Shown in pieces: positions 1 through 64,000 of a stretch of DNA of 64,000 bases. The DNA is taken from assembly GCF_025420485.1 (NCBI RefSeq), contig NZ_JAOEFD010000005.1, positions 62,001-126,000 on the forward strand, read 5' to 3'. Each line of letters begins with the position of its first letter. Position 1 is the stretch's first letter. Made by a program: the position numbers and the translations under genes. This stretch comes from Nesterenkonia marinintestina. GTDB taxonomy: Bacteria; Actinomycetota; Actinomycetes; Actinomycetales; Micrococcaceae. Below the pieces are notes generated by a model. It did not search any database, had not been told where the DNA came from, and saw only the letters and a program-made list of their open reading frames with translations.

Positions 1-1567
1 CGACGAACAGCTCGCGGGCCTCGTCCATCCGGTCCTCCCCGCTGCGCGGCAGCTTCGAGGACACATCCTCGACCAGCTCCTCGACCCACCGGCGGGTCAC
101 CCGTCGCATGGTGCCGTCGTCGCTCATCCGAGCCTCAGCACCGGCGTCGATCCACTGCCAGATCTGGGAGCGGGAGATCTCCGCCGTGGCGGCGTCCTCC
201 ATCAGACCGTGGATGGCCGCGGCGCCGGAGCCCCGCAGCCAGGACTCCATGTAGCGGATGCCGACGTCGATGTTGGTGCGGACCCCCTCTTCGGTGATCT
301 CCCCCTCGGTGGCACCGACGTTCAGCAGCGCCGCCGCATCGGGGACGACGTCGTCGCGCCGCCGGGTGCGGATCTGGTGCGGGCAGCCGCCGAGGACCTC
401 GTCGAAGGCCTCCGCGGCGATCGGCACCAGGTCGGGGTGGGCGACCCAGGATCCGTCGAAGCCGTCGGCGGCCTCGCGCAGCTTGTCCGCGGCGACCTTC
501 TCCAGGGCGGCGGTGTTGGCCCGCGGGTTCCTCCGGTCGGGGATCTGAGCGGCCATCCCCCCGATCGCGGAGGCCCCGCGCCGGTGGCAGGCCCGGACCA
601 GCTGGTCGGTGTAGGCCCGCATCATCGGGGCGGTCATGGTCACCTGGACCCGGTCGGGCAGGACGAACTCGGCGCCGCGGTCCCGGAACATCTTGATGAT
701 CGAGAAGATGTAGTCCCAGCGTCCGGCGTTCAGCCCGGCGGCGTGGTCGCGCAGCTCGTAGAGGATCTCCTCCATCTGGAACGCGGCGGTGATCGTCTCG
801 ATCAGCACCGTGGCCCGGACGGTGCCCCGCTCGATGCCGAGGTGGTCCTGCGCGGCGCAGAACACCTCGTTCCACCACCGGGCCTCCTCGTAGTGCTCGA
901 GCTTCGGCAGGTAGAAGTACGGACCGCGCCCACGGGCGATGAGCTCCTCCGCGTTGTGGAAGAAGTACAGCCCGAAGTCCATCAGCGCCCCGGCGATCGG
1001 CTCACCGTCGACGAGCAGGTGGTCCTCCATCAGATGCAGACCTCGCGGCCGCACGTTGATGGTCGGGGTGCGCTCCTCCGGCTCGGGGTCCAGGCGGTAG
1101 CGCTTGCCCGCCTCGGTCCGGAAGTCGATCTGCCGGCGGACCGCGTCGCGCATGTTGATCTGTCCGGAGACGACGTTCTCCCAGGCCGGGGTCGAGGAGT
1201 CCTCGAAGTCGGCCATCCATCCCAGCGCCCCCGAGTTCAGGGCGTTGACCGTCATCTTCCGGTCCACCGGACCGGTGATCTCCACCTGCCGGTAGTTCAG
1301 GCCCGGCGCCAGCGGCGCGACCCTCCAGGTCTCGTCCTCTCGGATCGCCCGCGTCTCTTCGGGGAAGTCCGGCGTCCACCCCTGGGAGATCCGGTCCCGG
1401 ACCTCCTCACGGGCGGCCATCAGCTCCCGGCGGCGAGGCTCGAAGGTGCGGTGCAGGTGGGCGAGGAACTCCAGCGCCTCGATGGTGAGCACCTTGCGCT
1501 GGCCGCGGACCTGGTGTCCGCGCAGCGTGATGCCGTTGACGGTGACTTCGGTGTCGGCTGAATACAT
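1..1567 (-). CDS. aceB: Malate synthase A, 3' end beyond window
   Basis: Malate synthase condenses glyoxylate with acetyl-CoA to malate, the second step of the glyoxylate shunt in the cytoplasm. About 522 codons are present and the reading frame runs off the left edge. Enterobacterial AceB has about 533 residues, so only a short C-terminal tail is missing. Family blocks seen include VRPRGLHL (about 173-180), KLEHYEEARWWN (about 222-233), GTVRATVLIET (about 248-258) and RWDYIFSIIK (about 283-292). These fit the A isoform; the G isoform is over 700 residues. The ATG at 1567 follows an AAGGAG ribosome binding site. It lies 59 bases downstream of the aceA stop on the same strand, so the two genes probably form one acetate-utilisation operon. 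Confidence 0.96.
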   Translation of the reverse strand, partial: MYSADTEVTVNGITLRGHQVRGQRKVLTIEALEFLAHLHRTFEPRRRELMAAREEVRDRISQGWTPDFPEETRAIREDETWRVAPLAPGLNYRQVEITGPVDRKMTVNALNSGALGWMADFEDSSTPAWENVVSGQINMRDAVRRQIDFRTEAGKRYRLDPEPEERTPTINVRPRGLHLMEDHLLVDGEPIAGALMDFGLYFFHNAEELIARGRGPYFYLPKLEHYEEARWWNEVFCAAQDHLGIERGTVRATVLIETITAAFQMEEILYELRDHAAGLNAGRWDYIFSIIKMFRDRGAEFVLPDRVQVTMTAPMMRAYTDQLVRACHRRGASAIGGMAAQIPDRRNPRANTAALEKVAADKLREAADGFDGSWVAHPDLVPIAAEAFDEVLGGCPHQIRTRRRDDVVPDAAALLNVGATEGEITEEGVRTNIDVGIRYMESWLRGSGAAAIHGLMEDAATAEISRSQIWQWIDAGAEARMSDDGTMRRVTRRWVEELVEDVSSKLPRSGEDRMDEARELFV

Positions 1568-1626
1568 GATGTGCTCCTTGAAGGCTGTGGCGTCCCGGTC
1601 CGGCGTCGTCGGTCGGACCGTGGGGA

Positions 1627-2925
1627 TCAGTGGAACTGACCGGCTTCGGTGGATCCGGCGAGGGCCAGGGTGGACCCCTCCGGGTTGAGGGCGGTGGAGA
1701 TGGCGTCGAAGTAGCCGGTGCCGACCTCGCGCTGGTGCTTGGTGGCGGTGTAGCCGTTGACCTCGTCGGCGAACTCGCGCTCCTGCAGCTCCACGTAGGC
1801 CGACATCTGGCGCTCCTTGTAGCCGCGGGCCAGGTCGAACATCGAGTGGTTCAGGGCGTGGAAGCCGGCCAAGGTGATGAACTGGAAGGTGAAGCCCATG
1901 GCACCGAGCTCGCGCTGGAACTTGGCGATGGTGTCGTCGTCGAGGTTCTTCCTCCAGTTGAACGACGGCGAGCAGTTGTATGCCAGCATCTGGTCCGGGA
2001 ACTCGGACTTCACCGCTTCGGCGAACCGGCGGGCGACCTCGAGGTCCGGGGTGCCGGTCTCCATCCAGATCAGGTCCGAGTAGGGGGCGTAGGCCTTGGC
2101 CCGGGAGATGCAGGGCTCGATGCCGTTGTGCACCTTGTAGAAGCCCTCGGCGGTGCGCTCGCCGGTGAGGAACTCACGGTCCCGCTCGTCGACGTCGGAG
2201 GTGATCAGGGTGGCGGCCTCCGCGTCGGTCCGGGCGACTATCACCGAGGGGACGTCGGCGACGTCGGCGGCCAGGCGGGCCGCGTTCAGGGTGCGCACGT
2301 GCTGCCCGGTGGGGATGAGCACCTTGCCGCCGAGGTGACCGCACTTCTTCTCGGAGGCCAGCTGGTCCTCCCAGTGCACGCCGGCCGCGCCCGAGGTGAT
2401 CATGGACTTCATGAGCTCGTAGGCGTTCAGCGGTCCGCCAAAGCCGGCCTCCGCGTCGGCGACGATCGGCACCAGCCAGTCGTCGACGCTCTGCACGCCC
2501 TCGGCGCACTCGATCTGGTCGGCGCGCAGCAGCGCGTTGTTGATGCGTCGGACCACCTGGGGCACCGAGTTCGCGGGGTAGAGCGACTGGTCGGGATAGG
2601 TGTGGCCGGAGAGGTTCGCGTCGGCGGCGACCTGCCACCCGGAGAGGTAGATGGCCCGCAGTCCGGCCTTGACCTGCTGCACGGCCTGGTTGCCGGTCAG
2701 CGCGCCGAGTGCGTTGGTGTACTCGCCGGTCCGCTGCTCCTCGGTCAGCTGCTCCCACAGCTTCTCGGAGCCGCGGCGGGCCAGCGTGTGCTCCTCCTGC
2801 ACCCGTCCGCGCAGCTTCACGACCTCATCGGCGGAGTAGGTGCGCTCGACGTTCTGCCACCGCGGGCTGCTGTCCCAGTCGTGCTGGATCTGCTCTGCGG
2901 AGGCCGGAGTGTGCTGCTGTCCCAT
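1627..2925 (-). CDS. aceA: Isocitrate lyase
   Basis: Isocitrate lyase splits isocitrate into succinate and glyoxylate, the first step of the glyoxylate shunt. The 432-residue length is normal for bacterial AceA. The catalytic signature KKCGHLGGK lies at about 193-201, with the active cysteine near 195. The start chosen is the ATG at 2925, preceded by GGAG at a good distance. An upstream in-frame extension to 3042 has no family-like sequence and no better ribosome site. The gene is first in the aceA-aceB operon and diverges from a RamB-type regulator. The 286-base gap before that regulator should carry its promoter and operators. Confidence 0.97.
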
Positions 2926-3102
2926 GATCTGACTCCTTCGTCGTCGTGATCGGTGCTGGTCCTCGGTGGTGTCCCCGCGGACTTCGATGGGTCTCGGCGG
3001 GGACCGGTGATGACCACTCTGCTCGCTCACGGAAGGGGTCACGAGGGGGTGGGGAAGAAAAGATCGTCAAGACCTGACGGACTCAGGGGAACTGCAGATC
3101 CT

Positions 3103-3121
3103 GCACAGATTCTCGCTGTGC
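3103..3121. promoter_or_regulatory. Inverted repeat between aceA and ramB
   Basis: A perfect inverted repeat, GCACAG-N7-CTGTGC, lies 91 bases before the ramB start and 178 bases before the aceA start. It is a reasonable candidate operator for RamB or another acetate regulator, but it does not match the RamB consensus known from Corynebacterium. The binding protein is unknown. Confidence 0.4.
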
Positions 3122-3175
3122 GCATTGTCCGTGACCGCGCCCGCGGCAAGATCCGCTGATTCTGACAGAGTGGCG

Positions 3176-3211
3176 TGGACAGAGGGTCTTGCGCCGTGCC
3201 ATAGTCCTGCC
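3176..3211 (+). promoter_or_regulatory. Leaderless promoter of ramB
   Basis: TGGACA at 3176-3181 and CATAGT at 3200-3205 are separated by 18 bases, as expected of -35 and -10 boxes. The ATG at 3212 begins six bases after the -10 box and there is no Shine-Dalgarno sequence. Transcription would start at or beside the A of the start codon, so the mRNA should be leaderless. Confidence 0.6.
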
Positions 3212-4696
3212 ATGTCTCCCCGTCCCCCGGCCCCCGCCCCGACCGACGACGTCACGGCCGCCGAGTCCTGGGACGCGGTGGTCCTCGGACGACGGCTGCG
3301 CCATCTGCGCACCGAGCGGAACCTCACCCTCGACGCCCTGGCGGAGCGGGTCGGCGCCACCGGATCCCACCTGTCGCTGGTGGAGAACGGACGGCGGGAG
3401 CCGAAGCTCTCCCTGCTGGCCGAGCTGGCCTCCGCACTGGGCACCGGCGTCGACGAGCTGCTCTCCGCAGAGGCACCGACCCGCCGTGCGGCGCTGGAGA
3501 TCGCCGTGGAGAAGTCCCAGCGGGCCCCGCACTACGCCGCACTCGGCCTGCCGCAGGTGAAGATCAGCCCGCGCACCCCCACCGACGTGCTCGAGGTGAT
3601 CGCCGGGCTGCAGCAGGAGCTGCGGCGCCGCATGGAGGAGCAGGCGGCCACTCCGGAGGAGGCGAGGAGGGCGAACGTGGAGCTGCGCGAGGAGATGAAG
3701 TCCCGCGGCAACCACTACCCCGAGCTGGAGCGTCAGGCCCAGCAGCTCCTCGACGCGGTCGGCCACTCCGACGGCCCGCTGAGCCACCACGCCGCGGCCG
3801 ACATCGCCGAGCACCTGGGGTTCTCCGTCCACCTGGTCTCCGGCCTGCCCCACTCCACACGCTCGGTCACCGACCTGAAGAACCGCCGCTTCTACCTCTC
3901 CCGCGCTCGGACCCCGAACCATGAGCCGCGGTCGGTCCTGCTGCAGGCCATCGGCGCCTACGTGCTCAATCAGGGCGAACCGGAGGACTACTCGGACTTC
4001 CTGCGCCAGCGGGTCTACACCAACTACTTCGCCGCAGCGCTGCTGATGCCGCAGAAGCAGGCGGTGAGGTTCCTCCGCGGAGCCAAGGAGCGGCGCGACC
4101 TGGCCATCGAGGATCTCCGCGACGTCTTCGGGGTGTCCTACGAGTCCGCCGCACACCGGTTCACCAATCTGGCCACCGAGCATCTGGGCATCCGGTGCCA
4201 CTTCCAGAAGGTCCACGAGTCCGGGATCATCCACAAGGCCTATGAGAACGACGAGGTGACCTTCCCCTCCGACCACATCGGCGCCATCGAGGGCCAGCAG
4301 GTGTGCCGCTACTGGACCTCGCGGGAGGTCTTCGGGGTCAGCGACCACTTCCGCGCCTTCAACCAGTACACCGACACCCCCTCGGGCACCTTCTGGTGCA
4401 CGGCGGTGGTGGAGGGTCACTCCTCGGGCCTGTACTCGCTGTCGATCGGAGTCCCCTTCGACGACGCCCGCTGGTTCCGCGGCAAGGACACCACGTCTCG
4501 GTCGATCTCGCGATGCCCCGACCCCACCTGCTGCCGACTCCCCTCCCCCGAGCTGGAGTCCGCCTGGGGAGGCAACGCCTGGCCGGCGGCACGGGCCAAC
4601 GCCCACCTGCTGGCGGCCATGCCCTCGGGCGCCTTCCCCGGAGTGAACGAGGTGGAGGTCTTCGAGTTCCTCCAGCAGCAGGCCGACCGGGACTGA
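3212..4696 (+). CDS. ramB: RamB-like acetate metabolism regulator
   Basis: This 494-residue protein has the architecture of RamB-type regulators of acetate metabolism. It has an N-terminal XRE helix-turn-helix (about residues 20-80, with the segment GATGSHLSLVENGRREP), an ImmA/IrrE-like middle part and a DUF2083-like C-terminal part containing RCPDPTCCRLPSPE. In Corynebacterium glutamicum RamB represses aceA and aceB, and here the gene diverges from aceA-aceB, so the same role is inferred. The ATG at 3212 was chosen over an upstream in-frame start at 3125 because a -10 box sits six bases before it and family similarity begins after it. No HExxH zinc motif was evident in the ImmA/IrrE part, so peptidase activity is not claimed. 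Confidence 0.88.
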   Translation: MSPRPPAPAPTDDVTAAESWDAVVLGRRLRHLRTERNLTLDALAERVGATGSHLSLVENGRREPKLSLLAELASALGTGVDELLSAEAPTRRAALEIAVEKSQRAPHYAALGLPQVKISPRTPTDVLEVIAGLQQELRRRMEEQAATPEEARRANVELREEMKSRGNHYPELERQAQQLLDAVGHSDGPLSHHAAADIAEHLGFSVHLVSGLPHSTRSVTDLKNRRFYLSRARTPNHEPRSVLLQAIGAYVLNQGEPEDYSDFLRQRVYTNYFAAALLMPQKQAVRFLRGAKERRDLAIEDLRDVFGVSYESAAHRFTNLATEHLGIRCHFQKVHESGIIHKAYENDEVTFPSDHIGAIEGQQVCRYWTSREVFGVSDHFRAFNQYTDTPSGTFWCTAVVEGHSSGLYSLSIGVPFDDARWFRGKDTTSRSISRCPDPTCCRLPSPELESAWGGNAWPAARANAHLLAAMPSGAFPGVNEVEVFEFLQQQADRD

Positions 4697-4745
4697 CCCG
4701 ACCCCCCACCTCCGCACTCACGCCTCCCCACTCACCCCCTCACTT

Positions 4746-4818
4746 CATCGGTTGGGCGTTCCGCGTCGCTCAGCGGCCGGATTTCGGCTCGTGAGCGACG
4801 CGGAGCGCCCAACCGATG
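4746..4818. repeat. Long intergenic hairpin, 27-bp arms
   Basis: Two 27-base arms (4746-4772 and 4792-4818) are complementary with one mismatch and enclose a 19-base loop. The element lies between the convergent stops of ramB (4696) and the E1 gene (4833). There is no T-run, so it is either a bidirectional terminator of the non-canonical type or a REP-like palindrome. Its sequence is unrelated to the hairpins near 30.4 and 31.8 kb. Confidence 0.85.
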
Positions 4819-4832
4819 GGGGTGGTGGGGGT

Positions 4833-7244
4833 TCAGCCGCGGCCGGTGAGGTCCAGTGCGGCCGAGACCACGGACTCGGCGTCGATGCCGTGGATCCGGT
4901 GCGCCTCGGTCATCGACGAGGCCTGGCCGAAGTCGGTCACCCCGAGGTTCCGCGTCCGATCCCCGCGCACCCCGGCGAGGAACGCCAGGGTGTGCGGATG
5001 CCCGTCGAGCACGGTGACCAGCGGGGCCGGAGCCTGGGCGGGGAACAGCTCGTCGACGATCGCAGAGCGGGCCGACTCTCCCACCCGCCCGCGGTCCTGC
5101 ATCGACCGGAACACCCGACCGGGACTGGTCAGGCACACCACCCCGGCCCGGACACCGAGGGCGCCCAGCCGGTCAGCGGCTCGGAGCACCTCGGGCATGA
5201 TCGCCCCGGCTCCGACGAGGGTGACCTCGTCCTCTCCGGTCGGATGCCCACTCATCCGGTAGCCGCCCGCCACCACCTGCCGCCGACGTCGTTCGCGCAG
5301 CAGCGGATCCTCCGGCACGGCGGCGAGCGCCTGCTCGACCGGCCGCGTCGACAGCCGGAAGTAGGCCGCCTCCCCGCCCTGGGACTCGGGCAGGTGGAGC
5401 CGCCGCATGGCCTCGAGCATCGTCCATTCGAGGTCCTGGGCGAAGGCCGGCTCCCAGCTGGTGAGCCCAGGGACCTCCAGAGTCGCCGAGGGCGTGTTGA
5501 AGGACTGGTGCGCCCCACCCTCCGGCGCTAACGTCACCCCCGACGGGGTGCCGACGATGATGGAGCGTCCGCCCGCGTAGAGGCTGAACGTCCACGGCTC
5601 CAGGGCGCGGTTGATGAACGGGTCGTAGAGGACTCCCAGGGGGATCAGGTCGCGGCCCCACCGCTGGCCCACCGAGCCGAGCTCTCCGGCCAGGCTGACC
5701 AGGTTGACCTCGGCGATGCCCAGTTCGATGTGGCGGCCGCGGCGCCCCTCCTGCCAGCGGAGCATGCGTTCGCGGTCGTCGGCGAACCAGTCGTGCCGTC
5801 CGGCGATGGACCAGACCCCGGACTTGTTGATCCAACCGCCGAGGTTCGTCGACGTCGCCACATCCGGGCTGACGGTGGTCACGTGGGCCGCCAGCTCCGG
5901 TGCGGCGCGGACCAGGTCGGAGAGCAGGCGCCCCAGCTGAGTCTGGGTCGAGGTGACGGCCTTGGGCGCCCATCCGAGTTCCGCGGGCACCTCCGGCGCC
6001 GGTTGGTGGACGATCTCCTCGCGCCGCAGCCGCCGCGCCGCCTCGCCGACCAGGTGCCCGGCGGGGCTGTCGGCGTCGAAGCGGTGCCACGGGTCGTCGA
6101 GGCTCATGCCGGAGGCCTCGGCGAGGTCCTGCATCTGGTCCTCGGTGAGCTGGGCGGCGTGGTTGCCCGGGTGGCCTTCGGTGGCCAGCCCGCGTCCCTT
6201 GATGGTGTAGGCGAAGACGACGGTCGGCCGGTCCTCGGCCACCTGCCCGAACGTGTCGGTGAGCCGGCTCAGGTCGTGGCCGCCGAGGTCGCGGACCGCC
6301 TCAGCGAGGTCGGCGTCGCTGAGGGGTTCGAGCAGGTTCCGCAGCGCCTCGGCATCCTCCCCGACGCCGGCGAGGATGCGTTCCCGCACCTCACCGGGAT
6401 GGGAGCGCAGCAGGCGCTGGTACTCCTCGTTCGGCATCTGATCCATGCGCCGTTCGAGCAGCTCCCCTCCCTCCCGGGCGAAGAGCTCCTGCAGGCGTCG
6501 GCCCCACTTCACGGTGAGCACCTGCCAGTCGGCGGCTCCGAACATGCCCTGCAGACGCCGGATCTGCACGTCCGGGATGACCCGGTCGAGGGACTGTCGG
6601 TTCAGGTCCACCACCCAGAGCACGTTGCCCAGACCGCGGACCTCCGGATCGATGATCGCCTCCCAGACCGCGCCCTCGTCGAGCTCGGCGTCGCCGAGCA
6701 GGGAGATGAAGCGGCCGGCCTCCGGGGTGGTCTCGGAGAACCGGTCCGCCAGGTGCCGGTGGGACAGCGCCGCCCAGACCGGTGCCGTGGCGCCGATCCC
6801 GACGGACCCGGTGGAGAAGTCGACGGTGTCCGGGTCCTTGGTCCGCGAGGGGTAGGGCTGCAGGCCGCCCTGCGAGCGCAGGGTGGTGAGCCACTTCTCG
6901 TCGAGGTCGCCGAGGAGGTAGTTCAGGGCGTGCAGCACCGGGGAGGCGTGCGGCTTGACCGAGACCCGGTCCCGGCCGGTCAGCTCGGTCATGTACAGCG
7001 CGGTCATGATGCCCACCAGCGACGCCGACGAGGACTGGTGGCCCCCCACCTTGACCCCGTCGGGGTTCTTCCGGCCGCGGTTGGCGGCGTCGATGATGCT
7101 GGTGGCCAGCCACAGCACGCGCTGGGCGACCTCGTCGAGCACCTCGGCGTCGGCGGTGGCGCGCAGGGGCCGTTCGTTGGCGCTCGGCGGATCCACCTGG
7201 GCCGAGGTCTCGAACTGGGCGTGCTCCTCGACGTCTTGGGTCAT
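4833..7244 (-). CDS. Homodimeric 2-oxoacid dehydrogenase E1 (AceE/MdeB-like)
   Basis: This 803-residue thiamine-diphosphate enzyme belongs to the homodimeric (AceE-type) E1 family, which decarboxylates a 2-oxoacid and passes the acyl group to a lipoyl E2. The TPP-binding signature GDAELDEG starts near residue 184 and ends with NRQSLD near 215-220. Also seen are KPHASPVLHALNYLLG near 97-112 and a transketolase-like pyrimidine domain with IELGIAEVNLVSLAGELG. Typical actinobacterial AceE is about 900 residues, so this is a shorter paralogue, closer in size to the MdeB 2-oxobutanoate dehydrogenase. It starts 38 bases after the acdS stop with an AGGAGG site. AcdS yields 2-oxobutanoate, so 2-oxobutanoate rather than pyruvate is the inferred substrate. 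Confidence 0.85.
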   Translation of the reverse strand: MTQDVEEHAQFETSAQVDPPSANERPLRATADAEVLDEVAQRVLWLATSIIDAANRGRKNPDGVKVGGHQSSSASLVGIMTALYMTELTGRDRVSVKPHASPVLHALNYLLGDLDEKWLTTLRSQGGLQPYPSRTKDPDTVDFSTGSVGIGATAPVWAALSHRHLADRFSETTPEAGRFISLLGDAELDEGAVWEAIIDPEVRGLGNVLWVVDLNRQSLDRVIPDVQIRRLQGMFGAADWQVLTVKWGRRLQELFAREGGELLERRMDQMPNEEYQRLLRSHPGEVRERILAGVGEDAEALRNLLEPLSDADLAEAVRDLGGHDLSRLTDTFGQVAEDRPTVVFAYTIKGRGLATEGHPGNHAAQLTEDQMQDLAEASGMSLDDPWHRFDADSPAGHLVGEAARRLRREEIVHQPAPEVPAELGWAPKAVTSTQTQLGRLLSDLVRAAPELAAHVTTVSPDVATSTNLGGWINKSGVWSIAGRHDWFADDRERMLRWQEGRRGRHIELGIAEVNLVSLAGELGSVGQRWGRDLIPLGVLYDPFINRALEPWTFSLYAGGRSIIVGTPSGVTLAPEGGAHQSFNTPSATLEVPGLTSWEPAFAQDLEWTMLEAMRRLHLPESQGGEAAYFRLSTRPVEQALAAVPEDPLLRERRRRQVVAGGYRMSGHPTGEDEVTLVGAGAIMPEVLRAADRLGALGVRAGVVCLTSPGRVFRSMQDRGRVGESARSAIVDELFPAQAPAPLVTVLDGHPHTLAFLAGVRGDRTRNLGVTDFGQASSMTEAHRIHGIDAESVVSAALDLTGRG

Positions 7245-7282
7245 CTCAGCCTCCTGAAGGTGTCAGCGGGTCCGGGCGGGGT

Positions 7283-8302
7283 TCACTCGAAGATCGAGCT
7301 GTAGGCGTTCAGGGCGAGCTGACCGCCCAGGTGTGCGTAGAGCACGGTGTTCTCCTCGGTCAGCTGCCCGCCGCGGATGAGCCCGAAGAGCCCGGCCATG
7401 GACTTCCCCTCGTAGACGGGGTCGAGGATCACGCCTTCGAGCTCGCCGGTGGTGCGGATGGCCTCGATGGTGGTCTCGTCGGGGATCCCGTAGACCGGCC
7501 CGGCCCATCCGGAGCGGATGTCGACCTCGTCGTCGCGGATCTCGCGGCCCAGACCGATCTTCTCCGCGGTGGTGTTCGCGATGCGGGTGACCTGGTCGAC
7601 GGTCTTCTCCAGGGTGGCGGAGGCGTCGATGCCGATGACGCGGCGCTTCCGACCGCCGGCGTCCTCGATCTCGGCGAAGCCGGCGATCATACCCGCCTGG
7701 GTGGACCCGGTGACCACGCAGACGATGATCGTGTCGAAGAACTCGCCGGTCTCGGCCTCCTGGGCGACGACCTCGTGGGCCCAGTTCGCGAACCCGACGC
7801 CGCCCAGCGGGTGCTCGGAGGCTCCCGCGGGGATCGGATACGGCTTGCCGCCGGCCTCCTCGACCTCGGTCAGGGCCTGCTGCCACGAGTCGCGGATGCC
7901 GATGTCGAAGCCGGCGTCGTCGAGCCGGACGTCGGCGCCCATGATGCGGGAGAGCTCGATGTTGCCGACCTTGTCGTTGACCGGGTCGTCCCAGTCCACC
8001 CAGCGCTCCTGCACAAGTCGGGCCTTCAGGCCCAGGTGCGCGGCGACGGCGGCTACCTGACGAGTGTGGTTGGACTGGTATCCGCCGATGGAGACCAGCG
8101 TGTCGGCGCCGGACTCGAGGATGTCCGGGACGATGTACTCCATCTTGCGGGTCTTGTTGCCGCCGAAGGCCAGCCCGGAGTTCACGTCCTCACGCTTGGC
8201 GAAGATGCGCGGCCCGCCCAGGTGAGCGGCCAGCCGCGGCAGCTCGTGGATGGGGCTCGGGCCGAAGGTCAGGGAGTGGCGGGGCAGATCGCGGGTGGCC
8301 AT
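7283..8302 (-). CDS. acdS: 1-aminocyclopropane-1-carboxylate deaminase
   Basis: AcdS is a PLP enzyme that opens ACC, the plant ethylene precursor, to 2-oxobutanoate and ammonia. The protein has 339 residues, like Pseudomonas AcdS (338). The PLP lysine is K50 in GGNKTRK. S77, Y297, E298 (DPVYEGKSM) and L325 (HLGG) correspond to the residues that mark real ACC deaminases. D-cysteine desulfhydrases carry other residues at the last two positions, so a desulfhydrase is unlikely. The ATG at 8302 follows a GGAGG site. It is the first gene of an operon with the E1 gene and diverges from a GntR regulator across a palindromic operator. Such genes are common in plant-associated bacteria. Confidence 0.93.
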
Positions 8303-8338
8303 GGGGCACCTCCAGGAGGAAGAGGACGACGATTCCGT

Positions 8339-8363
8339 ATGCAATATATTGCATGACGCATGC
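8339..8363. promoter_or_regulatory. Operator between acdS and gntR
   Basis: A perfect 16-base palindrome, ATGCAATATATTGCAT (8339-8354), overlaps a second inverted repeat, GCATG-acg-CATGC (8351-8363). They lie in the AT-rich gap between the divergent acdS and GntR genes. A TATCAT box at 8366-8371 could be the -10 of the regulator gene. The palindrome is the most likely binding site of the adjacent GntR protein, which would then control both directions. Confidence 0.65.
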
Positions 8364-8419
8364 TCTATCATGGCATAGGTCACATCAGAGCAACACCCCC
8401 TCACGCCCAGGAGACGACG

Positions 8420-9076
8420 ATGCCGATCCCACCGGTGCGCGGAGTCCACGCCCGGCGCCTGCTGCGCGACGAGGTCTACGACTCCATCCGAGACGCCGTC
8501 GTCGTCGGGGACCTCGCCCCCGGTGAGCAGCTGCGCGACGGCGAGCTGGGCGAATGGCTCGGCGTCTCCCGCACCCCGGTCCGTGAGGCGCTCCTGCGCC
8601 TGGCCCAGGCCGGGCTGGTGCAGGCGAATCCGGGACGCACCACCAAGGTCGCCGAGATCGATCCGGAGGTCTTCGCGCACTGCCGGGAGATCGCCGCGGA
8701 GCTCTACGCCCTGGCGGCCCGACGGGCGGCCGAAGGCCTCACCGCAGAGCATCTGGAGCGGATGGACGAGGCGAATTCGCAGCTTCAGCAGGCCCTCGAC
8801 GCCGGAGATCCGATGGCGGCGATCGCCGCCGACGACGCCTTCCACTCGGTGCCGGTGGCTGCGAGCGGAAACCCGCTGATCGCGACCCAGCTGGAGACGG
8901 TGACCCCGTATCTGCGGCGCGGCGAGTACTTCCACTTCGGCACCTGGGCCGGCGCCCGATCCCCCGGGCAGCACGAAGAGATCCTCGAGGCCCTGCGCGC
9001 CGCCGACGGCGAGCGTGCCGCCGCCCTGACCCGTGACAACTTCGGCGGACTGCAGCTTCCCCACGCGGCGGAGTGA
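8420..9076 (+). CDS. GntR-family (FCD) regulator of acdS
   Basis: This 218-residue protein has a GntR winged helix at the N terminus (about residues 10-75, with [20 protein letters not shown]) followed by an all-helical FCD-type effector domain. Such proteins usually bind small carboxylic acids. The ATG at 8420 follows CCAGGAG; an upstream extension to 8360 lacks family-like sequence. The gene diverges from acdS across a perfect palindrome, so it probably senses ACC or a product such as 2-oxobutanoate and controls acdS and the E1 gene. The ligand and the sign of regulation cannot be read from sequence. Proteobacterial acdS is usually controlled by an Lrp-type protein instead. Confidence 0.87.
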
Positions 9077-9086
9077 CGGCGGCGGC

Positions 9087-9092
9087 TAGGCT
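9087..9092 (+). promoter_or_regulatory. -10 box of leaderless rlmH
   Basis: TAGGCT ends seven bases before the rlmH ATG at 9100 and no Shine-Dalgarno sequence is present. This fits the leaderless promoter pattern repeated in this window. Confidence 0.5.
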
Positions 9093-9099
9093 CGACGGC

Positions 9100-9558
9100 A
9101 TGAGCATCCGGGTCCTGGCCGTGGGCAAGAAGCACGAGAAGTGGGCCGTCGACGGCATCGAGCGGTACACCCAGCGCCTGCGAAAGCCCTACGACCTGGA
9201 ATGGAAGCTGCACCCCCACTCCTCCCGCGACGAGGCCGCCGCCCGAGCCGAGGAGTCGACGCGGATGCTCGGGACGATCCGCCCGGAGGAGCACGTGATC
9301 CTCCTCGACGAGCGGGGGAAGAACCTCAGCTCCCCGGACCTGGCCCAGCACCTGCAGTCCCGCTTCGACGTCGGAGCCTCGGTGGCGATGGTGATCGGCG
9401 GGGCCTACGGGGTCGACGAGCAGCTGCACGGACGGGCCGATCTGGTGTGGTCGCTCTCGAAGCTCGTCTTCCCCCACCAGCTGGTACGCATGATCCTCGC
9501 CGAGCAGATCTACCGCGCCCAGGAGATCTCCGCAGGGAGGCCGTACCACCATGTCTGA
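9100..9558 (+). CDS. rlmH: 23S rRNA pseudouridine-1915 N3-methyltransferase RlmH
   Basis: RlmH is a SPOUT methyltransferase that methylates pseudouridine 1915 of 23S rRNA in the assembled ribosome, using S-adenosylmethionine. The 152-residue length matches the family (about 155). The knot signature VIGGAYGVDE lies at about 98-107, and the C-terminal HQLVRMILAEQIYRA segment is typical. The start is the ATG at 9100, since an upstream extension to 9073 adds unrelated residues and the -10 box would fall inside it. The 3' end overlaps the next gene by 8 bases, suggesting translational coupling. Confidence 0.94.
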   Translation: MSIRVLAVGKKHEKWAVDGIERYTQRLRKPYDLEWKLHPHSSRDEAAARAEESTRMLGTIRPEEHVILLDERGKNLSSPDLAQHLQSRFDVGASVAMVIGGAYGVDEQLHGRADLVWSLSKLVFPHQLVRMILAEQIYRAQEISAGRPYHHV

Positions 9559-10222
9559 GACCTCAGCCGACGCCCCCGGCGTCGTCGGTGTCCTCGGCGC
9601 GGGACGGGCCGGCACCGCCTTCGCCCGGGCCCTGCTGAAGGCCGGCTTCGAGGTGGACATCGCCGGGACTCGGCCGCCGAAGGCCCTGCGCCATCACCTG
9701 AAGATCTATGCTCCCGGTGCTCGGGCCGTGGACGCCGACGAGGTCGCCGATCGCGCTCGCGGGCAGGAGCGACCGCTGGTGATCCTTGCGGTCCCCCAGG
9801 AGGATCTCGACGAGATGGACACCCACTGGGCCGACGGCTGCGTGATGGTGGACGCCACCAACGCCTGGCACCACGAGATCCTGCCCACCTGGCTCCAGCA
9901 GGCCGTCGACGCCGGAGCCCCGACGTCGACGGCCGTCGCCGCCCGCTTCCCGGGTGCGCGCACGGTCAAGGCGCTGAACCACATCGCCCATGCGGACTTC
10001 GACGAGGACGTCCATCCCGAGCTGCCGCTGGACCAGCGGCGTGCGGCGGGTGCGGCCGGCGACGTCGACGCCGACCGCGGACTGGTGATGGGGATGCTGG
10101 ACCGGATCGGCTTCGACCCCGTCTCCGTGGGGGCGCTGGCCGATTCCCGGATCATGGAGCCCGACGGCCCCCTCTTCGACCGCCGGCTCCGTCGTGAGGA
10201 CGTCCTGCGTCGTACCGGGTGA
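9551..10222 (+). CDS. NAD(P)-binding F420-reductase-like oxidoreductase
   Basis: The 223-residue protein begins with a Rossmann fold, VGVLGAGRAGTAFARALLKAGF (start near residue 11), and continues like NADPH-dependent F420 reductase-type proteins of the Pfam F420_oxidored group. The middle part has VILAVPQEDLDEM and VMVDATNAWH, and the later VKALNHIAH block is typical of this family. Substrate and cofactor partner are not known; F420 is possible in actinobacteria but unproven here. It overlaps rlmH by 8 bases and has a GGGAGG site 11 bases before the ATG, so the two genes are probably co-transcribed. Confidence 0.78.
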   Translation: MSETSADAPGVVGVLGAGRAGTAFARALLKAGFEVDIAGTRPPKALRHHLKIYAPGARAVDADEVADRARGQERPLVILAVPQEDLDEMDTHWADGCVMVDATNAWHHEILPTWLQQAVDAGAPTSTAVAARFPGARTVKALNHIAHADFDEDVHPELPLDQRRAAGAAGDVDADRGLVMGMLDRIGFDPVSVGALADSRIMEPDGPLFDRRLRREDVLRRTG

Positions 10223-10231
10223 GGCCTGGCG

Positions 10232-10978
10232 TCACGAGTCGGTGAGGAATCCTCGGAGCAGGGCCGCGGTCCCCTCGAGGTGGTCCTCCATCGCGCGACG
10301 GGCGCCGTCGGCGTCTCCGGCCAGCACGGCACGCAGGATCTCGGCATGCTGCTGGTCGGAGTGCTCCAGATTCAGCGGCAGCAGCGGGATCGCGTCGAGC
10401 AGCTGTGAGGCCGCCGCTCGGGCGTCGGCCACCGCCGCCGCCAGAGACGGGGATCCCGTCGCCTCGGCCAGCGCGATGTGGAATCGGGAGTCGTAGGGGC
10501 GGAAGCTCTGCTCGTCGGCCTGCTGGGCCGCCTCGAAGCACGCATTCAGGTGGGCCCGCTGCTCCGGGCTCAGCGCCGACCGTGCCGCGGCGGAGGCCGC
10601 CGCCGGCTCCACGGCCAGGCGGAAGGTCAGCACGTCGTGGAGCCGATCCGAGGTGAACAGCGTCCGAGCCTGCTCGTTCGGCGGGGGCGAGGTCACGAAC
10701 GTGCCTCCGTAGCGGCCGCGCCGCACCAAGAGGTACCCCGCGCTCTGCAGTTCGGCGAGCGCCTCCCGGAGGGTCGACCGAGAGACCCCGAGGTCCTCCG
10801 CCAGCTGGCGTTCGGCGGGCAGTCGGTCCCCGGGCGCGAAGACGCCCAGCTTCAGCCCGCGAAGGACGACCTCCACGGTCTCCTCCAACGCATTGCCCTG
10901 ACGGGCCTGCCCCAGGAGGGCCGCACGGTCGGGGAGGTCTCCGCTCGTCGACCTCGTCCGCTCCAGTGGTTGCCCCAT
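10232..10978 (-). CDS. FadR-type GntR regulator of the gamma-glutamylation operon
   Basis: This protein of about 248 residues has a GntR winged helix with DRLPAERQLAEDLGVSRSTLREALAELQ near residues 53-80 and an FCD effector domain after it. It diverges from the permease and glutamine-synthetase-like operon, and an inverted repeat lies in the gap, so it most likely controls that operon. The start is uncertain. The ATG at 10978 is used here, and a GTG at 10996 in the same frame would add six residues; neither has a clear ribosome site. The ligand may be the amine substrate or a pathway intermediate, which is inference from position. Confidence 0.82.
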   Translation of the reverse strand: MGQPLERTRSTSGDLPDRAALLGQARQGNALEETVEVVLRGLKLGVFAPGDRLPAERQLAEDLGVSRSTLREALAELQSAGYLLVRRGRYGGTFVTSPPPNEQARTLFTSDRLHDVLTFRLAVEPAAASAAARSALSPEQRAHLNACFEAAQQADEQSFRPYDSRFHIALAEATGSPSLAAAVADARAAASQLLDAIPLLPLNLEHSDQQHAEILRAVLAGDADGARRAMEDHLEGTAALLRGFLTDS

Positions 10979-11082
10979 AGACCAATCATCACACACCGCT
11001 CACCTGGACAGACAGGAGAATCCAGATAAATGCTGGCCGCTACCCTTGACGCTTCCGTGTGGCCGTGCTCACATAGGACCAG

Positions 11083-11108
11083 TCAATGGACTGCAATCAA
11101 CCCATTGA
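11083..11108. promoter_or_regulatory. Candidate operator upstream of the permease operon
   Basis: A perfect inverted repeat, TCAATGG-N12-CCATTGA, lies between the divergent GntR gene and the permease gene, 69 bases before the permease ATG. A TTGACG box at 11046-11051 and CATAGG at about 11072-11077 may be the promoter, with rather long spacing. A regulator bound here would sit on the transcription start region. Confidence 0.5.
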
Positions 11109-11176
11109 TGCTCAGAGGTCCGCACCGGGCTGCCGAACGGTCATGACCTCCCGTCCTGAAGAAGCAGGGGCCCACC

Positions 11177-12628
11177 ATGACACAGCCAGCCTCCTCGCGC
11201 AGCGAGCACATCGAATACGCCGGCGTCGGCTCGGACTATCTGCAGCAGCGCCAGCTGCGTCGCGGCGCCGCCGGCTGGATCCTCCTGGCCGGGCTCGGCG
11301 TGGCCTACGTGATCTCCGGCGACTTCTCGGGATGGAACATCGGGCTCTCCTACGGGGGCTGGGGCGGACTGCTCATCGCCTTCGTGCTCATGGGACTGAT
11401 GTACACATGCATGGTGTTCGGCCTGGCCGAACTGTCCTCCACGCTGCCCACCGCAGGTGCGGGCTACGGGTTCGCCCGACGGGCCCTGGGCCCCCTGGGC
11501 GGCTACGCCACCGGCATGGCGGTCCTCATCGAATACGCCGTCGCCCCCGCCGCCATCGCCACGTTCATCGGCGGCTACATCGAAGCGCTGGGCCTGTTCG
11601 GGATGACCAACTCCTGGCCGATCTACCTCGCCACCTACGTGATATTCATCGGCATCCACCTCTGGGGCGTCGGCGAGGCGCTGAAGGTCATGTTCGCGAT
11701 CACCGCGATCGCCGTCGTCGCCCTGGTCGCCACCGTCGTCGGCCTGCTGCCCGGATTCCAGCCCTCCAACCTGTTCGACATCGTCCCCGACGGCTCGGTC
11801 GGATCCAGCGCCTTCCTCCCCTTCGGCTTCGCCGGCGTGCTGGCCTCACTGGTCTACGGCATCTGGTTCTTCCTCGCCGTCGAGGGCGTCCCCCTGGCCG
11901 CCGAGGAGTCCTCCGACCCGAAGCGGGACATGCCGCGCGGCATCATCGCGGCGATGATGATCCTGCTGGTCTTCGGGGCGCTCATGCTGATCCTCGTCCC
12001 CGGCGCCGCCGGAGCCGACGCCATGGGGCAGACCGACTCGCCGCTGCCCGATGCGCTGCGCGCCGCACTCGGCGGAGACTCGGTGCTCGCCGACTTCGTG
12101 AACTACGCCGGGCTGGCCGGACTGGTGGCCAGCTTCTTCTCGATCGTCTTCGCGTACTCCCGGCAGCTGTTCGCCCTCTCCCGCGCGGGCTACCTCCCCC
12201 GGTTCATGTCGCTGACCTCCTCGCGCCGGACCCCGTGGGTCGCGCTGATCGTCCCGGGCACCATCGGCTTCGCCCTGGCCGCGATCACCGGCGACGGCGG
12301 CCTGCTCATCCAGATCGCGGTGTTCGGAGCCACCGTCTCCTACGTGCTGCTGAACCTCAGCCACATCGTCCTGCGCCGCCGCGAGCCGCACCTCGAGCGC
12401 GGCTACCTGACCCCCGGCGGCACCGTGACCACGGGGATCGCCCTGGTCCTCGCCGTCGTCGCCCTGATCGCGGTGTTCTTCGTCGACATCACCGCCGCGC
12501 TCATCACCGCCGCCGTCTTCGCCCTCGCACTGGCCTACTTCTGGTTCTACAGCCGGCACCGGCTCGTGGCCGCCGCGCCCGAGGAGGAGTTCGCGCTGCT
12601 GGCCGAGGAGGAGCAGCAGCTGCACTGA
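11177..12628 (+). CDS. Amino acid/ethanolamine permease (Eat-like, APC family)
   Basis: The 483-residue protein has about twelve hydrophobic segments and belongs to the APC superfamily. Its opening segment (ILLAGLGVAYVISGDFSGWN) and the later IWFFLAVEGVPLAAEESSDP resemble ethanolamine permeases of the Eat group. It should import a small amine or amino acid across the cytoplasmic membrane by proton coupling. The start is the ATG at 11177; the ribosome site is weak. It is first in an operon with a glutamine-synthetase-like ligase, a gamma-glutamyl hydrolase, an aldehyde dehydrogenase and an SDR, so the substrate is inferred to be ethanolamine or a related amino alcohol. A polyamine or other amine cannot be excluded. 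Confidence 0.82.
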   Translation: MTQPASSRSEHIEYAGVGSDYLQQRQLRRGAAGWILLAGLGVAYVISGDFSGWNIGLSYGGWGGLLIAFVLMGLMYTCMVFGLAELSSTLPTAGAGYGFARRALGPLGGYATGMAVLIEYAVAPAAIATFIGGYIEALGLFGMTNSWPIYLATYVIFIGIHLWGVGEALKVMFAITAIAVVALVATVVGLLPGFQPSNLFDIVPDGSVGSSAFLPFGFAGVLASLVYGIWFFLAVEGVPLAAEESSDPKRDMPRGIIAAMMILLVFGALMLILVPGAAGADAMGQTDSPLPDALRAALGGDSVLADFVNYAGLAGLVASFFSIVFAYSRQLFALSRAGYLPRFMSLTSSRRTPWVALIVPGTIGFALAAITGDGGLLIQIAVFGATVSYVLLNLSHIVLRRREPHLERGYLTPGGTVTTGIALVLAVVALIAVFFVDITAALITAAVFALALAYFWFYSRHRLVAAAPEEEFALLAEEEQQLH

Positions 12629-12721
12629 CACCGACAGGCCGGAGCACCCGAGCAGGAGCACCGACCCGGAGCACCCAGACCGCCGCACCGATCCGAGAAG
12701 CACAGGAAGGACCTCATCCCC

Positions 12722-14161
12722 ATGAATCCCCCCTCCCAGACCCCGGACCACCGGTCCGGCGACACAACCGACGCGACGGGAGACCACCGCGACGTCCGGC
12801 CGCGCAACCCGCGGATGCTCTCAGTCGAGGAGCTCACCGAGGCCATCACCGCCGACGAGGTGGACTCCGTGATCCTCGCCTTCACCGACATGCAGGGACG
12901 CCTGCAGGGCAAGGTCATCCATGGCCGGTTCTTCCTCGACTCGGTGCTCTCCCACGGCACCGAGGCCTGCAACTACCTGCTGGCCGTGGACACCGACATG
13001 AACACCGTCGACGGATACTCCCTGACCAGCTGGGAGACCGGCTACGGGGACATGGAGTTCGAGCTCGACGCCAGCACCATCCGCCGGGTGCCCTACCTGG
13101 AGAAGACCGTGATGGTCCAGGCCGACCTCAACACCACCGACGGGGCACCGGTCCCCGTGGCTCCGCGGGCCATGCTGCGCGCCCAGCAGGAGCGGGCGGC
13201 CGCCATGGGACTCCGGGCCCTGGCCGGCACCGAGCTGGAGTTCCTCATCTTCGACACCTCCTACGAGGACGCGTCCCTGGGCGACTATCGGAACCTCGTC
13301 CCGGCGAACCAGTACAACGTGGACTACTCCGTCCTGGGCTCCATGCGGGTGGAGCCGCTGCTGCGCGACATCCGCAATGCGATGTACGAGGCGGGAATGA
13401 CCGTCGAATCCGCCAAGGGAGAGTGCAACTTCGGCCAGCACGAGATCGCCTTCAAGTACGACGACGTCGTCACCACCGGAGACAACCACACCTTCTACAA
13501 GCTCTCGGCCAAGCACATGGCCTCCCAGCGCGGGAGGTCGGTGACGTTCATGGCCAAGCCGAACCATCGGGACGGCTCCAGCTGCCACATCCACATGTCG
13601 CTGCGCGGGCTCGACGGCGGACTCGCCTTCTGGGACGCGCAGCAGGAGCGACGCACCGCGCTCTACGACCACTTCATCGCCGGAGTCCTCGCCACGATGC
13701 GGGAGTTCACGCTGTTCTACGCGCCCAACATCAACTCCTACAAGCGCTTCGCCGAGGGCACCTTCGCCCCGACGACTGTGGCCTGGGGACGCGACAACCG
13801 CACCTGTGCGGTGCGGCTGGTCGGCGAGGGTCCCTCCGCACGCATGGAGAACCGCGTGCCGGGGGCGGACGCCAACCCCTATCTGGCGATGGCGGCGATG
13901 CTGGCCGCCGGCCTCTACGGCATCGAGCACGAGCTCGAGCTGCCTCCTATGGTCGAGGGCAACGCCTACACCTCCGGCGCCGCCCGCGTCCCGGACACCA
14001 TGGCCGAGGCCCGCGAACTCTTCGCCTCCTCCACGGTGGCCCGGGAGCTCTTCGGGGACGAGGTCGTGGAGCACTACACCCACTACGCCGACATCGAGCT
14101 CTCCCAGTTCAACTCCACAGTCACCGACTGGGAGGTCCGTCGCGGATTCGAGAGGCACTGA
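12722..14161 (+). CDS. Glutamine synthetase-like gamma-glutamyl-amine ligase
   Basis: This 479-residue member of the glutamine synthetase family most resembles the GlnA3/GlnA4 branch, which joins glutamate to amines with ATP rather than making glutamine. Family blocks seen are GTELEFLIF near 161-169, NHRDGSSCHIHMSL near 281-294, and the arginine-rich block ending RMENRVPGADANPYLAMAAM. The N-terminal beta-grasp part is recognisable. The ATG at 12722 follows AGGAAGG. The next gene, a PuuD-like hydrolase, overlaps by one base (TGATG). Together with the Eat-like permease this suggests gamma-glutamylethanolamide synthesis, as for Streptomyces GlnA4. The Mycobacterium tuberculosis counterpart by gene order is Rv2860c. 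Confidence 0.86.
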   Translation: MNPPSQTPDHRSGDTTDATGDHRDVRPRNPRMLSVEELTEAITADEVDSVILAFTDMQGRLQGKVIHGRFFLDSVLSHGTEACNYLLAVDTDMNTVDGYSLTSWETGYGDMEFELDASTIRRVPYLEKTVMVQADLNTTDGAPVPVAPRAMLRAQQERAAAMGLRALAGTELEFLIFDTSYEDASLGDYRNLVPANQYNVDYSVLGSMRVEPLLRDIRNAMYEAGMTVESAKGECNFGQHEIAFKYDDVVTTGDNHTFYKLSAKHMASQRGRSVTFMAKPNHRDGSSCHIHMSLRGLDGGLAFWDAQQERRTALYDHFIAGVLATMREFTLFYAPNINSYKRFAEGTFAPTTVAWGRDNRTCAVRLVGEGPSARMENRVPGADANPYLAMAAMLAAGLYGIEHELELPPMVEGNAYTSGAARVPDTMAEARELFASSTVARELFGDEVVEHYTHYADIELSQFNSTVTDWEVRRGFERH

Positions 14162-14958
14162 TGGCGGAGGGGACGACCTGTGAGACGGCCGAGTCGAGAG
14201 GGACTCATGACCGTCGCCCACGGATCGGACTGACGACGTACTGGCAGCACGGGGAATGGGGCGTGTGGTCCGACATCGCCGCCATCGTTCCGGGGAACTA
14301 TGTGCGCGCCGTCGTCGCCGCCGGTGGAACCCCGGTGCTGCTGCCCCCGGTCGGCACGGACGTCACGGTCTTGGAGGTGCTGGACGGACTGATCGTCATC
14401 GGCGGTGTCGACGTCGACCCCTCCCGCTACGGACAGGATCCGCATCCGCGGACCGCACCCCAGCCGGAACGCGACGAGCATGACACCGCCCTGATCCGGT
14501 GTGCACTGGAGCGGGCCATGCCGCTGTTCGCGATATGCCGCGGCGCGCAGGTGCTCAATGTGGCCCTGGGCGGCACCCTGCACCAGCACGTCCCGGACCT
14601 CATCCCCGACGCCGGGCGGTACCAGCCCTCCCCCGGAGTGTTCGGAGAGGTCGAGTTCTCCGTGGCCCCGGACACCCTGACGGCGGACCTGCTGGGGCCG
14701 CGGGCCTCGGCCCCCTGCTACCACCATCAGAGCCTCGACCGCCTGGGGCGCGGGCTCCGCGCCGCCTCCCACGCCGAGGACGGCACGGTGGAGACCGTAG
14801 AGCTCCCCGAGGCCCCCGGCTGGGTCCTGGGCACCCAGTTCCATCCGGAGGAGAACCTCGAGGACCTGCGCCTGTTCCGCGGGTTCGTCGCCGCCGCCGG
14901 AGACCACATGACCACACCCGATCGCCGCGTCCCAGCGGCCGAGGAGTCCCACCGATGA
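14161..14958 (+). CDS. Gamma-glutamyl hydrolase, PuuD-like class I amidotransferase
   Basis: The 265-residue protein belongs to the peptidase C26/class I glutamine amidotransferase fold and resembles PuuD, which frees glutamate from gamma-glutamyl-GABA. The nucleophile cysteine lies in LFAICRGAQVLN near residue 124. The later histidine-glutamate pair is in GTQFHPEENLED near residues 225-236. It overlaps the ligase gene by one base and the aldehyde dehydrogenase gene by four bases (ATGA), so it is tightly coupled in the operon. Its inferred job is the last step, hydrolysis of an oxidised gamma-glutamyl intermediate. The gene-order counterpart is Rv2859c. Confidence 0.87.
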   Translation: MAEGTTCETAESRGTHDRRPRIGLTTYWQHGEWGVWSDIAAIVPGNYVRAVVAAGGTPVLLPPVGTDVTVLEVLDGLIVIGGVDVDPSRYGQDPHPRTAPQPERDEHDTALIRCALERAMPLFAICRGAQVLNVALGGTLHQHVPDLIPDAGRYQPSPGVFGEVEFSVAPDTLTADLLGPRASAPCYHHQSLDRLGRGLRAASHAEDGTVETVELPEAPGWVLGTQFHPEENLEDLRLFRGFVAAAGDHMTTPDRRVPAAEESHR

Positions 14959-16316
14959 GCATCCATCACGTCATCGACCCCGCCACCGAGGAACAGATCG
15001 CCGAGGTGGAGCTGGCCGACGTCGCCGCGACCGATGCGGCGATCGCCCGGGCTGCGGCCGCACAGCCCGGCTGGGCGGGCACGGCCCCGGCCGACCGAGC
15101 CCGGCTGCTGCGCCGGTTCGCCGCGCTGGTGGACCGGGACCTCGAGGAGCTGGCCCGCCTGGAGGTGAGCAACTCCGGCCACACCATCACCAACGCCCGC
15201 GGCGAGGCGGGCAACGTCCGTGATGTGCTCGACTACTACGCGGGGGCGCCCGAACGGCACATCGGATCTCAGATCCCGGTGGCCGGAGGACTGAACGTCA
15301 CCTTCCATGAGCCGCTCGGCGTGGTCGGGATCATCGTGCCGTGGAACTTCCCGATGCCGATCGCGGCCTGGGGCTTCGCTCCGGCGCTGGCGGCCGGGAA
15401 CACGGTGGTCCTCAAGCCGGCGGAGCTGACGCCGCTCACCGCCGTGCGCCTGGGGCGCCTCGCCCTCGAGTCGGGGATCCCCGAAGGAGTGTTCACCGTG
15501 CTGCCCGGCAAGGGGTCGGTGGTCGGCGAGCGCTTCGTCACCCATCCCGCGGTGCGGAAGGTCGTGTTCACCGGATCCACCCAGGTCGGACAGCGCATCA
15601 TGGCCGGCTGCGCCGATCAGGTGAAGCGGCTGACCCTCGAGCTCGGGGGCAAGAGTGCGAACATCGTCTTCGCCGACGCGGACCTGGAGCTCGCCGCCTC
15701 CCAGGCTCCGGGCGGCGTGTTCGACAACTCCGGACAGGACTGCTGTGCAAGGTCGCGGATCCTGGTCGAACGCAGCGTGCTGGACAGGTTCGTAGAACTG
15801 TTCGCCCCTGCCGTGGAATCAGTCGCCGTCGGAGATCCGCAGCGCGAGGACACCGTCATGGGCCCGCTGATCTCCGCGGCCCACCGAGAGCGTGTCAGCT
15901 CCTTCATCTCTGCAGAGACTGAGGTGATCGCCCGAGGAGCGGCTCCCGAGGGGCCCGGCTTCTGGTTCCCGCCCACCGCCGTGGTGCCGGCGGGACCGTC
16001 GGACCCGCTGCTGCGTGAGGAGATCTTCGGACCGGTGGTCGCCGTGGTCCCCTTCGACTCGGAGGAGGAGGCCGTACGGCTGGCCAACGACACCGAGTTC
16101 GGACTCTCCGGCAGCATCTGGACCCGCGACGTGGGTCGCGCGCTGCGGGTCTCACGCGGCGTGGAGGCGGGGAACCTCTCGGTGAACTCCCACGCCTCCG
16201 TCCGCTACTCCACGCCCTTCGGCGGCTTCAAAGCCTCGGGGCTGGGCCGCGAGCTGGGCCCCGACGCCCTGGACTCGTTCACCGAGCTCAAGAACGTCTT
16301 CATCGCCGACTCCTGA
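14955..16316 (+). CDS. Aldehyde dehydrogenase (NAD-dependent)
   Basis: This 453-residue aldehyde dehydrogenase oxidises an aldehyde to a carboxylic acid with NAD(P). It shows VVGIIVPWNFP (about 115-125), the LELGGKSANIVF block with the general-base glutamate near 231, and GQDCCARSRI with the catalytic cysteine near 265. EEIFGPVVAV follows near 356. The start is the ATG at 14955 inside ATGA with the previous gene. It is slightly shorter than most family members (about 480-500), mainly at the N terminus. In this operon it should oxidise a gamma-glutamyl-amino-aldehyde. The gene-order counterpart in M. tuberculosis is Rv2858c (aldC). Confidence 0.9.
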   Translation: MSIHHVIDPATEEQIAEVELADVAATDAAIARAAAAQPGWAGTAPADRARLLRRFAALVDRDLEELARLEVSNSGHTITNARGEAGNVRDVLDYYAGAPERHIGSQIPVAGGLNVTFHEPLGVVGIIVPWNFPMPIAAWGFAPALAAGNTVVLKPAELTPLTAVRLGRLALESGIPEGVFTVLPGKGSVVGERFVTHPAVRKVVFTGSTQVGQRIMAGCADQVKRLTLELGGKSANIVFADADLELAASQAPGGVFDNSGQDCCARSRILVERSVLDRFVELFAPAVESVAVGDPQREDTVMGPLISAAHRERVSSFISAETEVIARGAAPEGPGFWFPPTAVVPAGPSDPLLREEIFGPVVAVVPFDSEEEAVRLANDTEFGLSGSIWTRDVGRALRVSRGVEAGNLSVNSHASVRYSTPFGGFKASGLGRELGPDALDSFTELKNVFIADS

Positions 16317-16367
16317 GGGTCCGCCCCTCCCGCAGCACGTCCCGTTCCGCCGACAGAGAGGCACATC

Positions 16368-17201
16368 ATGACCACCTCCTCCGCACCTCAGAGCACTCCG
16401 CACGCCGCCGAGGCCGCCTACGGCGGCCTGGTGTCGAACCGTCTGCAGGGCAGAGTCGCCACGATCACCGGCGGCGCCTCCGGGATCGGTCTGGCCACCG
16501 CACGCCGACTGGCCCACGAGGGTGCGCAGGTCGTCATCGCCGACATCGTCGACCAGGAGCGCGGCCGGGCCGCCGCCGACTCCGTGGGCGGAGTCTTTAT
16601 TCGCACCGACGTCACCGACGACGACGACGTCGCCCGCCTGTTCACCGAGACCCGGGAGCGGTTCGGGCGGGTGGACGTCGCCTTCAACAACGCCGGCATC
16701 GCCCCGGACGACGACAACTCCATCCTGGACACCGGCCTCGACGCCTGGCGGCGCGTGCAGGAGGTGAATCTGACATCGGTGTACCTGTGCTGCCGGCACG
16801 TCATCCCGATCATGCAGGAGCAGGGGCGCGGGTCGATCATCAACACCGCATCCTTCGTCGCCGTGATGGGTGCGGCGACCAGCCAGATCAGCTACACGGC
16901 CTCGAAGGGCGGGGTGCTCTCGATGACCCGCGAGTTGGGAGTGGAGTTCGCCAAGCAGGGCATCCGGGTCAACGCCCTGTGCCCGGGCCCGGTCAACACC
17001 CCCCTGCTGCAGGAGCTCTTCGCCGCGGACCCGGAGAAGGCCCAGAGGCGACTGGTCCACCTGCCGATGGGGCGCTTCGCCGAGGCCGACGAGCTCGCAG
17101 CCGCCGTGGCGTTCCTCGCCTCCGACGACTCCTCGTTCATCACCGCCAGCGAGTTCCTCGTCGACGGAGGACTCTCGGGGTCATACGTGACCGCGCTCTG
17201 A
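16368..17201 (+). CDS. Short-chain dehydrogenase/reductase (SDR)
   Basis: The 277-residue protein is a classical SDR. The cofactor motif TGGASGIG lies near 34-41, NNAG near 105-108, the catalytic serine in INTASF, and YxxxK in SYTASKGG near 178-182. The first 20 residues are an extension beyond the usual SDR start, so a later start is possible, but the ATG at 16368 follows AGAGAGGC. It is the last gene of the permease/ligase operon, 51 bases after the aldehyde dehydrogenase. In a pathway starting from ethanolamine an alcohol oxidation step is needed before the aldehyde dehydrogenase, and this enzyme would supply it. Its counterpart by gene order is Rv2857c. An 11-base tandem duplication spans its stop codon. 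Confidence 0.87.
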   Translation: MTTSSAPQSTPHAAEAAYGGLVSNRLQGRVATITGGASGIGLATARRLAHEGAQVVIADIVDQERGRAAADSVGGVFIRTDVTDDDDVARLFTETRERFGRVDVAFNNAGIAPDDDNSILDTGLDAWRRVQEVNLTSVYLCCRHVIPIMQEQGRGSIINTASFVAVMGAATSQISYTASKGGVLSMTRELGVEFAKQGIRVNALCPGPVNTPLLQELFAADPEKAQRRLVHLPMGRFAEADELAAAVAFLASDDSSFITASEFLVDGGLSGSYVTAL

Positions 17202-17219
17202 CCGCGCTCTGACGCCGCC

Positions 17220-17792
17220 TCACCGAACGGCGTCGGCCACCAGCCGCTCCGCGAGCGTTCGGGCGGCGCGAAGGTGGTCGACGCCGGTGTCGATCCCGCG
17301 GTGCGCGATCCCGCCCTCCAGCAGCAGGAACACGTGTTCGCCCAGCTGGGCCGCCCCCTGTGCTGAGACCTCGGCCTCGATGAGTCGACAGACCTCCTCA
17401 CGGACCTGACGCTTGTGGTCTGCGACCACGCGCAGGCCGAGGTGTCCATTGCGCAGCTCGGCCGCCGCGTTGAGGAAGGGACATCCGTAGTGCGACTCCT
17501 CCGCCGCGGCGAGGTAGGCGTCGAAGAGGGCGAGGACCTTGGGCCCGGGAGCGGAGTCGACCCGCTCCCGCATCCGCGCCCACCACTGCTCATGGTGGCG
17601 CCGGAGGTAGGCGGCGACCAGGGCCTCCTTGGAGCCGAAGCGGTCGTAGAGGGTGCGCTTGGTCATTCCGGCCTCGGCCGCGATCGCCTCGACGCCGACG
17701 GCGTGGATCCCCCGTGCGTAGAAGAGCCGCCCGGAGGCCTCGAGGATCCTCACTCCCCCAGGGGTGAGACCACCGGTCGACGTCTCCGTCAT
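17220..17792 (-). CDS. TetR-family repressor
   Basis: This 190-residue protein has a TetR helix-turn-helix at its N terminus (about residues 15-60, with AEAGMTKRTLYDRFGSKEALVAAYL) and a helical ligand-binding domain. The ATG at 17792 follows GGAGG; an upstream GTG at 17816 would place that site inside the coding region. It diverges from an MFS exporter gene, and an 18-base perfect palindrome lies in the gap. The usual arrangement is repression of both genes until a drug-like ligand binds. It is convergent with the SDR gene, with 18 bases between the stops. Confidence 0.9.
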   Translation of the reverse strand: MTETSTGGLTPGGVRILEASGRLFYARGIHAVGVEAIAAEAGMTKRTLYDRFGSKEALVAAYLRRHHEQWWARMRERVDSAPGPKVLALFDAYLAAAEESHYGCPFLNAAAELRNGHLGLRVVADHKRQVREEVCRLIEAEVSAQGAAQLGEHVFLLLEGGIAHRGIDTGVDHLRAARTLAERLVADAVR

Positions 17793-17842
17793 GACTGCCT
17801 CCGTCGTTGACTTCACCGATCAGTATAGCTAGCGTCAGAAAA

Positions 17843-17860
17843 GTTCACCGATCGGTGAAC
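17843..17860. promoter_or_regulatory. TetR operator palindrome
   Basis: GTTCACCGATCGGTGAAC is a perfect 18-base palindrome between the divergent TetR and MFS genes. A half copy, TTCACCGATC, recurs at 17812-17821 beside a TATACT -10 box (minus strand, 17822-17827) for the repressor gene. This arrangement would let the repressor block both promoters. Confidence 0.75.
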
Positions 17861-17879
17861 CCGACGGGGGGAGGCGGCC

Positions 17880-19067
17880 GTGACGGACACCGGGACGCTG
17901 TCCGCCCAGGCGGCTCGGCACCTCACGGTCTCCGGGGCGTGCCTGATCGCGGTCTGCTACGGACTGGCACGCTTCGCCTACGGGCTGTTCCTGCCCGGAA
18001 TGCGGGAGGAGTTCGCCCTGAGCTCCGGAGCCGCCGGAGTCATCGCGGCGGCCAGCTATTCGGCGTACTGCGCGGGAATCGCGGCGTCCGGCGCGCTCAC
18101 ACCTCGGCTGGGGGCCCGCACCGTGGCCGTCTCTGCCGGGGTCCTGGCCACGGTCGGCTGCGCACTGATCGCCGCGGCACCGTCGACGGCGGCCCTGGGG
18201 GTCGGCGTCGCCGTCGCCGGCTCCAGCACAGGAGTGGCCTCTCCCCCGCTGGCCCACGCCGTGGCGCTGCATATCGACCCGAGTCGACGGGACCGTGCCC
18301 AGACCATCGTGAACGCCGGCACCGGCATCGGCGTCATGGTCTCCGGCCCGGTCGCACTGCTGGCGCAGGACCACTGGCGGATCGGATGGCTGGCGTTCAC
18401 CCTGGCGGCGGCCGTCGTCGCCGTCTGGGTCTGGCGCACGGTCCCGCCGCGCCCGCCCCACCGACCCAAGAAGGCGTCCCAGACGACCCGCCCCGCACCC
18501 TCCGCGCTATTCCCCAGAGGCTCACTCTCCCTCGTCACGGCGGCCGTGCTGATGGGTGCCGCCAGTGCCGCCGGATGGACGTTCGGCCAGGACTTCCTGC
18601 AGACCGAGGGCGGGCACGACCGAACACTGGCCACCGCAGCCTGGATCTGCCTCGGCGCGAGCGGCCTGTTCGGCGCCGTCGCCGGAGACCTGATCCGCGC
18701 CGTGTCGCTGCGGAGCGCCTGGACGGCACTCATGCTCGCCTTCGCCGCGACCACCGCCGTGTGGGCCCTCTGGCCGCAGAGCCCCGCTGTGGCCGTGCTC
18801 GCCTCGGCGGCCTTCGGCGCCCTCTATGTCGCGCTGACCGGCGTGCTGCTGGTGTGGGGCACCCGTCTGCACACTCGCCGGCCGTCGACCGGTGTCGGCA
18901 TCGCCTTCCTGGCGATCGCGCTCGGTCAGGCGGCGGCCACCCCGGCGATCGGCGCGGTCGCGGACCTCAGTTCGATGTCCGAAGCCTTCCTCGTCGCCGC
19001 CGGCGTCGCGCTGACCGGAAGTCTCATCCGCGGAGCACGACGCACCGTGTCAGAGGTCTCTGCCTAG
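17880..19067 (+). CDS. MFS transporter, YbfB/YjiJ-like
   Basis: The 395-residue protein has about twelve hydrophobic segments and opens with GACLIAVCYGLARFAYGLFLPGM-like sequence typical of the YbfB/YjiJ group of the major facilitator superfamily. A likely role is export of a small molecule across the cytoplasmic membrane. It begins with GTG at 17880 after GGGGAGG. The divergent TetR gene and shared operator suggest induction by its own substrate. Its TAG stop (19065-19067) forms the first half of the -10 box of the following helicase gene. The substrate cannot be read from sequence. Confidence 0.85.
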   Translation: MTDTGTLSAQAARHLTVSGACLIAVCYGLARFAYGLFLPGMREEFALSSGAAGVIAAASYSAYCAGIAASGALTPRLGARTVAVSAGVLATVGCALIAAAPSTAALGVGVAVAGSSTGVASPPLAHAVALHIDPSRRDRAQTIVNAGTGIGVMVSGPVALLAQDHWRIGWLAFTLAAAVVAVWVWRTVPPRPPHRPKKASQTTRPAPSALFPRGSLSLVTAAVLMGAASAAGWTFGQDFLQTEGGHDRTLATAAWICLGASGLFGAVAGDLIRAVSLRSAWTALMLAFAATTAVWALWPQSPAVAVLASAAFGALYVALTGVLLVWGTRLHTRRPSTGVGIAFLAIALGQAAATPAIGAVADLSSMSEAFLVAAGVALTGSLIRGARRTVSEVSA

Positions 19068-19070
19068 AGT
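19065..19070 (+). promoter_or_regulatory. -10 box of leaderless lhr, shared with a stop codon
   Basis: TAGAGT ends six bases before the lhr ATG at 19077, with no Shine-Dalgarno sequence. Its first three bases are the stop codon of the upstream MFS gene. Confidence 0.5.
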
Positions 19071-19076
19071 TGATCC

Positions 19077-22000
19077 ATGACCGATGCACAGGACGCCGCC
19101 GCGGGCGCACACACCGAGGGTGCGGCTCCGGACGACGTCCTGGAGCTCTTCACCGCACCGACCCGCGAGTGGTTCCGTGCGGCCTTCGGCGCCCCCACCT
19201 CCGCGCAGTCCGGCGCCTGGCGTGCGGTCTCCGAGGGGAGGAACGCCCTGGTCGTCGCGCCGACGGGCTCCGGCAAGACCCTCTCGGCGTTCCTGTGGTC
19301 GCTGGACCGGCTCTTCGCCGCGCCGGGTGAGGGCACCACGGTGCTCTACATCTCCCCGCTGAAGGCGCTCGGCGTAGACATCGAGCGCAACCTGCGCAGC
19401 CCGTTGGTCGGGATCGGCCACACCGCCCGGCGGCTGGGCCAGGAGCCCGGCGACATCAGCGTCGGCGTCCGCTCCGGCGACACCACCGCCAAGGGGCGAC
19501 GGGACCTGGTGCGGAATCCGCCGAACGTGCTGATCACCACGCCGGAGTCGCTGTACCTGATGCTCACCTCCCAGGCACGCAGCACCCTGACCGGAATCTC
19601 CACGGTGATCGTGGACGAGGTCCACGCCCTGGCGGGCACCAAGCGCGGCGCCCATCTGGCGCTCTCCCTGGAGCGGCTCGATGCGCTGCTCGAGAGTCCG
19701 GCCCAACGGATCGGTCTCTCCGCGACCGTCGAGCCGCGTGACGAGGTCGCGCGATTCCTGGGCGGGCGCGCCCCCGCCGAAGTGGTCGCCCCGCCGGCGG
19801 AGAAGCAGTGGGACATCACCGTCTCGGTGCCGGTGCCGGACTTGGGCCGTCCCGAAGGGCTCGACGACGGCGGCGAGGACTCCGCTCCCATGCAGCCCTC
19901 GATCTGGCCGCACGTGGAGCACCGGATCGTGGACCTGGTCACCCAGAGGCGCTCGACCATCGTCTTCGTCAACTCCAGGCGCCTCGCCGAACGTCTGACC
20001 GGGCGGCTCAACGAGATCTGGGACGAACGGCGCGGCGTCGCCCCCGAGGACCAACCCTCATCACAGGAGGAGGACTCCTCCGCCCTCCTGGCCCGCTCCC
20101 ACCACGGCTCGGTGTCGAAGGAGCAGCGCGAGGTCATCGAGGAGGACCTCAAAGCCGGACGGCTGCGCTGCGTGGTCGCGACCTCGTCGCTGGAGCTGGG
20201 CATCGACATGGGTGCTGTGGACCTCGTCGTCCAGGTCGAGTCTCCGCCGGCGGTCTCCGCCGGACTCCAGCGGGTGGGACGGGCCGGCCACCAGGTCGGC
20301 GAGGTCTCCGTCGGGTGGTTCTTCCCCAAGCACCGCGGGGACCTGGTCTCCGCCGCCGTCGTGGTGGAACGGATGCTGGCCGGGCGGATCGAAGCGCTCC
20401 ACGTGCCGCGTAATCCGCTGGATGTCCTGGCTCAACAGACAGTGGCCGCCGCGGCGCTGGAACCTCTCGACGTCGAGGAATGGTTCGAGACCGTGCGCCG
20501 CAGCGCCCCGTTCTCCTCGCTCCCGCGCTCGGCCTTCGAAGCGGTGCTGGACCTGCTCTCCGGCCGATACCCCTCCGACCGGTTCGCCGAGCTGCGCCCG
20601 CGCATCGTCTGGGACCGTGAAGCCGGCACCCTGGCCGGGCGTCCCGGCGCCCAGCGACTGGCGGTCACCTCGGGGGGAACCATCCCCGACCGCGGACTGT
20701 TCGGGGTCTACCTCGCCGGCGGGGAGGACTCCGGGTCCGCGCGCACCGGAGGTCGCCGGGTCGGGGAGCTGGACGAGGAGATGGTCTACGAGTCCCGGGT
20801 GGGTGACGTGTTCGCCCTGGGGGCCACCAGCTGGCGGATCGAGGACATCACCTTCGACCGTGTGCTGGTCACCCCCGCCTTCGACCAGCCCGCAGCCATG
20901 CCGTTCTGGCGGGGAGACGGGCTGGGACGCCCCGCTGAGCTGGGCCGTGCGCTGGGCGAGTTCCAACGGCAGGTCCTGGCCGAAGGCACCGAGCCCGAGC
21001 AGAGCCGACTCGACGGCATCGGACTCGACACATGGGCGCGGGAGAACCTGCGCCGCTACCTCGAGGAGCAGTCCGAGGCCGTCGGCGCCCTGCCCTCGGA
21101 CACCACGCTGGTCGTCGAACGCACCCGGGACGAGCTCGGCGACTGGCGGGTGATCCTCCACTCCCCCTACGGCCTGCAGGTCCATGCCCCGTGGGCGCTG
21201 GCAGTCGGCGAGCGCCTCGACGAACGCTACGGACTGAACGGCTCGGCCATGGCCTCCGACGACGGGATCGTCCTGCGGGTACCGATGATGGACGAGGAGC
21301 CGCCGGGGGCGGAGCTGTTCGGCTTCGACGCCGACGAGCTCGAAGAATTCGTCACCGCGCAGGTCAGCTCCTCCCCCCTGTTCGCCGGGCGGTTCCGTGA
21401 GGCCTCGGCCCGAGCCCTGCTGCTGCCCCGGACGAACCCGGGCCAACGGACGCCCCTGTGGCAGCAGCGGCAGCGCTCCTCACAGCTGCTCGAGGTCGCC
21501 GCCGGGTACCCGGACTTCCCGATGATCATGGAGGCGATGCGGGAGGTCCTGCAGGACGTCTACGACATGCCCGCCCTGTTGGATCTGATGCGCCGGATCG
21601 CCGGGCGCGAGGTCCGGATGGTCGAGTCCGTGACCCAGAGCCCCTCACCCTTCGCCCAGTCGGTGCTGTTCGGGTACATCGCCCAGTACCTGTACGAGGG
21701 CGACTCACCGTTGGCCGAACGCCGAGCTGCCGCCCTGTCCGTGGATCCACAGATGCTCGGCGAGCTGTTGGGCCGGGTCGAGCTGCGCGACGTGCTGGAC
21801 CCGGAGATCATCGCGGAGGCCGAGGCCTACTCCCAGCGTCTGCTCCCGGCCCGGCGGCTGCGCGGCGACGCGGCCCACGGTCCCGAGTCGGTGGCCGACC
21901 TGCTGCGGCTGCTGGGACCCCTCTCCGCGGAGGAGCTGGCGGCCCGGATGCGCCCGGAGGACGGTCCCGAGGGTTCGGACGGGGAAGACGACGAGCCGGA

Positions 22001-23756
22001 CATCACCGCCCTGACGCCGGAGCGCGCGGCCGAGCACGCCGAAGCTCTGGTCGCTGAGCAGCGGGCGTTCCGGTTCGGCGGCACCGGCGATCAGCGGTAC
22101 GCGGCGGTCGAGGACGCGGCCCGACTGCGCGACGGGCTCGGCACTCCCCTCCCGCCGGGCATCCCCCAGACGTTCCTCGAACCGGTGGATGACCCGCTGG
22201 GGGATGTGATCTCCCGCTACGCGCGCACCCACGGGCCCTTCGTCACCGACGAGGCCGCCGACACCCTGGGGCTCAGCGCAGCCGTCGTCGAGGAGGTGCT
22301 GCGTCGACTCGCCGATCAGTCTCGGATCGTCGCGGGCCTCTTCCGCCCGGAACGCGCCGAGGAGCGGACCCCCTCCGGCGCTCAGGTGGAGGAGTGGTGC
22401 GAGGTCGAGATGCTGCGGCGGATCCGCCGTCGCTCGCTGGCCGCCCTGCGCGCCGACGTCGAACCCGTCTCCCCGTCGGCCTATGCGGCCTTCCTCCCGG
22501 CCTGGCAGTCCGCGACTCCGAGGTCCCGCACCGAGGGCCGTGACGGGCTGCTCGAAGTGCTCACCCAGCTCTCCGGGGTCGCAGCTCCGGCCAGCGCCTG
22601 GGAGAGCCTCATCCTGCCGGCCCGACTGCGCGACTATCGTCCGGCGATGCTGGACGAATTCATCGGCGCAGGCGACGTGGTGGTCACCGGCCGTGGGGCG
22701 CTCTCGGGCCACGACGGGTGGATCTCCTTCCACCCGGGTGAGGACGTCGAGGCCGGACTGCTGCCCTCGGACGACCCGCAGGGCGGAGACTTCGTCCCGG
22801 ACGCCCGGCAGCGCATGATCCTGGAGGTCCTGGAGCGCGGGGGCGCGTGGTTCGCCGAGGCGCTGCAGCACCAGCTCGACCTCACCCGCGGCGGAGTCGA
22901 CGACTCGCTGTGGGAGCTCTTCTGGGCAGGACGGACCCACCCCGACTCCTTCGCCCCGGTGCGCTCACGGCTGCGCGGCGGCTCGACCGCCCACCGCTCC
23001 CGCAGCCGTCCGCGGAGCTCCCGCCATGCCGCCCGGCGCACCGCACTGCGGGGTGCGGTCCGGCAGCATCGCGGAGAGGCGGCCGCCCCCGGTGCGCGCT
23101 GGTCCGTGCCACCGGTGAGGGCGGAGTCCGCCGCAGACGCCACGGCCCGCGCCTACGCGCGGGCCGAGATCCTCTTGGACCGCTACGGAGTGCTCACCAG
23201 AGGATCCGTGGTCGCCGAGCAGCAGGTGGGAGGCTTCGCCGCCGTGTACCGGGTGCTGTCCGCGGCCGAGCAGGCCGGACGGGTGCGGCGCGGATACGTG
23301 GTGGAGCGTCTCGGCGCCTCGCAGTTCGCACTGTCGGCGACCATCGACCGGATCCGAGACGTATCGGAGGCGCTCGAGGACGGCCGCGACGCCGACGTCG
23401 TCGTGCTGGCCGCGACGGATCCGGCCAACGCCTACGGTGCGGCCCTGGACTGGCCGGAGCTGGAGGACGTCACCCATCGTCCGGGCCGGAAGGCCGGTGC
23501 GGTGGTGGTGCTGCGCGGCGGTGAGCTCGTGGTCTACATGGAGCGCGGCGGCAGGACCATGCTGGTCTACACCGAGGACGAGGAGGTGCTCACCCAGGTG
23601 GCGCAGCCGCTGGTGGACACCTTGCGGCAGGCCCATACCGGTAGGCTCGCAGTGGAGAAGATCAGCGGGATCTCCGCCCTGAAACATCCCTTCGGCGATG
23701 CCCTGCGCGCAGCCGGTTTCCACACCTCCCCCTCAGGGCTCCGCTTCTCAGGATGA
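19077..23756 (+). CDS. lhr: Lhr-type superfamily 2 DNA helicase
   Basis: At 1559 residues this is a full-length Lhr helicase, a 3'-5' ATP-dependent translocase linked to DNA repair in mycobacteria. Walker A, VVAPTGSGKTLSAFL, lies near residues 59-73, the DEVH box in VIVDEVHAL near 178-186, and motif III as LSATVEPRDEVARFLGG near 220. Motif VI appears as LQRVGRAGHQVGEVS near 399. A winged-helix and Lhr-specific C-terminal region follows. Near residues 1298-1345 there is an arginine- and serine-rich stretch that looks like a flexible linker before the last domain. The gene has its own likely leaderless promoter. Confidence 0.93.
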   Translation: MTDAQDAAAGAHTEGAAPDDVLELFTAPTREWFRAAFGAPTSAQSGAWRAVSEGRNALVVAPTGSGKTLSAFLWSLDRLFAAPGEGTTVLYISPLKALGVDIERNLRSPLVGIGHTARRLGQEPGDISVGVRSGDTTAKGRRDLVRNPPNVLITTPESLYLMLTSQARSTLTGISTVIVDEVHALAGTKRGAHLALSLERLDALLESPAQRIGLSATVEPRDEVARFLGGRAPAEVVAPPAEKQWDITVSVPVPDLGRPEGLDDGGEDSAPMQPSIWPHVEHRIVDLVTQRRSTIVFVNSRRLAERLTGRLNEIWDERRGVAPEDQPSSQEEDSSALLARSHHGSVSKEQREVIEEDLKAGRLRCVVATSSLELGIDMGAVDLVVQVESPPAVSAGLQRVGRAGHQVGEVSVGWFFPKHRGDLVSAAVVVERMLAGRIEALHVPRNPLDVLAQQTVAAAALEPLDVEEWFETVRRSAPFSSLPRSAFEAVLDLLSGRYPSDRFAELRPRIVWDREAGTLAGRPGAQRLAVTSGGTIPDRGLFGVYLAGGEDSGSARTGGRRVGELDEEMVYESRVGDVFALGATSWRIEDITFDRVLVTPAFDQPAAMPFWRGDGLGRPAELGRALGEFQRQVLAEGTEPEQSRLDGIGLDTWARENLRRYLEEQSEAVGALPSDTTLVVERTRDELGDWRVILHSPYGLQVHAPWALAVGERLDERYGLNGSAMASDDGIVLRVPMMDEEPPGAELFGFDADELEEFVTAQVSSSPLFAGRFREASARALLLPRTNPGQRTPLWQQRQRSSQLLEVAAGYPDFPMIMEAMREVLQDVYDMPALLDLMRRIAGREVRMVESVTQSPSPFAQSVLFGYIAQYLYEGDSPLAERRAAALSVDPQMLGELLGRVELRDVLDPEIIAEAEAYSQRLLPARRLRGDAAHGPESVADLLRLLGPLSAEELAARMRPEDGPEGSDGEDDEPDITALTPERAAEHAEALVAEQRAFRFGGTGDQRYAAVEDAARLRDGLGTPLPPGIPQTFLEPVDDPLGDVISRYARTHGPFVTDEAADTLGLSAAVVEEVLRRLADQSRIVAGLFRPERAEERTPSGAQVEEWCEVEMLRRIRRRSLAALRADVEPVSPSAYAAFLPAWQSATPRSRTEGRDGLLEVLTQLSGVAAPASAWESLILPARLRDYRPAMLDEFIGAGDVVVTGRGALSGHDGWISFHPGEDVEAGLLPSDDPQGGDFVPDARQRMILEVLERGGAWFAEALQHQLDLTRGGVDDSLWELFWAGRTHPDSFAPVRSRLRGGSTAHRSRSRPRSSRHAARRTALRGAVRQHRGEAAAPGARWSVPPVRAESAADATARAYARAEILLDRYGVLTRGSVVAEQQVGGFAAVYRVLSAAEQAGRVRRGYVVERLGASQFALSATIDRIRDVSEALEDGRDADVVVLAATDPANAYGAALDWPELEDVTHRPGRKAGAVVVLRGGELVVYMERGGRTMLVYTEDEEVLTQVAQPLVDTLRQAHTGRLAVEKISGISALKHPFGDALRAAGFHTSPSGLRFSG

Positions 23757-23887
23757 CGCTGAGGACCCGGAATAACAGGCAACTGTCAGCCTCGATGGGC
23801 CACCGCCTCGACGTCTGGCTGCGTGGAACGGATGAACGTGTCGGTAGTGAGCTGGCTGCGGTGGTGAGCTGATGAGGGAGGACGAAG

Positions 23888-23893
23888 TAGACT
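23888..23893 (+). promoter_or_regulatory. -10 box before a 54-codon membrane protein gene
   Basis: TAGACT ends seven bases before the ATG at 23901, with no Shine-Dalgarno sequence. It matches the leaderless promoter pattern of rlmH and lhr and supports the small gene that follows. Confidence 0.5.
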
Positions 23894-23900
23894 CCTCTCC

Positions 23901-24065
23901 ATGGCTCAGCAGACACGATCCTCGCTCGGCTGGACCGCCGCCGCTGCGTTGGCTCTGGTCGCAGTCTTCCTCTACCTACATCTCATCACCTCGAACTGCC
24001 CCACTGACAGCCTGGCCGGGACACTGGAGAACATCCGCGCTTTCCACACCAGCGACGGCTGCTGA
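23901..24065 (+). CDS. Small single-pass membrane protein, 54 aa
   Basis: This short frame encodes 54 residues starting MAQQTRSSLGWT, then a hydrophobic segment of about 18 residues (12-30), then a hydrophilic tail ending with FHTSDGC. The N terminus carries one arginine before the membrane segment. It has two cysteines, one just after the membrane segment and one as the last residue. A good -10 box sits seven bases before the ATG, which supports expression as a leaderless message. I do not recognise a family. It lies in the gap between lhr and the VOC gene. It could be a non-coding stretch by chance, but the promoter position and the membrane segment argue for a gene. Confidence 0.55.
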   Translation: MAQQTRSSLGWTAAAALALVAVFLYLHLITSNCPTDSLAGTLENIRAFHTSDGC

Positions 24066-24126
24066 GACGAGAACCCCTGATGACCGCAGCGCACGCGGGC
24101 GATACGCTGATCTCAGCCGTTCCCCC

Positions 24127-24270
24127 ATGTCAGCCGTGGGCGTGGTCGTCGGACTCCAGCTGTTCTTCTTCCTCGAGCTTCACATCGGCGTGGTCCTCGC
24201 GTTCGGGATTCCGCTGGGTGCAGGTATCGGGTTGGCGTATGGGAGCTGGCGCGGCACGCGCCGAGGCTAG
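24127..24270 (+). CDS. Possible small membrane protein, 47 aa
   Basis: A 47-codon frame from the ATG at 24127 encodes an almost wholly hydrophobic peptide, with a segment starting VGVVVGLQLFFFLELHIGVV and then a second hydrophobic stretch ending GLAYGSWRGTRRG. Two membrane passes with a positively charged tail are possible. Codon third positions are mostly G or C, like real genes here, though less strongly. There is no clear Shine-Dalgarno sequence; a weak TACGCT box lies about 20 bases upstream. No family is recognised, and the call is tentative. Confidence 0.38.
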   Translation: MSAVGVVVGLQLFFFLELHIGVVLAFGIPLGAGIGLAYGSWRGTRRG

Positions 24271-24375
24271 GGCACCAGCGGGGTGAGCGGCGCGTGGGGC
24301 ATCATCGCCGACAAGAGGCCACGACCGCGGCACCACCTCGCCACCTCAGAAGACCCCTGCGCACCCCACACCAAT

Positions 24376-24381
24376 TAGGCT
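24376..24381 (+). promoter_or_regulatory. -10 box of the VOC gene
   Basis: TAGGCT ends seven bases before the ATG at 24389. The message is probably leaderless; a GGAG within the seven bases is too close to the start codon to act as a normal ribosome site. Confidence 0.5.
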
Positions 24382-24388
24382 GGAGCCC

Positions 24389-24868
24389 ATGACGATGTCG
24401 CTTCCGTTCCTGATGTTCCAGGGTCGTGCCCAGGAGGCCGTGGAACTGTACCTGCGCGCCTTCCCCGACGCCGAGCTGCTCGAGCTCGAGCACCATCCCG
24501 AGGGGGCCGTCGCCGAGGGTGGCGAACCGGTCTCCCCCGCCCGCGAGGGCGACGGCCTGGTGGCCAACGCCCAACTGCGGATCGGCGGCCAGGCGCTGAT
24601 GATCCAGGACAGCCTGATCCGACACGACTTCGACTTCACGCCGGCGATCTCGTTCGCCGTGGTCGTGGAGACCTCGCCCGAGTTCGAGGACATCGTCGAG
24701 GCCTTCACCGCGGCCGGGTGCAGCTTCCTCATGGAGCCGGACGACTACGGCTTCTCCCGCCGCTTCGCCTGGATCCGGGATCCGTTCGGCGTCTCGTGGC
24801 AGATCAACCTGCCGCTGTCCTCCTCAGCTGAGGAGAGTGCCCAGGCTCGGCCCCCGGTCTGGGGCTGA
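24389..24868 (+). CDS. VOC-fold PhnB-like protein
   Basis: This 159-residue protein has the vicinal-oxygen-chelate fold of the PhnB/YjdN group, with FLMFQGRAQEAVELYLRAFP at its start and the closing block IRDPFGVSWQINLP. These proteins are often annotated as 3-demethylubiquinone methyltransferase-like, but that activity is not shown for them and this reader would not claim it. The ligand is unknown. It is the first gene of a closely spaced run with the pseudouridine synthase gene, which starts 9 bases after its stop. Confidence 0.85.
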   Translation: MTMSLPFLMFQGRAQEAVELYLRAFPDAELLELEHHPEGAVAEGGEPVSPAREGDGLVANAQLRIGGQALMIQDSLIRHDFDFTPAISFAVVVETSPEFEDIVEAFTAAGCSFLMEPDDYGFSRRFAWIRDPFGVSWQINLPLSSSAEESAQARPPVWG

Positions 24869-24877
24869 CCGGGCCCC

Positions 24878-25918
24878 ATGGCTCTCCGCCCGCCGCTGCC
24901 GGTCCGCGACGGGGTCAACCCCACCCGGCTGAAGGTGCCCGCCGACGGCCCCTGGTCCACGGTGCACGAGTACGTGCTGGAGACCTTCGGCCACATCGAC
25001 CATGGGGGCATCACCCGACGGTTCGCCGACGGGGAGGTCGTCGACGCCGACGGCGCACCGCTGTCCGTCGAGACTCCCCTCGGCGCCGTCGAGTTCCTCT
25101 GGTACTACCGCTCGGTGACCGATGAGGTCCCCCTCCCGGTCACCGAAGAGATCCTCTTCGAGGACGAGCATCTGCTGGTGGCCGACAAGCCGCACTTCCT
25201 GCCCACCACACCGGCCGGACGCTACGTCCAGGAGTCCCTGCTGGTGCGGCTGCGACGGCGGCTCGACCTTCCCGATCTCATCCCGATCCACCGGCTCGAC
25301 CGCGGCACCGCCGGCGTCGTGCTGTTCTCCAAGCGGCCGCAGACCCGCGGGGCCTACCAGCTGTGCTTCGAGGACCGACGGGTCGGGAAGACCTACGAAT
25401 GCGTGTCCTCCTTCTCCCGCGATTCCAGACCCCCGGAGGATCGTGCCGCCAGGTTCCCGCTGACGGTGCGCAGCCGGATCTCCAAGACCAAGGGGGTCGT
25501 CGTCTCGGAGCGGGTCGACTACGACGTCGCCGACTCCGGGCGCCGCCCTGAGGACCGGCGCGCCCCCCGGCGAGGTCGCCGCCGCACCACCCCGCTGCCC
25601 GGGGCCAACTCCGCCTCGCTGGTCGAGCTGCTCGCCCAGGGGCCGGGGACCGACGGCGACGACGTCGGACTGTTCCGACTGACCCCGCACACCGGCAAGA
25701 CCCACCAGCTGCGGCTGCACATGGCGATGCTGGGGCTGGGCATCCTCCACGACCGGTTCTACCCGCAGCTGCTGCCCGACGCCCCGGACGACTTCGGCGC
25801 GCCCCTGCAGCTGCTGGCCCGCGAGCTGCGGTTCACCGATCCGGTGACCGGACGGGACAGGACGTTCACCTCGCGACGCAGCCTCGCGGCGACCCCGCGG
25901 GAGGGCACGGACGCGTGA
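24878..25918 (+). CDS. RluA-family RNA pseudouridine synthase
   Basis: The 346-residue enzyme should convert a uridine in rRNA or tRNA to pseudouridine. The catalytic block IPIHRLDRGTAGVVLFSK carries the active aspartate near residue 140. Other RluA blocks are LLVADKPHFLPTTP and the late TPHTGKTHQLRLHM near 269. The N-terminal part is S4-like in position but short. A basic insert near residues 218-240 (many arginines) may bind RNA. The start is the ATG at 24878. It overlaps the following DedA-type gene by four bases (GTGA), so the two are coupled. The exact target nucleotide is not predictable. Confidence 0.9.
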   Translation: MALRPPLPVRDGVNPTRLKVPADGPWSTVHEYVLETFGHIDHGGITRRFADGEVVDADGAPLSVETPLGAVEFLWYYRSVTDEVPLPVTEEILFEDEHLLVADKPHFLPTTPAGRYVQESLLVRLRRRLDLPDLIPIHRLDRGTAGVVLFSKRPQTRGAYQLCFEDRRVGKTYECVSSFSRDSRPPEDRAARFPLTVRSRISKTKGVVVSERVDYDVADSGRRPEDRRAPRRGRRRTTPLPGANSASLVELLAQGPGTDGDDVGLFRLTPHTGKTHQLRLHMAMLGLGILHDRFYPQLLPDAPDDFGAPLQLLARELRFTDPVTGRDRTFTSRRSLAATPREGTDA

Positions 25919-26553
25919 CCGCCGAGGACCTCTTCTCCGACTGGGGACTCTGGTTCCTGGCCGCGCTGCTCGTCGCCGTCCTGCTCACCGGACCGGTGCC
26001 GGTCACCCCCTCGGAGGTGCTGGTCATCGGCTCGGGCAGCCTCGCAGCGCACGGATCGCTGCCGCTCTGGCTGGTCGCGGCGGTCACCTTCCTCGGCTGC
26101 CTGCTCGGAGATCTCGCCGTCTTCATCATGTGCCGCAGACCGGCGCTGCGGATCCTCCACCGCTGGGCCTGGGGGCGCGGGCTGCACCGGCGGATGCTGC
26201 GGGTGACGGTGCGCCTGGGACCGCGCACCACATGGTGGGGCCTGCTCCTCATCCGCTGGATGCCCGCCGGCCGCACCGCATCGATGGCCGCAGCCGGCCT
26301 CACGCGTATGGGGTGGGGGCGCCTCGGGGTCCTGATCGTGTGCGGTGCGGCGGTGTGGTCGGGGTGGCTGATCGGCCTGGGCTGGTTCGCCGGCGCCGCG
26401 ACGGGTCTCGCCCCGTGGGTCAGCACGCTGATCGGCGTGGCGGCAGGTACGATGGTGGGGTTCATGATCGCCGTCGTCGTGGGACGACGGCGGCTGATCG
26501 GGAATCGGCATCGTCACCAGCGCCGAGCTGAGCGAGGGGGGATCACACCATGA
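25915..26553 (+). CDS. DedA/VTT-family membrane protein
   Basis: The 212-residue integral membrane protein has the layout of DedA/VTT proteins, with a first membrane segment, a re-entrant region starting GPVPVTPSEVLVIGSGSLAA, the GDLAVFIMCR block, and the basic IRWMPAGRT motif near 118-126. Members of this family move undecaprenyl phosphate or related lipids across the membrane or support membrane homeostasis. It starts with GTG inside the stop of the pseudouridine synthase gene and its own stop overlaps the next ATG (ATGA). The C terminus is rich in arginine and histidine. The lipid substrate is inference. Confidence 0.8.
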   Translation: MTAEDLFSDWGLWFLAALLVAVLLTGPVPVTPSEVLVIGSGSLAAHGSLPLWLVAAVTFLGCLLGDLAVFIMCRRPALRILHRWAWGRGLHRRMLRVTVRLGPRTTWWGLLLIRWMPAGRTASMAAAGLTRMGWGRLGVLIVCGAAVWSGWLIGLGWFAGAATGLAPWVSTLIGVAAGTMVGFMIAVVVGRRRLIGNRHRHQRRAERGGITP

Positions 26554-28238
26554 CCGACCGGTCCTCCGACGCCGTCGAGCCCACTTCGGTCGACGCGGGG
26601 GCGGCACCGTCGGAGGATGGTGAGGAGACCCCCACGATGCCGGTGCTTCCCGAGGATCAGGTGCGTCACAGCCACGCGACCCCCAACCTGGAGGCTCAGC
26701 CCGAGGCCGAGGAGGAGGGCGAGGACTTCTTCGACGGGCTCGGAGATCGCCTCAGCGTGGCCACCGACCGGTTCCGACGCGCGTTCCGCCGCCCGGACCC
26801 CGACGAGGTGCAGGTCCCCCACGTGGACGGCTACCGAGCCGCAGAGGACGACGGCTACGACGACGTCGACGATCACATCGACGACGGTCCTGAGGACGGG
26901 TCCGAGGACGACGACCTGGAGCGCTTCGATCAGGATGCCGGGCCGGACGCCGACTACGTGCGGGACCGTGGGCAGCACCCGAGCACGGACCACCGGGGCT
27001 TCTGGGCCGACGACGTCGTCGAGGAGGCCACCCGCGCCGACACCGATCCGACCTACCGCGAGTCGATCGTCCCCGGACTGAACGACCCCGAGGCGACCCA
27101 GGCGATCCCCGTGATCTCGGCGACGACCACCCGCAACAGTCGGATCAGCCTGCCCCGGCCGCCCTCGGCCGAGGAGCATCAGGCCGAGGAGTCCCGCGCA
27201 GCCGATGATGGGACCTCCGACCGCTCCGGACGCACCGCCAGCGAAGAGCGCCGGCGCGCAGTGATCCTGGAGAAGGCCGCCGCGATCGAGGCGGTGGCCG
27301 AGCAGGAGCGTCGCGAGGCGCAGGACCGCGCCGACAGCGGCGTCGACGACGACGGCGCCTACACCTACGTCCCGCCCTACAACCTGCCCTCCCGCGACCC
27401 GGAGCCCCGTCCCCGGACCACCGATCTGGTGCGTCAGGCCGTCGTCTCCCTGGGCTTCGTCGGCGCGGTGACCTCCGTGCTGATGATGTGGGACGCCGGG
27501 ATGTTCGTCGGCGGGGCCTTCGACACGATCGTGGACGGCTGGTACTCCGGCCAGCAGGCCCTGCTGACGCCGTCGCACTGGTTCTACTGGTTCTGGCCGG
27601 TGGTCGTGGTGACCCTGATCGGGCACACCGTCCACCAGTGGTCGACCTCCCAGATCTCCACCCCCCGGCAGCGACGCACCGGCTGGCTCGTCGCCCTGTC
27701 GTCGCTGATGATGCTCGTCTGGGTCCTCGCCGTGCGGGCCGACAACCTGACCGTGGCCGCCCTCTCCGCCCTCGCCGCCGCGCTGGCCCTGATCGATTCG
27801 ATCCGGCAGTTCACCCTGCGCACCGCGCGGAACTCGGGCGAGCGACGTCTGACCGACGGCCCGGTGGGCCTGTTCACCGGGTTCGCCATGGTCCATGCGA
27901 TGGGCTCCCTGTCGGCCTGGCTCACCGCGCACAACATCCACATCCCCGTGGTCTCCGACACCCTGTGGGCGCTGGCCGGCCTGGCGGTGTGCATCTGGCT
28001 CGGCTCCCTGTACTCGATGACCGAGCGGGGCCGCATCACCATCGCCCTGGGCCTGGGCTGGGGCATGTTCTGGCTGGTGTTCCCCCGCCTGCTCTCGGAC
28101 CTGCAGTCGGTGACGGTCGCGATCGTCGCGGCCATGGGGGCCTTCATCATCATCCTGGCCACGCAGTCGCGGCGGCACCGGATCAACTACGCCGAACGTC
28201 GCGCGGCGATGGGCCGACCGGTCGACGACATCATCTGA
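26550..28238 (+). CDS. Membrane protein with long acidic cytoplasmic domain
   Basis: The 562-residue protein has two halves. Residues 1 to about 295 are very acidic and low in complexity (long runs of aspartate and glutamate) with a short coiled-coil-like stretch near 228-265. Residues about 300-540 hold some eight hydrophobic segments, with several tryptophans, for example the segment HWFYWFWPVVVVTLIG. The last 25 residues are basic. No catalytic motif was found. The membrane half reminds me loosely of tryptophan-rich sensory-type proteins, but this is not a firm match. The gene is coupled by ATGA overlap to the DedA gene. Confidence 0.75.
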   Translation: MTDRSSDAVEPTSVDAGAAPSEDGEETPTMPVLPEDQVRHSHATPNLEAQPEAEEEGEDFFDGLGDRLSVATDRFRRAFRRPDPDEVQVPHVDGYRAAEDDGYDDVDDHIDDGPEDGSEDDDLERFDQDAGPDADYVRDRGQHPSTDHRGFWADDVVEEATRADTDPTYRESIVPGLNDPEATQAIPVISATTTRNSRISLPRPPSAEEHQAEESRAADDGTSDRSGRTASEERRRAVILEKAAAIEAVAEQERREAQDRADSGVDDDGAYTYVPPYNLPSRDPEPRPRTTDLVRQAVVSLGFVGAVTSVLMMWDAGMFVGGAFDTIVDGWYSGQQALLTPSHWFYWFWPVVVVTLIGHTVHQWSTSQISTPRQRRTGWLVALSSLMMLVWVLAVRADNLTVAALSALAAALALIDSIRQFTLRTARNSGERRLTDGPVGLFTGFAMVHAMGSLSAWLTAHNIHIPVVSDTLWALAGLAVCIWLGSLYSMTERGRITIALGLGWGMFWLVFPRLLSDLQSVTVAIVAAMGAFIIILATQSRRHRINYAERRAAMGRPVDDII

Positions 28239-28300
28239 GGTCCGGCCGCCGGACATCCGCACTCCGCAGCCGGCGGCCCGACGCATCGAAGGAGGAGCGC

Positions 28301-28840
28301 ATGAGCGTCCGAACCCCCGACCCCAATCCCGGGTGGCTCAATGAGGCGGACCTGTATGAGGCCCGCCGAAGGCTGCCCATGGTGTACGTGGAGGCGGTCC
28401 CGGTCCGACTCGACGCCCTCGGGTACGTCACCGAGATCGGCCTGCTCTACACCGCCGACGACGGCGGACAGTTCTGCCGCAGCGTGGTCTCCGGGCGCGT
28501 GCTCTATCGGGAGACGATCCGGGCGGCCCTGCTGCGTCACATCGAGAAGGACCTGGGATCGCTGGCTCTGCCGCAGCTGCCGGCGTCGCCGGTGCCGTTC
28601 ACCGTGGCCGAGTACTTCCCGTACCCGTCGGAGACAGGCCTGGTGGACGACCGTCAGCATGCGGTCTCCCTGGCCTACATCGTCCCGGTGACCGGGGAGT
28701 GCGAACCGCGGCAGGACGCTCTGGAGCTGTCCTGGATGACCCCGGACCAGGCGCTGAGCCCGGAGATCCAGGAGGAGTTCGTCGGTGGGCGGGACAAGCT
28801 GATCCGCCAGGCGCTGGCCCACCTGGGTCAGGTCGGCTGA
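28301..28840 (+). CDS. NUDIX-related protein (DUF4916)
   Basis: This 179-residue protein resembles the actinobacterial DUF4916 group, placed near NUDIX hydrolases. It contains MVYVEAVPVRLDALGYVTEIGLLY at its front and AYIVPVTGECEPRQDALELSW later. A complete NUDIX box (GX5EX7REUXEEXGU) is not seen; the equivalent place has GRVLYRETIRAALLRHIEKDLG, with RE present but the EExGU part replaced. Hydrolase activity is therefore uncertain. The ATG at 28301 follows AAGGAGGAG, one of the best ribosome sites in the window. Confidence 0.78.
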   Translation: MSVRTPDPNPGWLNEADLYEARRRLPMVYVEAVPVRLDALGYVTEIGLLYTADDGGQFCRSVVSGRVLYRETIRAALLRHIEKDLGSLALPQLPASPVPFTVAEYFPYPSETGLVDDRQHAVSLAYIVPVTGECEPRQDALELSWMTPDQALSPEIQEEFVGGRDKLIRQALAHLGQVG

Positions 28841-28911
28841 GCCGAGGTCGGTAGGATGGACCCCTGCCCCCGCGGCAGAACTGCACGCCAAGCATCTCGT
28901 GAGAGGTCTCG

Positions 28912-29520
28912 ATGACCACACCCGCCCCCGAGAAGTCGGTGCGCCGCCGGAGGCGCCGCACCGCGTCGCCGGACCGGCCGCGGCCACGCCTGAGGATGGG
29001 TCTGACCGCGTGGGCGGTGTCCTGGCTGGTCCCGACTGCGCTCACCGGTGCGGTGCTGCTGGGGCTGAGCTTCGTCCCCGGCCTCGACGACGACGGCTTC
29101 CTCACACCCCTGATCCCGCTGATCGGCGGCGCCGCCGTCGTCATCGGGATCCCCGGCACGCTGCTGGTCACCCGGCTCTACCGCCACCACCTCTCCCCGG
29201 TGGTCCACGTGCTGGGTTACGTGCTCGTCGGGCTGCTCTACGGTCCGGTGGTGCTGCTGGCCGGCACCGGCGGGCTGATGCCCATGCTCATCCCGATGAT
29301 CGGCTTCCCCGCGGGCGTGCTGCTGGGTGTGGGCCGCTGGATCGCCCAGCCGCTGGTCCGCGTGGAGGATCCCTGCGCGGAGGCCGAGGCGTCGACCCGG
29401 GCGCCCGACGCGCACCCCGATGACCTGCAGCCCGATGAACTGCAGCACGATGATGTGCAGCCCGAGGACGCCCCGACCGGCAACTTCGACGACTCCCGGG
29501 CCGCCGACGCGGCCCGCTGA
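28912..29520 (+). CDS. Small membrane protein with repeat-bearing tail
   Basis: The 202-residue protein starts with a very basic stretch (RRRRRR near 11-16), followed by about four hydrophobic segments between residues 30 and 145. The tail from about 150 is acidic and holds a short near-repeat, DLQPDELQHDDVQPED, built from 12-base DNA repeats near 29417-29460. It is preceded by a TAGGAT -10 box (28852-28857) and GAGAGG ribosome site. No family was recognised. It sits between the NUDIX-like gene and pdxK. Confidence 0.75.
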   Translation: MTTPAPEKSVRRRRRRTASPDRPRPRLRMGLTAWAVSWLVPTALTGAVLLGLSFVPGLDDDGFLTPLIPLIGGAAVVIGIPGTLLVTRLYRHHLSPVVHVLGYVLVGLLYGPVVLLAGTGGLMPMLIPMIGFPAGVLLGVGRWIAQPLVRVEDPCAEAEASTRAPDAHPDDLQPDELQHDDVQPEDAPTGNFDDSRAADAAR

Positions 29521-29543
29521 CCCTCCACCGGAAGGACTCCCCC

Positions 29544-30371
29544 ATGACTGAGACAGCCGCCCGTCCCGCGATGACGCTGACCATCGCCGGCTCCGAGGCC
29601 ACCGGAGGCGCCGGTGCCCAGGCCGACCTGAAGACCTTCCAGGAGCTGGGCACCTTCGGGATGGTCGCCCTGACGTGCATCGTCTCCTTCGACCCCAAGG
29701 ACGACTGGGGTCACCGCTTCGTACCGGTGGAGCAGCAGGTCATCGCCGACCAGATCGAAGCGATCTTCGGCGACTACGCCCCGGAGCAGCTCGACACCCT
29801 GAAGCTGGGCATGATGGGCTCCCCCGAGACCATCGAGACCGTCGCCTCGGCGCTGAAGGCCCGCCGGACCCGGCAGGTGGTCCTGGACCCGGTGCTCATC
29901 TGCAAGGGTCAGGAGCCCGGCCACGCGCTGAACACCGACAACGCCCTGAAGGCCGAGCTGCTGCCCCTGGCGACCTTCGTGACGCCGAACCACTTCGAGA
30001 CCGAGCAGCTCTCCGGCATGACGGTGGAGTCGGTCGAGGACCTGACCGCCGCGGCCCAGGAGATCCACCGGCACTCGGGAGCGGCCGTGCTGGCCAAGGG
30101 CGGAGTGCGCCTGGCAGGGTCCGAGGCTGTGGACGTGTTCGTCGATGCGGAGACCACCGAGATCCTCTCCGCCCCGAAGATCGGGGAGCACGCCGTCTCC
30201 GGCGCCGGCTGCTCGCTGGCCGCCGCGGTGACGTCAGAGCTCGCCAAGGGTGCGACCGCCCTGGAGGCGGCCCGCCGGGCGAAGGAGTTCGTGACCGAGG
30301 GCATCCGGCAGCGGGTGGAGGGTGCGACCCCGTTCGACGCCCTGTGGCAGGGAGGCCTGCGCCGCAGCTGA
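29544..30371 (+). CDS. pdxK: Pyridoxal/pyridoxine kinase (PdxK, ThiD-like)
   Basis: The 275-residue enzyme belongs to the ribokinase-like ThiD/PdxK family and matches the Bacillus PdxK branch. It has AGSEATGGAGAQADLKTFQE near 14-33, VLDPVLICKG near 113-122, TPNHFETEQLSG near 145-156, and the anion-hole block SGAGCSLAAAV near 219-229 with the cysteine typical of this branch. It phosphorylates pyridoxal or pyridoxine in B6 salvage. A dual role on hydroxymethylpyrimidine is possible. The ATG at 29544 follows GGAAGGA. PLP enzymes are frequent in this window (AcdS, Kbl, GcvP), but a direct link is not claimed. Confidence 0.9.
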   Translation: MTETAARPAMTLTIAGSEATGGAGAQADLKTFQELGTFGMVALTCIVSFDPKDDWGHRFVPVEQQVIADQIEAIFGDYAPEQLDTLKLGMMGSPETIETVASALKARRTRQVVLDPVLICKGQEPGHALNTDNALKAELLPLATFVTPNHFETEQLSGMTVESVEDLTAAAQEIHRHSGAAVLAKGGVRLAGSEAVDVFVDAETTEILSAPKIGEHAVSGAGCSLAAAVTSELAKGATALEAARRAKEFVTEGIRQRVEGATPFDALWQGGLRRS

Positions 30372-30410
30372 GACCCTCCGGGGACGCCGCGCCCGACCCC
30401 CTGCCCCGCG

Positions 30411-30501
30411 TCTCCCCCGAATGCACACCACACCCCGTGCATCTCCCCCGAATGCACAGGTCCCCCGTGAACGAACGGGGGACCTGTGCATTCGGGGGAG
30501 A
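30411..30501. repeat. Hairpin element A, left of the AbiEi-like gene
   Basis: Two perfectly complementary 27-base arms (30442-30468 and 30475-30501) enclose a 6-base loop. A further half copy of the left arm, TCTCCCCCGAATGCACA, lies just outside at 30411-30427 in the same orientation. The core is shared with hairpin element B at 31.8 kb. The element stands between the pdxK stop and the 3' end of the AbiEi-like gene. Confidence 0.9.
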
Positions 30502-30546
30502 CGTGTGAGCTGGGAGAGCCCCGTCGGGAGCCTCTGAGCCGCGCAC

Positions 30547-31611
30547 TCATCCTCCGTGGCTGCCGAGCCGCGGCAGACCCAGCCTCGTCAGGCGAGCCGC
30601 AACTCCGTCGAAGCGCCCCAGATCGTGCCACCCCCACCGGCCGACTCGCGCGCCGGTGCTCCGCAGCAGGTCCTCCCGCTCCTTCTCCTCGACGACGACG
30701 CCGACGGCGTCGAGTCCGCCGCGCATCTCCTCGGAACGATACTTGGCGCGCCCGTCGAACTCTCCGATCACACCGAACTCCGCCCACTAGAAGTCCACAT
30801 AGATCTCCCGCCCGTCGACCACGAAGCGCTTCTGCAGCGTGGGTTCCGGGAATCCCCATGCCCTCAGACGCATGCGGGAGATCGACTCCCCCGGTGAGTC
30901 GGCCCCCGGGTCCGCCAGGCGCCACCGGTCCCGCCACAGCGCCTCGTGTCGACGCGGTCGCAGGTGGTCCGCCCACTCGGCCCACAGTCCCTGATCGATG
31001 ACCTGTCCCTCCTGCCGCCATCGGCGCATGGCCGCATCCAGCACGACGACGCCGGCGTCGCGCGACATCCTCGGCACCGTGTCGATGAGGTTCAGCATCA
31101 GGGGGTCGGCCCAGGTCCTCGCCTGCCCTCCGTCCGCGCACGTGAGGTGCACCGCTTCGGCCGGCAGCGCCGCTCCGCCGGAGTGCAGAGCCGTCCGCAG
31201 CTCTTCTCGGGTGATCCCCCGCCGCAGCGCCGCCTCGATGCGGCGGGTCCTCGGCACGCCGGCGGTGACGGTGGTCGCACGCTGCCGTCCGACCTCCTTC
31301 CTCCGACGCGCCCGAGTGCACACGAACGGCGGCACGCTGATCAGCGGCAGATCCCGCACCAGGAGGGCCGCCTCCCGGCACATCACGGCGTCGTCGTCCG
31401 AGGCGGCGTCGGCGAGGACCGCGAGCCGGTAGCGCTCCCACGGCGGAAGCCGGCCCCACACCCCGCTCTCGACGTAGACGCCGGTCCGAACTCGGAGGAG
31501 GTCTCCACGACGCACCGCACGGGAGAACACCGTGCTGCTCGGCACACCGTCCGAGTAGAGGATCAGTCGGCTGTCCGTGTGGGATCGGGGGCACGTCTCG
31601 AAGCTCGTCAT
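30547..31611 (-). pseudogene. AbiEi-like/DUF559-like protein gene with in-frame amber codon
   Basis: The frame from the ATG at 31611 encodes an N-terminal AbiEi-antitoxin-like wing (starting near residue 10, with GVYVESGVW) and a middle part of the type found in solitary actinobacterial AbiEi proteins. The C-terminal part begins like a Vsr/DUF559-type PD-(D/E)xK nuclease. A TAG codon at 30787-30789 stops it after YVDF, at residue 274. The same frame continues without further stops for 79 codons (WAEFGVIGEFDGRAKY, then EKEREDLLR) to a TGA at 30547. These are just the expected downstream nuclease motifs. A single point mutation or readthrough explains this. The intact length would be about 354. 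The gene is flanked on both sides by related hairpins. Confidence 0.82.
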
Positions 31612-31764
31612 CCGTCCACCGTGCGCCCGACGACGGCGGCCGGTCAGCGATCCTCCCGGACCTGTGGAGAGGATGTGCCGCTCTCATCCGGCGCCGGAGG
31701 GCTGTGGAGGGACGCCCGACGTCGTCGCCCACTGACCCCGCCCCAGCACCCCACCCACACCCTC

Positions 31765-31862
31765 GCGTCTACCCCGTTTGCACACGTCCCCCGTGCCTCT
31801 TCGGGGGACGTGTGCATTCGAGGTAGACGCATGAGGTGGGGTGGGCGTTCGGGGTAGACGCA
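31765..31862. repeat. Hairpin element B, right of the AbiEi-like gene
   Basis: Arms 31765-31793 and 31802-31830 (29 bases, three mismatches) enclose an 8-base loop. A further half copy of the right arm, GCGTTCGGGGTAGACGCA, lies outside near 31844-31862. The sequence is related to element A, and the extra half copy is on the side away from the gene in both. Apart from this element, the 385-base gap 31612-31996 holds only the likely TAATAT -10 region (31950-31955) of the acyl-CoA dehydrogenase gene. Confidence 0.88.
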
Positions 31863-31996
31863 CGGGTGGGGCGATGATCCGCGCACCTCGGGGTCCGGAA
31901 CGGACCAGCCGGATCCTCGTCACGATTCCCCTCAGAGGTGACCGGCGAGTAATATGACTGGCATCACGGCCTGCACGCCCCGCCTCAGGAGGACCC

Positions 31997-33229
31997 ATGC
32001 TCGAGGACATCGATCCCGTCTACGACATCACCGCCCCCCTGGACCTGGACTACTACGACGTCCTGGCCGACCTGCCCGAGGACGCCCTCGAATGGCGCCG
32101 GAGGACCCGTGAGTTCACCTCGGGCCTCGATGAGCGCATGGCAGGACACTGGGAGCGCGGCGAATACCCCACCGACCTGATCGGCGAGCTGGGGCGCCGC
32201 GGACTGCTGACCGACGGCGTCGACGTCGACGGCCTCGACGAGTCCCTGACGACCCTCTCTCCGCTCGCAGCGGCCATGGTGAACATGGAACTCTCCCGGC
32301 TCGACGGCTCCGTGGGCACCATGCTCGGCGTCCAGGGCGGACTCGCCCTGCGCACCCTCGCCCTCTTCGGCTCCGAGGAGCAGAAGGCCGAGCACCTGGC
32401 CGACCTGGCCACCGGCCGCACCTTCGGCGCCTTCGCCCTGACCGAGCCCACCCACGGCTCCGACTCCGTCTCCCTGGAGACCACGGCCACCTTGATCGGC
32501 ACCGAGGACGACGGCCGCTACGTGATCAACGGTGCGAAGAAGTGGATCGGCAACGGCGCCTCCGGCGGGCTGACGTTCACCTGGGCCCGGATCTCCGGCG
32601 GCGAGTTCGACGGCAAGGTCCGCTGCTTCATGATCGACCAGTCCACCCCGGGCTACTCCGCCGAGGCCATCCGCGGCAAGGCCTCGCTGCGCGCCATCGA
32701 CCAGGCGCTGATCTCCTACGACGACGTCGAGGTCCCCGCCGCCGCCGTGCTGCCGGGCTCGACCTCCTTCGCCTCCGCCTCCGAGGTCCTCTTCGCCACC
32801 CGCCTCGGCGTGGCATGGTCCGCCGTCGGCCACGCCGCCGCGATCACCGAGACCGCCCTGAACTACGCACGCCGGCGCGAGCAGTTCTCCAAGCGGCTGG
32901 GACAGTTCCAACAGGTCCAGGAGCGGCTGACGTGGATGGTGTCCGAGCTGACCTCCATGCAGCTGCACGCCCGCCGCGCGACCGAGCTCGACACCGCCGG
33001 CCGCCTCTCCGGACCGCAGGCCTCCCTCACCAAGTACCACAACACCCGGAAGGCCAGGGCGATCGCTCAGGTCGGTCGTGACATGCTCGGGGGCAACGGC
33101 ATCCTGCTGCAGAATAAGGTCATCCGTCACATGGCCGACATCGAGGCGATCCACACCTATGAGGGCACCGAGTCGGTGCAGAGCCTCATCGTGGGGCGGG
33201 ACCTGACCGGGTTCTCCGCCTTCGCCTGA
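31997..33229 (+). CDS. Acyl-CoA dehydrogenase, glutaryl-CoA dehydrogenase-like
   Basis: This 410-residue flavoenzyme should oxidise an acyl-CoA with electron transfer to ETF. It shows the FAD and substrate block FGAFALTEPTHGSDSVSLET near 140-159, the RREQFSKRLGQFQQVQERL block near 293-311, and the C-terminal ADIEAIHTYEGTESVQSLIVGR with the catalytic glutamate in TYEG. This pattern is that of glutaryl-CoA dehydrogenases, but the arginine that binds the distal carboxylate was not checked, so the substrate is open. AGGAGG precedes the ATG. It lies upstream of tdh with a separate promoter for tdh between them. Confidence 0.87.
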   Translation: MLEDIDPVYDITAPLDLDYYDVLADLPEDALEWRRRTREFTSGLDERMAGHWERGEYPTDLIGELGRRGLLTDGVDVDGLDESLTTLSPLAAAMVNMELSRLDGSVGTMLGVQGGLALRTLALFGSEEQKAEHLADLATGRTFGAFALTEPTHGSDSVSLETTATLIGTEDDGRYVINGAKKWIGNGASGGLTFTWARISGGEFDGKVRCFMIDQSTPGYSAEAIRGKASLRAIDQALISYDDVEVPAAAVLPGSTSFASASEVLFATRLGVAWSAVGHAAAITETALNYARRREQFSKRLGQFQQVQERLTWMVSELTSMQLHARRATELDTAGRLSGPQASLTKYHNTRKARAIAQVGRDMLGGNGILLQNKVIRHMADIEAIHTYEGTESVQSLIVGRDLTGFSAFA

Positions 33230-33264
33230 GCCTGCCGCCGCTGGGGTCCGTGAGTCCGATCACC

Positions 33265-33270
33265 TAGACT
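33265..33270 (+). promoter_or_regulatory. -10 box upstream of tdh
   Basis: TAGACT lies 29 bases before the tdh ATG, which has a GGAGAGGA ribosome site. This would give a normal short-leader message for tdh-kbl. Confidence 0.4.
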
Positions 33271-33299
33271 GTCGGCCGACGGAGAGGACATCCCACCCC

Positions 33300-34346
33300 A
33301 TGAAAGCCCTGTACAAGTCCGGCCCCCACCCCGGGCTGGAGCTGATCGACGCTCCGATGCCCGAGTGCGGCCCGCACGACGTGCTGATCCGTGTGATGAC
33401 CACCGGCATCTGCGGCACCGACCTGCACATCCTCGACTTCGACACCAGCGCCCAGGACATGGTGGAGACGCCGCTGATCCCCGGGCACGAGTTCTACGGC
33501 GAGGTCGTGGAGGTCGGCGAGCTCGCCCTCCACGTCGAGGTCGGCGACCGGGTCTCCGGCGAAGGCCACATCATCTGCGGGATGTGCCGCAACTGCCGGG
33601 CCGGCCGACGTCAGATGTGCATCCGCACCCGCTCGGTCGGAGTCCAGCGCGACGGCGCGTTCGCCGAGTACGTGGTCATCCCCGAGACGAACGTCTGGGT
33701 CCACCGCGACGACCGGATCACCCCGCAGCTCGGGGCCCTCTTCGACCCCTTCGGCAACGCGGTGCACACCGCGCTGTCGTTCCCGCTGGTCGGTGAGGAC
33801 GTCCTGATCACCGGCGCCGGACCCATCGGCCTGATGGCCGCCGCCGTCGCCCGTCACGCCGGGGCCCGGAAGATCGTGGTCACCGACGTCGTCCCGGAGC
33901 GGCTGAAGCTGGCCGAGGGCCTGGAGATCGACCTGCTCGTCGACGTCTCCAGCACCCGCATCGCCGACGCCCAGGCGGAGCTGGGCATGGACGAGGGCTT
34001 CGACATCGGCATGGAGATGAGCGGCCACCCGGCGGCGCTGTCGGAGATGGTCGACAATATGAACCACGGCGGGGCCGTCGCCCTGCTGGGCCTGCCGAGC
34101 ACCGCGGCCGAGTTCTCCTGGGGGCACGTGGTGACGCGCATGCTCACGCTGAAGGGCATCTACGGCCGTGAGATGTACGAGACCTGGTACGCGATGAGCG
34201 CGATGCTCCAGACCGACGCCCGGTTCCGTGAGCAGATCAGCGGCATCGTCACCCACACCTTCCCCGCGCAGCAGTGGGAGGAGGCCTTCGCGACGGCGGC
34301 CTCCCGCTCGGCGGGCAAGGTCGTCATCGACTGGACCACCTTCTGA
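33300..34346 (+). CDS. tdh: L-threonine 3-dehydrogenase
   Basis: Tdh is a zinc-dependent alcohol dehydrogenase-family enzyme that oxidises L-threonine to 2-amino-3-oxobutanoate with NAD. The 348-residue length is standard. The catalytic zinc block GICGTDLHI lies near 36-44, GHEFYGEV near 62-69, and the structural zinc cysteines in [15 protein letters not shown] near 93-107. The Rossmann block is [12 protein letters not shown] near 168-179. It is followed by kbl after 58 bases, the usual partner gene, so threonine is turned to glycine and acetyl-CoA. Confidence 0.95.
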
Positions 34347-34404
34347 GCCCCGCGCTCCCGAGACCCATGACCACCGCCCGCCGACACAGGACGGAGCCGC
34401 ACCC

Positions 34405-35610
34405 ATGTACACCATCCGCGAGCAGCTGATCGAGGAGCTCGACGGCATCGAGTCCGCCGGCCTCCTCAAGCGTGAGCGCCCCCTGACCTCTCCGCAGTCC
34501 GCGCGGGTCACCACCGCCGACGCCGCCCAGGAGGTCGTGAACTTCTGCGCGAACAACTATCTGGGCCTCTCCGACGACCCGCGCCTGATCGAGGCCGCCA
34601 AGGGCGCGCTGGACGACCGCGGATTCGGCATGTCCTCTGTGCGGTTCATCTGCGGCACCCAGGACATGCACCTGGAGCTGGAGCGACGGGTCAGCGGCCT
34701 CCTCGGCACCGACGCCACGATCCTGTTCCCCTCCTGCTTCGACGCCAACGGCGGCACCTTCGAGACCCTGCTGGGCCCCGAGGACGCGGTGATCTCCGAC
34801 GCACTGAACCACGCCTCCATCATCGACGGGATCCGGCTGTGCAAGGCCGGACGGTTCCGCTACGCCAACCGGGACATGGCCGATCTGCGCGCCAAGCTCG
34901 AGGAGACCGCGCAGATGAACGACGGCGCCGGGGCGCGGCGGACCCTCATCGTCACCGACGGGGTGTTCTCCATGGACGGCTACCTGGCGCCGCTGCCGCA
35001 GATCTGCGACCTGGCCGAGGAGTTCGGCGCCCTGGTGATGGTGGACGACTCCCACGCCGTCGGCTTCATGGGCGAGACCGGGGCCGGAGTGCCCGAGCAC
35101 TTCGGGGTCTCGGACCGTGTGGACATCTACACCGGGACGTTCGGCAAGGCGCTGGGCGGCGCATCGGGCGGCTACGTCTCCGGTCGGACGGAGATCATCG
35201 ACCTGCTGCGCCAGAGGGCCCGGCCGTACCTGTTCTCGAACTCGGTGGCCCCGCCCATCGTCGCCGCCACGCTGACCGCGCTGGACCTGCTGGCCGAGTC
35301 GGCCGAGCTGCGTGAGCGGCTGTTCGCCAACTCCGAGCTGCTGCGCCGCCGGCTCACCGAGGAGGGCTTCGAGCTGCTCGACGGCGAGCACCCGATCATC
35401 CCGGTGATGTTCGGCGACGCGGCGGTGACCGCGCAGGTCGCGGCCCACATGCTCGACCACGGCATCTACGTGACCGCGTTCAGCTATCCGGTGGTGCCGA
35501 AGGACCAGGCGCGCATCCGCCTGCAGATGTCGGCGGTGCACACCGAGGACGACATCGAGCGCTGCGTGGACGCGTTCGTCGCCGCCCGCGACGCCGTCGC
35601 CGGCTCCTGA
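34405..35610 (+). CDS. kbl: 2-amino-3-ketobutyrate CoA ligase (glycine C-acetyltransferase)
   Basis: Kbl is a PLP enzyme that cleaves 2-amino-3-oxobutanoate with CoA to glycine and acetyl-CoA, completing the Tdh pathway. It has 401 residues, close to the family norm. Blocks seen are [14 protein letters not shown] near 48-61, [16 protein letters not shown] near 79-94, [18 protein letters not shown] near 213-230, and the PLP lysine in [17 protein letters not shown] near 243-259. The start is the ATG at 34405. It ends in front of a long hairpin shared with the convergent serine deaminase gene. Confidence 0.95.
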
Positions 35611-35614
35611 ACGC

Positions 35615-35686
35615 ATCGAGTCCCCGATTCCTGCGGCGTGTCGGGCCGGAGACGGCCGAACACGCCGCAGGAATCGGGGACTCGAT
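35615..35686. repeat. Long intergenic hairpin, perfect 27-bp arms
   Basis: Arms 35615-35641 and 35660-35686 are perfectly complementary over 27 bases. The 18-base loop holds a second short stem (GGCCG/CGGCC). It lies between the convergent stops of kbl (35610) and sdaA (35703), so it probably ends transcription in both directions, although it has no T-run. It equals the 4.7-kb hairpin in arm length but not in sequence. Confidence 0.9.
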
Positions 35687-35702
35687 CACGTGGGAGGGGC
35701 GC

Positions 35703-37106
35703 TCAGCACTCCACGACGTTCACAGCGAGTCCGCCCTGGGCGGTCTCCTTGTACTTCGAGGACATGTCCCTGCCGGTCTCGCGCATGGTGACGATGACCT
35801 CGTCCAGCGAGACCCGGTGCTCCCCGTCGCCCATCAGCGCCATGCGTGCGGCGTTGACCGCCTTGGTCGCGCCGATTGCGTTGCGCTCGATGCAGGGCAC
35901 CTGCACCAGCCCGGCGATGGGGTCGCAGGTCAGACCCAGGTTGTGCTCCATGGCGATCTCGGCGGCGTTCTCCACCTGCTGCGGAGTCCCCCCGAGCACC
36001 TCGCACAGACCGCCGGCGGCCATCGACGCCGCCGAGCCGACCTCTCCCTGGCAGCCGACCTCCGCACCGGAGATCGAGGCCTGCTCCTTGTAGAGCACCC
36101 CGATCGCCGCGGCGGTCATCAGGTAGCGGAAGACGTTGCTCTCCTTGTCCTCCGGGCTGGTGAACGTGGCCCCGGGTCCGTAGTGGGTGGCGTAGAACCC
36201 GACTGCGGGGATGATGCCCGCGGCCCCGTTGGTGGGGGCGGTCACCACACGGCCGCCGGAGGCGTTCTCCTCGTTGACCGCCAGGGCCACCAGGTTCACC
36301 CACTCCTGCCAGTAGGCGTGGCTGCGGTCCGGATCCTGCTCCCAGAGCCGCTCGTGCCACCCCGGAGCGCGTCGGTTGACCTTGAGTCCCCCGGGAAGCT
36401 GACCGGTGCGCCGGAGCGCGGAGTCCTTGCACTCCTCCATGACGTCCCAGATGTGCTGCACCCCGGCACGGACCTGCTCCTCGGTCCGATTGGTCAGCTC
36501 GTTGGCGAGCATGATCTCCGAGACCGGCAGGCCGGTGCGCTGACAGTGCTTGAACAGCTCCTCGGAGGTGGTGAAGGGGTAGGGCACCGCGTCCGCGGTG
36601 GTCTCCACGACCGCACCCAGAGATTCGGCCTCGGCCTCCTTCTCCGTGACGACGAAGCCGCCCCCCACCGAGAAGTACGTCTGGGAGGCGACCTCCTCCC
36701 GGCCGCGCATCGCGGTCAGGGTCATCCCGTTGGAGTGCTGGGGCAGGAACGTCAGGGGTCGCTGCACGAAGTCCCCGACGCGCAGCTCCACGTCGGTGCG
36801 GCGGCCCAGCTGGGCGCCGACCTGCACGATGCCCGTCTCCCGCATGGCCTCGGTGCGTCCGTCGACGTCCTCGGGCTTCACCGTCTCCGGGTCCCAGCCC
36901 TCCAGTCCGAGCAGCACGGCCTCGAAGGTGCCGTGTCCCTGCCCGGTGGCCGAGAGCGAGCCGTAGAGGTCCACCCGCAGACCGTCGAACTCGACGTCGC
37001 CGAGCTCCTCGTCCACGAACCGCACCGCGGCCCGCATGGGTCCGACGGTGTGGGAGGACGAGGGGCCGATGCCGACGCTGAAGAGGTCGAAGATGCTGAT
37101 CGCCAT
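35703..37106 (-). CDS. sdaA: L-serine ammonia-lyase, iron-sulfur, single-chain type
   Basis: This 467-residue enzyme deaminates L-serine to pyruvate and ammonia using a 4Fe-4S cluster. The front carries the [13 protein letters not shown] block near 16-28, and the catalytic domain has the cluster-type cysteines in [15 protein letters not shown]. The last residue is a cysteine (ending NVVEC), as in enzymes whose C-terminal tail inserts into the active site and ligates the cluster. It starts 7 bases after the gcvT stop and is therefore part of the gcvP-gcvT-sdaA operon. That places serine breakdown, and so disposal of glycine-derived serine, under the upstream glycine riboswitch. Confidence 0.94.
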
Positions 37107-37113
37107 GGTCGGC

Positions 37114-38262
37114 TCACTTCTCCCGGCGGTAGAACGGCAGCGCCACGACCTCGAAGGGCTGCGGCTTGCCCCGCAGATCGATGTCCAGTGCGGTGCCCGG
37201 CTCGGTGTGGGCGACGTCGACGTAGGCCATCGCGATGGGGTGGCCCAGCGTCGGGCTCGGCTGCCCGGAGGTGACCACGCCGACCTCGGCGCCGTCGAGC
37301 ATCACCGGGTACCCGGCGCGCCCCGCACGCCGGCCCAGGCCCTTCAGGCCCACCAGCCGACGTCCCGAGGTCTTCCCCAGCCCGTCGGCCTTGGCCTGCT
37401 CCAGGGCGGCCCGGCCCACGAAGTCCTCCTCCTTGGAGAGTGCGACCAGCGGGATGGCGGCCTCGAACGGGGTGGTCTGCTCGGTGAGCTCGTTGCCGTA
37501 GAGCGGCATGCCCGCCTCCAGGCGCAGCGAGTCCCGGCAGGCCAGCCCGCAGGGGGTCAGGCCGTGGTCGGCCCCGCCGGCCACCAGGGCGCGCCATAGG
37601 GCGCCGGCGCGGTCCTCGGGGATGTAGAGCTCGAAGCCGTCCTCCCCGGTGTAGCCGGTGCGGGCCAGCAGGACCTGGTCGCCGCCGATGGTCACGGTGT
37701 CGGCCGCATAGTAGGGCGTGTTCTCCACGATGGTGACCTCGTCCTGGCGGACGAGCGAGGAGATGATCGCCTGGGAGTTCGGTCCCTGCACCGCGACGAG
37801 GGCGACGCCCTCGGTCTCGTCCCAGATCTCGACGTCGAAGCCCTCAGCCCGCGCCTCGAACTCGGCCACCACACGCTCCCGGTTGCCCGCGTTGGGCACC
37901 ACCAGGAATTCGTTCTCCTCGATGCGGTAGCTGATGAGGTCGTCGACGATGCCGCCGGTCTCGGTGCACATCATCGAGTACTTGGCCCTGCCCACGGCCA
38001 CCTTCGCAAGGTTGCCGACCAGCGCGGTGTTCAGGAACACCGCGGCGTCGGGGCCGACCACGCGCACCTCTCCCATGTGGGACAGGTCGAAGAGCCCGGC
38101 GGACTCTCGGACGGCTCGGTGCTCGTCGAGCTCCGAGGTGTACTTCAGGGGCATGGCCCAGCCGCCGAAGTCGGTGAAGGAGGCGCCCAGCGCCTCGTGC
38201 TCGGCGTAGAGGGCGGTGTGCTTCGGTCCGCCGTCGGCGGTGGTGGTCTGCTCAGTGCTCAT
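37114..38262 (-). CDS. gcvT: Glycine cleavage system T protein (aminomethyltransferase)
   Basis: GcvT moves the methylene group of the aminomethyl-lipoyl H protein to tetrahydrofolate and releases ammonia. The 382-residue length is normal. Blocks seen are [24 protein letters not shown]-type start near residue 16, [16 protein letters not shown] near 58-73, and [16 protein letters not shown] near 195-210, with the folate-binding aspartate region upstream. It follows gcvP by 96 bases with no gcvH between, unlike most gcv operons. The sdaA gene follows 7 bases later. Confidence 0.95.
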
Positions 38263-38316
38263 GTGTGGGGTCCGATCGTCGTCGATGGTGTGGGGAGCCG
38301 TCCGAGGGCGGGCGTC

Positions 38317-38358
38317 GGAGGCTCGGTCGATGCCGGAGGCTCAGTCGATCTCGAAGTC

Positions 38359-38370
<12 letters not shown>
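38317..38370 (-). repeat. Three 18-bp tandem repeats at the gcvP 3' end
   Basis: Three imperfect 18-base units (38317-38334, 38335-38352, 38353-38370) stand in tandem. The unit next to gcvP includes its stop codon and last codons, so the C-terminal FEID-stop sequence has been duplicated into the gcvP-gcvT gap. The two units nearest gcvP differ at two positions. The region where gcvH is usually found thus holds only these repeats. Confidence 0.85.
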
Positions 38371-41319
<2,949 letters not shown>

Positions 41320-41382
41320 GTCAGGTGCCTCCTGGGGCGCATGGCGGATGCCGGGGGTGTGCATCCTCCCCGCTCTGTGGTG

Positions 41383-41560
41383 GACCTGAGAGATTGACCC
41401 TCCGTCGTCGGGGGGCTTGCACCGTCGGTGGGTCCGCGCGCGGCGGACCGCTTTCCAGAGTCGCCACCCCTGCACGGTACGGGTGCCTGAGAGGTTCCTG
41501 GGGAGGAGTATTGCTCCTTCGGCGCCGACCCGCCGGGTTCGGCGGCCGGGCTCTCCCACG
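41383..41560 (-). promoter_or_regulatory. Tandem glycine riboswitch
   Basis: Read on the minus strand, the leader of gcvP carries two glycine aptamers. The first runs from GGGAGAG (41560 side) through GCCGAAGGAGCAA to CTCTCAGGCA (41484-41493). A short linker with GTACCGTGCAGGGG follows. The second runs from GACTCTGGAAAGCG through CCGACGGTGCAAGCC to CTCTCAGGTCC (from 41382). These conserved parts are those of the gcvT riboswitch class. Glycine binding normally turns gene expression on, so gcvP-gcvT-sdaA should be induced by glycine. The expression platform before the ribosome site was not resolved. Confidence 0.93.
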
Positions 41561-41664
41561 CAGGGGACATGGCAGACGTATTCAGTTGGTGGCCATTCTG
41601 CCACACGGGTGTGGTCGGGGCCACGGGGTCGACCGCATGGCCGGAAGGGACGGGTCCGACAACC

Positions 41665-42663
41665 TCAGCGGGTCTGCGGCCGACGCTGCTGGGCGGCCAC
41701 CATGCGCGAATCCAGCCAGACCAGGGCCGCGACGACGATCAGACCGACGGCCATGAGCCCGAAGACGAGGCCGACGTCACCCTCCGGGGCGAAGATCCGG
41801 CGCTGCTCGTCCTGCCAGGGCCACAGGGATCGCAGTCCCCCGATCATCACACCGGTGAGCACCACCATGGTGATGGTGTGCCGGTGCTCCAACAGCCACT
41901 TCAGCACCTTCACCACGACCACCAGTCCCAGGACCATGCCCAGGGAGAAGATCGCCAGGTAGGCCAGGTCACGCTGGTCCACTGCGCGCAGCGTGGGCTC
42001 GTAGAGGCCGAAGGTGAGCAGCAGGAAGGAGCCGGAGAGCCCGGGCAGCACGAGGGCGGAGACGGCGACCGCGGCGGCGGGGATCAGCACCGCCGGGTGA
42101 GCCTCCACGTCGGCCGGGGGCAGCGACACCAGGAGGAAGGTCGCGGCGGCGGCGAGGACTCCGGCGATCAGGTGTTGGGGTCGCAGCCGCAGGTGAGAGG
42201 CGTCTCGACCTCCCGCTCGAGCCAGTGAGCGGCGGCTGCGCAGGTCGTGCAGAACCATCCGCACCGGCACGGCGACCGAGGCGAGCACCATGCCGAAGAA
42301 GAGTCCGCGCATCACCGTCGGGTGGGCCTCGAACGCGTCGGCGACGGGTCCGGCGGCGGTGAACACCGCAAGGACCATTCCGATCGCCACCGGGACGACG
42401 ACCTTCCAGTGCACCTGGGCCAGCTCCTCGCGGAGACCGGCCGCACGCTCCGGTCCGGCCAGCAGCCGCTTCAACGCGGACACGACGTGGGAGGCGGAGT
42501 CGATGATCTGGTGGTAGATGCCCACCACGAGGGCGACGGTCCCGCCGGAGACTCCGGGCACCGTCTCGACCACGCCGATGAGCGCTCCGCGAAGCGCATT
42601 GCCCAGGACTGACGTGCGGCGATGGGCGGGCGGAGCGTCGGGGCCGACTTCGACGTCAGGCAT
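41665..42663 (-). CDS. DUF368 (PopT-like) polyprenyl-phosphate translocase
   Basis: The 332-residue membrane protein has about nine hydrophobic segments and the DUF368 marks: RGALIGVVETVPGVSGGTVALVVGIY near residues 24-49 and the repeated-half motif LVLPGLSGSFLLLTFGLYE near 203-221. Members of this family (PopT) recycle undecaprenyl phosphate to the inner side of the membrane for wall synthesis. A DedA-type protein, from a second family linked to the same task, is encoded at 25.9 kb. The gene lies upstream of the riboswitch on the same strand, probably in a separate unit. Confidence 0.85.
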   Translation of the reverse strand: MPDVEVGPDAPPAHRRTSVLGNALRGALIGVVETVPGVSGGTVALVVGIYHQIIDSASHVVSALKRLLAGPERAAGLREELAQVHWKVVVPVAIGMVLAVFTAAGPVADAFEAHPTVMRGLFFGMVLASVAVPVRMVLHDLRSRRSLARAGGRDASHLRLRPQHLIAGVLAAAATFLLVSLPPADVEAHPAVLIPAAAVAVSALVLPGLSGSFLLLTFGLYEPTLRAVDQRDLAYLAIFSLGMVLGLVVVVKVLKWLLEHRHTITMVVLTGVMIGGLRSLWPWQDEQRRIFAPEGDVGLVFGLMAVGLIVVAALVWLDSRMVAAQQRRPQTR

Positions 42664-42780
42664 GGCGGGGGTGACCTCCAGGGTCTAGAATTCTCACACC
42701 GCCGTTGCCGCGGCGGAGGGACATCGCCGGGACATTCTACGCGGGCACCGCACAGCACGAGATATGAGGGGAATGGGTCC

Positions 42781-44268
42781 ATGAGTCCGGATTCCGTAGG
42801 CTTCGCCATAGTCCTTCTCGCCACAGTGATGCTGATCGGCAAGTTCCTCCGGGTGAAGGTGCCCTTCATCCAGAAGCTCCTGCTGCCCAGCTCCATCGTC
42901 GCGGGGTTCGTCGGCCTGCTCCTGGGCCCCGAGATCACCGGGCGGATGGGCTCCGCCCTGGGTGTGGAGTGGCTCTCCGACGGTGGGTTCTTCACCGAGG
43001 ACATCGTCGAGATCTGGAGCGCCCTGCCGGGCCTGCTGATCTCCGTCGTGTTCGCGACGCTCTTCCTGGGATCCAGGATTCCCTCACCCAAGCGCGTCGC
43101 CAAGCTCGCCGGACCGCAGCTGTCCATCGGCATCGCCTACGGGTCCGGCCAGTATGTGATCGGAATTCTGATCGGACTGCTGATCCTCTCGCCGTTCTTC
43201 GGTCTGGAGCCGTTCTACGGCGGGCTGTTGGAGATCGCATTCGAGGGCGGCCACGGCACCGCCGCCGGCATGGCGCCGGCCTTCGACGACATGGGCATCC
43301 CCGAAGCCACCGACCTCGCCCTGGCGATGGCCACGGTGGGCCTGGTCTCGGGGATCATCATCGGCGTGGCCGTGATCAACTGGGGAGTCCGCACCGGCCG
43401 GACCGAGGTGCTGGAGAAGATCGAGGACCAGTCAGCCTCGGAGCTGCGCGGACTGTACTCCGACGACGAGACCGTCTACGCCGGTCGCATGACCGCGCGG
43501 CCGGGTTCGATCGAACCGCTGACCCTCCACGTGGCCGTGATCGGGTTGGCGATCATCATCGGATGGCTGATGCTCGAAGGACTCGTGCTCGTCGAGGACG
43601 CGCTCTGGGGCCAGCCGGACTCGGCGTGGGTCGGCGAGGGCGAAGAGGGTATGACCCTGCTGGGCTACGTGCCGCTGTTCCCGCTGGCCATGCTCGGCGG
43701 CGTCGTCATCCAGCTCTTCCTGGACCGCACCGGCAACGACAAGCTGCTCGATGCCGAGCTGATGCAGCGCATCCAGGGCCTGGCGCTGGACATCCTCATC
43801 GTCGCCGCGCTGTCGACCATCTCACTGGCGGTGGTCGCCGAGTTCTGGCAGGCGTTCGTCTTCCTGTCGGCGGCCGGCATCGTCTTCTGCACCGTGATGC
43901 TGCTGTATTTCACCCCACGGATCATCCCGCAGTTCTGGCTGGAGCGCGGTATCGCCGACTTCGGTCAGTCGATGGGAGTCACAGCGACCGGGCTCGCACT
44001 GCTGCGTGTGGCCGACCCGAACGACGAGTCCCCGGCACTGGAGGCCTTCGGATACAAGCAGCTGGCCTTCGAGCCGATCTTCGGCGGCGGGCTGATCACT
44101 GCGATCTCGATCCCGGTAATGGTCGCGGTGGGCAACGTGTACATCGTGCTGATTCCGATGGCGGTCCTGTTCGTGCTGGCGCTGACCGGCGGCATCATCT
44201 ATCACCGCGGCGTGAGGTCGGGCCGATGGACCGACCCGTCGGTGGAAGAGGCCAAGGAGATGGACTGA
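42781..44268 (+). CDS. Sodium/glutamate symporter, GltS-like
   Basis: The 495-residue protein has about eleven hydrophobic segments and two inverted halves, as in the GltS (ESS) family of sodium-coupled glutamate carriers. The first half has LPSSIVAGFVGLLLGPE near 39-55 and LEIAFEGGHGTAAGMAPAF near 154-172, a characteristic GGHGTA motif. The second half has ADFGQSMGVTATGLALLRVADP near 396-417. It is somewhat longer than E. coli GltS (about 401), with an insert of hydrophilic residues near 210-245. The ATG at 42781 follows AGGGGA. It precedes a 5-oxoproline-type locus, so uptake of glutamate or a related compound fits. Confidence 0.82.
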   Translation: MSPDSVGFAIVLLATVMLIGKFLRVKVPFIQKLLLPSSIVAGFVGLLLGPEITGRMGSALGVEWLSDGGFFTEDIVEIWSALPGLLISVVFATLFLGSRIPSPKRVAKLAGPQLSIGIAYGSGQYVIGILIGLLILSPFFGLEPFYGGLLEIAFEGGHGTAAGMAPAFDDMGIPEATDLALAMATVGLVSGIIIGVAVINWGVRTGRTEVLEKIEDQSASELRGLYSDDETVYAGRMTARPGSIEPLTLHVAVIGLAIIIGWLMLEGLVLVEDALWGQPDSAWVGEGEEGMTLLGYVPLFPLAMLGGVVIQLFLDRTGNDKLLDAELMQRIQGLALDILIVAALSTISLAVVAEFWQAFVFLSAAGIVFCTVMLLYFTPRIIPQFWLERGIADFGQSMGVTATGLALLRVADPNDESPALEAFGYKQLAFEPIFGGGLITAISIPVMVAVGNVYIVLIPMAVLFVLALTGGIIYHRGVRSGRWTDPSVEEAKEMD

Positions 44269-44282
44269 CCCCCTGTTGCGCA

Positions 44283-44297
44283 GATTGTGGAACAACT
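44283..44297. promoter_or_regulatory. Candidate GntR operator before the NRAMP gene
   Basis: GATTGTGGAACAACT has a perfect TTGT-GGA-ACAA core and lies 67 bases before the NRAMP-type gene. The core TTGT-N3-ACAA is also found in a better palindrome at 53960-53974, upstream of pxpA and the MFS gene. Sharing between the two ends of the locus suggests one regulator. Confidence 0.45.
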
Positions 44298-44363
44298 ATT
44301 AGTGTGAGCTGAGACGCATGGCATGCGTCACACCGTCACTGCCGCACTCCCGGGAGCTTTGCT

Positions 44364-45617
44364 ATGTCCGAGACCCACGAACCGTCCGAGACGAAGGACG
44401 AGGCCCGGCCCAAGGGACCGACGATGGCGGCCACTCGTCGCACAGCGTTCTTCGGTGCCATGTTCCTCATGGCCACCTCGGCCGTGGGACCCGGGTTCAT
44501 CACGCAGACCTCCGCCTTCACCTATCAGCTCGGTGCGGCGTTCGCGTTCGCCATCCTGATCTCTGTCATCGTGGACATCGCCGTCCAGCTCAACGTCTGG
44601 CGCGTCATCGGCGTCTCCGGGATGTACGCCCAGGAGCTGGGCAACCGCATCCTCCCGGGCCTCGGTTGGGCCCTCGCCGTCCTGGTCTTCTTCGGGGGGA
44701 TCGTCTTCAACGTCGGGAACATCGCCGGCGCCGGCATCGGTCTCAACGCGCTCACCGGCATGGACGCCGCCCTCGGCGGCGGCCTCTCCGTGGTGATCGC
44801 GCTGCTGATCTTCCTGTCCAAGAAGGCCGGCGTCGCTCTGGACCGCATCGTCGTGGGCTGCGGCGCCCTGCTGATCCTGCTGATGCTCTACATGGCCGTC
44901 ACCACCGCTCCCCCGGTGGGCGAGGCCATGCGGGAGACCGTGCTCCCCTCGGAGATCGACTTCTTCGTCATCACCACGCTGATCGGCGGCACCGTGGGCG
45001 GGTACATCACCTACGCCGGTGCGCATCGGCTCATCGCCTCCGGCCACACCGGCGTCGATCACGTCAAGCAGATCAGCCAGACGTCGGTGATGGGGATCAT
45101 CGTCGCCTCGGTGATCCGCTTCCTGCTGTTCCTGGCGATCCTGGGCGTGGTGACCACCGGCGTCTCCCTGGCGGCGGACAACGTCGCCGCGGAGGCCTTC
45201 GAGGCCGCGCTGGGCGAGTTCGGCCTGCGCGTGTTCGGCCTGGTGTTCTGGGTCGCGGCCATCACCTCGATCCTCGGCTGCACGTTCACCACGGTGTCCT
45301 TCCTGACCACACGGAACACTTCGCCGCGGGTCCGCGCATGGATGCTCGCCGCATTCCTGGTGGTCACCGGCGGCATCTTCCTCTCGCTGGGTCAGGCCCC
45401 GCAAACCCTGCTGATCCTGGCCGGCGCGATCAACGGCGCGGTCCTGCCGATCGGCTTCACCGTGATCCTCATCGCCGCGGCGTTCCGGAAGGACCTGCTC
45501 GGCGGATACCGCTATCCGAAGTGGCTGCTGATCATCGGCGTCCTGGCCTGGGGACTGACCCTGTACATGGGCGCGGAGTCGCTGACCGGCATCGCCGAGC
45601 TGTGGCAGACCGGATGA
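44364..45617 (+). CDS. NRAMP-family transporter of the oxoprolinase locus
   Basis: The 417-residue protein has about eleven hydrophobic segments and the fold of NRAMP-like transporters, as in YcsG, which is found near 5-oxoprolinase genes in Bacillus. The first segment has [20 protein letters not shown] near 38-57. The canonical metal-binding DPGN sequence of true manganese transporters is replaced by GPGF, so a metal substrate is unlikely. Uptake of 5-oxoproline or a related acid is inferred. The 3' end overlaps the DUF1445 gene by four bases (ATGA), as in the Bacillus ycsG-ycsI order. Confidence 0.84.
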
Positions 45618-46405
45618 CGGCCGACTCACCGGCCGACCGTTCTCCGGCCGAGGCCCGGGCGGCGTTCCGCTCCGGCCTGCGGGTGCCCACCAGTGGGTAC
45701 AGCGCCGGATTCGCCCAGGCCAATGTCCTGGCGCTGCCCCGGGAGCTGGCCTTCGACATGCTGCTCTTCGCCCAACGGAACCCGAAGCCCTGTCCGGTGC
45801 TGGGGGTCCTCGAGCCGGAGCAGCTCAGCTCGGAGCTGATGGAGGGCGGGGACATCCGTACCGATGTGCCCGCCTACCGGGTCTATCGCCACGGCGAACT
45901 GGTGGGCGAGCCCGACGACGTCGTCGACGTGTGGCGGGAGGACCTGGTGACGTTCCTGCTGGGCTGCAGCTTCACCTTCGAGGCTCCGCTGCTGGCCGCC
46001 GGAGTCCCGGTCCGACACATCGAGCTCGGACGCAACGTGCCGATGTATCGGACGTCCCGTCGCTGTGCTTCTGCCGGCTCGCTCTCCGGTCCGCTGGTGG
46101 TCTCGATGCGACCTATCCCTGCCGACAGGGTCGCCGATGCGGTGCGGATCACCTCCAGGTATCCGGGAGTGCACGGGGCCCCGGTCCACATCGGTCCTCC
46201 TGAGCAGCTGGGCATCACAGACCTCGACGCCCCGGACTTCGGCGACGCCGTCGACGTACCCGAGGGGTGGATCCCGGTGTTCTGGGCCTGCGGTGTGACT
46301 CCCCAGGCCGCCGTGATGGAGTCACGCCCGGACCTGGCGATCAGCCACTCCCCCGGTCACATGCTCATCACCGATCAGCCGGACCTCGAACTCCAGGTGC
46401 CGTAA
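45614..46405 (+). CDS. DUF1445 protein (YcsI-like, putative hydro-lyase)
   Basis: The 263-residue protein matches the DUF1445/YcsI group, some members of which are annotated as D-glutamate cyclase or hydro-lyase. Seen are [28 protein letters not shown] near 22-49, [14 protein letters not shown] near 115-128, [10 protein letters not shown] near 144-153, and [16 protein letters not shown] near 217-232. D-glutamate cyclase forms 5-oxo-D-proline from D-glutamate, which would feed the oxoprolinase of this locus. It overlaps the transporter gene by four bases. Which of the two activities this member has is not known. Confidence 0.85.
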
Positions 46406-46432
46406 GACCCCAGACCCGGACCGCGCCACCGG

Positions 46433-47803
46433 TCACGTGTCATCCGGCTCGTCAGTGCTCTCGTCCTGCAAGGGTTCGCCAGAGCCGATCTCCTGCGATG
46501 AGTAGGTCTCCTCCTCCGCGATCTCCGGTGCCGACTTCTTGTACTTCGGAGCTGGGGCGGACCAGACCCGCTGCGGCTGGAGGACACCGATGTAGAAGTC
46601 ACTGACGGCTTCGATGAACGACGTGATGAACGAATCTTTCGCCCGCGTCGTCTGCGCCGATCCCATCGGCTGGACCTGAGTGACTGTGAAACTCGTGATC
46701 TGGGGGAAGTCCGAAGGCAGTACGTGTTTGAGTTCCCCACGGAAGTCAGCGATGGTCGCCGCGTGCGTTCTCCGATTGCCCTTTGCCTCGATGACCAGCT
46801 CCTGCCTCTCATCAGGGATGGGCCGCAGGAGCCAGTTCACCCGGGATTGGTTTCTCACCTGCCCCGAGGCGGGGATCGTCGCAAAGGTGTGGATCTGTCG
46901 TCCTCGGAGGTCACAGCGCACCTCGAGATCAGCCACCGTGTCGGGCACGCTGATCGTGGCGGACATCGAGCTGTCCCGTTCGATCTCAGCCGCGAGCGCG
47001 GCCGCCCTCTCCTGAGGATCGTCTCTCTGGCGACGGGGCAGCTTCGGTGTCACGTCGGCGCCCAGTCGCTGACTCAGTGTGAAACAAGTGAAACGAACCA
47101 AACCGTCGAACTTGAGCGCCGTCTCAGCCACGGCATCATCAGTCTTCCTGACGATGCCGTTCCTGATGGAGCTGCGGACCTCGGACCATGCGGACCCCAT
47201 ATCTGAGAACTCGAGGGTGCCGGAGTTATCGTGCTCCAGGTACCGAATCAACTCACTCAGAATCCATGCCTGCTCCGGATCTTCGACTCCGTGGACGTCA
47301 CGTTCCATGATCGCCAAGGAGATGATACGCGTCCATGAGAAGTGCACAACCGGCGTCGAACGCAGTTTGCGCGCGTTGAGTTTCAACGGGTGCGCTCCGA
47401 GCACTGGTGGAATCTCATTCGAGATCGTGATCACCGCGTCGTAGCCCTCGTCGCGAGCGATGTCCATGTACCGCTCGACCTGGTCCGCTTCGAGCTTATT
47501 GGACTGAGTCTTCACCTCCACGAGCGCAATCCACGTCTTGTTTCCCCGCTTGACGCGAATCAGTCCATCCGGTCGAGATGTCTGCTTCTTCAGCTTGTCC
47601 TCGAAGGCAACCTCAACAAAGGACTCGACGTTCGCCCTGACTCGACCGAGCGGCGCACCACAGGGCTTCAGCACGGCATGCGCGAAGCTCGGCACGACTG
47701 TGAGAATCGAAAGGAGTGCCGATGTTGCGTGAATCTCTTGGTCGGTCGTGTTCTTCGTACTCGGTGTTGGAATCAGTCTCGCCTGACGCCACACTTCAGT
47801 CAT
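46433..47803 (-). CDS. PD-(D/E)xK nuclease-like protein, lower GC
   Basis: The 456-residue protein opens with TEVWRQARLIPTPS and continues with a nuclease-like block near 70-110: FEDKLKKQTSRPDGLIRVKR, then TWIALVEVKTQSNKLEADQV. The aspartate in PDG and the EVK triad fit a PD-(D/E)xK active site. Similar proteins occur scattered in actinobacteria, sometimes under the vague name stress response protein; the function is unknown and defence is only a guess. GC content is visibly lower than in the neighbours and codon use differs. It sits inside the oxoprolinase locus, between the DUF1445 and DUF1989 genes, as expected of an acquired insertion. The ATG at 47803 was chosen over upstream GTG or ATG codons by family similarity. 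Confidence 0.78.
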   Translation of the reverse strand: MTEVWRQARLIPTPSTKNTTDQEIHATSALLSILTVVPSFAHAVLKPCGAPLGRVRANVESFVEVAFEDKLKKQTSRPDGLIRVKRGNKTWIALVEVKTQSNKLEADQVERYMDIARDEGYDAVITISNEIPPVLGAHPLKLNARKLRSTPVVHFSWTRIISLAIMERDVHGVEDPEQAWILSELIRYLEHDNSGTLEFSDMGSAWSEVRSSIRNGIVRKTDDAVAETALKFDGLVRFTCFTLSQRLGADVTPKLPRRQRDDPQERAAALAAEIERDSSMSATISVPDTVADLEVRCDLRGRQIHTFATIPASGQVRNQSRVNWLLRPIPDERQELVIEAKGNRRTHAATIADFRGELKHVLPSDFPQITSFTVTQVQPMGSAQTTRAKDSFITSFIEAVSDFYIGVLQPQRVWSAPAPKYKKSAPEIAEEETYSSQEIGSGEPLQDESTDEPDDT

Positions 47804-48082
47804 CCCCGATGCTCCCGATTCATCTCGTAAAACTATATACAATTGACCCTACAACATACTCAGGCACTTCGTGCTGCAGATCACCGGGGTCTTTGTCGCG
47901 ACCGAAGAGAATCATTATCTGATAGATGGACGATCCTGACGGAAATTGCTGCGCGTCCGCTACAGCGTGAGCAGCATATGCCCCAGAGGCGACCCTCCGG
48001 CCTAAGAATGGCTTCCTCACGTACACGGGAGGTCGAAATGGGTTCACCGCAGCGGGGATTGGGCCCACTTGGCCTCACCGAC
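47804..48082. other. Lower-GC gap with no recognisable gene
   Basis: These 279 bases, between the nuclease-like gene and the DUF1989 gene, are AT-richer than the surroundings and hold a TATAGT box on the minus strand (47833-47838) that could serve the nuclease-like gene. A minus-strand frame of 82 codons (47820-48068) crosses it, but it matches nothing known and lacks a ribosome site. It may be the edge of an acquired segment or a decayed gene. Confidence 0.5.
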
Positions 48083-48946
48083 TCACTGCAATTGCTGAAG
48101 GCCGTGGAGCCCTGCGGCACCTCGGTACTGCGCCCGTGTCGGCCGGTCCCAGCCCACTGAGGTCAGCGTCTCGGCGTCGACGTCGAAGACTTCCACCTGC
48201 AGCGGGTGGCAGTGCTCCAGCTGCTCGGCCTCGCTCGCGGCCTCCGGTCCCCACATGTGCAGGGACAGGTCGCCTCCGGGGCAGGTCGACAGTGCACAGA
48301 GCAGGTCGATCTCGGCGAAGAACTCGAAGCAGTCCCCCGGCCGCGCCGGACAGGAGTCCATGAAGTACTGGCGGTCCTCGTTGAGCCCGGCCAGCTGGAA
48401 GACGTTGAGCACGTCGTGGACGTCGTATTCGGTGAGCCCGTACTCGCGCACGGCCCGCACCAGGTTGGAGTGGCAGTGCCGGTCGAAGTCCTCGCCGGTG
48501 AGCATCCGATTCACGTAGGGGTCGCAGCGGGTGCCCAACAGGTCATGGATGACCTCGGCGTCCCGGTGACCGGCCAAGGTGTCGGTGACGACGGTGGCCA
48601 TCGGGCGCAGGAACGGCAGCGTGGACCAGAACCGGTCGTAGGTCGTCATGGAGGAGCGCTGGAGCTGACGGGTCCGTGCGGCCCAGAACCGCTCACGCGG
48701 ATCGTGCAGGTTCCACAGGTTCAGGTCCCCGACCTGCGGGCCCTCGACGGAGCTGATCCGCACGATCGAACCGGCCGGCGCCTCCCAGGCCGCACCGGAG
48801 CGCACCGGGACGGTCAGCATCGACCGCGGAGTCCGCTCGGCGGAGGCGATGGCGTCGTACCGGCCGGTGTCGACGTCGAGGGCACCCCCTGCCGGAGACC
48901 GGTAGGCGGCGGGTCGGGTGTAGCGGCGCGGCCCGGTCTCGCTCAT
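48083..48946 (-). CDS. DUF1989 (urea carboxylase-associated) protein
   Basis: The 287-residue protein is of the DUF1989 type, found beside urea carboxylase and related genes. It shows SIVRISSVEGPQVGDLNLWN near 60-79, LGTRCDPYVNRMLTGEDF near 136-153, and DHCHSN-like HCHSN near 157-161, with cysteines and histidines that in this family form a zinc site. Several aromatic residues follow in DRQYFMDSCPARPGDCFEFFAEIDLLCAL. It overlaps the GntR gene by four bases (ATGA) and ends the operon pxpA-pxpBC-biotin carboxylase-gntR-DUF1989. Biochemical role is unknown. Confidence 0.84.
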   Translation of the reverse strand: MSETGPRRYTRPAAYRSPAGGALDVDTGRYDAIASAERTPRSMLTVPVRSGAAWEAPAGSIVRISSVEGPQVGDLNLWNLHDPRERFWAARTRQLQRSSMTTYDRFWSTLPFLRPMATVVTDTLAGHRDAEVIHDLLGTRCDPYVNRMLTGEDFDRHCHSNLVRAVREYGLTEYDVHDVLNVFQLAGLNEDRQYFMDSCPARPGDCFEFFAEIDLLCALSTCPGGDLSLHMWGPEAASEAEQLEHCHPLQVEVFDVDAETLTSVGWDRPTRAQYRGAAGLHGLQQLQ

Positions 48947-49653
48947 CGTCCCCGATCCTCCAGATGGTCGAGCAGCCGACGTTCGGCTCCGTCGAAGTAT
49001 GCACTCATGTGCTCGACCACCGCAGGCCGGTGCCCGGCGCGCAGCAGCTCGACGGTGCGCGCATTGGGTTCCACATAGTCCACGTGGAAGGTGCTGATGT
49101 CCCGCATCGTGTGGAACAGCAGCCGCATCCGGGCGAGCATCTCCTCCATCGCCCGGGTGACCACGGCGCTGTGCGCCTCCGCGGTGATCCGCCGATGGAA
49201 GTCCTGATTGGCCTGGGCCATCTCGGGCGCGTCGCCGATGCGTGCTGCGCGGCGAGCGGATTCGACGATGTCATCCAGCTGCGCCAGCGCCCCCTCGTCG
49301 TAGTCGGTGACGCTGACCGTGCCGAGTTCCAGGACCCGACGGGTCCGGTAGATCTCCCGCACGTCCTCCCCCGTGGGCGAATGGACGACGACCCCGCGGT
49401 GCGGACGACGGTCGACCAGGCCCTCTGCGGCGAGGAGCTGGAAGGCCGCGCGCAGCGAGTGGCGGGACACGCCGAACTCAGCGGTGAGTCGCGCCTCGGT
49501 GAGCTTGGCGCCGGGGGCGAGGTCGCCCTCGGCGATGCGTGCGCGCAGGACCGACGCGGTCCGCTCAGGCACATGCTCGGTCGGGGCGGAGCTGCCCAGA
49601 GGACCGGAGACGCCGACGGAGGGCGTCTCGCCCACTGTGCGCTCCGCGGTCAT
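48943..49653 (-). CDS. GntR-family (FCD) regulator of the pxp locus
   Basis: This 236-residue protein has a GntR winged helix (about residues 32-97, with LTAEFGVSRHSLRAAFQLLAAEGL) and an FCD-type ligand domain with a likely metal-binding histidine set. The ATG at 49653 follows GAAGGAG. It is the fifth gene of the pxpA operon and is overlapped by the next gene. The best palindromes of the locus, at 53960-53974 and 44283-44297, have a TTGT-N3-ACAA core that fits FCD regulators, so it likely controls its own operon, the MFS gene and the NRAMP/DUF1445 operon. Confidence 0.87.
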   Translation of the reverse strand: MTAERTVGETPSVGVSGPLGSSAPTEHVPERTASVLRARIAEGDLAPGAKLTEARLTAEFGVSRHSLRAAFQLLAAEGLVDRRPHRGVVVHSPTGEDVREIYRTRRVLELGTVSVTDYDEGALAQLDDIVESARRAARIGDAPEMAQANQDFHRRITAEAHSAVVTRAMEEMLARMRLLFHTMRDISTFHVDYVEPNARTVELLRAGHRPAVVEHMSAYFDGAERRLLDHLEDRGR

Positions 49654-49678
49654 CCGGCTCCTTCAGATCGGTCAGCCG

Positions 49679-51418
49679 TCACATGATACTACCGAGTGTC
49701 TGCCTGGCGGTGAGTGCGTCTCCGGGCGAGAGGCCCTCGCGCCGGAAGGTCCCCGCGGCTTCGGCCCGGACGGTCGTCTCCATCTTCATCGCCTCGACGA
49801 CGGCGAGCGCATCCCCGGCCGACACCTCAGCCCCGTCCTCAGCCTCCCAGGAGACCAGGGATCCGGCCACCGGCGAGACCACTGCGCCGTCGTCGTCGGA
49901 GGTCGTCGGGTCGGCGCCCCCGTCTGTTGCGCCTCCGAAGAGGCTCAGCAGTTGGGCCGGCAGTCCGAGGCTGACCGCGCGACCGTCGATCTCCACGACG
50001 GAGCGGCGCATGTCCCGCTCCTGGTGCCGTGCGGCCGCGGCCAAGTGCTCGGATTCGGCGAGCTCGGCGTCGAAATCGGACTCGATCCAACGGGTGTGGA
50101 CCCGGAAGGACTCGGGGCCGTCGGCGGCGAGGAAGTCCTCAGCCTCGAGCACCGCCCGGTGGAACGGGACGACGGTGGGCAGTCCCTCGATGCGGACCTC
50201 GGCCAGCGCGGTGCGTGCTCGACGCAGGGCGGTGGGGCGGTCGGGGGCGGTGACGATGAGCTTGGCGATCATGGAGTCGAAGGCACCGGCGACCTCGTCT
50301 CCGGTGCGCACCCCGGTGTCGATGCGGACCCCGGGGCCGGTGGGCGGCTGGAACACCTCGATGGGGCCGGGTGTGGGCAGGAACCCCTGGGAGGGGTCCT
50401 CGGCATTGAGCCGGAATTCGATGCTGTGCCCGGCCGGTGCGGGGTCCTCGGTCAGAGTCAGCCGGTGGCCGTCTGCGATGCGCAGCTGCTCGGCGACCAA
50501 GTCGGTCCCGGAGGTCTCCTCGGTGACCGGGTGCTCCACCTGCAGGCGGGTGTTGACCTCCAGGAAGCTCAGCACTCCGTCTGGGCTGAGGAGGTACTCG
50601 ACGGTGCCCGCGCCCACGTAGCCGGCTTCGGCGCAGATCGCGCGGGCGGAGTCCCGCACGGCGCGGTCCTGCTCCTCGGTCAGGAACGGGGCCGGGGCCT
50701 CTTCGACGAGCTTCTGGTTGCGCCGCTGCAGCGAGCAGTCGCGCAGCCCGACCACGATCACATTCCCGTGGGTGTCGGCGAGGACCTGGGCCTCCACGTG
50801 GCGGGGCCGGTCCAGGTAGCGTTCGACGAAGCACTCGCCCCGGCCGAACGCGGCCTCGGCCTCCCGGACCGCGGAGGTGAAGCCCTCGTCGATCTCGGAG
50901 GCCTCGCGGATGACCCGCATTCCGCGGCCGCCTCCCCCGTAGGCGGCCTTCACGGCCACCGGCAGCCCGTGCTCCTCGGCGAAGGCGCGCACCTCCTCGG
51001 CCTCGGTGACGGGCCCGTCGGTGCCCGGAGCGAGCGGGGCGCCCACGGCGACGGCGATCTCCCGGGCGGAGACCTTGTTGCCCAGCGATTCGATGGTCTC
51101 CGGGCGGGGGCCCACCCAGAGGAGTCCGGCATCGACGACGGCCTGCGCGAAGTCGGCGTTCTCGGAGAGGAAACCGTATCCGGGGTGCACGGCGTCGGCT
51201 TCGGTCTCCCGGGCCGCGGCCAGGATCTTCTCGACGTCGAGGTAGGTCTCGTCGGGCCCGGTGCCGTGCAGCGCGACGGCGACGTCGGCGAGCTCCACGT
51301 GCATGGATGCGGCGTCCTGGTCGGCGTAGACGGCGACGGTCTCGATCCCGAGTTCTCGTGCGGTGCGGATGACGCGGACCGCGATCTCGGAGCGGTTGGC
51401 GATGAGCAGTCTCTTCAT
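49679..51418 (-). CDS. Biotin carboxylase with BCCP domain
   Basis: The 579-residue protein joins a biotin carboxylase to a biotin carrier domain. The ATP-grasp part has [20 protein letters not shown] near 4-23, [14 protein letters not shown] near 158-171, and [15 protein letters not shown] near 289-303. The carrier domain near 505-579 carries [15 protein letters not shown], where the lysine holds biotin. Its overlap with pxpBC (4 bases) and position in the pxp operon suggest a dedicated carboxylation step. The domain set BC and BCCP, added to the AHS1-AHS2 domains of the neighbouring protein, equals that of urea carboxylase. It may instead serve an acyl-CoA carboxylase, but no carboxyltransferase gene lies nearby. 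Confidence 0.9.
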
Positions 51419-53103
51419 GGGCGGTCCTCGGCGGTCCGGGTGCTGGAACTTGAAGTGGGGCGGAGGGTGTCCGGGTCGACGGGGGCCAGTCGGATGAGGT
51501 CCCCGGGCGCCAGCTGGGCGGCGTGGTGCATGTCTTCGGCCACGACGACGCCGATCACCGGATACCCGCCGGTCACGGGGTGGTCGTTGAGGAACAGGAC
51601 GGGGGTGCCGGCCGGCGGCATCTGCAGCGCGCCGCGGACCACCCCCTCGGAGGGCAGCTCGCCGTCGCGGGACCGTTCCAGAGGGCCTCCGTCCTCGTCC
51701 GCGGGGGTGAGGCGGATGCCGATGCGGTCGGACTCCTGGGTGGCCTCCCAGCGCTGGTCGGAGAGTCTGCGGACCTCGTCCTCGCCGAACCAGTCGTCGC
51801 GGGGTCCGAGCGTGAAGCGCAGGACCACGGCGCCGTCGTCGTCGCGGGCGGCCAGGGTGCTCGGCTCCCCGGTCCCGACCGGGTGCGGGGCCGTCGCCGC
51901 AGGCCGCAGGAGGTCCCCGGCGTCCAGGGGTGCGGGTCCGAGTCCGGACATGGTGTCGGTCGAGGTGCTCCCGAGGACGGCCTCTGCGGAGAGTCCGCCG
52001 CGCAGGGCGAGCACGGAGCGCAGTCCGGCGGTGGGGGCGCCGAGTTCGAGCCGATCTCCGACGGTGAGCGTGAACGGGGACCGCAGCCGCGGTCGCCTCA
52101 CGGAGCCGTCCTCCGCGGTCACGGTCAGGGGCGACTCGGCCCCGGCCACGGCGACCACGGCCGTGCCGCGGGCCTGCAGGGTCAGACCGCCGTGGAGGAC
52201 CTCGAGCACGGGCGCTCCGGGCGCGTTGCCGACGAGCCGGTTGGCCTGCCGCATGGCCGCCTCGTCGGCGACCCCGGCGCGGGAGACCCCGAGGTCGGAC
52301 AGGCCGGCGCGGCCGAAGTCCTGGATCAGCGTGCGCATCCCGGGGGCCACGACCTCCAGCACGGCGCGGTCGTCCGGTGCGTCCCGCTCTCCCTGCTCGT
52401 CCGGACGGTCGGGTTCCTGAGGCGCGTCCGGCGCCTCAGCCGTGTGGGAGGAGGTCAGCGCCTCGGCGCTCACCGCGCGGTAGCGGACCGTGTCTCCGGG
52501 CCGGACCAGCGCGGGAGAGTCGCGGGAGACGTCCCACAGTGCGGCACCGGTGCGGCCGATGAGCTGCCAGCCGCCCGGGGACTCCCGCGGGTACACGGCC
52601 GAGAACTCGCCGGCCAGCGCCACCGAGCCGGCCGGCACCTGGGTGCGGGGGCTGCTGCGGCGGGGCACCTGGTCCGGGTCCCGGTCCGGCACGCAGTAGG
52701 TGAAGCCGGGGGCGAAGCCGCCGAACGCGCCGATCCAGTCACGTGAGGTGTGTCGGTCGATCAGCGCCTCGGCACTCAGCCCCAGGTGCTCGGCGACGTC
52801 GTCGAGGTCCTCCCCGTCGTAGACGACCTCGATCTCCACGGTCCGGGCGTCGCCGGCGGAGAAGGCGCCGACGCTGAGCCCGTCCAGGGCCGATTCCGCC
52901 GCGCGGGCGGCGGAGCGGGAGTCGAACCGCAGCAGCAGGGTGCGGGCAGCGGCGACCACGTCGATCTGACCGTCGAGGGGGTGTTCGACCAGGTGCTGGT
53001 GATGCGCGACGACGTCGGAGAGCGCGTCGAACTCGACCAGCAGGGCGCGCGGGCCGGCGAGCCGCAGATCGGTGGGGCCCGCCGGGGGGGGTTCCAGGGT
53101 CAT
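51415..53103 (-). CDS. PxpB-PxpC fusion (AHS1-AHS2), 5-oxoprolinase subunits
   Basis: The 562-residue chain fuses the two subunits that are usually separate. Residues about 10-215 are PxpB/KipI-like (AHS1), with the mark [14 protein letters not shown] near 128-141 and [17 protein letters not shown] linker of acidic and proline residues (about 216-247) follows. Residues about 248-545 are PxpC/KipA-like (AHS2), with [22 protein letters not shown] near 257-278 and [16 protein letters not shown] near 510-525. In E. coli PxpB, PxpC and PxpA open 5-oxoproline to glutamate with ATP. It starts 17 bases after the pxpA stop and overlaps the biotin carboxylase gene. The same domains form the carboxyltransferase half of urea carboxylase. 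Confidence 0.92.
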
Positions 53104-53120
53104 GGACGTCGGGCCCCGGC

Positions 53121-53891
53121 TCAGGCCGGTCCCTCGACGAAGCTGCGGATCTCGACGCCGTCCGCCTCGAGGGCCCTCCGCACGGCGGCGGCCATGTCCA
53201 CCGAGCCTTCGGTGTCGCCGTGGACGCAGATCGACTCGGCCTCCATGGGGATGCGGGTGCCGTCGCGGGCGATGATCTCCCGGTCCTGGGCCAGACGCCG
53301 CATGTTCTCCACCACGACGTCGACGTCGTGGAGCACCGCATCGGGCTCGCGGCGCGAGACCAGGGTGCCGTCCGGATCGTAGTTCCGATCCGCGAAGGCC
53401 TCGGCGACCCCGCGCAGCCCGTTCTCCGCGGAGATCTCGAGGGCCACAGATCCCGGGAGCAGGAGCATCGGCAGCGAGTCGTCGTAGGCGGTGACGGTGT
53501 CCACCACGGCGCGGGCGTGGTCCTCGTGCCGGATCATGGAGTGATACAGCGCCCCGTGGGGCTTGACGTAGCTGATCCGACCGCCGACCGATCCGGCCAT
53601 CGCCTGGAGGGCGCCCAGCTGGTAGAGGACGTCGGCGGCGAGCTCGTCGTAGGAGCAGTCGAGGAAGCGTCGGCCGAAGCCGGCGAGATCCCGGTAGCCG
53701 ATGTGGGCGCCGACGGCGACGTCGTTCTCCACGGCGAGGCGCGAGGTCTCACGGATCGTGCCGGGGTCGCCGGCGTGGAAGCCGCAGGCGATGTTCGCCG
53801 AGGACACGGTGCTCAGGATGGCGGCGTCGTCGCCCATCCTCCAGTTCCCGAAGGACTCTCCGACGTCGGAGTTCATGTCGATCCGTGCCAT
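53121..53891 (-). CDS. pxpA: 5-oxoprolinase subunit A (LamB/YcsF family)
   Basis: The 256-residue protein belongs to the PxpA (YcsF/LamB) family of metal-dependent deacetylase-like fold, the hydrolytic subunit of 5-oxoprolinase. The front has DMNSDVGESFGNWRMGDDAA near 5-24 and SANIACGFHAGDP near 31-43, the conserved metal-side histidine region. KPHGALYH near 105-112 and ICVHGDTEGSVDMA near 221-234 are further marks. The ATG at 53891 follows GGACGGAG; a longer frame to 53945 has no family-like sequence. It leads the operon with the PxpB-PxpC fusion, biotin carboxylase, GntR and DUF1989 genes. Confidence 0.94.
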   Translation of the reverse strand: MARIDMNSDVGESFGNWRMGDDAAILSTVSSANIACGFHAGDPGTIRETSRLAVENDVAVGAHIGYRDLAGFGRRFLDCSYDELAADVLYQLGALQAMAGSVGGRISYVKPHGALYHSMIRHEDHARAVVDTVTAYDDSLPMLLLPGSVALEISAENGLRGVAEAFADRNYDPDGTLVSRREPDAVLHDVDVVVENMRRLAQDREIIARDGTRIPMEAESICVHGDTEGSVDMAAAVRRALEADGVEIRSFVEGPA

Positions 53892-53959
53892 GGTGCGGCT
53901 CCGTCCTGCGTCGTCTCGGCTGTCGTGGAGTGTGAGCCCCATCATGCCTCACCATCTGT

Positions 53960-53974
53960 GATTGTTCAACAATC
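53960..53974. promoter_or_regulatory. Candidate GntR operator between pxpA and the MFS gene
   Basis: GATTGTTCAACAATC is a perfect 15-base palindrome (GATTGTT-C-AACAATC) in the 127-base gap between the divergent pxpA and MFS genes. The TTGT-N3-ACAA core is the type bound by FCD-GntR regulators. It recurs before the NRAMP gene at 44283-44297. Confidence 0.6.
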
Positions 53975-54018
53975 TCGGGTCGATGGGGAACGGCGGAGTC
54001 CGTGGAAGAATCGACGGC

Positions 54019-55248
54019 GTGACCGACCCCCACGACGACCCCTCCCCCGCGCGTCCTCCCCTGCTGACGGGTCGGTTCGTCCTCGCCACGGCGGTGAACT
54101 TCGGCTTCGCCCTGGTGTTCTACATGCTGATCACCGGGATGGCCGTCTACGCGGCCGAGCAGTTCGGCGCCGGAGACACCGCCGCCGGATTCGCCGCCTC
54201 GGCCTTCGTGGTGGGCGCGCTCATCGGGCGCATCCTCTCGGGGAAGTACTCCGAGCACGTCGGGCGACGGCGCTCGATCCTGATCTGCCTGGTGGTCTTC
54301 ACCGCCGCCTCCGCCCTGTACATGGTCGCCGACTCCTACGGCCTGCTGGTCGCGCTGCGCATCGTCCACGGTGCGGCCTTCGGCTTCGGGCAGACTGCGC
54401 TGACCGCCGCCGTGTTTGCAATGATCCCGGCCTCCCGCCGCGGTGAGGGCTCGGGGTACTACACCATGCCGATCGCCCTGGCGCCGGCGATCGGCCCGGC
54501 CATCGCGATCCAACTCTCCGCGGCCGTGGGCTTCTGGGCCATGTTCGTCGCGGCCACCGTGTTCTCGGGCCTGGCGCTGCTGGGGGCCCTGTTCCTGCGC
54601 CCGCCGGAGGGTGCGCCCACGCCGATGACGTGGCGGCAGCGCCTGGTGCTGCGCCCCCGCGAGATCCTCTACCCGCGGGCCTTCCCGATCGCCCTGGTCA
54701 TGATGCTGCTGGGTATGGCCTTCGCCTCGGTGATCGCCTTCCTCCACGGTTTCGGGCGTGCGGAGGGCATGCTCGAGGCGGCTTCGGCCTTCTTCCTGGT
54801 CTACGCGGTGGCCATGCTCATCGCCCGCATCCTCACCGGACGGATCCAGGACCGCTTCGGGGACAACGCGGCGATGTACCCCTGCCTGGTGCTCTACCTG
54901 ATCGGCATGGGTCTGCTGACCTGGTCGCCGCATCCGGCGGCGATCATCGCCGCGGGAGTGCTGACCGGATTCGGCTTCGGTTCGCTGCTGCCGGTCCTGC
55001 AGGCGGTGGTGGCCACCCAGGCCGGCCGGGGCCAGGTCAGCATCGCCGTCTCGACGTTCTTCATCCTCCTGGACCTCGGATTCGGCGTGGCCCCGCTGCT
55101 GCTGGGAGCCCTGGTCGAGGCCTTCGGATACCGGGAGATGTTCGGGGTCTGCACCGCGGTGGTGCTCCTCGCCTCCGGCCTGTACTGGCTGCTGCACGGG
55201 CGCTTCGACGTCCGCCAGGGCACACCGCGGCGCCCCCGTGAGGACTGA
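54019..55248 (+). CDS. MFS transporter divergent from pxpA
   Basis: From the GTG at 54019 the protein has 409 residues and twelve or so hydrophobic segments, with the MFS motif GRILSGKYSEHVGRRRS near 75-91. AAGAAT, seven bases before the GTG, may be a -10 box of a leaderless message. The GTG is preferred to an upstream ATG at 53962, which would add residues over the operator region. It is a general small-molecule exporter or importer of the Bcr/CflA-like or related group. Its position opposite pxpA across a shared palindrome suggests it belongs to the 5-oxoproline regulon. The substrate is unknown. Confidence 0.82.
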   Translation: MTDPHDDPSPARPPLLTGRFVLATAVNFGFALVFYMLITGMAVYAAEQFGAGDTAAGFAASAFVVGALIGRILSGKYSEHVGRRRSILICLVVFTAASALYMVADSYGLLVALRIVHGAAFGFGQTALTAAVFAMIPASRRGEGSGYYTMPIALAPAIGPAIAIQLSAAVGFWAMFVAATVFSGLALLGALFLRPPEGAPTPMTWRQRLVLRPREILYPRAFPIALVMMLLGMAFASVIAFLHGFGRAEGMLEAASAFFLVYAVAMLIARILTGRIQDRFGDNAAMYPCLVLYLIGMGLLTWSPHPAAIIAAGVLTGFGFGSLLPVLQAVVATQAGRGQVSIAVSTFFILLDLGFGVAPLLLGALVEAFGYREMFGVCTAVVLLASGLYWLLHGRFDVRQGTPRRPRED

Positions 55249-55262
55249 GACACCCTCCGACA

Positions 55263-55310
55263 CAGCTCTCCCCGCCGCCGGAGGCCGATGCTCCGGGGCG
55301 GGGAGAGCTG
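55263..55310. terminator. Bidirectional hairpin terminator
   Basis: Arms 55263-55283 and 55291-55310 (20-21 bases, one bulged base) enclose a 7-base loop. It is located between the convergent MFS gene (stop 55248) and the glycine betaine binding protein gene (stop 55330). No T-run is present on either strand. Confidence 0.7.
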
Positions 55311-55329
55311 CGGGACGGGCGTCAGCCGA

Positions 55330-56292
55330 TCAGGCGTCGTCCTCTTCCTCGTCGTCCTCGCCGTCGCCTCCGCCGTCGGTCAGACCGTCGACGTAGTCCT
55401 GGTTCTCGTCGATCCACTCGGCGACGATCTCCTCATAGTCGGCGTCCTCCTCGGCCTCGTTGAACATGTCGTTCTCCAGGTCGTAGAGCAGGTCGGGCTC
55501 CATCTCGAAGTCCTCCATCCACCCGGCGACGTCAGGGTTGTCGTCGGAGAAGCCCTCACGGCCGAAGGCGCTGATGGTCTCAGCATCGCCGAGGGTGCCC
55601 TCCGGGTCCTCGAGGTCCTTGATCGGGTAGGCCTCGTAGGCCCAGTGCGGGTGCCAGAGGGTGACGACGATGTTCTCGTCGTTGTCGGTGGCCGTCTCCA
55701 GCTCGGAGAGCATCGCCGGGGTGGAGGAGGTGTTGAACTCCATGTCCTCGAGGCCGTAGGTCGGGATGACCTCGTCCTCCGTCACACCGGTCAGGCCGGC
55801 GCCGGACTCGATGCCGACGATGGTGTCGCCGAACTCGTCGGCGCTGTCGGCCAGCTCCTCCAGGGAGTCGATCGGGGCGTCCTCGTTGACTGCGATGGTC
55901 AGCTGGGCCTCGTCGTACCAGGGTCCGTAGTCCTCCAGGGTGTCCCCGTAGTCCTCGATGTAGCTCTCGTGGGTGACCGGCTGCCACACGTCGAGGTTGA
56001 GGTCGTAGTCACCGCTGGCCAGGCCGGAGAAGACGGGACCGGCCTCCGCCTCCTCGAGGGTGACGTCGTAGCCCTCCACCGTCAGCACGCAGTTCCACAG
56101 CTCGGAGACGGCGATGCCCTCCTCCCAGCCGGAGAAGACGCCGATGGTGACTTCGCCCTGGTCGCCGTCGCCGGAGCAGTGCTCCTCCACGGCGTCGGTG
56201 CCCGCCTCGTCCCCGTCTCCGCAGGCCGTCAGGGCCAGACCGGCCGCTGACAGGACTGCGGCTGACTTCATGAACGTCGATGTGGTGCGCAT
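55330..56292 (-). CDS. Glycine betaine/proline-type substrate-binding lipoprotein
   Basis: The 320-residue protein begins with a lipoprotein signal peptide and lipobox (LTAC, cysteine near 24), then an OpuAC-type ligand-binding domain. Blocks seen include IGVFSGWEEGIAVSEL near 49-64, DYDLNLDVWQPVTHESYIEDYG near 95-116 and TLWHPHWAYEAYPIKDLEDPEG near 211-232, with tryptophans that could box a quaternary amine. The tail of about 20 residues is almost all aspartate and glutamate. It follows the permease gene on the same strand, with 83 bases between. The likely ligand is glycine betaine, choline or proline betaine, for osmoprotection. Confidence 0.88.
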   Translation of the reverse strand: MRTTSTFMKSAAVLSAAGLALTACGDGDEAGTDAVEEHCSGDGDQGEVTIGVFSGWEEGIAVSELWNCVLTVEGYDVTLEEAEAGPVFSGLASGDYDLNLDVWQPVTHESYIEDYGDTLEDYGPWYDEAQLTIAVNEDAPIDSLEELADSADEFGDTIVGIESGAGLTGVTEDEVIPTYGLEDMEFNTSSTPAMLSELETATDNDENIVVTLWHPHWAYEAYPIKDLEDPEGTLGDAETISAFGREGFSDDNPDVAGWMEDFEMEPDLLYDLENDMFNEAEEDADYEEIVAEWIDENQDYVDGLTDGGGDGEDDEEEDDA

Positions 56293-56375
56293 GAGTGATT
56301 CCCTTCTTAGATGACGCGTCTTCGGTTGTGGCCCGGCGGTGCGGGACCGGCCGGGAACGTGTGTGGGGGCCGGAG

Positions 56376-57209
56376 TCAGGTGGTCCGCGCCTTGCCGGCG
56401 AAGCTGGTGAGCCGGTCGAGGAAGATCGCCAGGATCACCACTGAGACTCCGGCCTCGAAACCGAGGGCGAGGTCGAGTCGGTTGAGTGCGGCCACGACAT
56501 CGCCGCCGAGGCCGCCCGCCCCGACCATGCCGGCGATGACCACCATGGACAGCGCCAGCATGATGACCTGGTTGATGCCGGCCATGATGGTGGGCAGCGC
56601 CAGGGGCAGCTGGATCTGGCGGAGGATCCGCCAGCGGGAGGCGCCGAAGGCTTCGCCGGCCTCGACCACCTCGTGGTCCACTCGACGAATGCCCAACTCG
56701 GTGAACCGCACTCCGGGCGCCAGGGCGAAGAGGATGGTGGCGACCATCCCCGGGACCACGCCCACGCGGAAGATGGCCAGCGCCGGGATGAGATAGACCA
56801 TGGGCGGCATGGTCTGGAGGAAGTCCAGCACCGGGCGGATCAGGGTCGAGAACGTGCGGGACGAGGCCGCGAGGATCCCCAGCGGGACGGAGATGATCAC
56901 GGCGATGAGGGTGGCCACCACGACCAGGGAGAGGGTGGCCATCGCGTTGTCCCACTGGTTCATGCCGAAGATGAGCAGGAATCCGAGCAGGGTGCCGACG
57001 GCGAGCTTCCACGTGCGGACCCACCAGGCCAGAGCTGCGAAGGCGAGGGCTATCGCCCACCACGGCGGAGTGCTCAGGAGCCAGATGAGCGCGTCGTTGG
57101 CCTCCAGCATGATGGTGCGGAGCAGACCGAAGAGTCCGCCGAAGACGTCGAGCATCCATGACAGGACCTGCTCGCCCCAGCGTCCGAGGGGGATGCGGAA
57201 GTCGTCCAT
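56376..57209 (-). CDS. Glycine betaine/proline ABC transporter permease
   Basis: The 277-residue inner membrane protein has about six or seven hydrophobic segments and the ABC permease EAA-type loop, seen as EVVEAGEAFGASRWRILRQIQLPLALPTIMAG near 175-206. PPMVYLIPALAIFRVG earlier is typical of the OpuAB/ProW group. Its ATG shares a base with the stop of the ATP-binding gene (TGATG), so the two are translationally coupled. It forms the membrane channel for the binding protein encoded downstream. Confidence 0.93.
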   Translation of the reverse strand: MDDFRIPLGRWGEQVLSWMLDVFGGLFGLLRTIMLEANDALIWLLSTPPWWAIALAFAALAWWVRTWKLAVGTLLGFLLIFGMNQWDNAMATLSLVVVATLIAVIISVPLGILAASSRTFSTLIRPVLDFLQTMPPMVYLIPALAIFRVGVVPGMVATILFALAPGVRFTELGIRRVDHEVVEAGEAFGASRWRILRQIQLPLALPTIMAGINQVIMLALSMVVIAGMVGAGGLGGDVVAALNRLDLALGFEAGVSVVILAIFLDRLTSFAGKARTT

Positions 57210-58309
57210 CAGCGTCCTCCCTCCTGGTGGTCGCCGGGCACCGGCGCCGCGTACTCCTCCGGGGTGTTCAGTGAGGCCAGCAGATCCGCGACCCTCACGT
57301 ATCCCAGCGGCTCCCCGTCCGTGCCGTCGGCGGTGACGGTCAGCGGCCCGTCCGCACGGGAGGCCGCAGGCACGATCTCCTGGAGCGTGGCCCCTTCGGA
57401 GACGACGGCCTCGGCGGAGAGTCGGCTCTGCTCCTCCGCGCTGAGCCCGTCGGGGCCGACCATCACCGAGCCGGCGGTGAGCACACGGCCGCGGTCGACG
57501 TCGGCGATGAACTGGGCGACGTAGTCGTCGGCCGGGCGGGTGAGGATGTCCTGCGGAGTGCCGATCTGTACGATCCGTCCGTCCTTCATCACGGCGATGC
57601 GGTCGCCGATGTACATGGCCTCGTTGAGGTCGTGGGTGATGAAGACGATGGTCTTGCCGAGCTCCCGCTGCAGGGCGATCAGCTGCTGCTGCATCTCCCG
57701 ACGGATGAGCGGGTCCAGGGCGCTGAAGGCCTCGTCCATCAGGAGGATGTCGGTCTCGGAGGCCAGCGCGCGGGCGAGTCCCACACGCTGCTGCATGCCG
57801 CCGGAGAGCTCCCCCGGATAGTGGTCGTGCCACCCGTCGAGGCCGACGCGGTCGAGGACCTCCAGCGCACGTTCCCTCCGCGACCTTGTCTCGACCCCCT
57901 GGATCTCCAGGCCGTAGGCCGCGTTCTCCAGGACCGTGCGGTGCGGGAACAGGGCGAAGTGCTGGAACACCATCGCCATATCCTCGGCACGGAGCCGCCG
58001 CAGGCGCTTCTTCGACAGCGTGCTGATGTCGCGGCCCTTGACCTCCACTACGCCCTCGGTGGCCGGCTGCAGACCGTTGAGCGTGCGGATCAGGGTCGAC
58101 TTCCCGGATCCGGAGAGACCCATGACGACGAAGATCTCACCGGGGTGCACGTCGAAGGTGGCGTCGATGACCGCGGCGGTGCCCAGCGCCTTCAGGTCGG
58201 CGCGGTCCTCACCGGACCTCACCCGGCGCACGATCTCCTGAGGCCTGCGCCCGAAGGCCTTGAACACGTGTTGGACGCTCAGCGTCGGCGCATCGCCGTC
58301 TGGGCTCAC
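57209..58309 (-). CDS. Glycine betaine/proline ABC transporter ATP-binding protein
   Basis: The 366-residue ATPase has Walker A in VMGLSGSGKSTLIRTLNG near 63-80, the signature ELSGGMQQRVGLARALA near 167-183 and Walker B ILLMDEAFSALDPL. A region before Walker A is like the ProV/OpuAA start, which precedes ATPase domains of this group. The C-terminal 90 residues are CBS-domain-like in position and may sense ionic strength. The start is the GTG at 58309 behind GAGGAAGG; a longer upstream frame is not supported. It is first in a three-gene operon with the permease and binding protein. Confidence 0.92.
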   Translation of the reverse strand: MSPDGDAPTLSVQHVFKAFGRRPQEIVRRVRSGEDRADLKALGTAAVIDATFDVHPGEIFVVMGLSGSGKSTLIRTLNGLQPATEGVVEVKGRDISTLSKKRLRRLRAEDMAMVFQHFALFPHRTVLENAAYGLEIQGVETRSRRERALEVLDRVGLDGWHDHYPGELSGGMQQRVGLARALASETDILLMDEAFSALDPLIRREMQQQLIALQRELGKTIVFITHDLNEAMYIGDRIAVMKDGRIVQIGTPQDILTRPADDYVAQFIADVDRGRVLTAGSVMVGPDGLSAEEQSRLSAEAVVSEGATLQEIVPAASRADGPLTVTADGTDGEPLGYVRVADLLASLNTPEEYAAPVPGDHQEGGR

Positions 58310-58818
58310 CTGGGGACCTTCCTCGGAGTGGACATGGAGACCGTGCGGGAGAACATATTGGACGACGACGCCTCGGCGGCCTCCACACCCGATCGTCGAA
58401 GGGGTCGGCCGCGTCACACGAGGAGGAAATCGGTCGTTCCGCTATCAGAGTAGCAAGCCTGACCAGGAAACTCAGGAAAGATGACATCGAATGAAATTAG
58501 CGAAATGTGATAGATCGGATGACAGTCGTGCTACGAACTGAGCATCGGGACCGCACCTCGCCATGGGGCGGATCACGGCTGTTCCCACTCGACATCGACG
58601 TGATGGCGTCGCTGGTCGGACCGTCGCCGACCCGCTCCGATTCTCGCGGGCTGCGGCGAAGAATCCCTCGGGGATTTCGGACGATCCGCTCATGAGGACA
58701 CGCCGCAGAGGCCGCTGACGTCGGGCCTCTCGCGCCGGGACGGAGGTCCCATGCGGCGGGTCGGGCCCCGGCTATGATGCGGAGCACCGAACTCGCACCA
58801 CGCATGAGGGAGCACACG
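58310..58818. promoter_or_regulatory. Intergenic region between the betaine operon and the CitMHS gene
   Basis: This 509-base gap between divergent genes is AT-richer in its middle (about 58480-58520). A TATGAT -10 box at 58773-58778 lies 40 bases before the CitMHS start. The region before 58480 should hold the osmotic-stress promoter of the betaine operon, but I could not place it. No gene-like frame with a ribosome site was seen. Confidence 0.5.
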
Positions 58819-60195
58819 ATGGACGAGCCTTCGACCCTACTGACCCTCGGAGGGCTCGCGATCATCGCGGTCACCGTCGGCCTGCTGATGTGGAACAGGT
58901 TCTCGCCCATCGTGGTGATGGCCCTGGTCCCGCTGCTGGGCGCCCTGCTGGTCGGCTTCGGCCCGGGCCAGCTCGTGGAGTTCTTCGACTCCGGCGTGGA
59001 GCAGGTGATGAGCGTCGTGGTGATGTTCATCTTCGCGATCCTCTTCTTCGGAATACTCTCCGACGCCGGGCTCTTCGACCCGGTGGTGCGGGGGCTGATC
59101 CTGCTCACGCGGGGGAAGGTCGTCCTCGTCGCCGTCGGCACCGCGCTGATGGGCGTGGTGGCCCACATCGACGGTGCCGGCGCGACCACGTTCCTCCTCA
59201 CCATTCCGGCGCTGCTCCCGCTCTATCAGGCGCTGAACATGAGCAGGTACCTGCTCCTGCTGCTGCTCGCGCTCTCCGCCGGAATCATCAACATGGTCCC
59301 CTGGGGCGGGCCGCTGGGCCGTGCGGCCAGCGTCACCGGCATCGACCCGGGCGAGCTGTACCGGCCGCTGATCCCGCTGCAGGTCGTGGGCATCGTGCTG
59401 ATCGTGACCCTGGCGGTGCTGCTGGGCCTGCGGGAGAAGTCCCGGATCGCGAAGAAGGTCGCGGCCGGTGAGGTCGAGGCCTCGGCCGACGTCGACGTGC
59501 GTCGGTTCGCCGACGACTTCGCCTCCCGCCAGGTGGAACAGCGCACCGAGATCGCCGCGAAGATGAACAGCTCGCGCCTGGTCTACTGGGCCAACGTCGT
59601 GTTGGCGCTGAGCGTCATCGCCGTCATGCTCGCCGACATCCTGCCTCCGGCGATGGCGTTCCTCATCGGCGTCGCGATCGCCCTGCCGCTGAACTTCCGC
59701 GGCGCCGACCTCCAGATGGAGAGGGTCCGCGCCCACGCGCCCAACGCGCTGATGATGGGCGCGGTGATCCTCGGCGCGGCGGTCTTCCTCGGCGTGCTCA
59801 ACGAGTCCGGGATGCTGGAGTCGGTCGCCCTCTCCGCCCTGACGGTCGTACCCGAGGGGCTCGGACCGAACCTGCATCTGGTGATGGCGTCCTTCGGCGT
59901 GCCGATGGACCTGCTGACCTCCACCGACGCCTACTACTTCTCCGTGCTGCCGCTGGTGGAGGCCACCTCCTCCCAGTTCGGCGTGGGTACGGCTGAGACC
60001 GCGCACGCGATGCTGATCGGCAACATCATCGGCACATTCGTCAGCCCGTTCTCACCGGCCCTGTGGCTCGCGCTCGGCCTCTCCGGGGCGAACCTCGGCA
60101 CGCACCTGCGCTACTCGTTCTTCATCGTGTGGGGCTTCTCGCTTCTGATGCTGCTGGCCGGCATGGCGCTGGGCCTGTTCAGCATCACGACGTGA
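58819..60195 (+). CDS. CitMHS-family citrate/metal symporter
   Basis: The 458-residue protein has about twelve hydrophobic segments and resembles the CitMHS branch of citrate transporters, which move citrate complexed with a divalent metal together with protons. Seen are VVAHIDGAGATTFLLTIPALLPLY-type sequence from about residue 117, GIINMVPWGGPLGRAAS near 156-172, and the C-terminal half with TSTDAYYFSVLPLVEATSSQFG near 372-393. The ATG at 58819 follows GAGGGAG; in-frame starts upstream (58774) are less likely because of the -10 box position. The exact carboxylate and metal are not known. Confidence 0.86.
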   Translation: MDEPSTLLTLGGLAIIAVTVGLLMWNRFSPIVVMALVPLLGALLVGFGPGQLVEFFDSGVEQVMSVVVMFIFAILFFGILSDAGLFDPVVRGLILLTRGKVVLVAVGTALMGVVAHIDGAGATTFLLTIPALLPLYQALNMSRYLLLLLLALSAGIINMVPWGGPLGRAASVTGIDPGELYRPLIPLQVVGIVLIVTLAVLLGLREKSRIAKKVAAGEVEASADVDVRRFADDFASRQVEQRTEIAAKMNSSRLVYWANVVLALSVIAVMLADILPPAMAFLIGVAIALPLNFRGADLQMERVRAHAPNALMMGAVILGAAVFLGVLNESGMLESVALSALTVVPEGLGPNLHLVMASFGVPMDLLTSTDAYYFSVLPLVEATSSQFGVGTAETAHAMLIGNIIGTFVSPFSPALWLALGLSGANLGTHLRYSFFIVWGFSLLMLLAGMALGLFSITT

Positions 60196-60201
60196 TCGGA
60201 G

Positions 60202-60714
60202 TCAGCGGCACTGCAGGCGGCCCTGCTCGAGGACCACGTCCTCGGTGGGCACCATGCCCTCGTACTCGTCACCGATGACGAGGTCGACGGTGAAGCCGTC
60301 GCGGTCGTCGACGTCGAGGTAGGTCCGCGAGTACTCCTGCTGGAGGGTGTAGGCCTGGCGCAGCCCCCGGTCTCCGGCGCGGATGATCACATCGAAGCCG
60401 GTGTCCCCGGCGTAGTCGCTGTCGACCTGGCCGACCCGGTAGCCGCGGTCGGAGAGGTCCTCGGCGACGCCCCCGGCGAGCCCCGGGCGGTTGGTCACGT
60501 TGTAGACGTCCACGGTGACCCGGTCGGTGGTGACCGGGGAGAGGGTCACGGTGGGACAGTCCTCTCCGGCGGGGATGTCCTGGGAGAAGATGTCGACCTC
60601 GAGGGTCCCGTCGATCATCAGCCAGCTGAGGGCCGTGACGGCCGCTAGGGCCGCCCCCGAACCGAGCCCGACGAGGATCCGACGGCGCAGCGGCGCACGG
60701 GATTCGTCGGTCAT
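60202..60714 (-). CDS. Membrane-anchored LytR C-terminal domain protein
   Basis: The 170-residue protein has a short basic N terminus, one hydrophobic segment near 12-34 (ILVGLGSGAALAAVTALSWLM), and an outer LytR_C-like domain with VDVYNVTNRPGLAGGVAEDLSDRGYRVG near 67-94. LytR_C domains often follow the LCP enzymes that attach polymers to the wall, but here no catalytic domain is present. A role at the cell wall is inferred. It ends 6 bases from the convergent CitMHS stop. A TAGAAT box lies six bases before its ATG, so it is probably leaderless. Confidence 0.85.
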   Translation of the reverse strand: MTDESRAPLRRRILVGLGSGAALAAVTALSWLMIDGTLEVDIFSQDIPAGEDCPTVTLSPVTTDRVTVDVYNVTNRPGLAGGVAEDLSDRGYRVGQVDSDYAGDTGFDVIIRAGDRGLRQAYTLQQEYSRTYLDVDDRDGFTVDLVIGDEYEGMVPTEDVVLEQGRLQCR

Positions 60715-60720
60715 GCGTCG

Positions 60721-60726
60721 ATTCTA
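60721..60726 (-). promoter_or_regulatory. -10 box of the LytR_C gene
   Basis: Read on the minus strand, TAGAAT ends six bases before the ATG at 60714 and no ribosome site precedes the start. Confidence 0.5.
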
Positions 60727-60748
60727 GGGCGTCGCTCGGGCGCCGGGC

Positions 60749-61462
60749 TCAGGGGATCGCCGGGGTGCAGTGCAGATCCTCGGCGAACATTCCGACGCCG
60801 TCGGCCTCGGCCTGCTCCCAGGCCTCCTCGACCTCGGCGAGGAACCGGTCGTTTGGTGGGAAGTGCACCGGAGCTCCGTACCCGTCGCGAGCCATCTGGG
60901 CGTTGATGAGGGTGTCCTCGAGGTACACCCCGGCGAGCAGGCGGTCATACCTGTCGGTGCGCTCCTGGTCGAACGCGAGCCGCACCTCATCACCGGGGGC
61001 CAGCAGCTCCTCCATCCGTTCGGAGGCCTCGGGGCCGAGGCATTCGGTGGGACGCTCGGGGTGCACGGTCTCCGGAGTGTCGATGTTGAGCAGCCGGACC
61101 CGCTCCTGGTCACCCTCGTAGGTGACGACGATGGTGTCTCCGTCGACGACCCTCTCGACGACGGCGTGCTCACCCTCGACGCTCCCCTCGGCGCCGTCCG
61201 CGTCGTCGCTGAGGCCGAAGACCTCGATCAGCAGACCGATCAGCAGCACGATGCCGATGAGCAGGGCGATCCACGGCAGCACCGCTCGGTTGGCGCCGCG
61301 GGGGCCGCGCCGTCCGGCACGGATGGGCTCCCGGCGCCCGTCCGTGCGTCCCGACCGACTCGTGCCGCCGCCGCTGCCGCGTCGGCGCGTACGGCGCATC
61401 CCCTGTCGGGCGATGCTGCGGGCTCCCCGGCGGGCGAAACGACCGAACTGCTGACTGGACAT
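60749..61462 (-). CDS. Membrane-anchored thermonuclease-like protein (SNase fold)
   Basis: From the ATG at 61462 the protein has 237 residues. The first 55 are very basic, then a hydrophobic segment lies near 60-80 (LPWIALLIGIVLLIGLLIEVFG), so it is anchored with the nuclease outside. The staphylococcal-nuclease domain starts near 96: VVERVVDGDTIVVTYEG, VRLLNIDTPETVHPERP with the calcium-side aspartates and catalytic arginine, and LAFDQERTDRYDRLLAGVYLE near 175-195. A TACACT box ends seven bases before this ATG, favouring it over the ATG two codons earlier, which would fall next to the box. It probably degrades extracellular nucleic acid. Confidence 0.87.
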   Translation of the reverse strand: MSSQQFGRFARRGARSIARQGMRRTRRRGSGGGTSRSGRTDGRREPIRAGRRGPRGANRAVLPWIALLIGIVLLIGLLIEVFGLSDDADGAEGSVEGEHAVVERVVDGDTIVVTYEGDQERVRLLNIDTPETVHPERPTECLGPEASERMEELLAPGDEVRLAFDQERTDRYDRLLAGVYLEDTLINAQMARDGYGAPVHFPPNDRFLAEVEEAWEQAEADGVGMFAEDLHCTPAIP

Positions 61463-61469
61463 GTCCATG

Positions 61470-61475
61470 AGTGTA
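61470..61475 (-). promoter_or_regulatory. -10 box of the thermonuclease gene
   Basis: TACACT (minus strand) ends seven bases before the ATG at 61462. It decides between two candidate starts. Confidence 0.5.
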
Positions 61476-61521
61476 GCCGGGCCCTGTGACGGGCATGCCG
61501 CGTCCGCCGGATCCTGTGGAC

Positions 61522-62019
61522 TCAGCCCCAGATCTGCTGCGGGGTCCGATCCGGCGCGGGAGACGGAGTGCCGCGCCGCGCATCGGAGGCGGCCTGGAGT
61601 CCGGTCACCGCTCCGGCGAGCACCGCGAGGGCCAGGCGCGGAGCTGGGACGCCGAGGCGGCGCATTCCGGCCTCTGCGGCATGGTCGAGCCGGAACGAGA
61701 GGTGCCCTACTGCGAACACCACGGCCGCCGGTCCGGCGGAGACGGCGAACACCCCGCCGGCGGAGGGTCGTTCGCGGCGACCTGCGGACTCGCGCAGGAC
61801 GACGGACGCGGCGCCGAGGCCCACCAGTATGGGGAGGCCCCACAGCACACCCTCCCGCAGCGGGCGCGGCCATCGGCGCATCGGAACGAGGACCGCAGCT
61901 CCGTTGAGCAGGCCGACCGCCGCCCCCGTCGCGCGGGGAGAACGGGCGATCCTGCGGACCAGTGCGCGGACGCTGTCGATCCTGGGGGCGCCGTCGAGCT
62001 GCGATGCGGTGTCAGTCAT
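61522..62019 (-). CDS. Hypothetical membrane-associated protein
   Basis: The 165-residue protein has alternating hydrophobic segments (about 30-45, 60-78 and 90-108) and basic stretches between them. I do not recognise a family. The ATG at 62019 follows GGAGAGG. It lies just downstream of the SRP RNA gene on the same strand, separated by about 40 bases, with no sign that the two are linked in function. Confidence 0.68.
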   Translation of the reverse strand: MTDTASQLDGAPRIDSVRALVRRIARSPRATGAAVGLLNGAAVLVPMRRWPRPLREGVLWGLPILVGLGAASVVLRESAGRRERPSAGGVFAVSAGPAAVVFAVGHLSFRLDHAAEAGMRRLGVPAPRLALAVLAGAVTGLQAASDARRGTPSPAPDRTPQQIWG

Positions 62020-62058
62020 ACAGGACCTCTCCGTTGCACGCCGCCTCTGGGTACGTAA

Positions 62059-62148
62059 GAGCCCCACGTGCACCTGCCAGAGCCCACCTACCCTTGCTAC
62101 CTTCCGGTCCTGGGGGAGTTCAGCAGGATGGCACCACACGTGGGGCCG
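62059..62148 (-). ncRNA. ffs: Signal recognition particle RNA (small 4.5S type)
   Basis: Read on the minus strand this is a small bacterial SRP RNA. The hallmark tetraloop hairpin is present as CAGGACCGGAAGGTAGCAA, next to CTGAACTCCCC and GGGTAGGTGG. The ends, GGCCCCACGTG and CACGTGGGGC, pair to form the long helix. A TACGAT -10 box at 62155-62160 places the start near 62148. The RNA joins Ffh to target membrane proteins. The 3' end is approximate. Confidence 0.94.
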
Positions 62149-62310
62149 CCCTCCATCGTAGTGCCCGAGTCTGAGCTGACGCCAACCGGCCCCGGCCGCG
62201 CTCCGTGCCGCGGCCCATGCCCGCCGATGTGCGTTCCCCCGGGATCCTCGGCTAGGATGATATGCGTTCTGATGACGCGGGGCGCTGCGCCGCGTCACCG
62301 GGGACAGCCG

Positions 62311-62395
62311 GGAGGATTCGCCTAGCGGCCTATGGCGCACGCTTGGAACGCGTGTTGGGTTCACGCCCTCGGGGGTTCAAATCCCCCATCCTCCG
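62311..62395 (+). tRNA. tRNA-Ser (GGA anticodon)
   Basis: A 7-base acceptor stem (GGAGGAT with ATCCTCC), a G discriminator base and a long variable arm mark a class II serine tRNA. The anticodon loop CTTGGAACG gives anticodon GGA, reading UCC and UCU. The T arm is GGGGG-TTCAAAT-CCCCC. CCA is not encoded. A TAGGAT box near 62252-62257 is a likely promoter. Confidence 0.95.
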
Positions 62396-62403
62396 CCGAC
62401 ATC

Positions 62404-62438
62404 GATGCCCCGTCGCCGTTCTTCGGCGGCGGGGCATC
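62404..62438 (+). terminator. Hairpin after tRNA-Ser
   Basis: Arms GATGCCCCGTCGCCG (62404-62418) and its near complement (62424-62438, one mismatch) enclose a 5-base loop directly after the tRNA gene. It may end the tRNA transcript; no T-run follows. Confidence 0.6.
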
Positions 62439-62546
62439 GTCGTCCTCCGCAGACGGTCGGCTATGCTCGACTCTCCGAACGCGCAGATCACAGACAGAGA
62501 CCATCGGCGTCCTCCACGACGCCCCGAAGAGGACGGATACGGCCTG

Positions 62547-63482
62547 ATGCCCGAGACGACCTGCTCCGCCGAGACCGCTCCTGAGGCCGCCCCCGAGGCC
62601 GCCCCGCACCCGGCAGTCCGCCGCACCGTCGGCGCCCTGACCGCCGGACTGCTCGCCTTCACGCTGACCGCCTGCGAACGCCCCGAGGACTCCGATGAGG
62701 ACCAGGAGGACCAGCAGTCGGAGGAGACCGAGAGCGCCCAGGACGAGGAGCAGGAGGACGAGCAGGACGCCGAGGAGGCCGCCGGCGGCGACGAGCCGAT
62801 CGAGGACCAGGACGTCGAGGACCCTGAGGAGGAGGACACCGAGGCCGCGGACGACCCCACGCAGCTCGAGGTGTTCGAGAGCAGCCCCGGGCCGATGTCG
62901 TTCGAGGGCGTCGAAGAGGGCGGTGTGACCGGCCCCGAGGCCGACACCTACGCGACCGACGCCCCGGACCCCGCCGCAGACACCGCAGGCTCCAGCTCGG
63001 CCGAGTTCCGGGACTCCGTCTACGAAGCTCGCGAGCGCGGGGAGTTCCAGCGCGGCACGGTCAGCGGGGTCTCCGTCGAGGACGAGGAGATGGACAACGG
63101 CGTCGAGATCACCCGCGTGATCCGCGACTTCCCGTCGCCGCGGAAGTCCGGCCTGCTGTCCTACGGAGGCGAGATCGTCCTGCTCTTCGTGGAGCCGACC
63201 CGTGATTCGGACCGCTACCCGATGATGCACAAGCTGTTCTTCCTCGGCCCCGAGGGCGAGGAGCGACGCAACACCCTGCTGCTGGACTCGGAGATGGAGC
63301 GCGCCGACCTGGTGCCCTACGACGGCTCCAGCGAGGATCCCAGCGCCGGGTGGATCGCATTCGTGGTGGAGGAGCGCGCCGACGAGTACGAGCTCGGCAT
63401 CGTTCGCCCGGAGATCGACGTGCCGGACTCCGACGAGATGCTCGACAAGAAGGTCTGGGAGTTCTCCCTGCGCGCCGAGTGA
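62547..63482 (+). CDS. Acidic secreted lipoprotein
   Basis: The 311-residue protein has a signal peptide preceded by a hydrophilic lead of about 24 residues, then RRTVGALTAGLLAFTLTAC with lipobox LTAC. A run of some 75 strongly acidic residues follows (glutamate, aspartate and glutamine), then a folded C-terminal part (about 150-311) of unknown family, with segments such as VEITRVIRDFPSPRKSGLL. It starts at the ATG at 62547. It is a tandem paralogue of the next gene, which shares the same signal and acidic opening. Function is unknown; the acidic stretch is typical of surface proteins in halophilic or alkaliphilic bacteria. Confidence 0.8.
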   Translation: MPETTCSAETAPEAAPEAAPHPAVRRTVGALTAGLLAFTLTACERPEDSDEDQEDQQSEETESAQDEEQEDEQDAEEAAGGDEPIEDQDVEDPEEEDTEAADDPTQLEVFESSPGPMSFEGVEEGGVTGPEADTYATDAPDPAADTAGSSSAEFRDSVYEARERGEFQRGTVSGVSVEDEEMDNGVEITRVIRDFPSPRKSGLLSYGGEIVLLFVEPTRDSDRYPMMHKLFFLGPEGEERRNTLLLDSEMERADLVPYDGSSEDPSAGWIAFVVEERADEYELGIVRPEIDVPDSDEMLDKKVWEFSLRAE

Positions 63483-63626
63483 CCCGGCGATAGATCACGA
63501 TCAGGTCACGATTCGCTTAATTCTCGACTGCAAAGATTGCAATCATCTCAGTCTGCGTGCTCGACTGAATCCGTCACAGCCCACAGGCGCTCCGACGGCG
63601 CCGAGCATCACAGGACGGAACGGATC

Positions 63627-64000
63627 ATGCGACAGTCGAACCCCATCTCACAGACCACAGTCGGACCGACCGAGGCCGAGCTGTTCGGCGTCGAGGCCGC
63701 GGCCGAACGCTCCCCACGGATCGTCCGGCGTGCGGCCGGGGCCCTCACCATCGGGCTGCTGGCCTTCTCCCTGTCGGCGTGCGACCTGCTCGACGGAGGC
63801 GACGGCGCTGACGACGACGACCAGCAGACCAGCGAACCCGAGGACGACGCCGGCGAGGACACTGCCGACGACACCGGCGAGGACGAGTCCTCGGAGGAGG
63901 ACTCCGACGAGTCGGCCGACGGAGCGACTGATGAGGCGACTGATGAGGCGACCGAGGACTCGGAGGACGAGCCCGCCGAAGAGTCGACCGACGAGCCGAC
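63627..64000 (+). CDS. Acidic secreted lipoprotein, cut by window edge
   Basis: The frame from the ATG at 63627 encodes a signal with RRAAGALTIGLLAFSLSAC (lipobox LSAC), closely like the preceding gene, and then a long acidic tract rich in aspartate, glutamate, threonine and serine with a repeated DEATDEAT pattern. The reading frame is open at the right edge, so the C-terminal part is unseen. The pair looks like a recent or kept tandem duplication of the N-terminal half. The 144-base gap before it is AT-rich and includes a GATTGCAATC palindrome, probably promoter sequence. Confidence 0.78.
   Translation, partial: MRQSNPISQTTVGPTEAELFGVEAAAERSPRIVRRAAGALTIGLLAFSLSACDLLDGGDGADDDDQQTSEPEDDAGEDTADDTGEDESSEEDSDESADGATDEATDEATEDSEDEPAEESTDEP

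Follow-up and report, generated by a model that had tools for sequence, protein, structure and literature searches.

Genes of one family, whose product is predicted to combine an AbiEi-like part with a nuclease, are paired with flanking palindromes, and this pairing is real and general. One member lies in the window, the 64,000-nucleotide stretch of a Nesterenkonia marinintestina contig that was analyzed. The window locus probably represents, in interrupted form, a system that is widespread in actinomycetes and in which genome-specific palindromes accompany a nuclease gene on the chromosome in a REPtron-like manner, the enzyme being unrelated. The REP/RAYT-like layout proposed from the window is supported well beyond it.

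The window locus

The stretch 30398-31871 contains a single gene, bounded on either side by a 106-nt inverted repeat; complementarity between the two repeats is 78%. The features of the locus, in window coordinates, are:

30398..30503, plus strand: left inverted repeat (outer half copy and hairpin A), complementary to 31766-31871
30409..30427, plus strand: left outer half copy, left of hairpin A, from repeat comparison within the window
30442..30501, no strand: hairpin A, arms 30442-30468 and 30475-30501, 27/27 paired, loop of 6, 3' of the gene
30550..31611, minus strand: AbiEi-like/Vsr-like (DUF559-type) gene with an in-frame TAG at 30787-30789, family assigned from homologue matches
31765..31830, no strand: hairpin B, 26/29 paired, loop of 8, 5' of the gene
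31766..31871, minus strand: right inverted repeat (hairpin B and outer half copy), pairs with 30398-30503
about 31841..31871, minus strand: right outer half copy, right of hairpin B, from repeat comparison within the window

The initial annotation described hairpins A and B as sharing a core and as standing in a mirror arrangement with outward half copies. Both descriptions were accurate: the core TCTmCCCCGwwTGCACA is present in each hairpin, and the hairpins with their half copies make up the inverted repeats. Read on the minus strand, the frame begins with the start codon at 31611 and, the TAG aside, ends at the stop codon 30550-30552. The TAG sits just ahead of the nuclease motif, and the gene is an interrupted copy. 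Hairpin B begins 154 nt upstream of the start codon and hairpin A ends about 50 nt beyond the last stop. The two adjacent genes encode a phosphomethylpyrimidine kinase and an acyl-CoA dehydrogenase, and no AbiEii toxin was found beside the gene at this locus.

Domains of the protein

The window protein matched the Pfam AbiEi model PF13338 weakly (E=0.027, below the cut-off) and gave no DUF559 match, because the in-frame stop removes the nuclease part. When 30 members of the family alignment were evaluated, the AbiEi model of PADLOC was matched by 30/30 and DUF559 by 4/30. The AbiEi-like N terminus and DUF559-like nuclease motif of the initial annotation are thus recovered in homologues, the former in all 30 members and the latter in four, while in the window protein itself one match is subthreshold and the other missing. 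Fold prediction gave an N-terminal match to the AbiEi-like antitoxin fold and a predicted Vsr-like catalytic fold for the C-terminal domain, in which candidate nuclease residues are conserved. In this prediction, an AbiEi-like N-terminal part and a C-terminal Vsr/homing-endonuclease-like nuclease form one protein.

AbiEi antitoxins bind inverted repeats. The N-terminal fold match and the PADLOC result liken the protein to the AbiE type IV toxin-antitoxin system; it differs in that the AbiEi-like part is joined to a nuclease. Homing endonucleases of the Vsr-like (EDxHD) type, I-Bth0305I among them, are known to be encoded in introns and phages. The predicted catalytic fold is the likeness to these enzymes, whereas here the gene is chromosomal, has dispersed palindromes and carries an AbiEi-like module. 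No paper combining AbiEi and DUF559 was found in the open-access PMC literature, in agreement with the initial annotation, which knew of no description of such a DUF559 unit. Likewise, in the parts of the open-access DUF559 literature consulted, none was found concerned with repeats.

Paired palindromes flank most homologues

The gene family was found in 28/30 Nesterenkonia genomes, that of the window included, and a profile scan of named genomes confirmed at least 577 relatives, of which the best 80 were kept. For every unit, its upstream flank was aligned to its downstream flank, each 350 nt long with a few coding bases added. The 99th percentile of permuted pairs was attained by the unit's own flank pair at 67/106 loci in a set with a few duplicates and at 66/100 after de-duplication. 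The extreme scores among permuted pairs probably come from related units with common flanks; the neighbouring genes of the same loci were a stricter control. A score of at least 20 was reached by 52/75 named units and by 0/228 neighbour genes, and with wider flanks 66 of the 100 de-duplicated units passed as opposed to 1/189 neighbour genes. The 34 units without a paired repeat are scattered over the tree. The window unit scored 48.5, and since the maximum among the 228 neighbour genes of other loci was 18.5, its pairing of gene and hairpins exceeds chance.

A second sample was taken from 296 class genomes drawn evenly, with one best-scoring locus per genome. Besides the window's genome it gave 29 loci, of which three without the expected motif were dropped; 21 of the 26 kept passed the flank test. 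Permuted pairs also passed in 8/260 cases because several of these units have repeats in common. The initial annotation had held that its hairpins would be a chance neighbourhood if homologues usually lacked them, and suggested looking for the same hairpins around homologues; about two thirds of those tested carry paired palindromes of their own. Two members with paired repeats are in records labelled as other than Actinomycetota, one in a record named Sporosarcina (Bacillota) and one in an Acidobacteria-labelled MAG, reflecting either transfer or a mislabelled assembly.

The hairpin family in the window's own genome

In the 2.58-Mb, 37-contig genome of the window, pattern search and BLAST located nine copies of the hairpin A/B family, seven of them outside the window. 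The stems covary: 12 cells were changed on both sides in the nine copies compared with 3.4 in shuffles, and 0/500 shuffles were as high. The 29 other Nesterenkonia genomes gave only one-mismatch matches, without a hairpin. By a crude gene caller, two of the seven sites outside the window are between divergent genes, one between convergent and three between same-direction genes, and one is at a contig end.

The genome encodes three further homologues of the window gene, and none of the seven sites is beside them. The homologue on contig 32 has its own, different hairpin pair (locus positions 1290-1351 and 2511-2572), of which a dispersed copy is found on contig 11 (locus positions 747-808). The contig 35 homologue had no flank pair above threshold, and the contig 34 homologue is the most distant of the three. 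The initial annotation would have read family hairpins elsewhere without such a gene as a sign of ordinary terminators. They do occur at seven other places, yet this is what a REP-like system predicts. Another long hairpin in the window (35615-35686, 32/34 pairs) is unrelated to the A/B family, and scanning 14 further loci of the same genome revealed no copy of it.

Dispersal of the repeats

Fourteen hairpins and 14 arm-shuffled palindromes were searched against 13 genomes. Among 150 listed of the 353 matches, 149 were to the genome's own unit family and one (in G030) to another family; none of the 150 was to an arm-shuffled palindrome. The counts are lower bounds in 10/13 genomes (at least 25 candidates), and the sites among the matches listed, each count including two unit copies, number at least 26 in G031, 23 in G032, 16 in G034 and 11 in G036 (Williamsia sp. 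1138). In G005 and G011 the matches listed (2 of 3 and 3 of 6) were the unit's own copies only. In most genomes tested the same palindromes are thus dispersed, mostly between genes.

By the crude gene caller, the 16 sites in G034 were 8 convergent, 7 same-direction, one inside a frame and none divergent, and the 23 examined in G031 were 6 convergent, 12 same-direction, 5 inside a frame and none divergent; the 11 in G036 were 8 convergent, 3 same-direction and none divergent (unit copies included throughout). The distance to the nearest stop codon was often 0-40 nt in G034 and G036, and more often 30-120 nt in G031.

The possibility was considered that these long hairpins at gene ends are ordinary terminators and neighbour the gene by chance. 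In G034 and G036, many copies are indeed no more than 40 nt from a stop codon, frequently where two genes converge. However, pairing was seen in only 0/228 and 1/189 neighbour genes, the upstream paired copy often begins 130-230 nt ahead of a start codon, and the repeats are specific to their own genome among the matches listed. This explanation is extremely improbable.

Alternatively, the protein could be an AbiEi-like binding or regulatory factor, with the palindromes acting as its operators or as terminator-like RNA elements. The nuclease domain would then serve defence or control, and the repeats would have spread in some other way. The binding of inverted repeats by AbiEi antitoxins fits this, many repeats at 3' ends of genes could end transcription, and two of the seven own-genome sites outside the window were called divergent, a promoter-like place. 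However, 0/33 non-frame sites in G034 and G031 together and 0/11 in G036 were called divergent, the candidate nuclease residues are conserved, and palindromes of about 65 nt on both sides with tens of further copies would be needless for single operators. Regulation through the repeats is considered unlikely, although it is still a live rival.

Repeat layout and co-divergence with the protein

Among 57 units compared, repeat sequences differ unless the proteins are close. A repeat was in common in 8/10 pairs with a protein identity of at least 0.60, compared with 1/1586 pairs below 0.60, and the Mantel correlation between protein and repeat was 0.41 (0/2000 permutations as high).

Despite the differing sequences there is a common layout, in which a motif of about 7 nt repeats 19 nt on, in the same direction, within many of the arms. 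A clear axis was present in 43 of the 57 repeats, and 33 arms were long enough for the layout test. At offset 19, 14 of these arms matched at 6 or more of 7 positions as opposed to 1.1% of shuffled arms; offset 20 gave three, and offsets 11, 16 and 23 gave one each. The second sample gave 8/29 arms at offset 19 compared with 2.3% in shuffled arms, some of the 29 being the two flanks of one unit and hence non-independent, with four each at 18 and 20 and three at 16.

In the two other families examined (G034 and G031), conservation is largely concentrated in the motif copies, and the spacer is variable, with possible mispairing. Covariation was clear in the window family alone; in G031 it was weak and G034 showed none, so the folded hairpin is perhaps not what is recognized. 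Recognition may instead depend on the four copies of the motif in DNA, with no need for a perfect hairpin. At stem position 20/42 of the G031 family, 17/23 copies were unpaired, mostly with G opposite G; a kept mismatch beside a Vsr-like nuclease is suggestive.

Turnover of copies and mobility of the unit

Three congeners of Williamsia sp. 1138 were searched with the sequences flanking nine of its dispersed copies. Many matching sites keep a copy-sized gap. Strain 1135 lacks the copy at one site (flank identity 94%), W. soli at two (91% and 85%) and W. maris at a fifth (78%), and a fourth site, in W. soli, holds a truncated remnant. The junctions at the copy-less sites are ragged and without target duplications, so gain and loss of copies are indistinguishable there.

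Flanking DNA was in common in 17 of the 22 unit pairs selected for comparison, indicating that the unit is mostly inherited in place. The five other pairs include two with close proteins, L132/L136 and L133/L136. Flipped units between the same neighbours occur in Williamsia (L148 vs. L150) and, in a second lineage, in L278 relative to L273, L287 and L291. At the latter site the unit is present in 7/12 genomes of the genus; four have a different reading frame instead and one could not be judged. In L310, the frame replacing the unit is followed by a different palindrome containing ATGATCAT; the ends of the relatives' units there begin AATGATCACG.

These flips and absences make past movement of the unit possible. 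The signs of whole-unit mobility are inverted ends, flips and variable presence, and no clean empty site or target duplication was seen. For the small mobile unit envisaged in the initial annotation, the REP/RAYT-like layout is supported; the 1.45-kb unit itself may have moved in the past, though most compared pairs share their flanks.

An insertion-sequence-like unit would explain part of this, the gene and its terminal inverted repeats moving as a whole and the dispersed palindromes being solo ends or MITE-like derivatives. Consistent with such an element are the 106-nt inverted repeats in the window, the TIR-like ends AATGATCACGT of one unit group, which occupies at least three sites when judged by flanks of about 0.9-1.3 kb and is flipped at one, the flipped Williamsia unit and the four genus genomes without the unit at the same site. 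However, common flanks predominate, the dispersed copies have no target duplications, and ordinary recombination between inverted repeats can also flip a unit. Furthermore, no relative was confirmed in viral contigs, and 72,556 plasmid records held two partial matches. A whole-unit insertion element is somewhat unlikely, and is the second live rival.

Comparison with REPtrons and related systems

As described in parts of two papers, REPtrons consist of a TnpAREP/RAYT gene and REP/BIME repeats, the palindromes flank the gene, and the repeats are intergenic, mostly between convergent or same-direction genes; the gene is chromosomal and mostly inherited in place, and protein and repeat co-diverge (PMC8266576; PMC3733652). 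Layout, dispersal, gene-end position, inheritance in place and co-divergence are accordingly common to both systems, so far as these sources go. Flanking repeat copies were found here in the window unit and in two thirds of the de-duplicated units, and intergenic dispersal in the same genome was found, among the matches listed, outside G005 and G011.

REPtrons have an HUH tyrosine transposase, whereas here there is an AbiEi-like and Vsr-like enzyme, and no match to the Y1 transposase model PF01797 (E<=0.01) was found in 30 family members. The repeats here are about 60-70 nt with the motif recurring at 19 nt per arm, the copies are few to tens (lower bounds) and not hundreds, and members were found almost solely in Actinomycetota. 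TIRtrons/TIRYTs are alike in that inverted repeats flank the gene and can form a repeat family, and differ in having a tyrosine transposase rather than a Vsr-like nuclease, as given in part of PMC3733652.

It could be argued that RAYT/IS200-type transposases made the repeats and that the nuclease gene is a passenger, since the layout equals the REPtron layout as far as the latter is set out in part of PMC8266576. However, no RAYT-type (Y1) match (E<=0.001) was present in 13/14 unit-bearing genomes, the sole exception, G035, having one. This explanation is very improbable and largely refuted. Given the missing Y1 matches in family members and genomes, the system works like a REPtron yet is none, and it is set down as new in kind because it has no component in common with REPtrons. 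If any layout of an enzyme and dispersed palindromes counts as one kind, the two are of the same kind.

Proposed mechanism and significance

Most likely, the AbiEi-antitoxin-like N-terminal module would read the repeat, binding the motif of about 7 nt that occurs twice, 19 nt apart, in each palindrome arm. The C-terminal Vsr/homing-endonuclease-like domain would then cut at the repeat, and copying or repair after the cut would spread the repeats and keep them at gene ends, the enzyme thereby causing the spread. Two copies around the gene may hold enzyme and repeats together. Several observations run against this mechanism, namely the 34/100 unpaired units, the listed G005 and G011 copies that are only the unit's own, the limited covariation, the interruption of the window copy, and the ragged Williamsia junctions without target duplication, with one truncated remnant.

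On balance, we lean towards a second, independently evolved partnership of enzyme and repeat, in which AbiEi-guided Vsr/homing-type nucleases of Actinomycetota would propagate and preserve palindromes of their own, specific to each genome and built on the 19-nt double motif, with repeat specificity evolving in step with the protein. If this is true, REP-like repeat populations have more than one origin, and the enzymes behind them are chemically unrelated. Profile matches (E<=1e-15), which may include more distant DUF559-type relatives, were found in 164/296 class genomes and 78/115 genera, and the system could account for many unexplained palindromes in actinomycete genomes. It would also suggest what the proteins of two plasmid records, labelled there as no more than hypothetical, may do, and the many natural pairs of protein and motif would be material for a DNA-recognition code.
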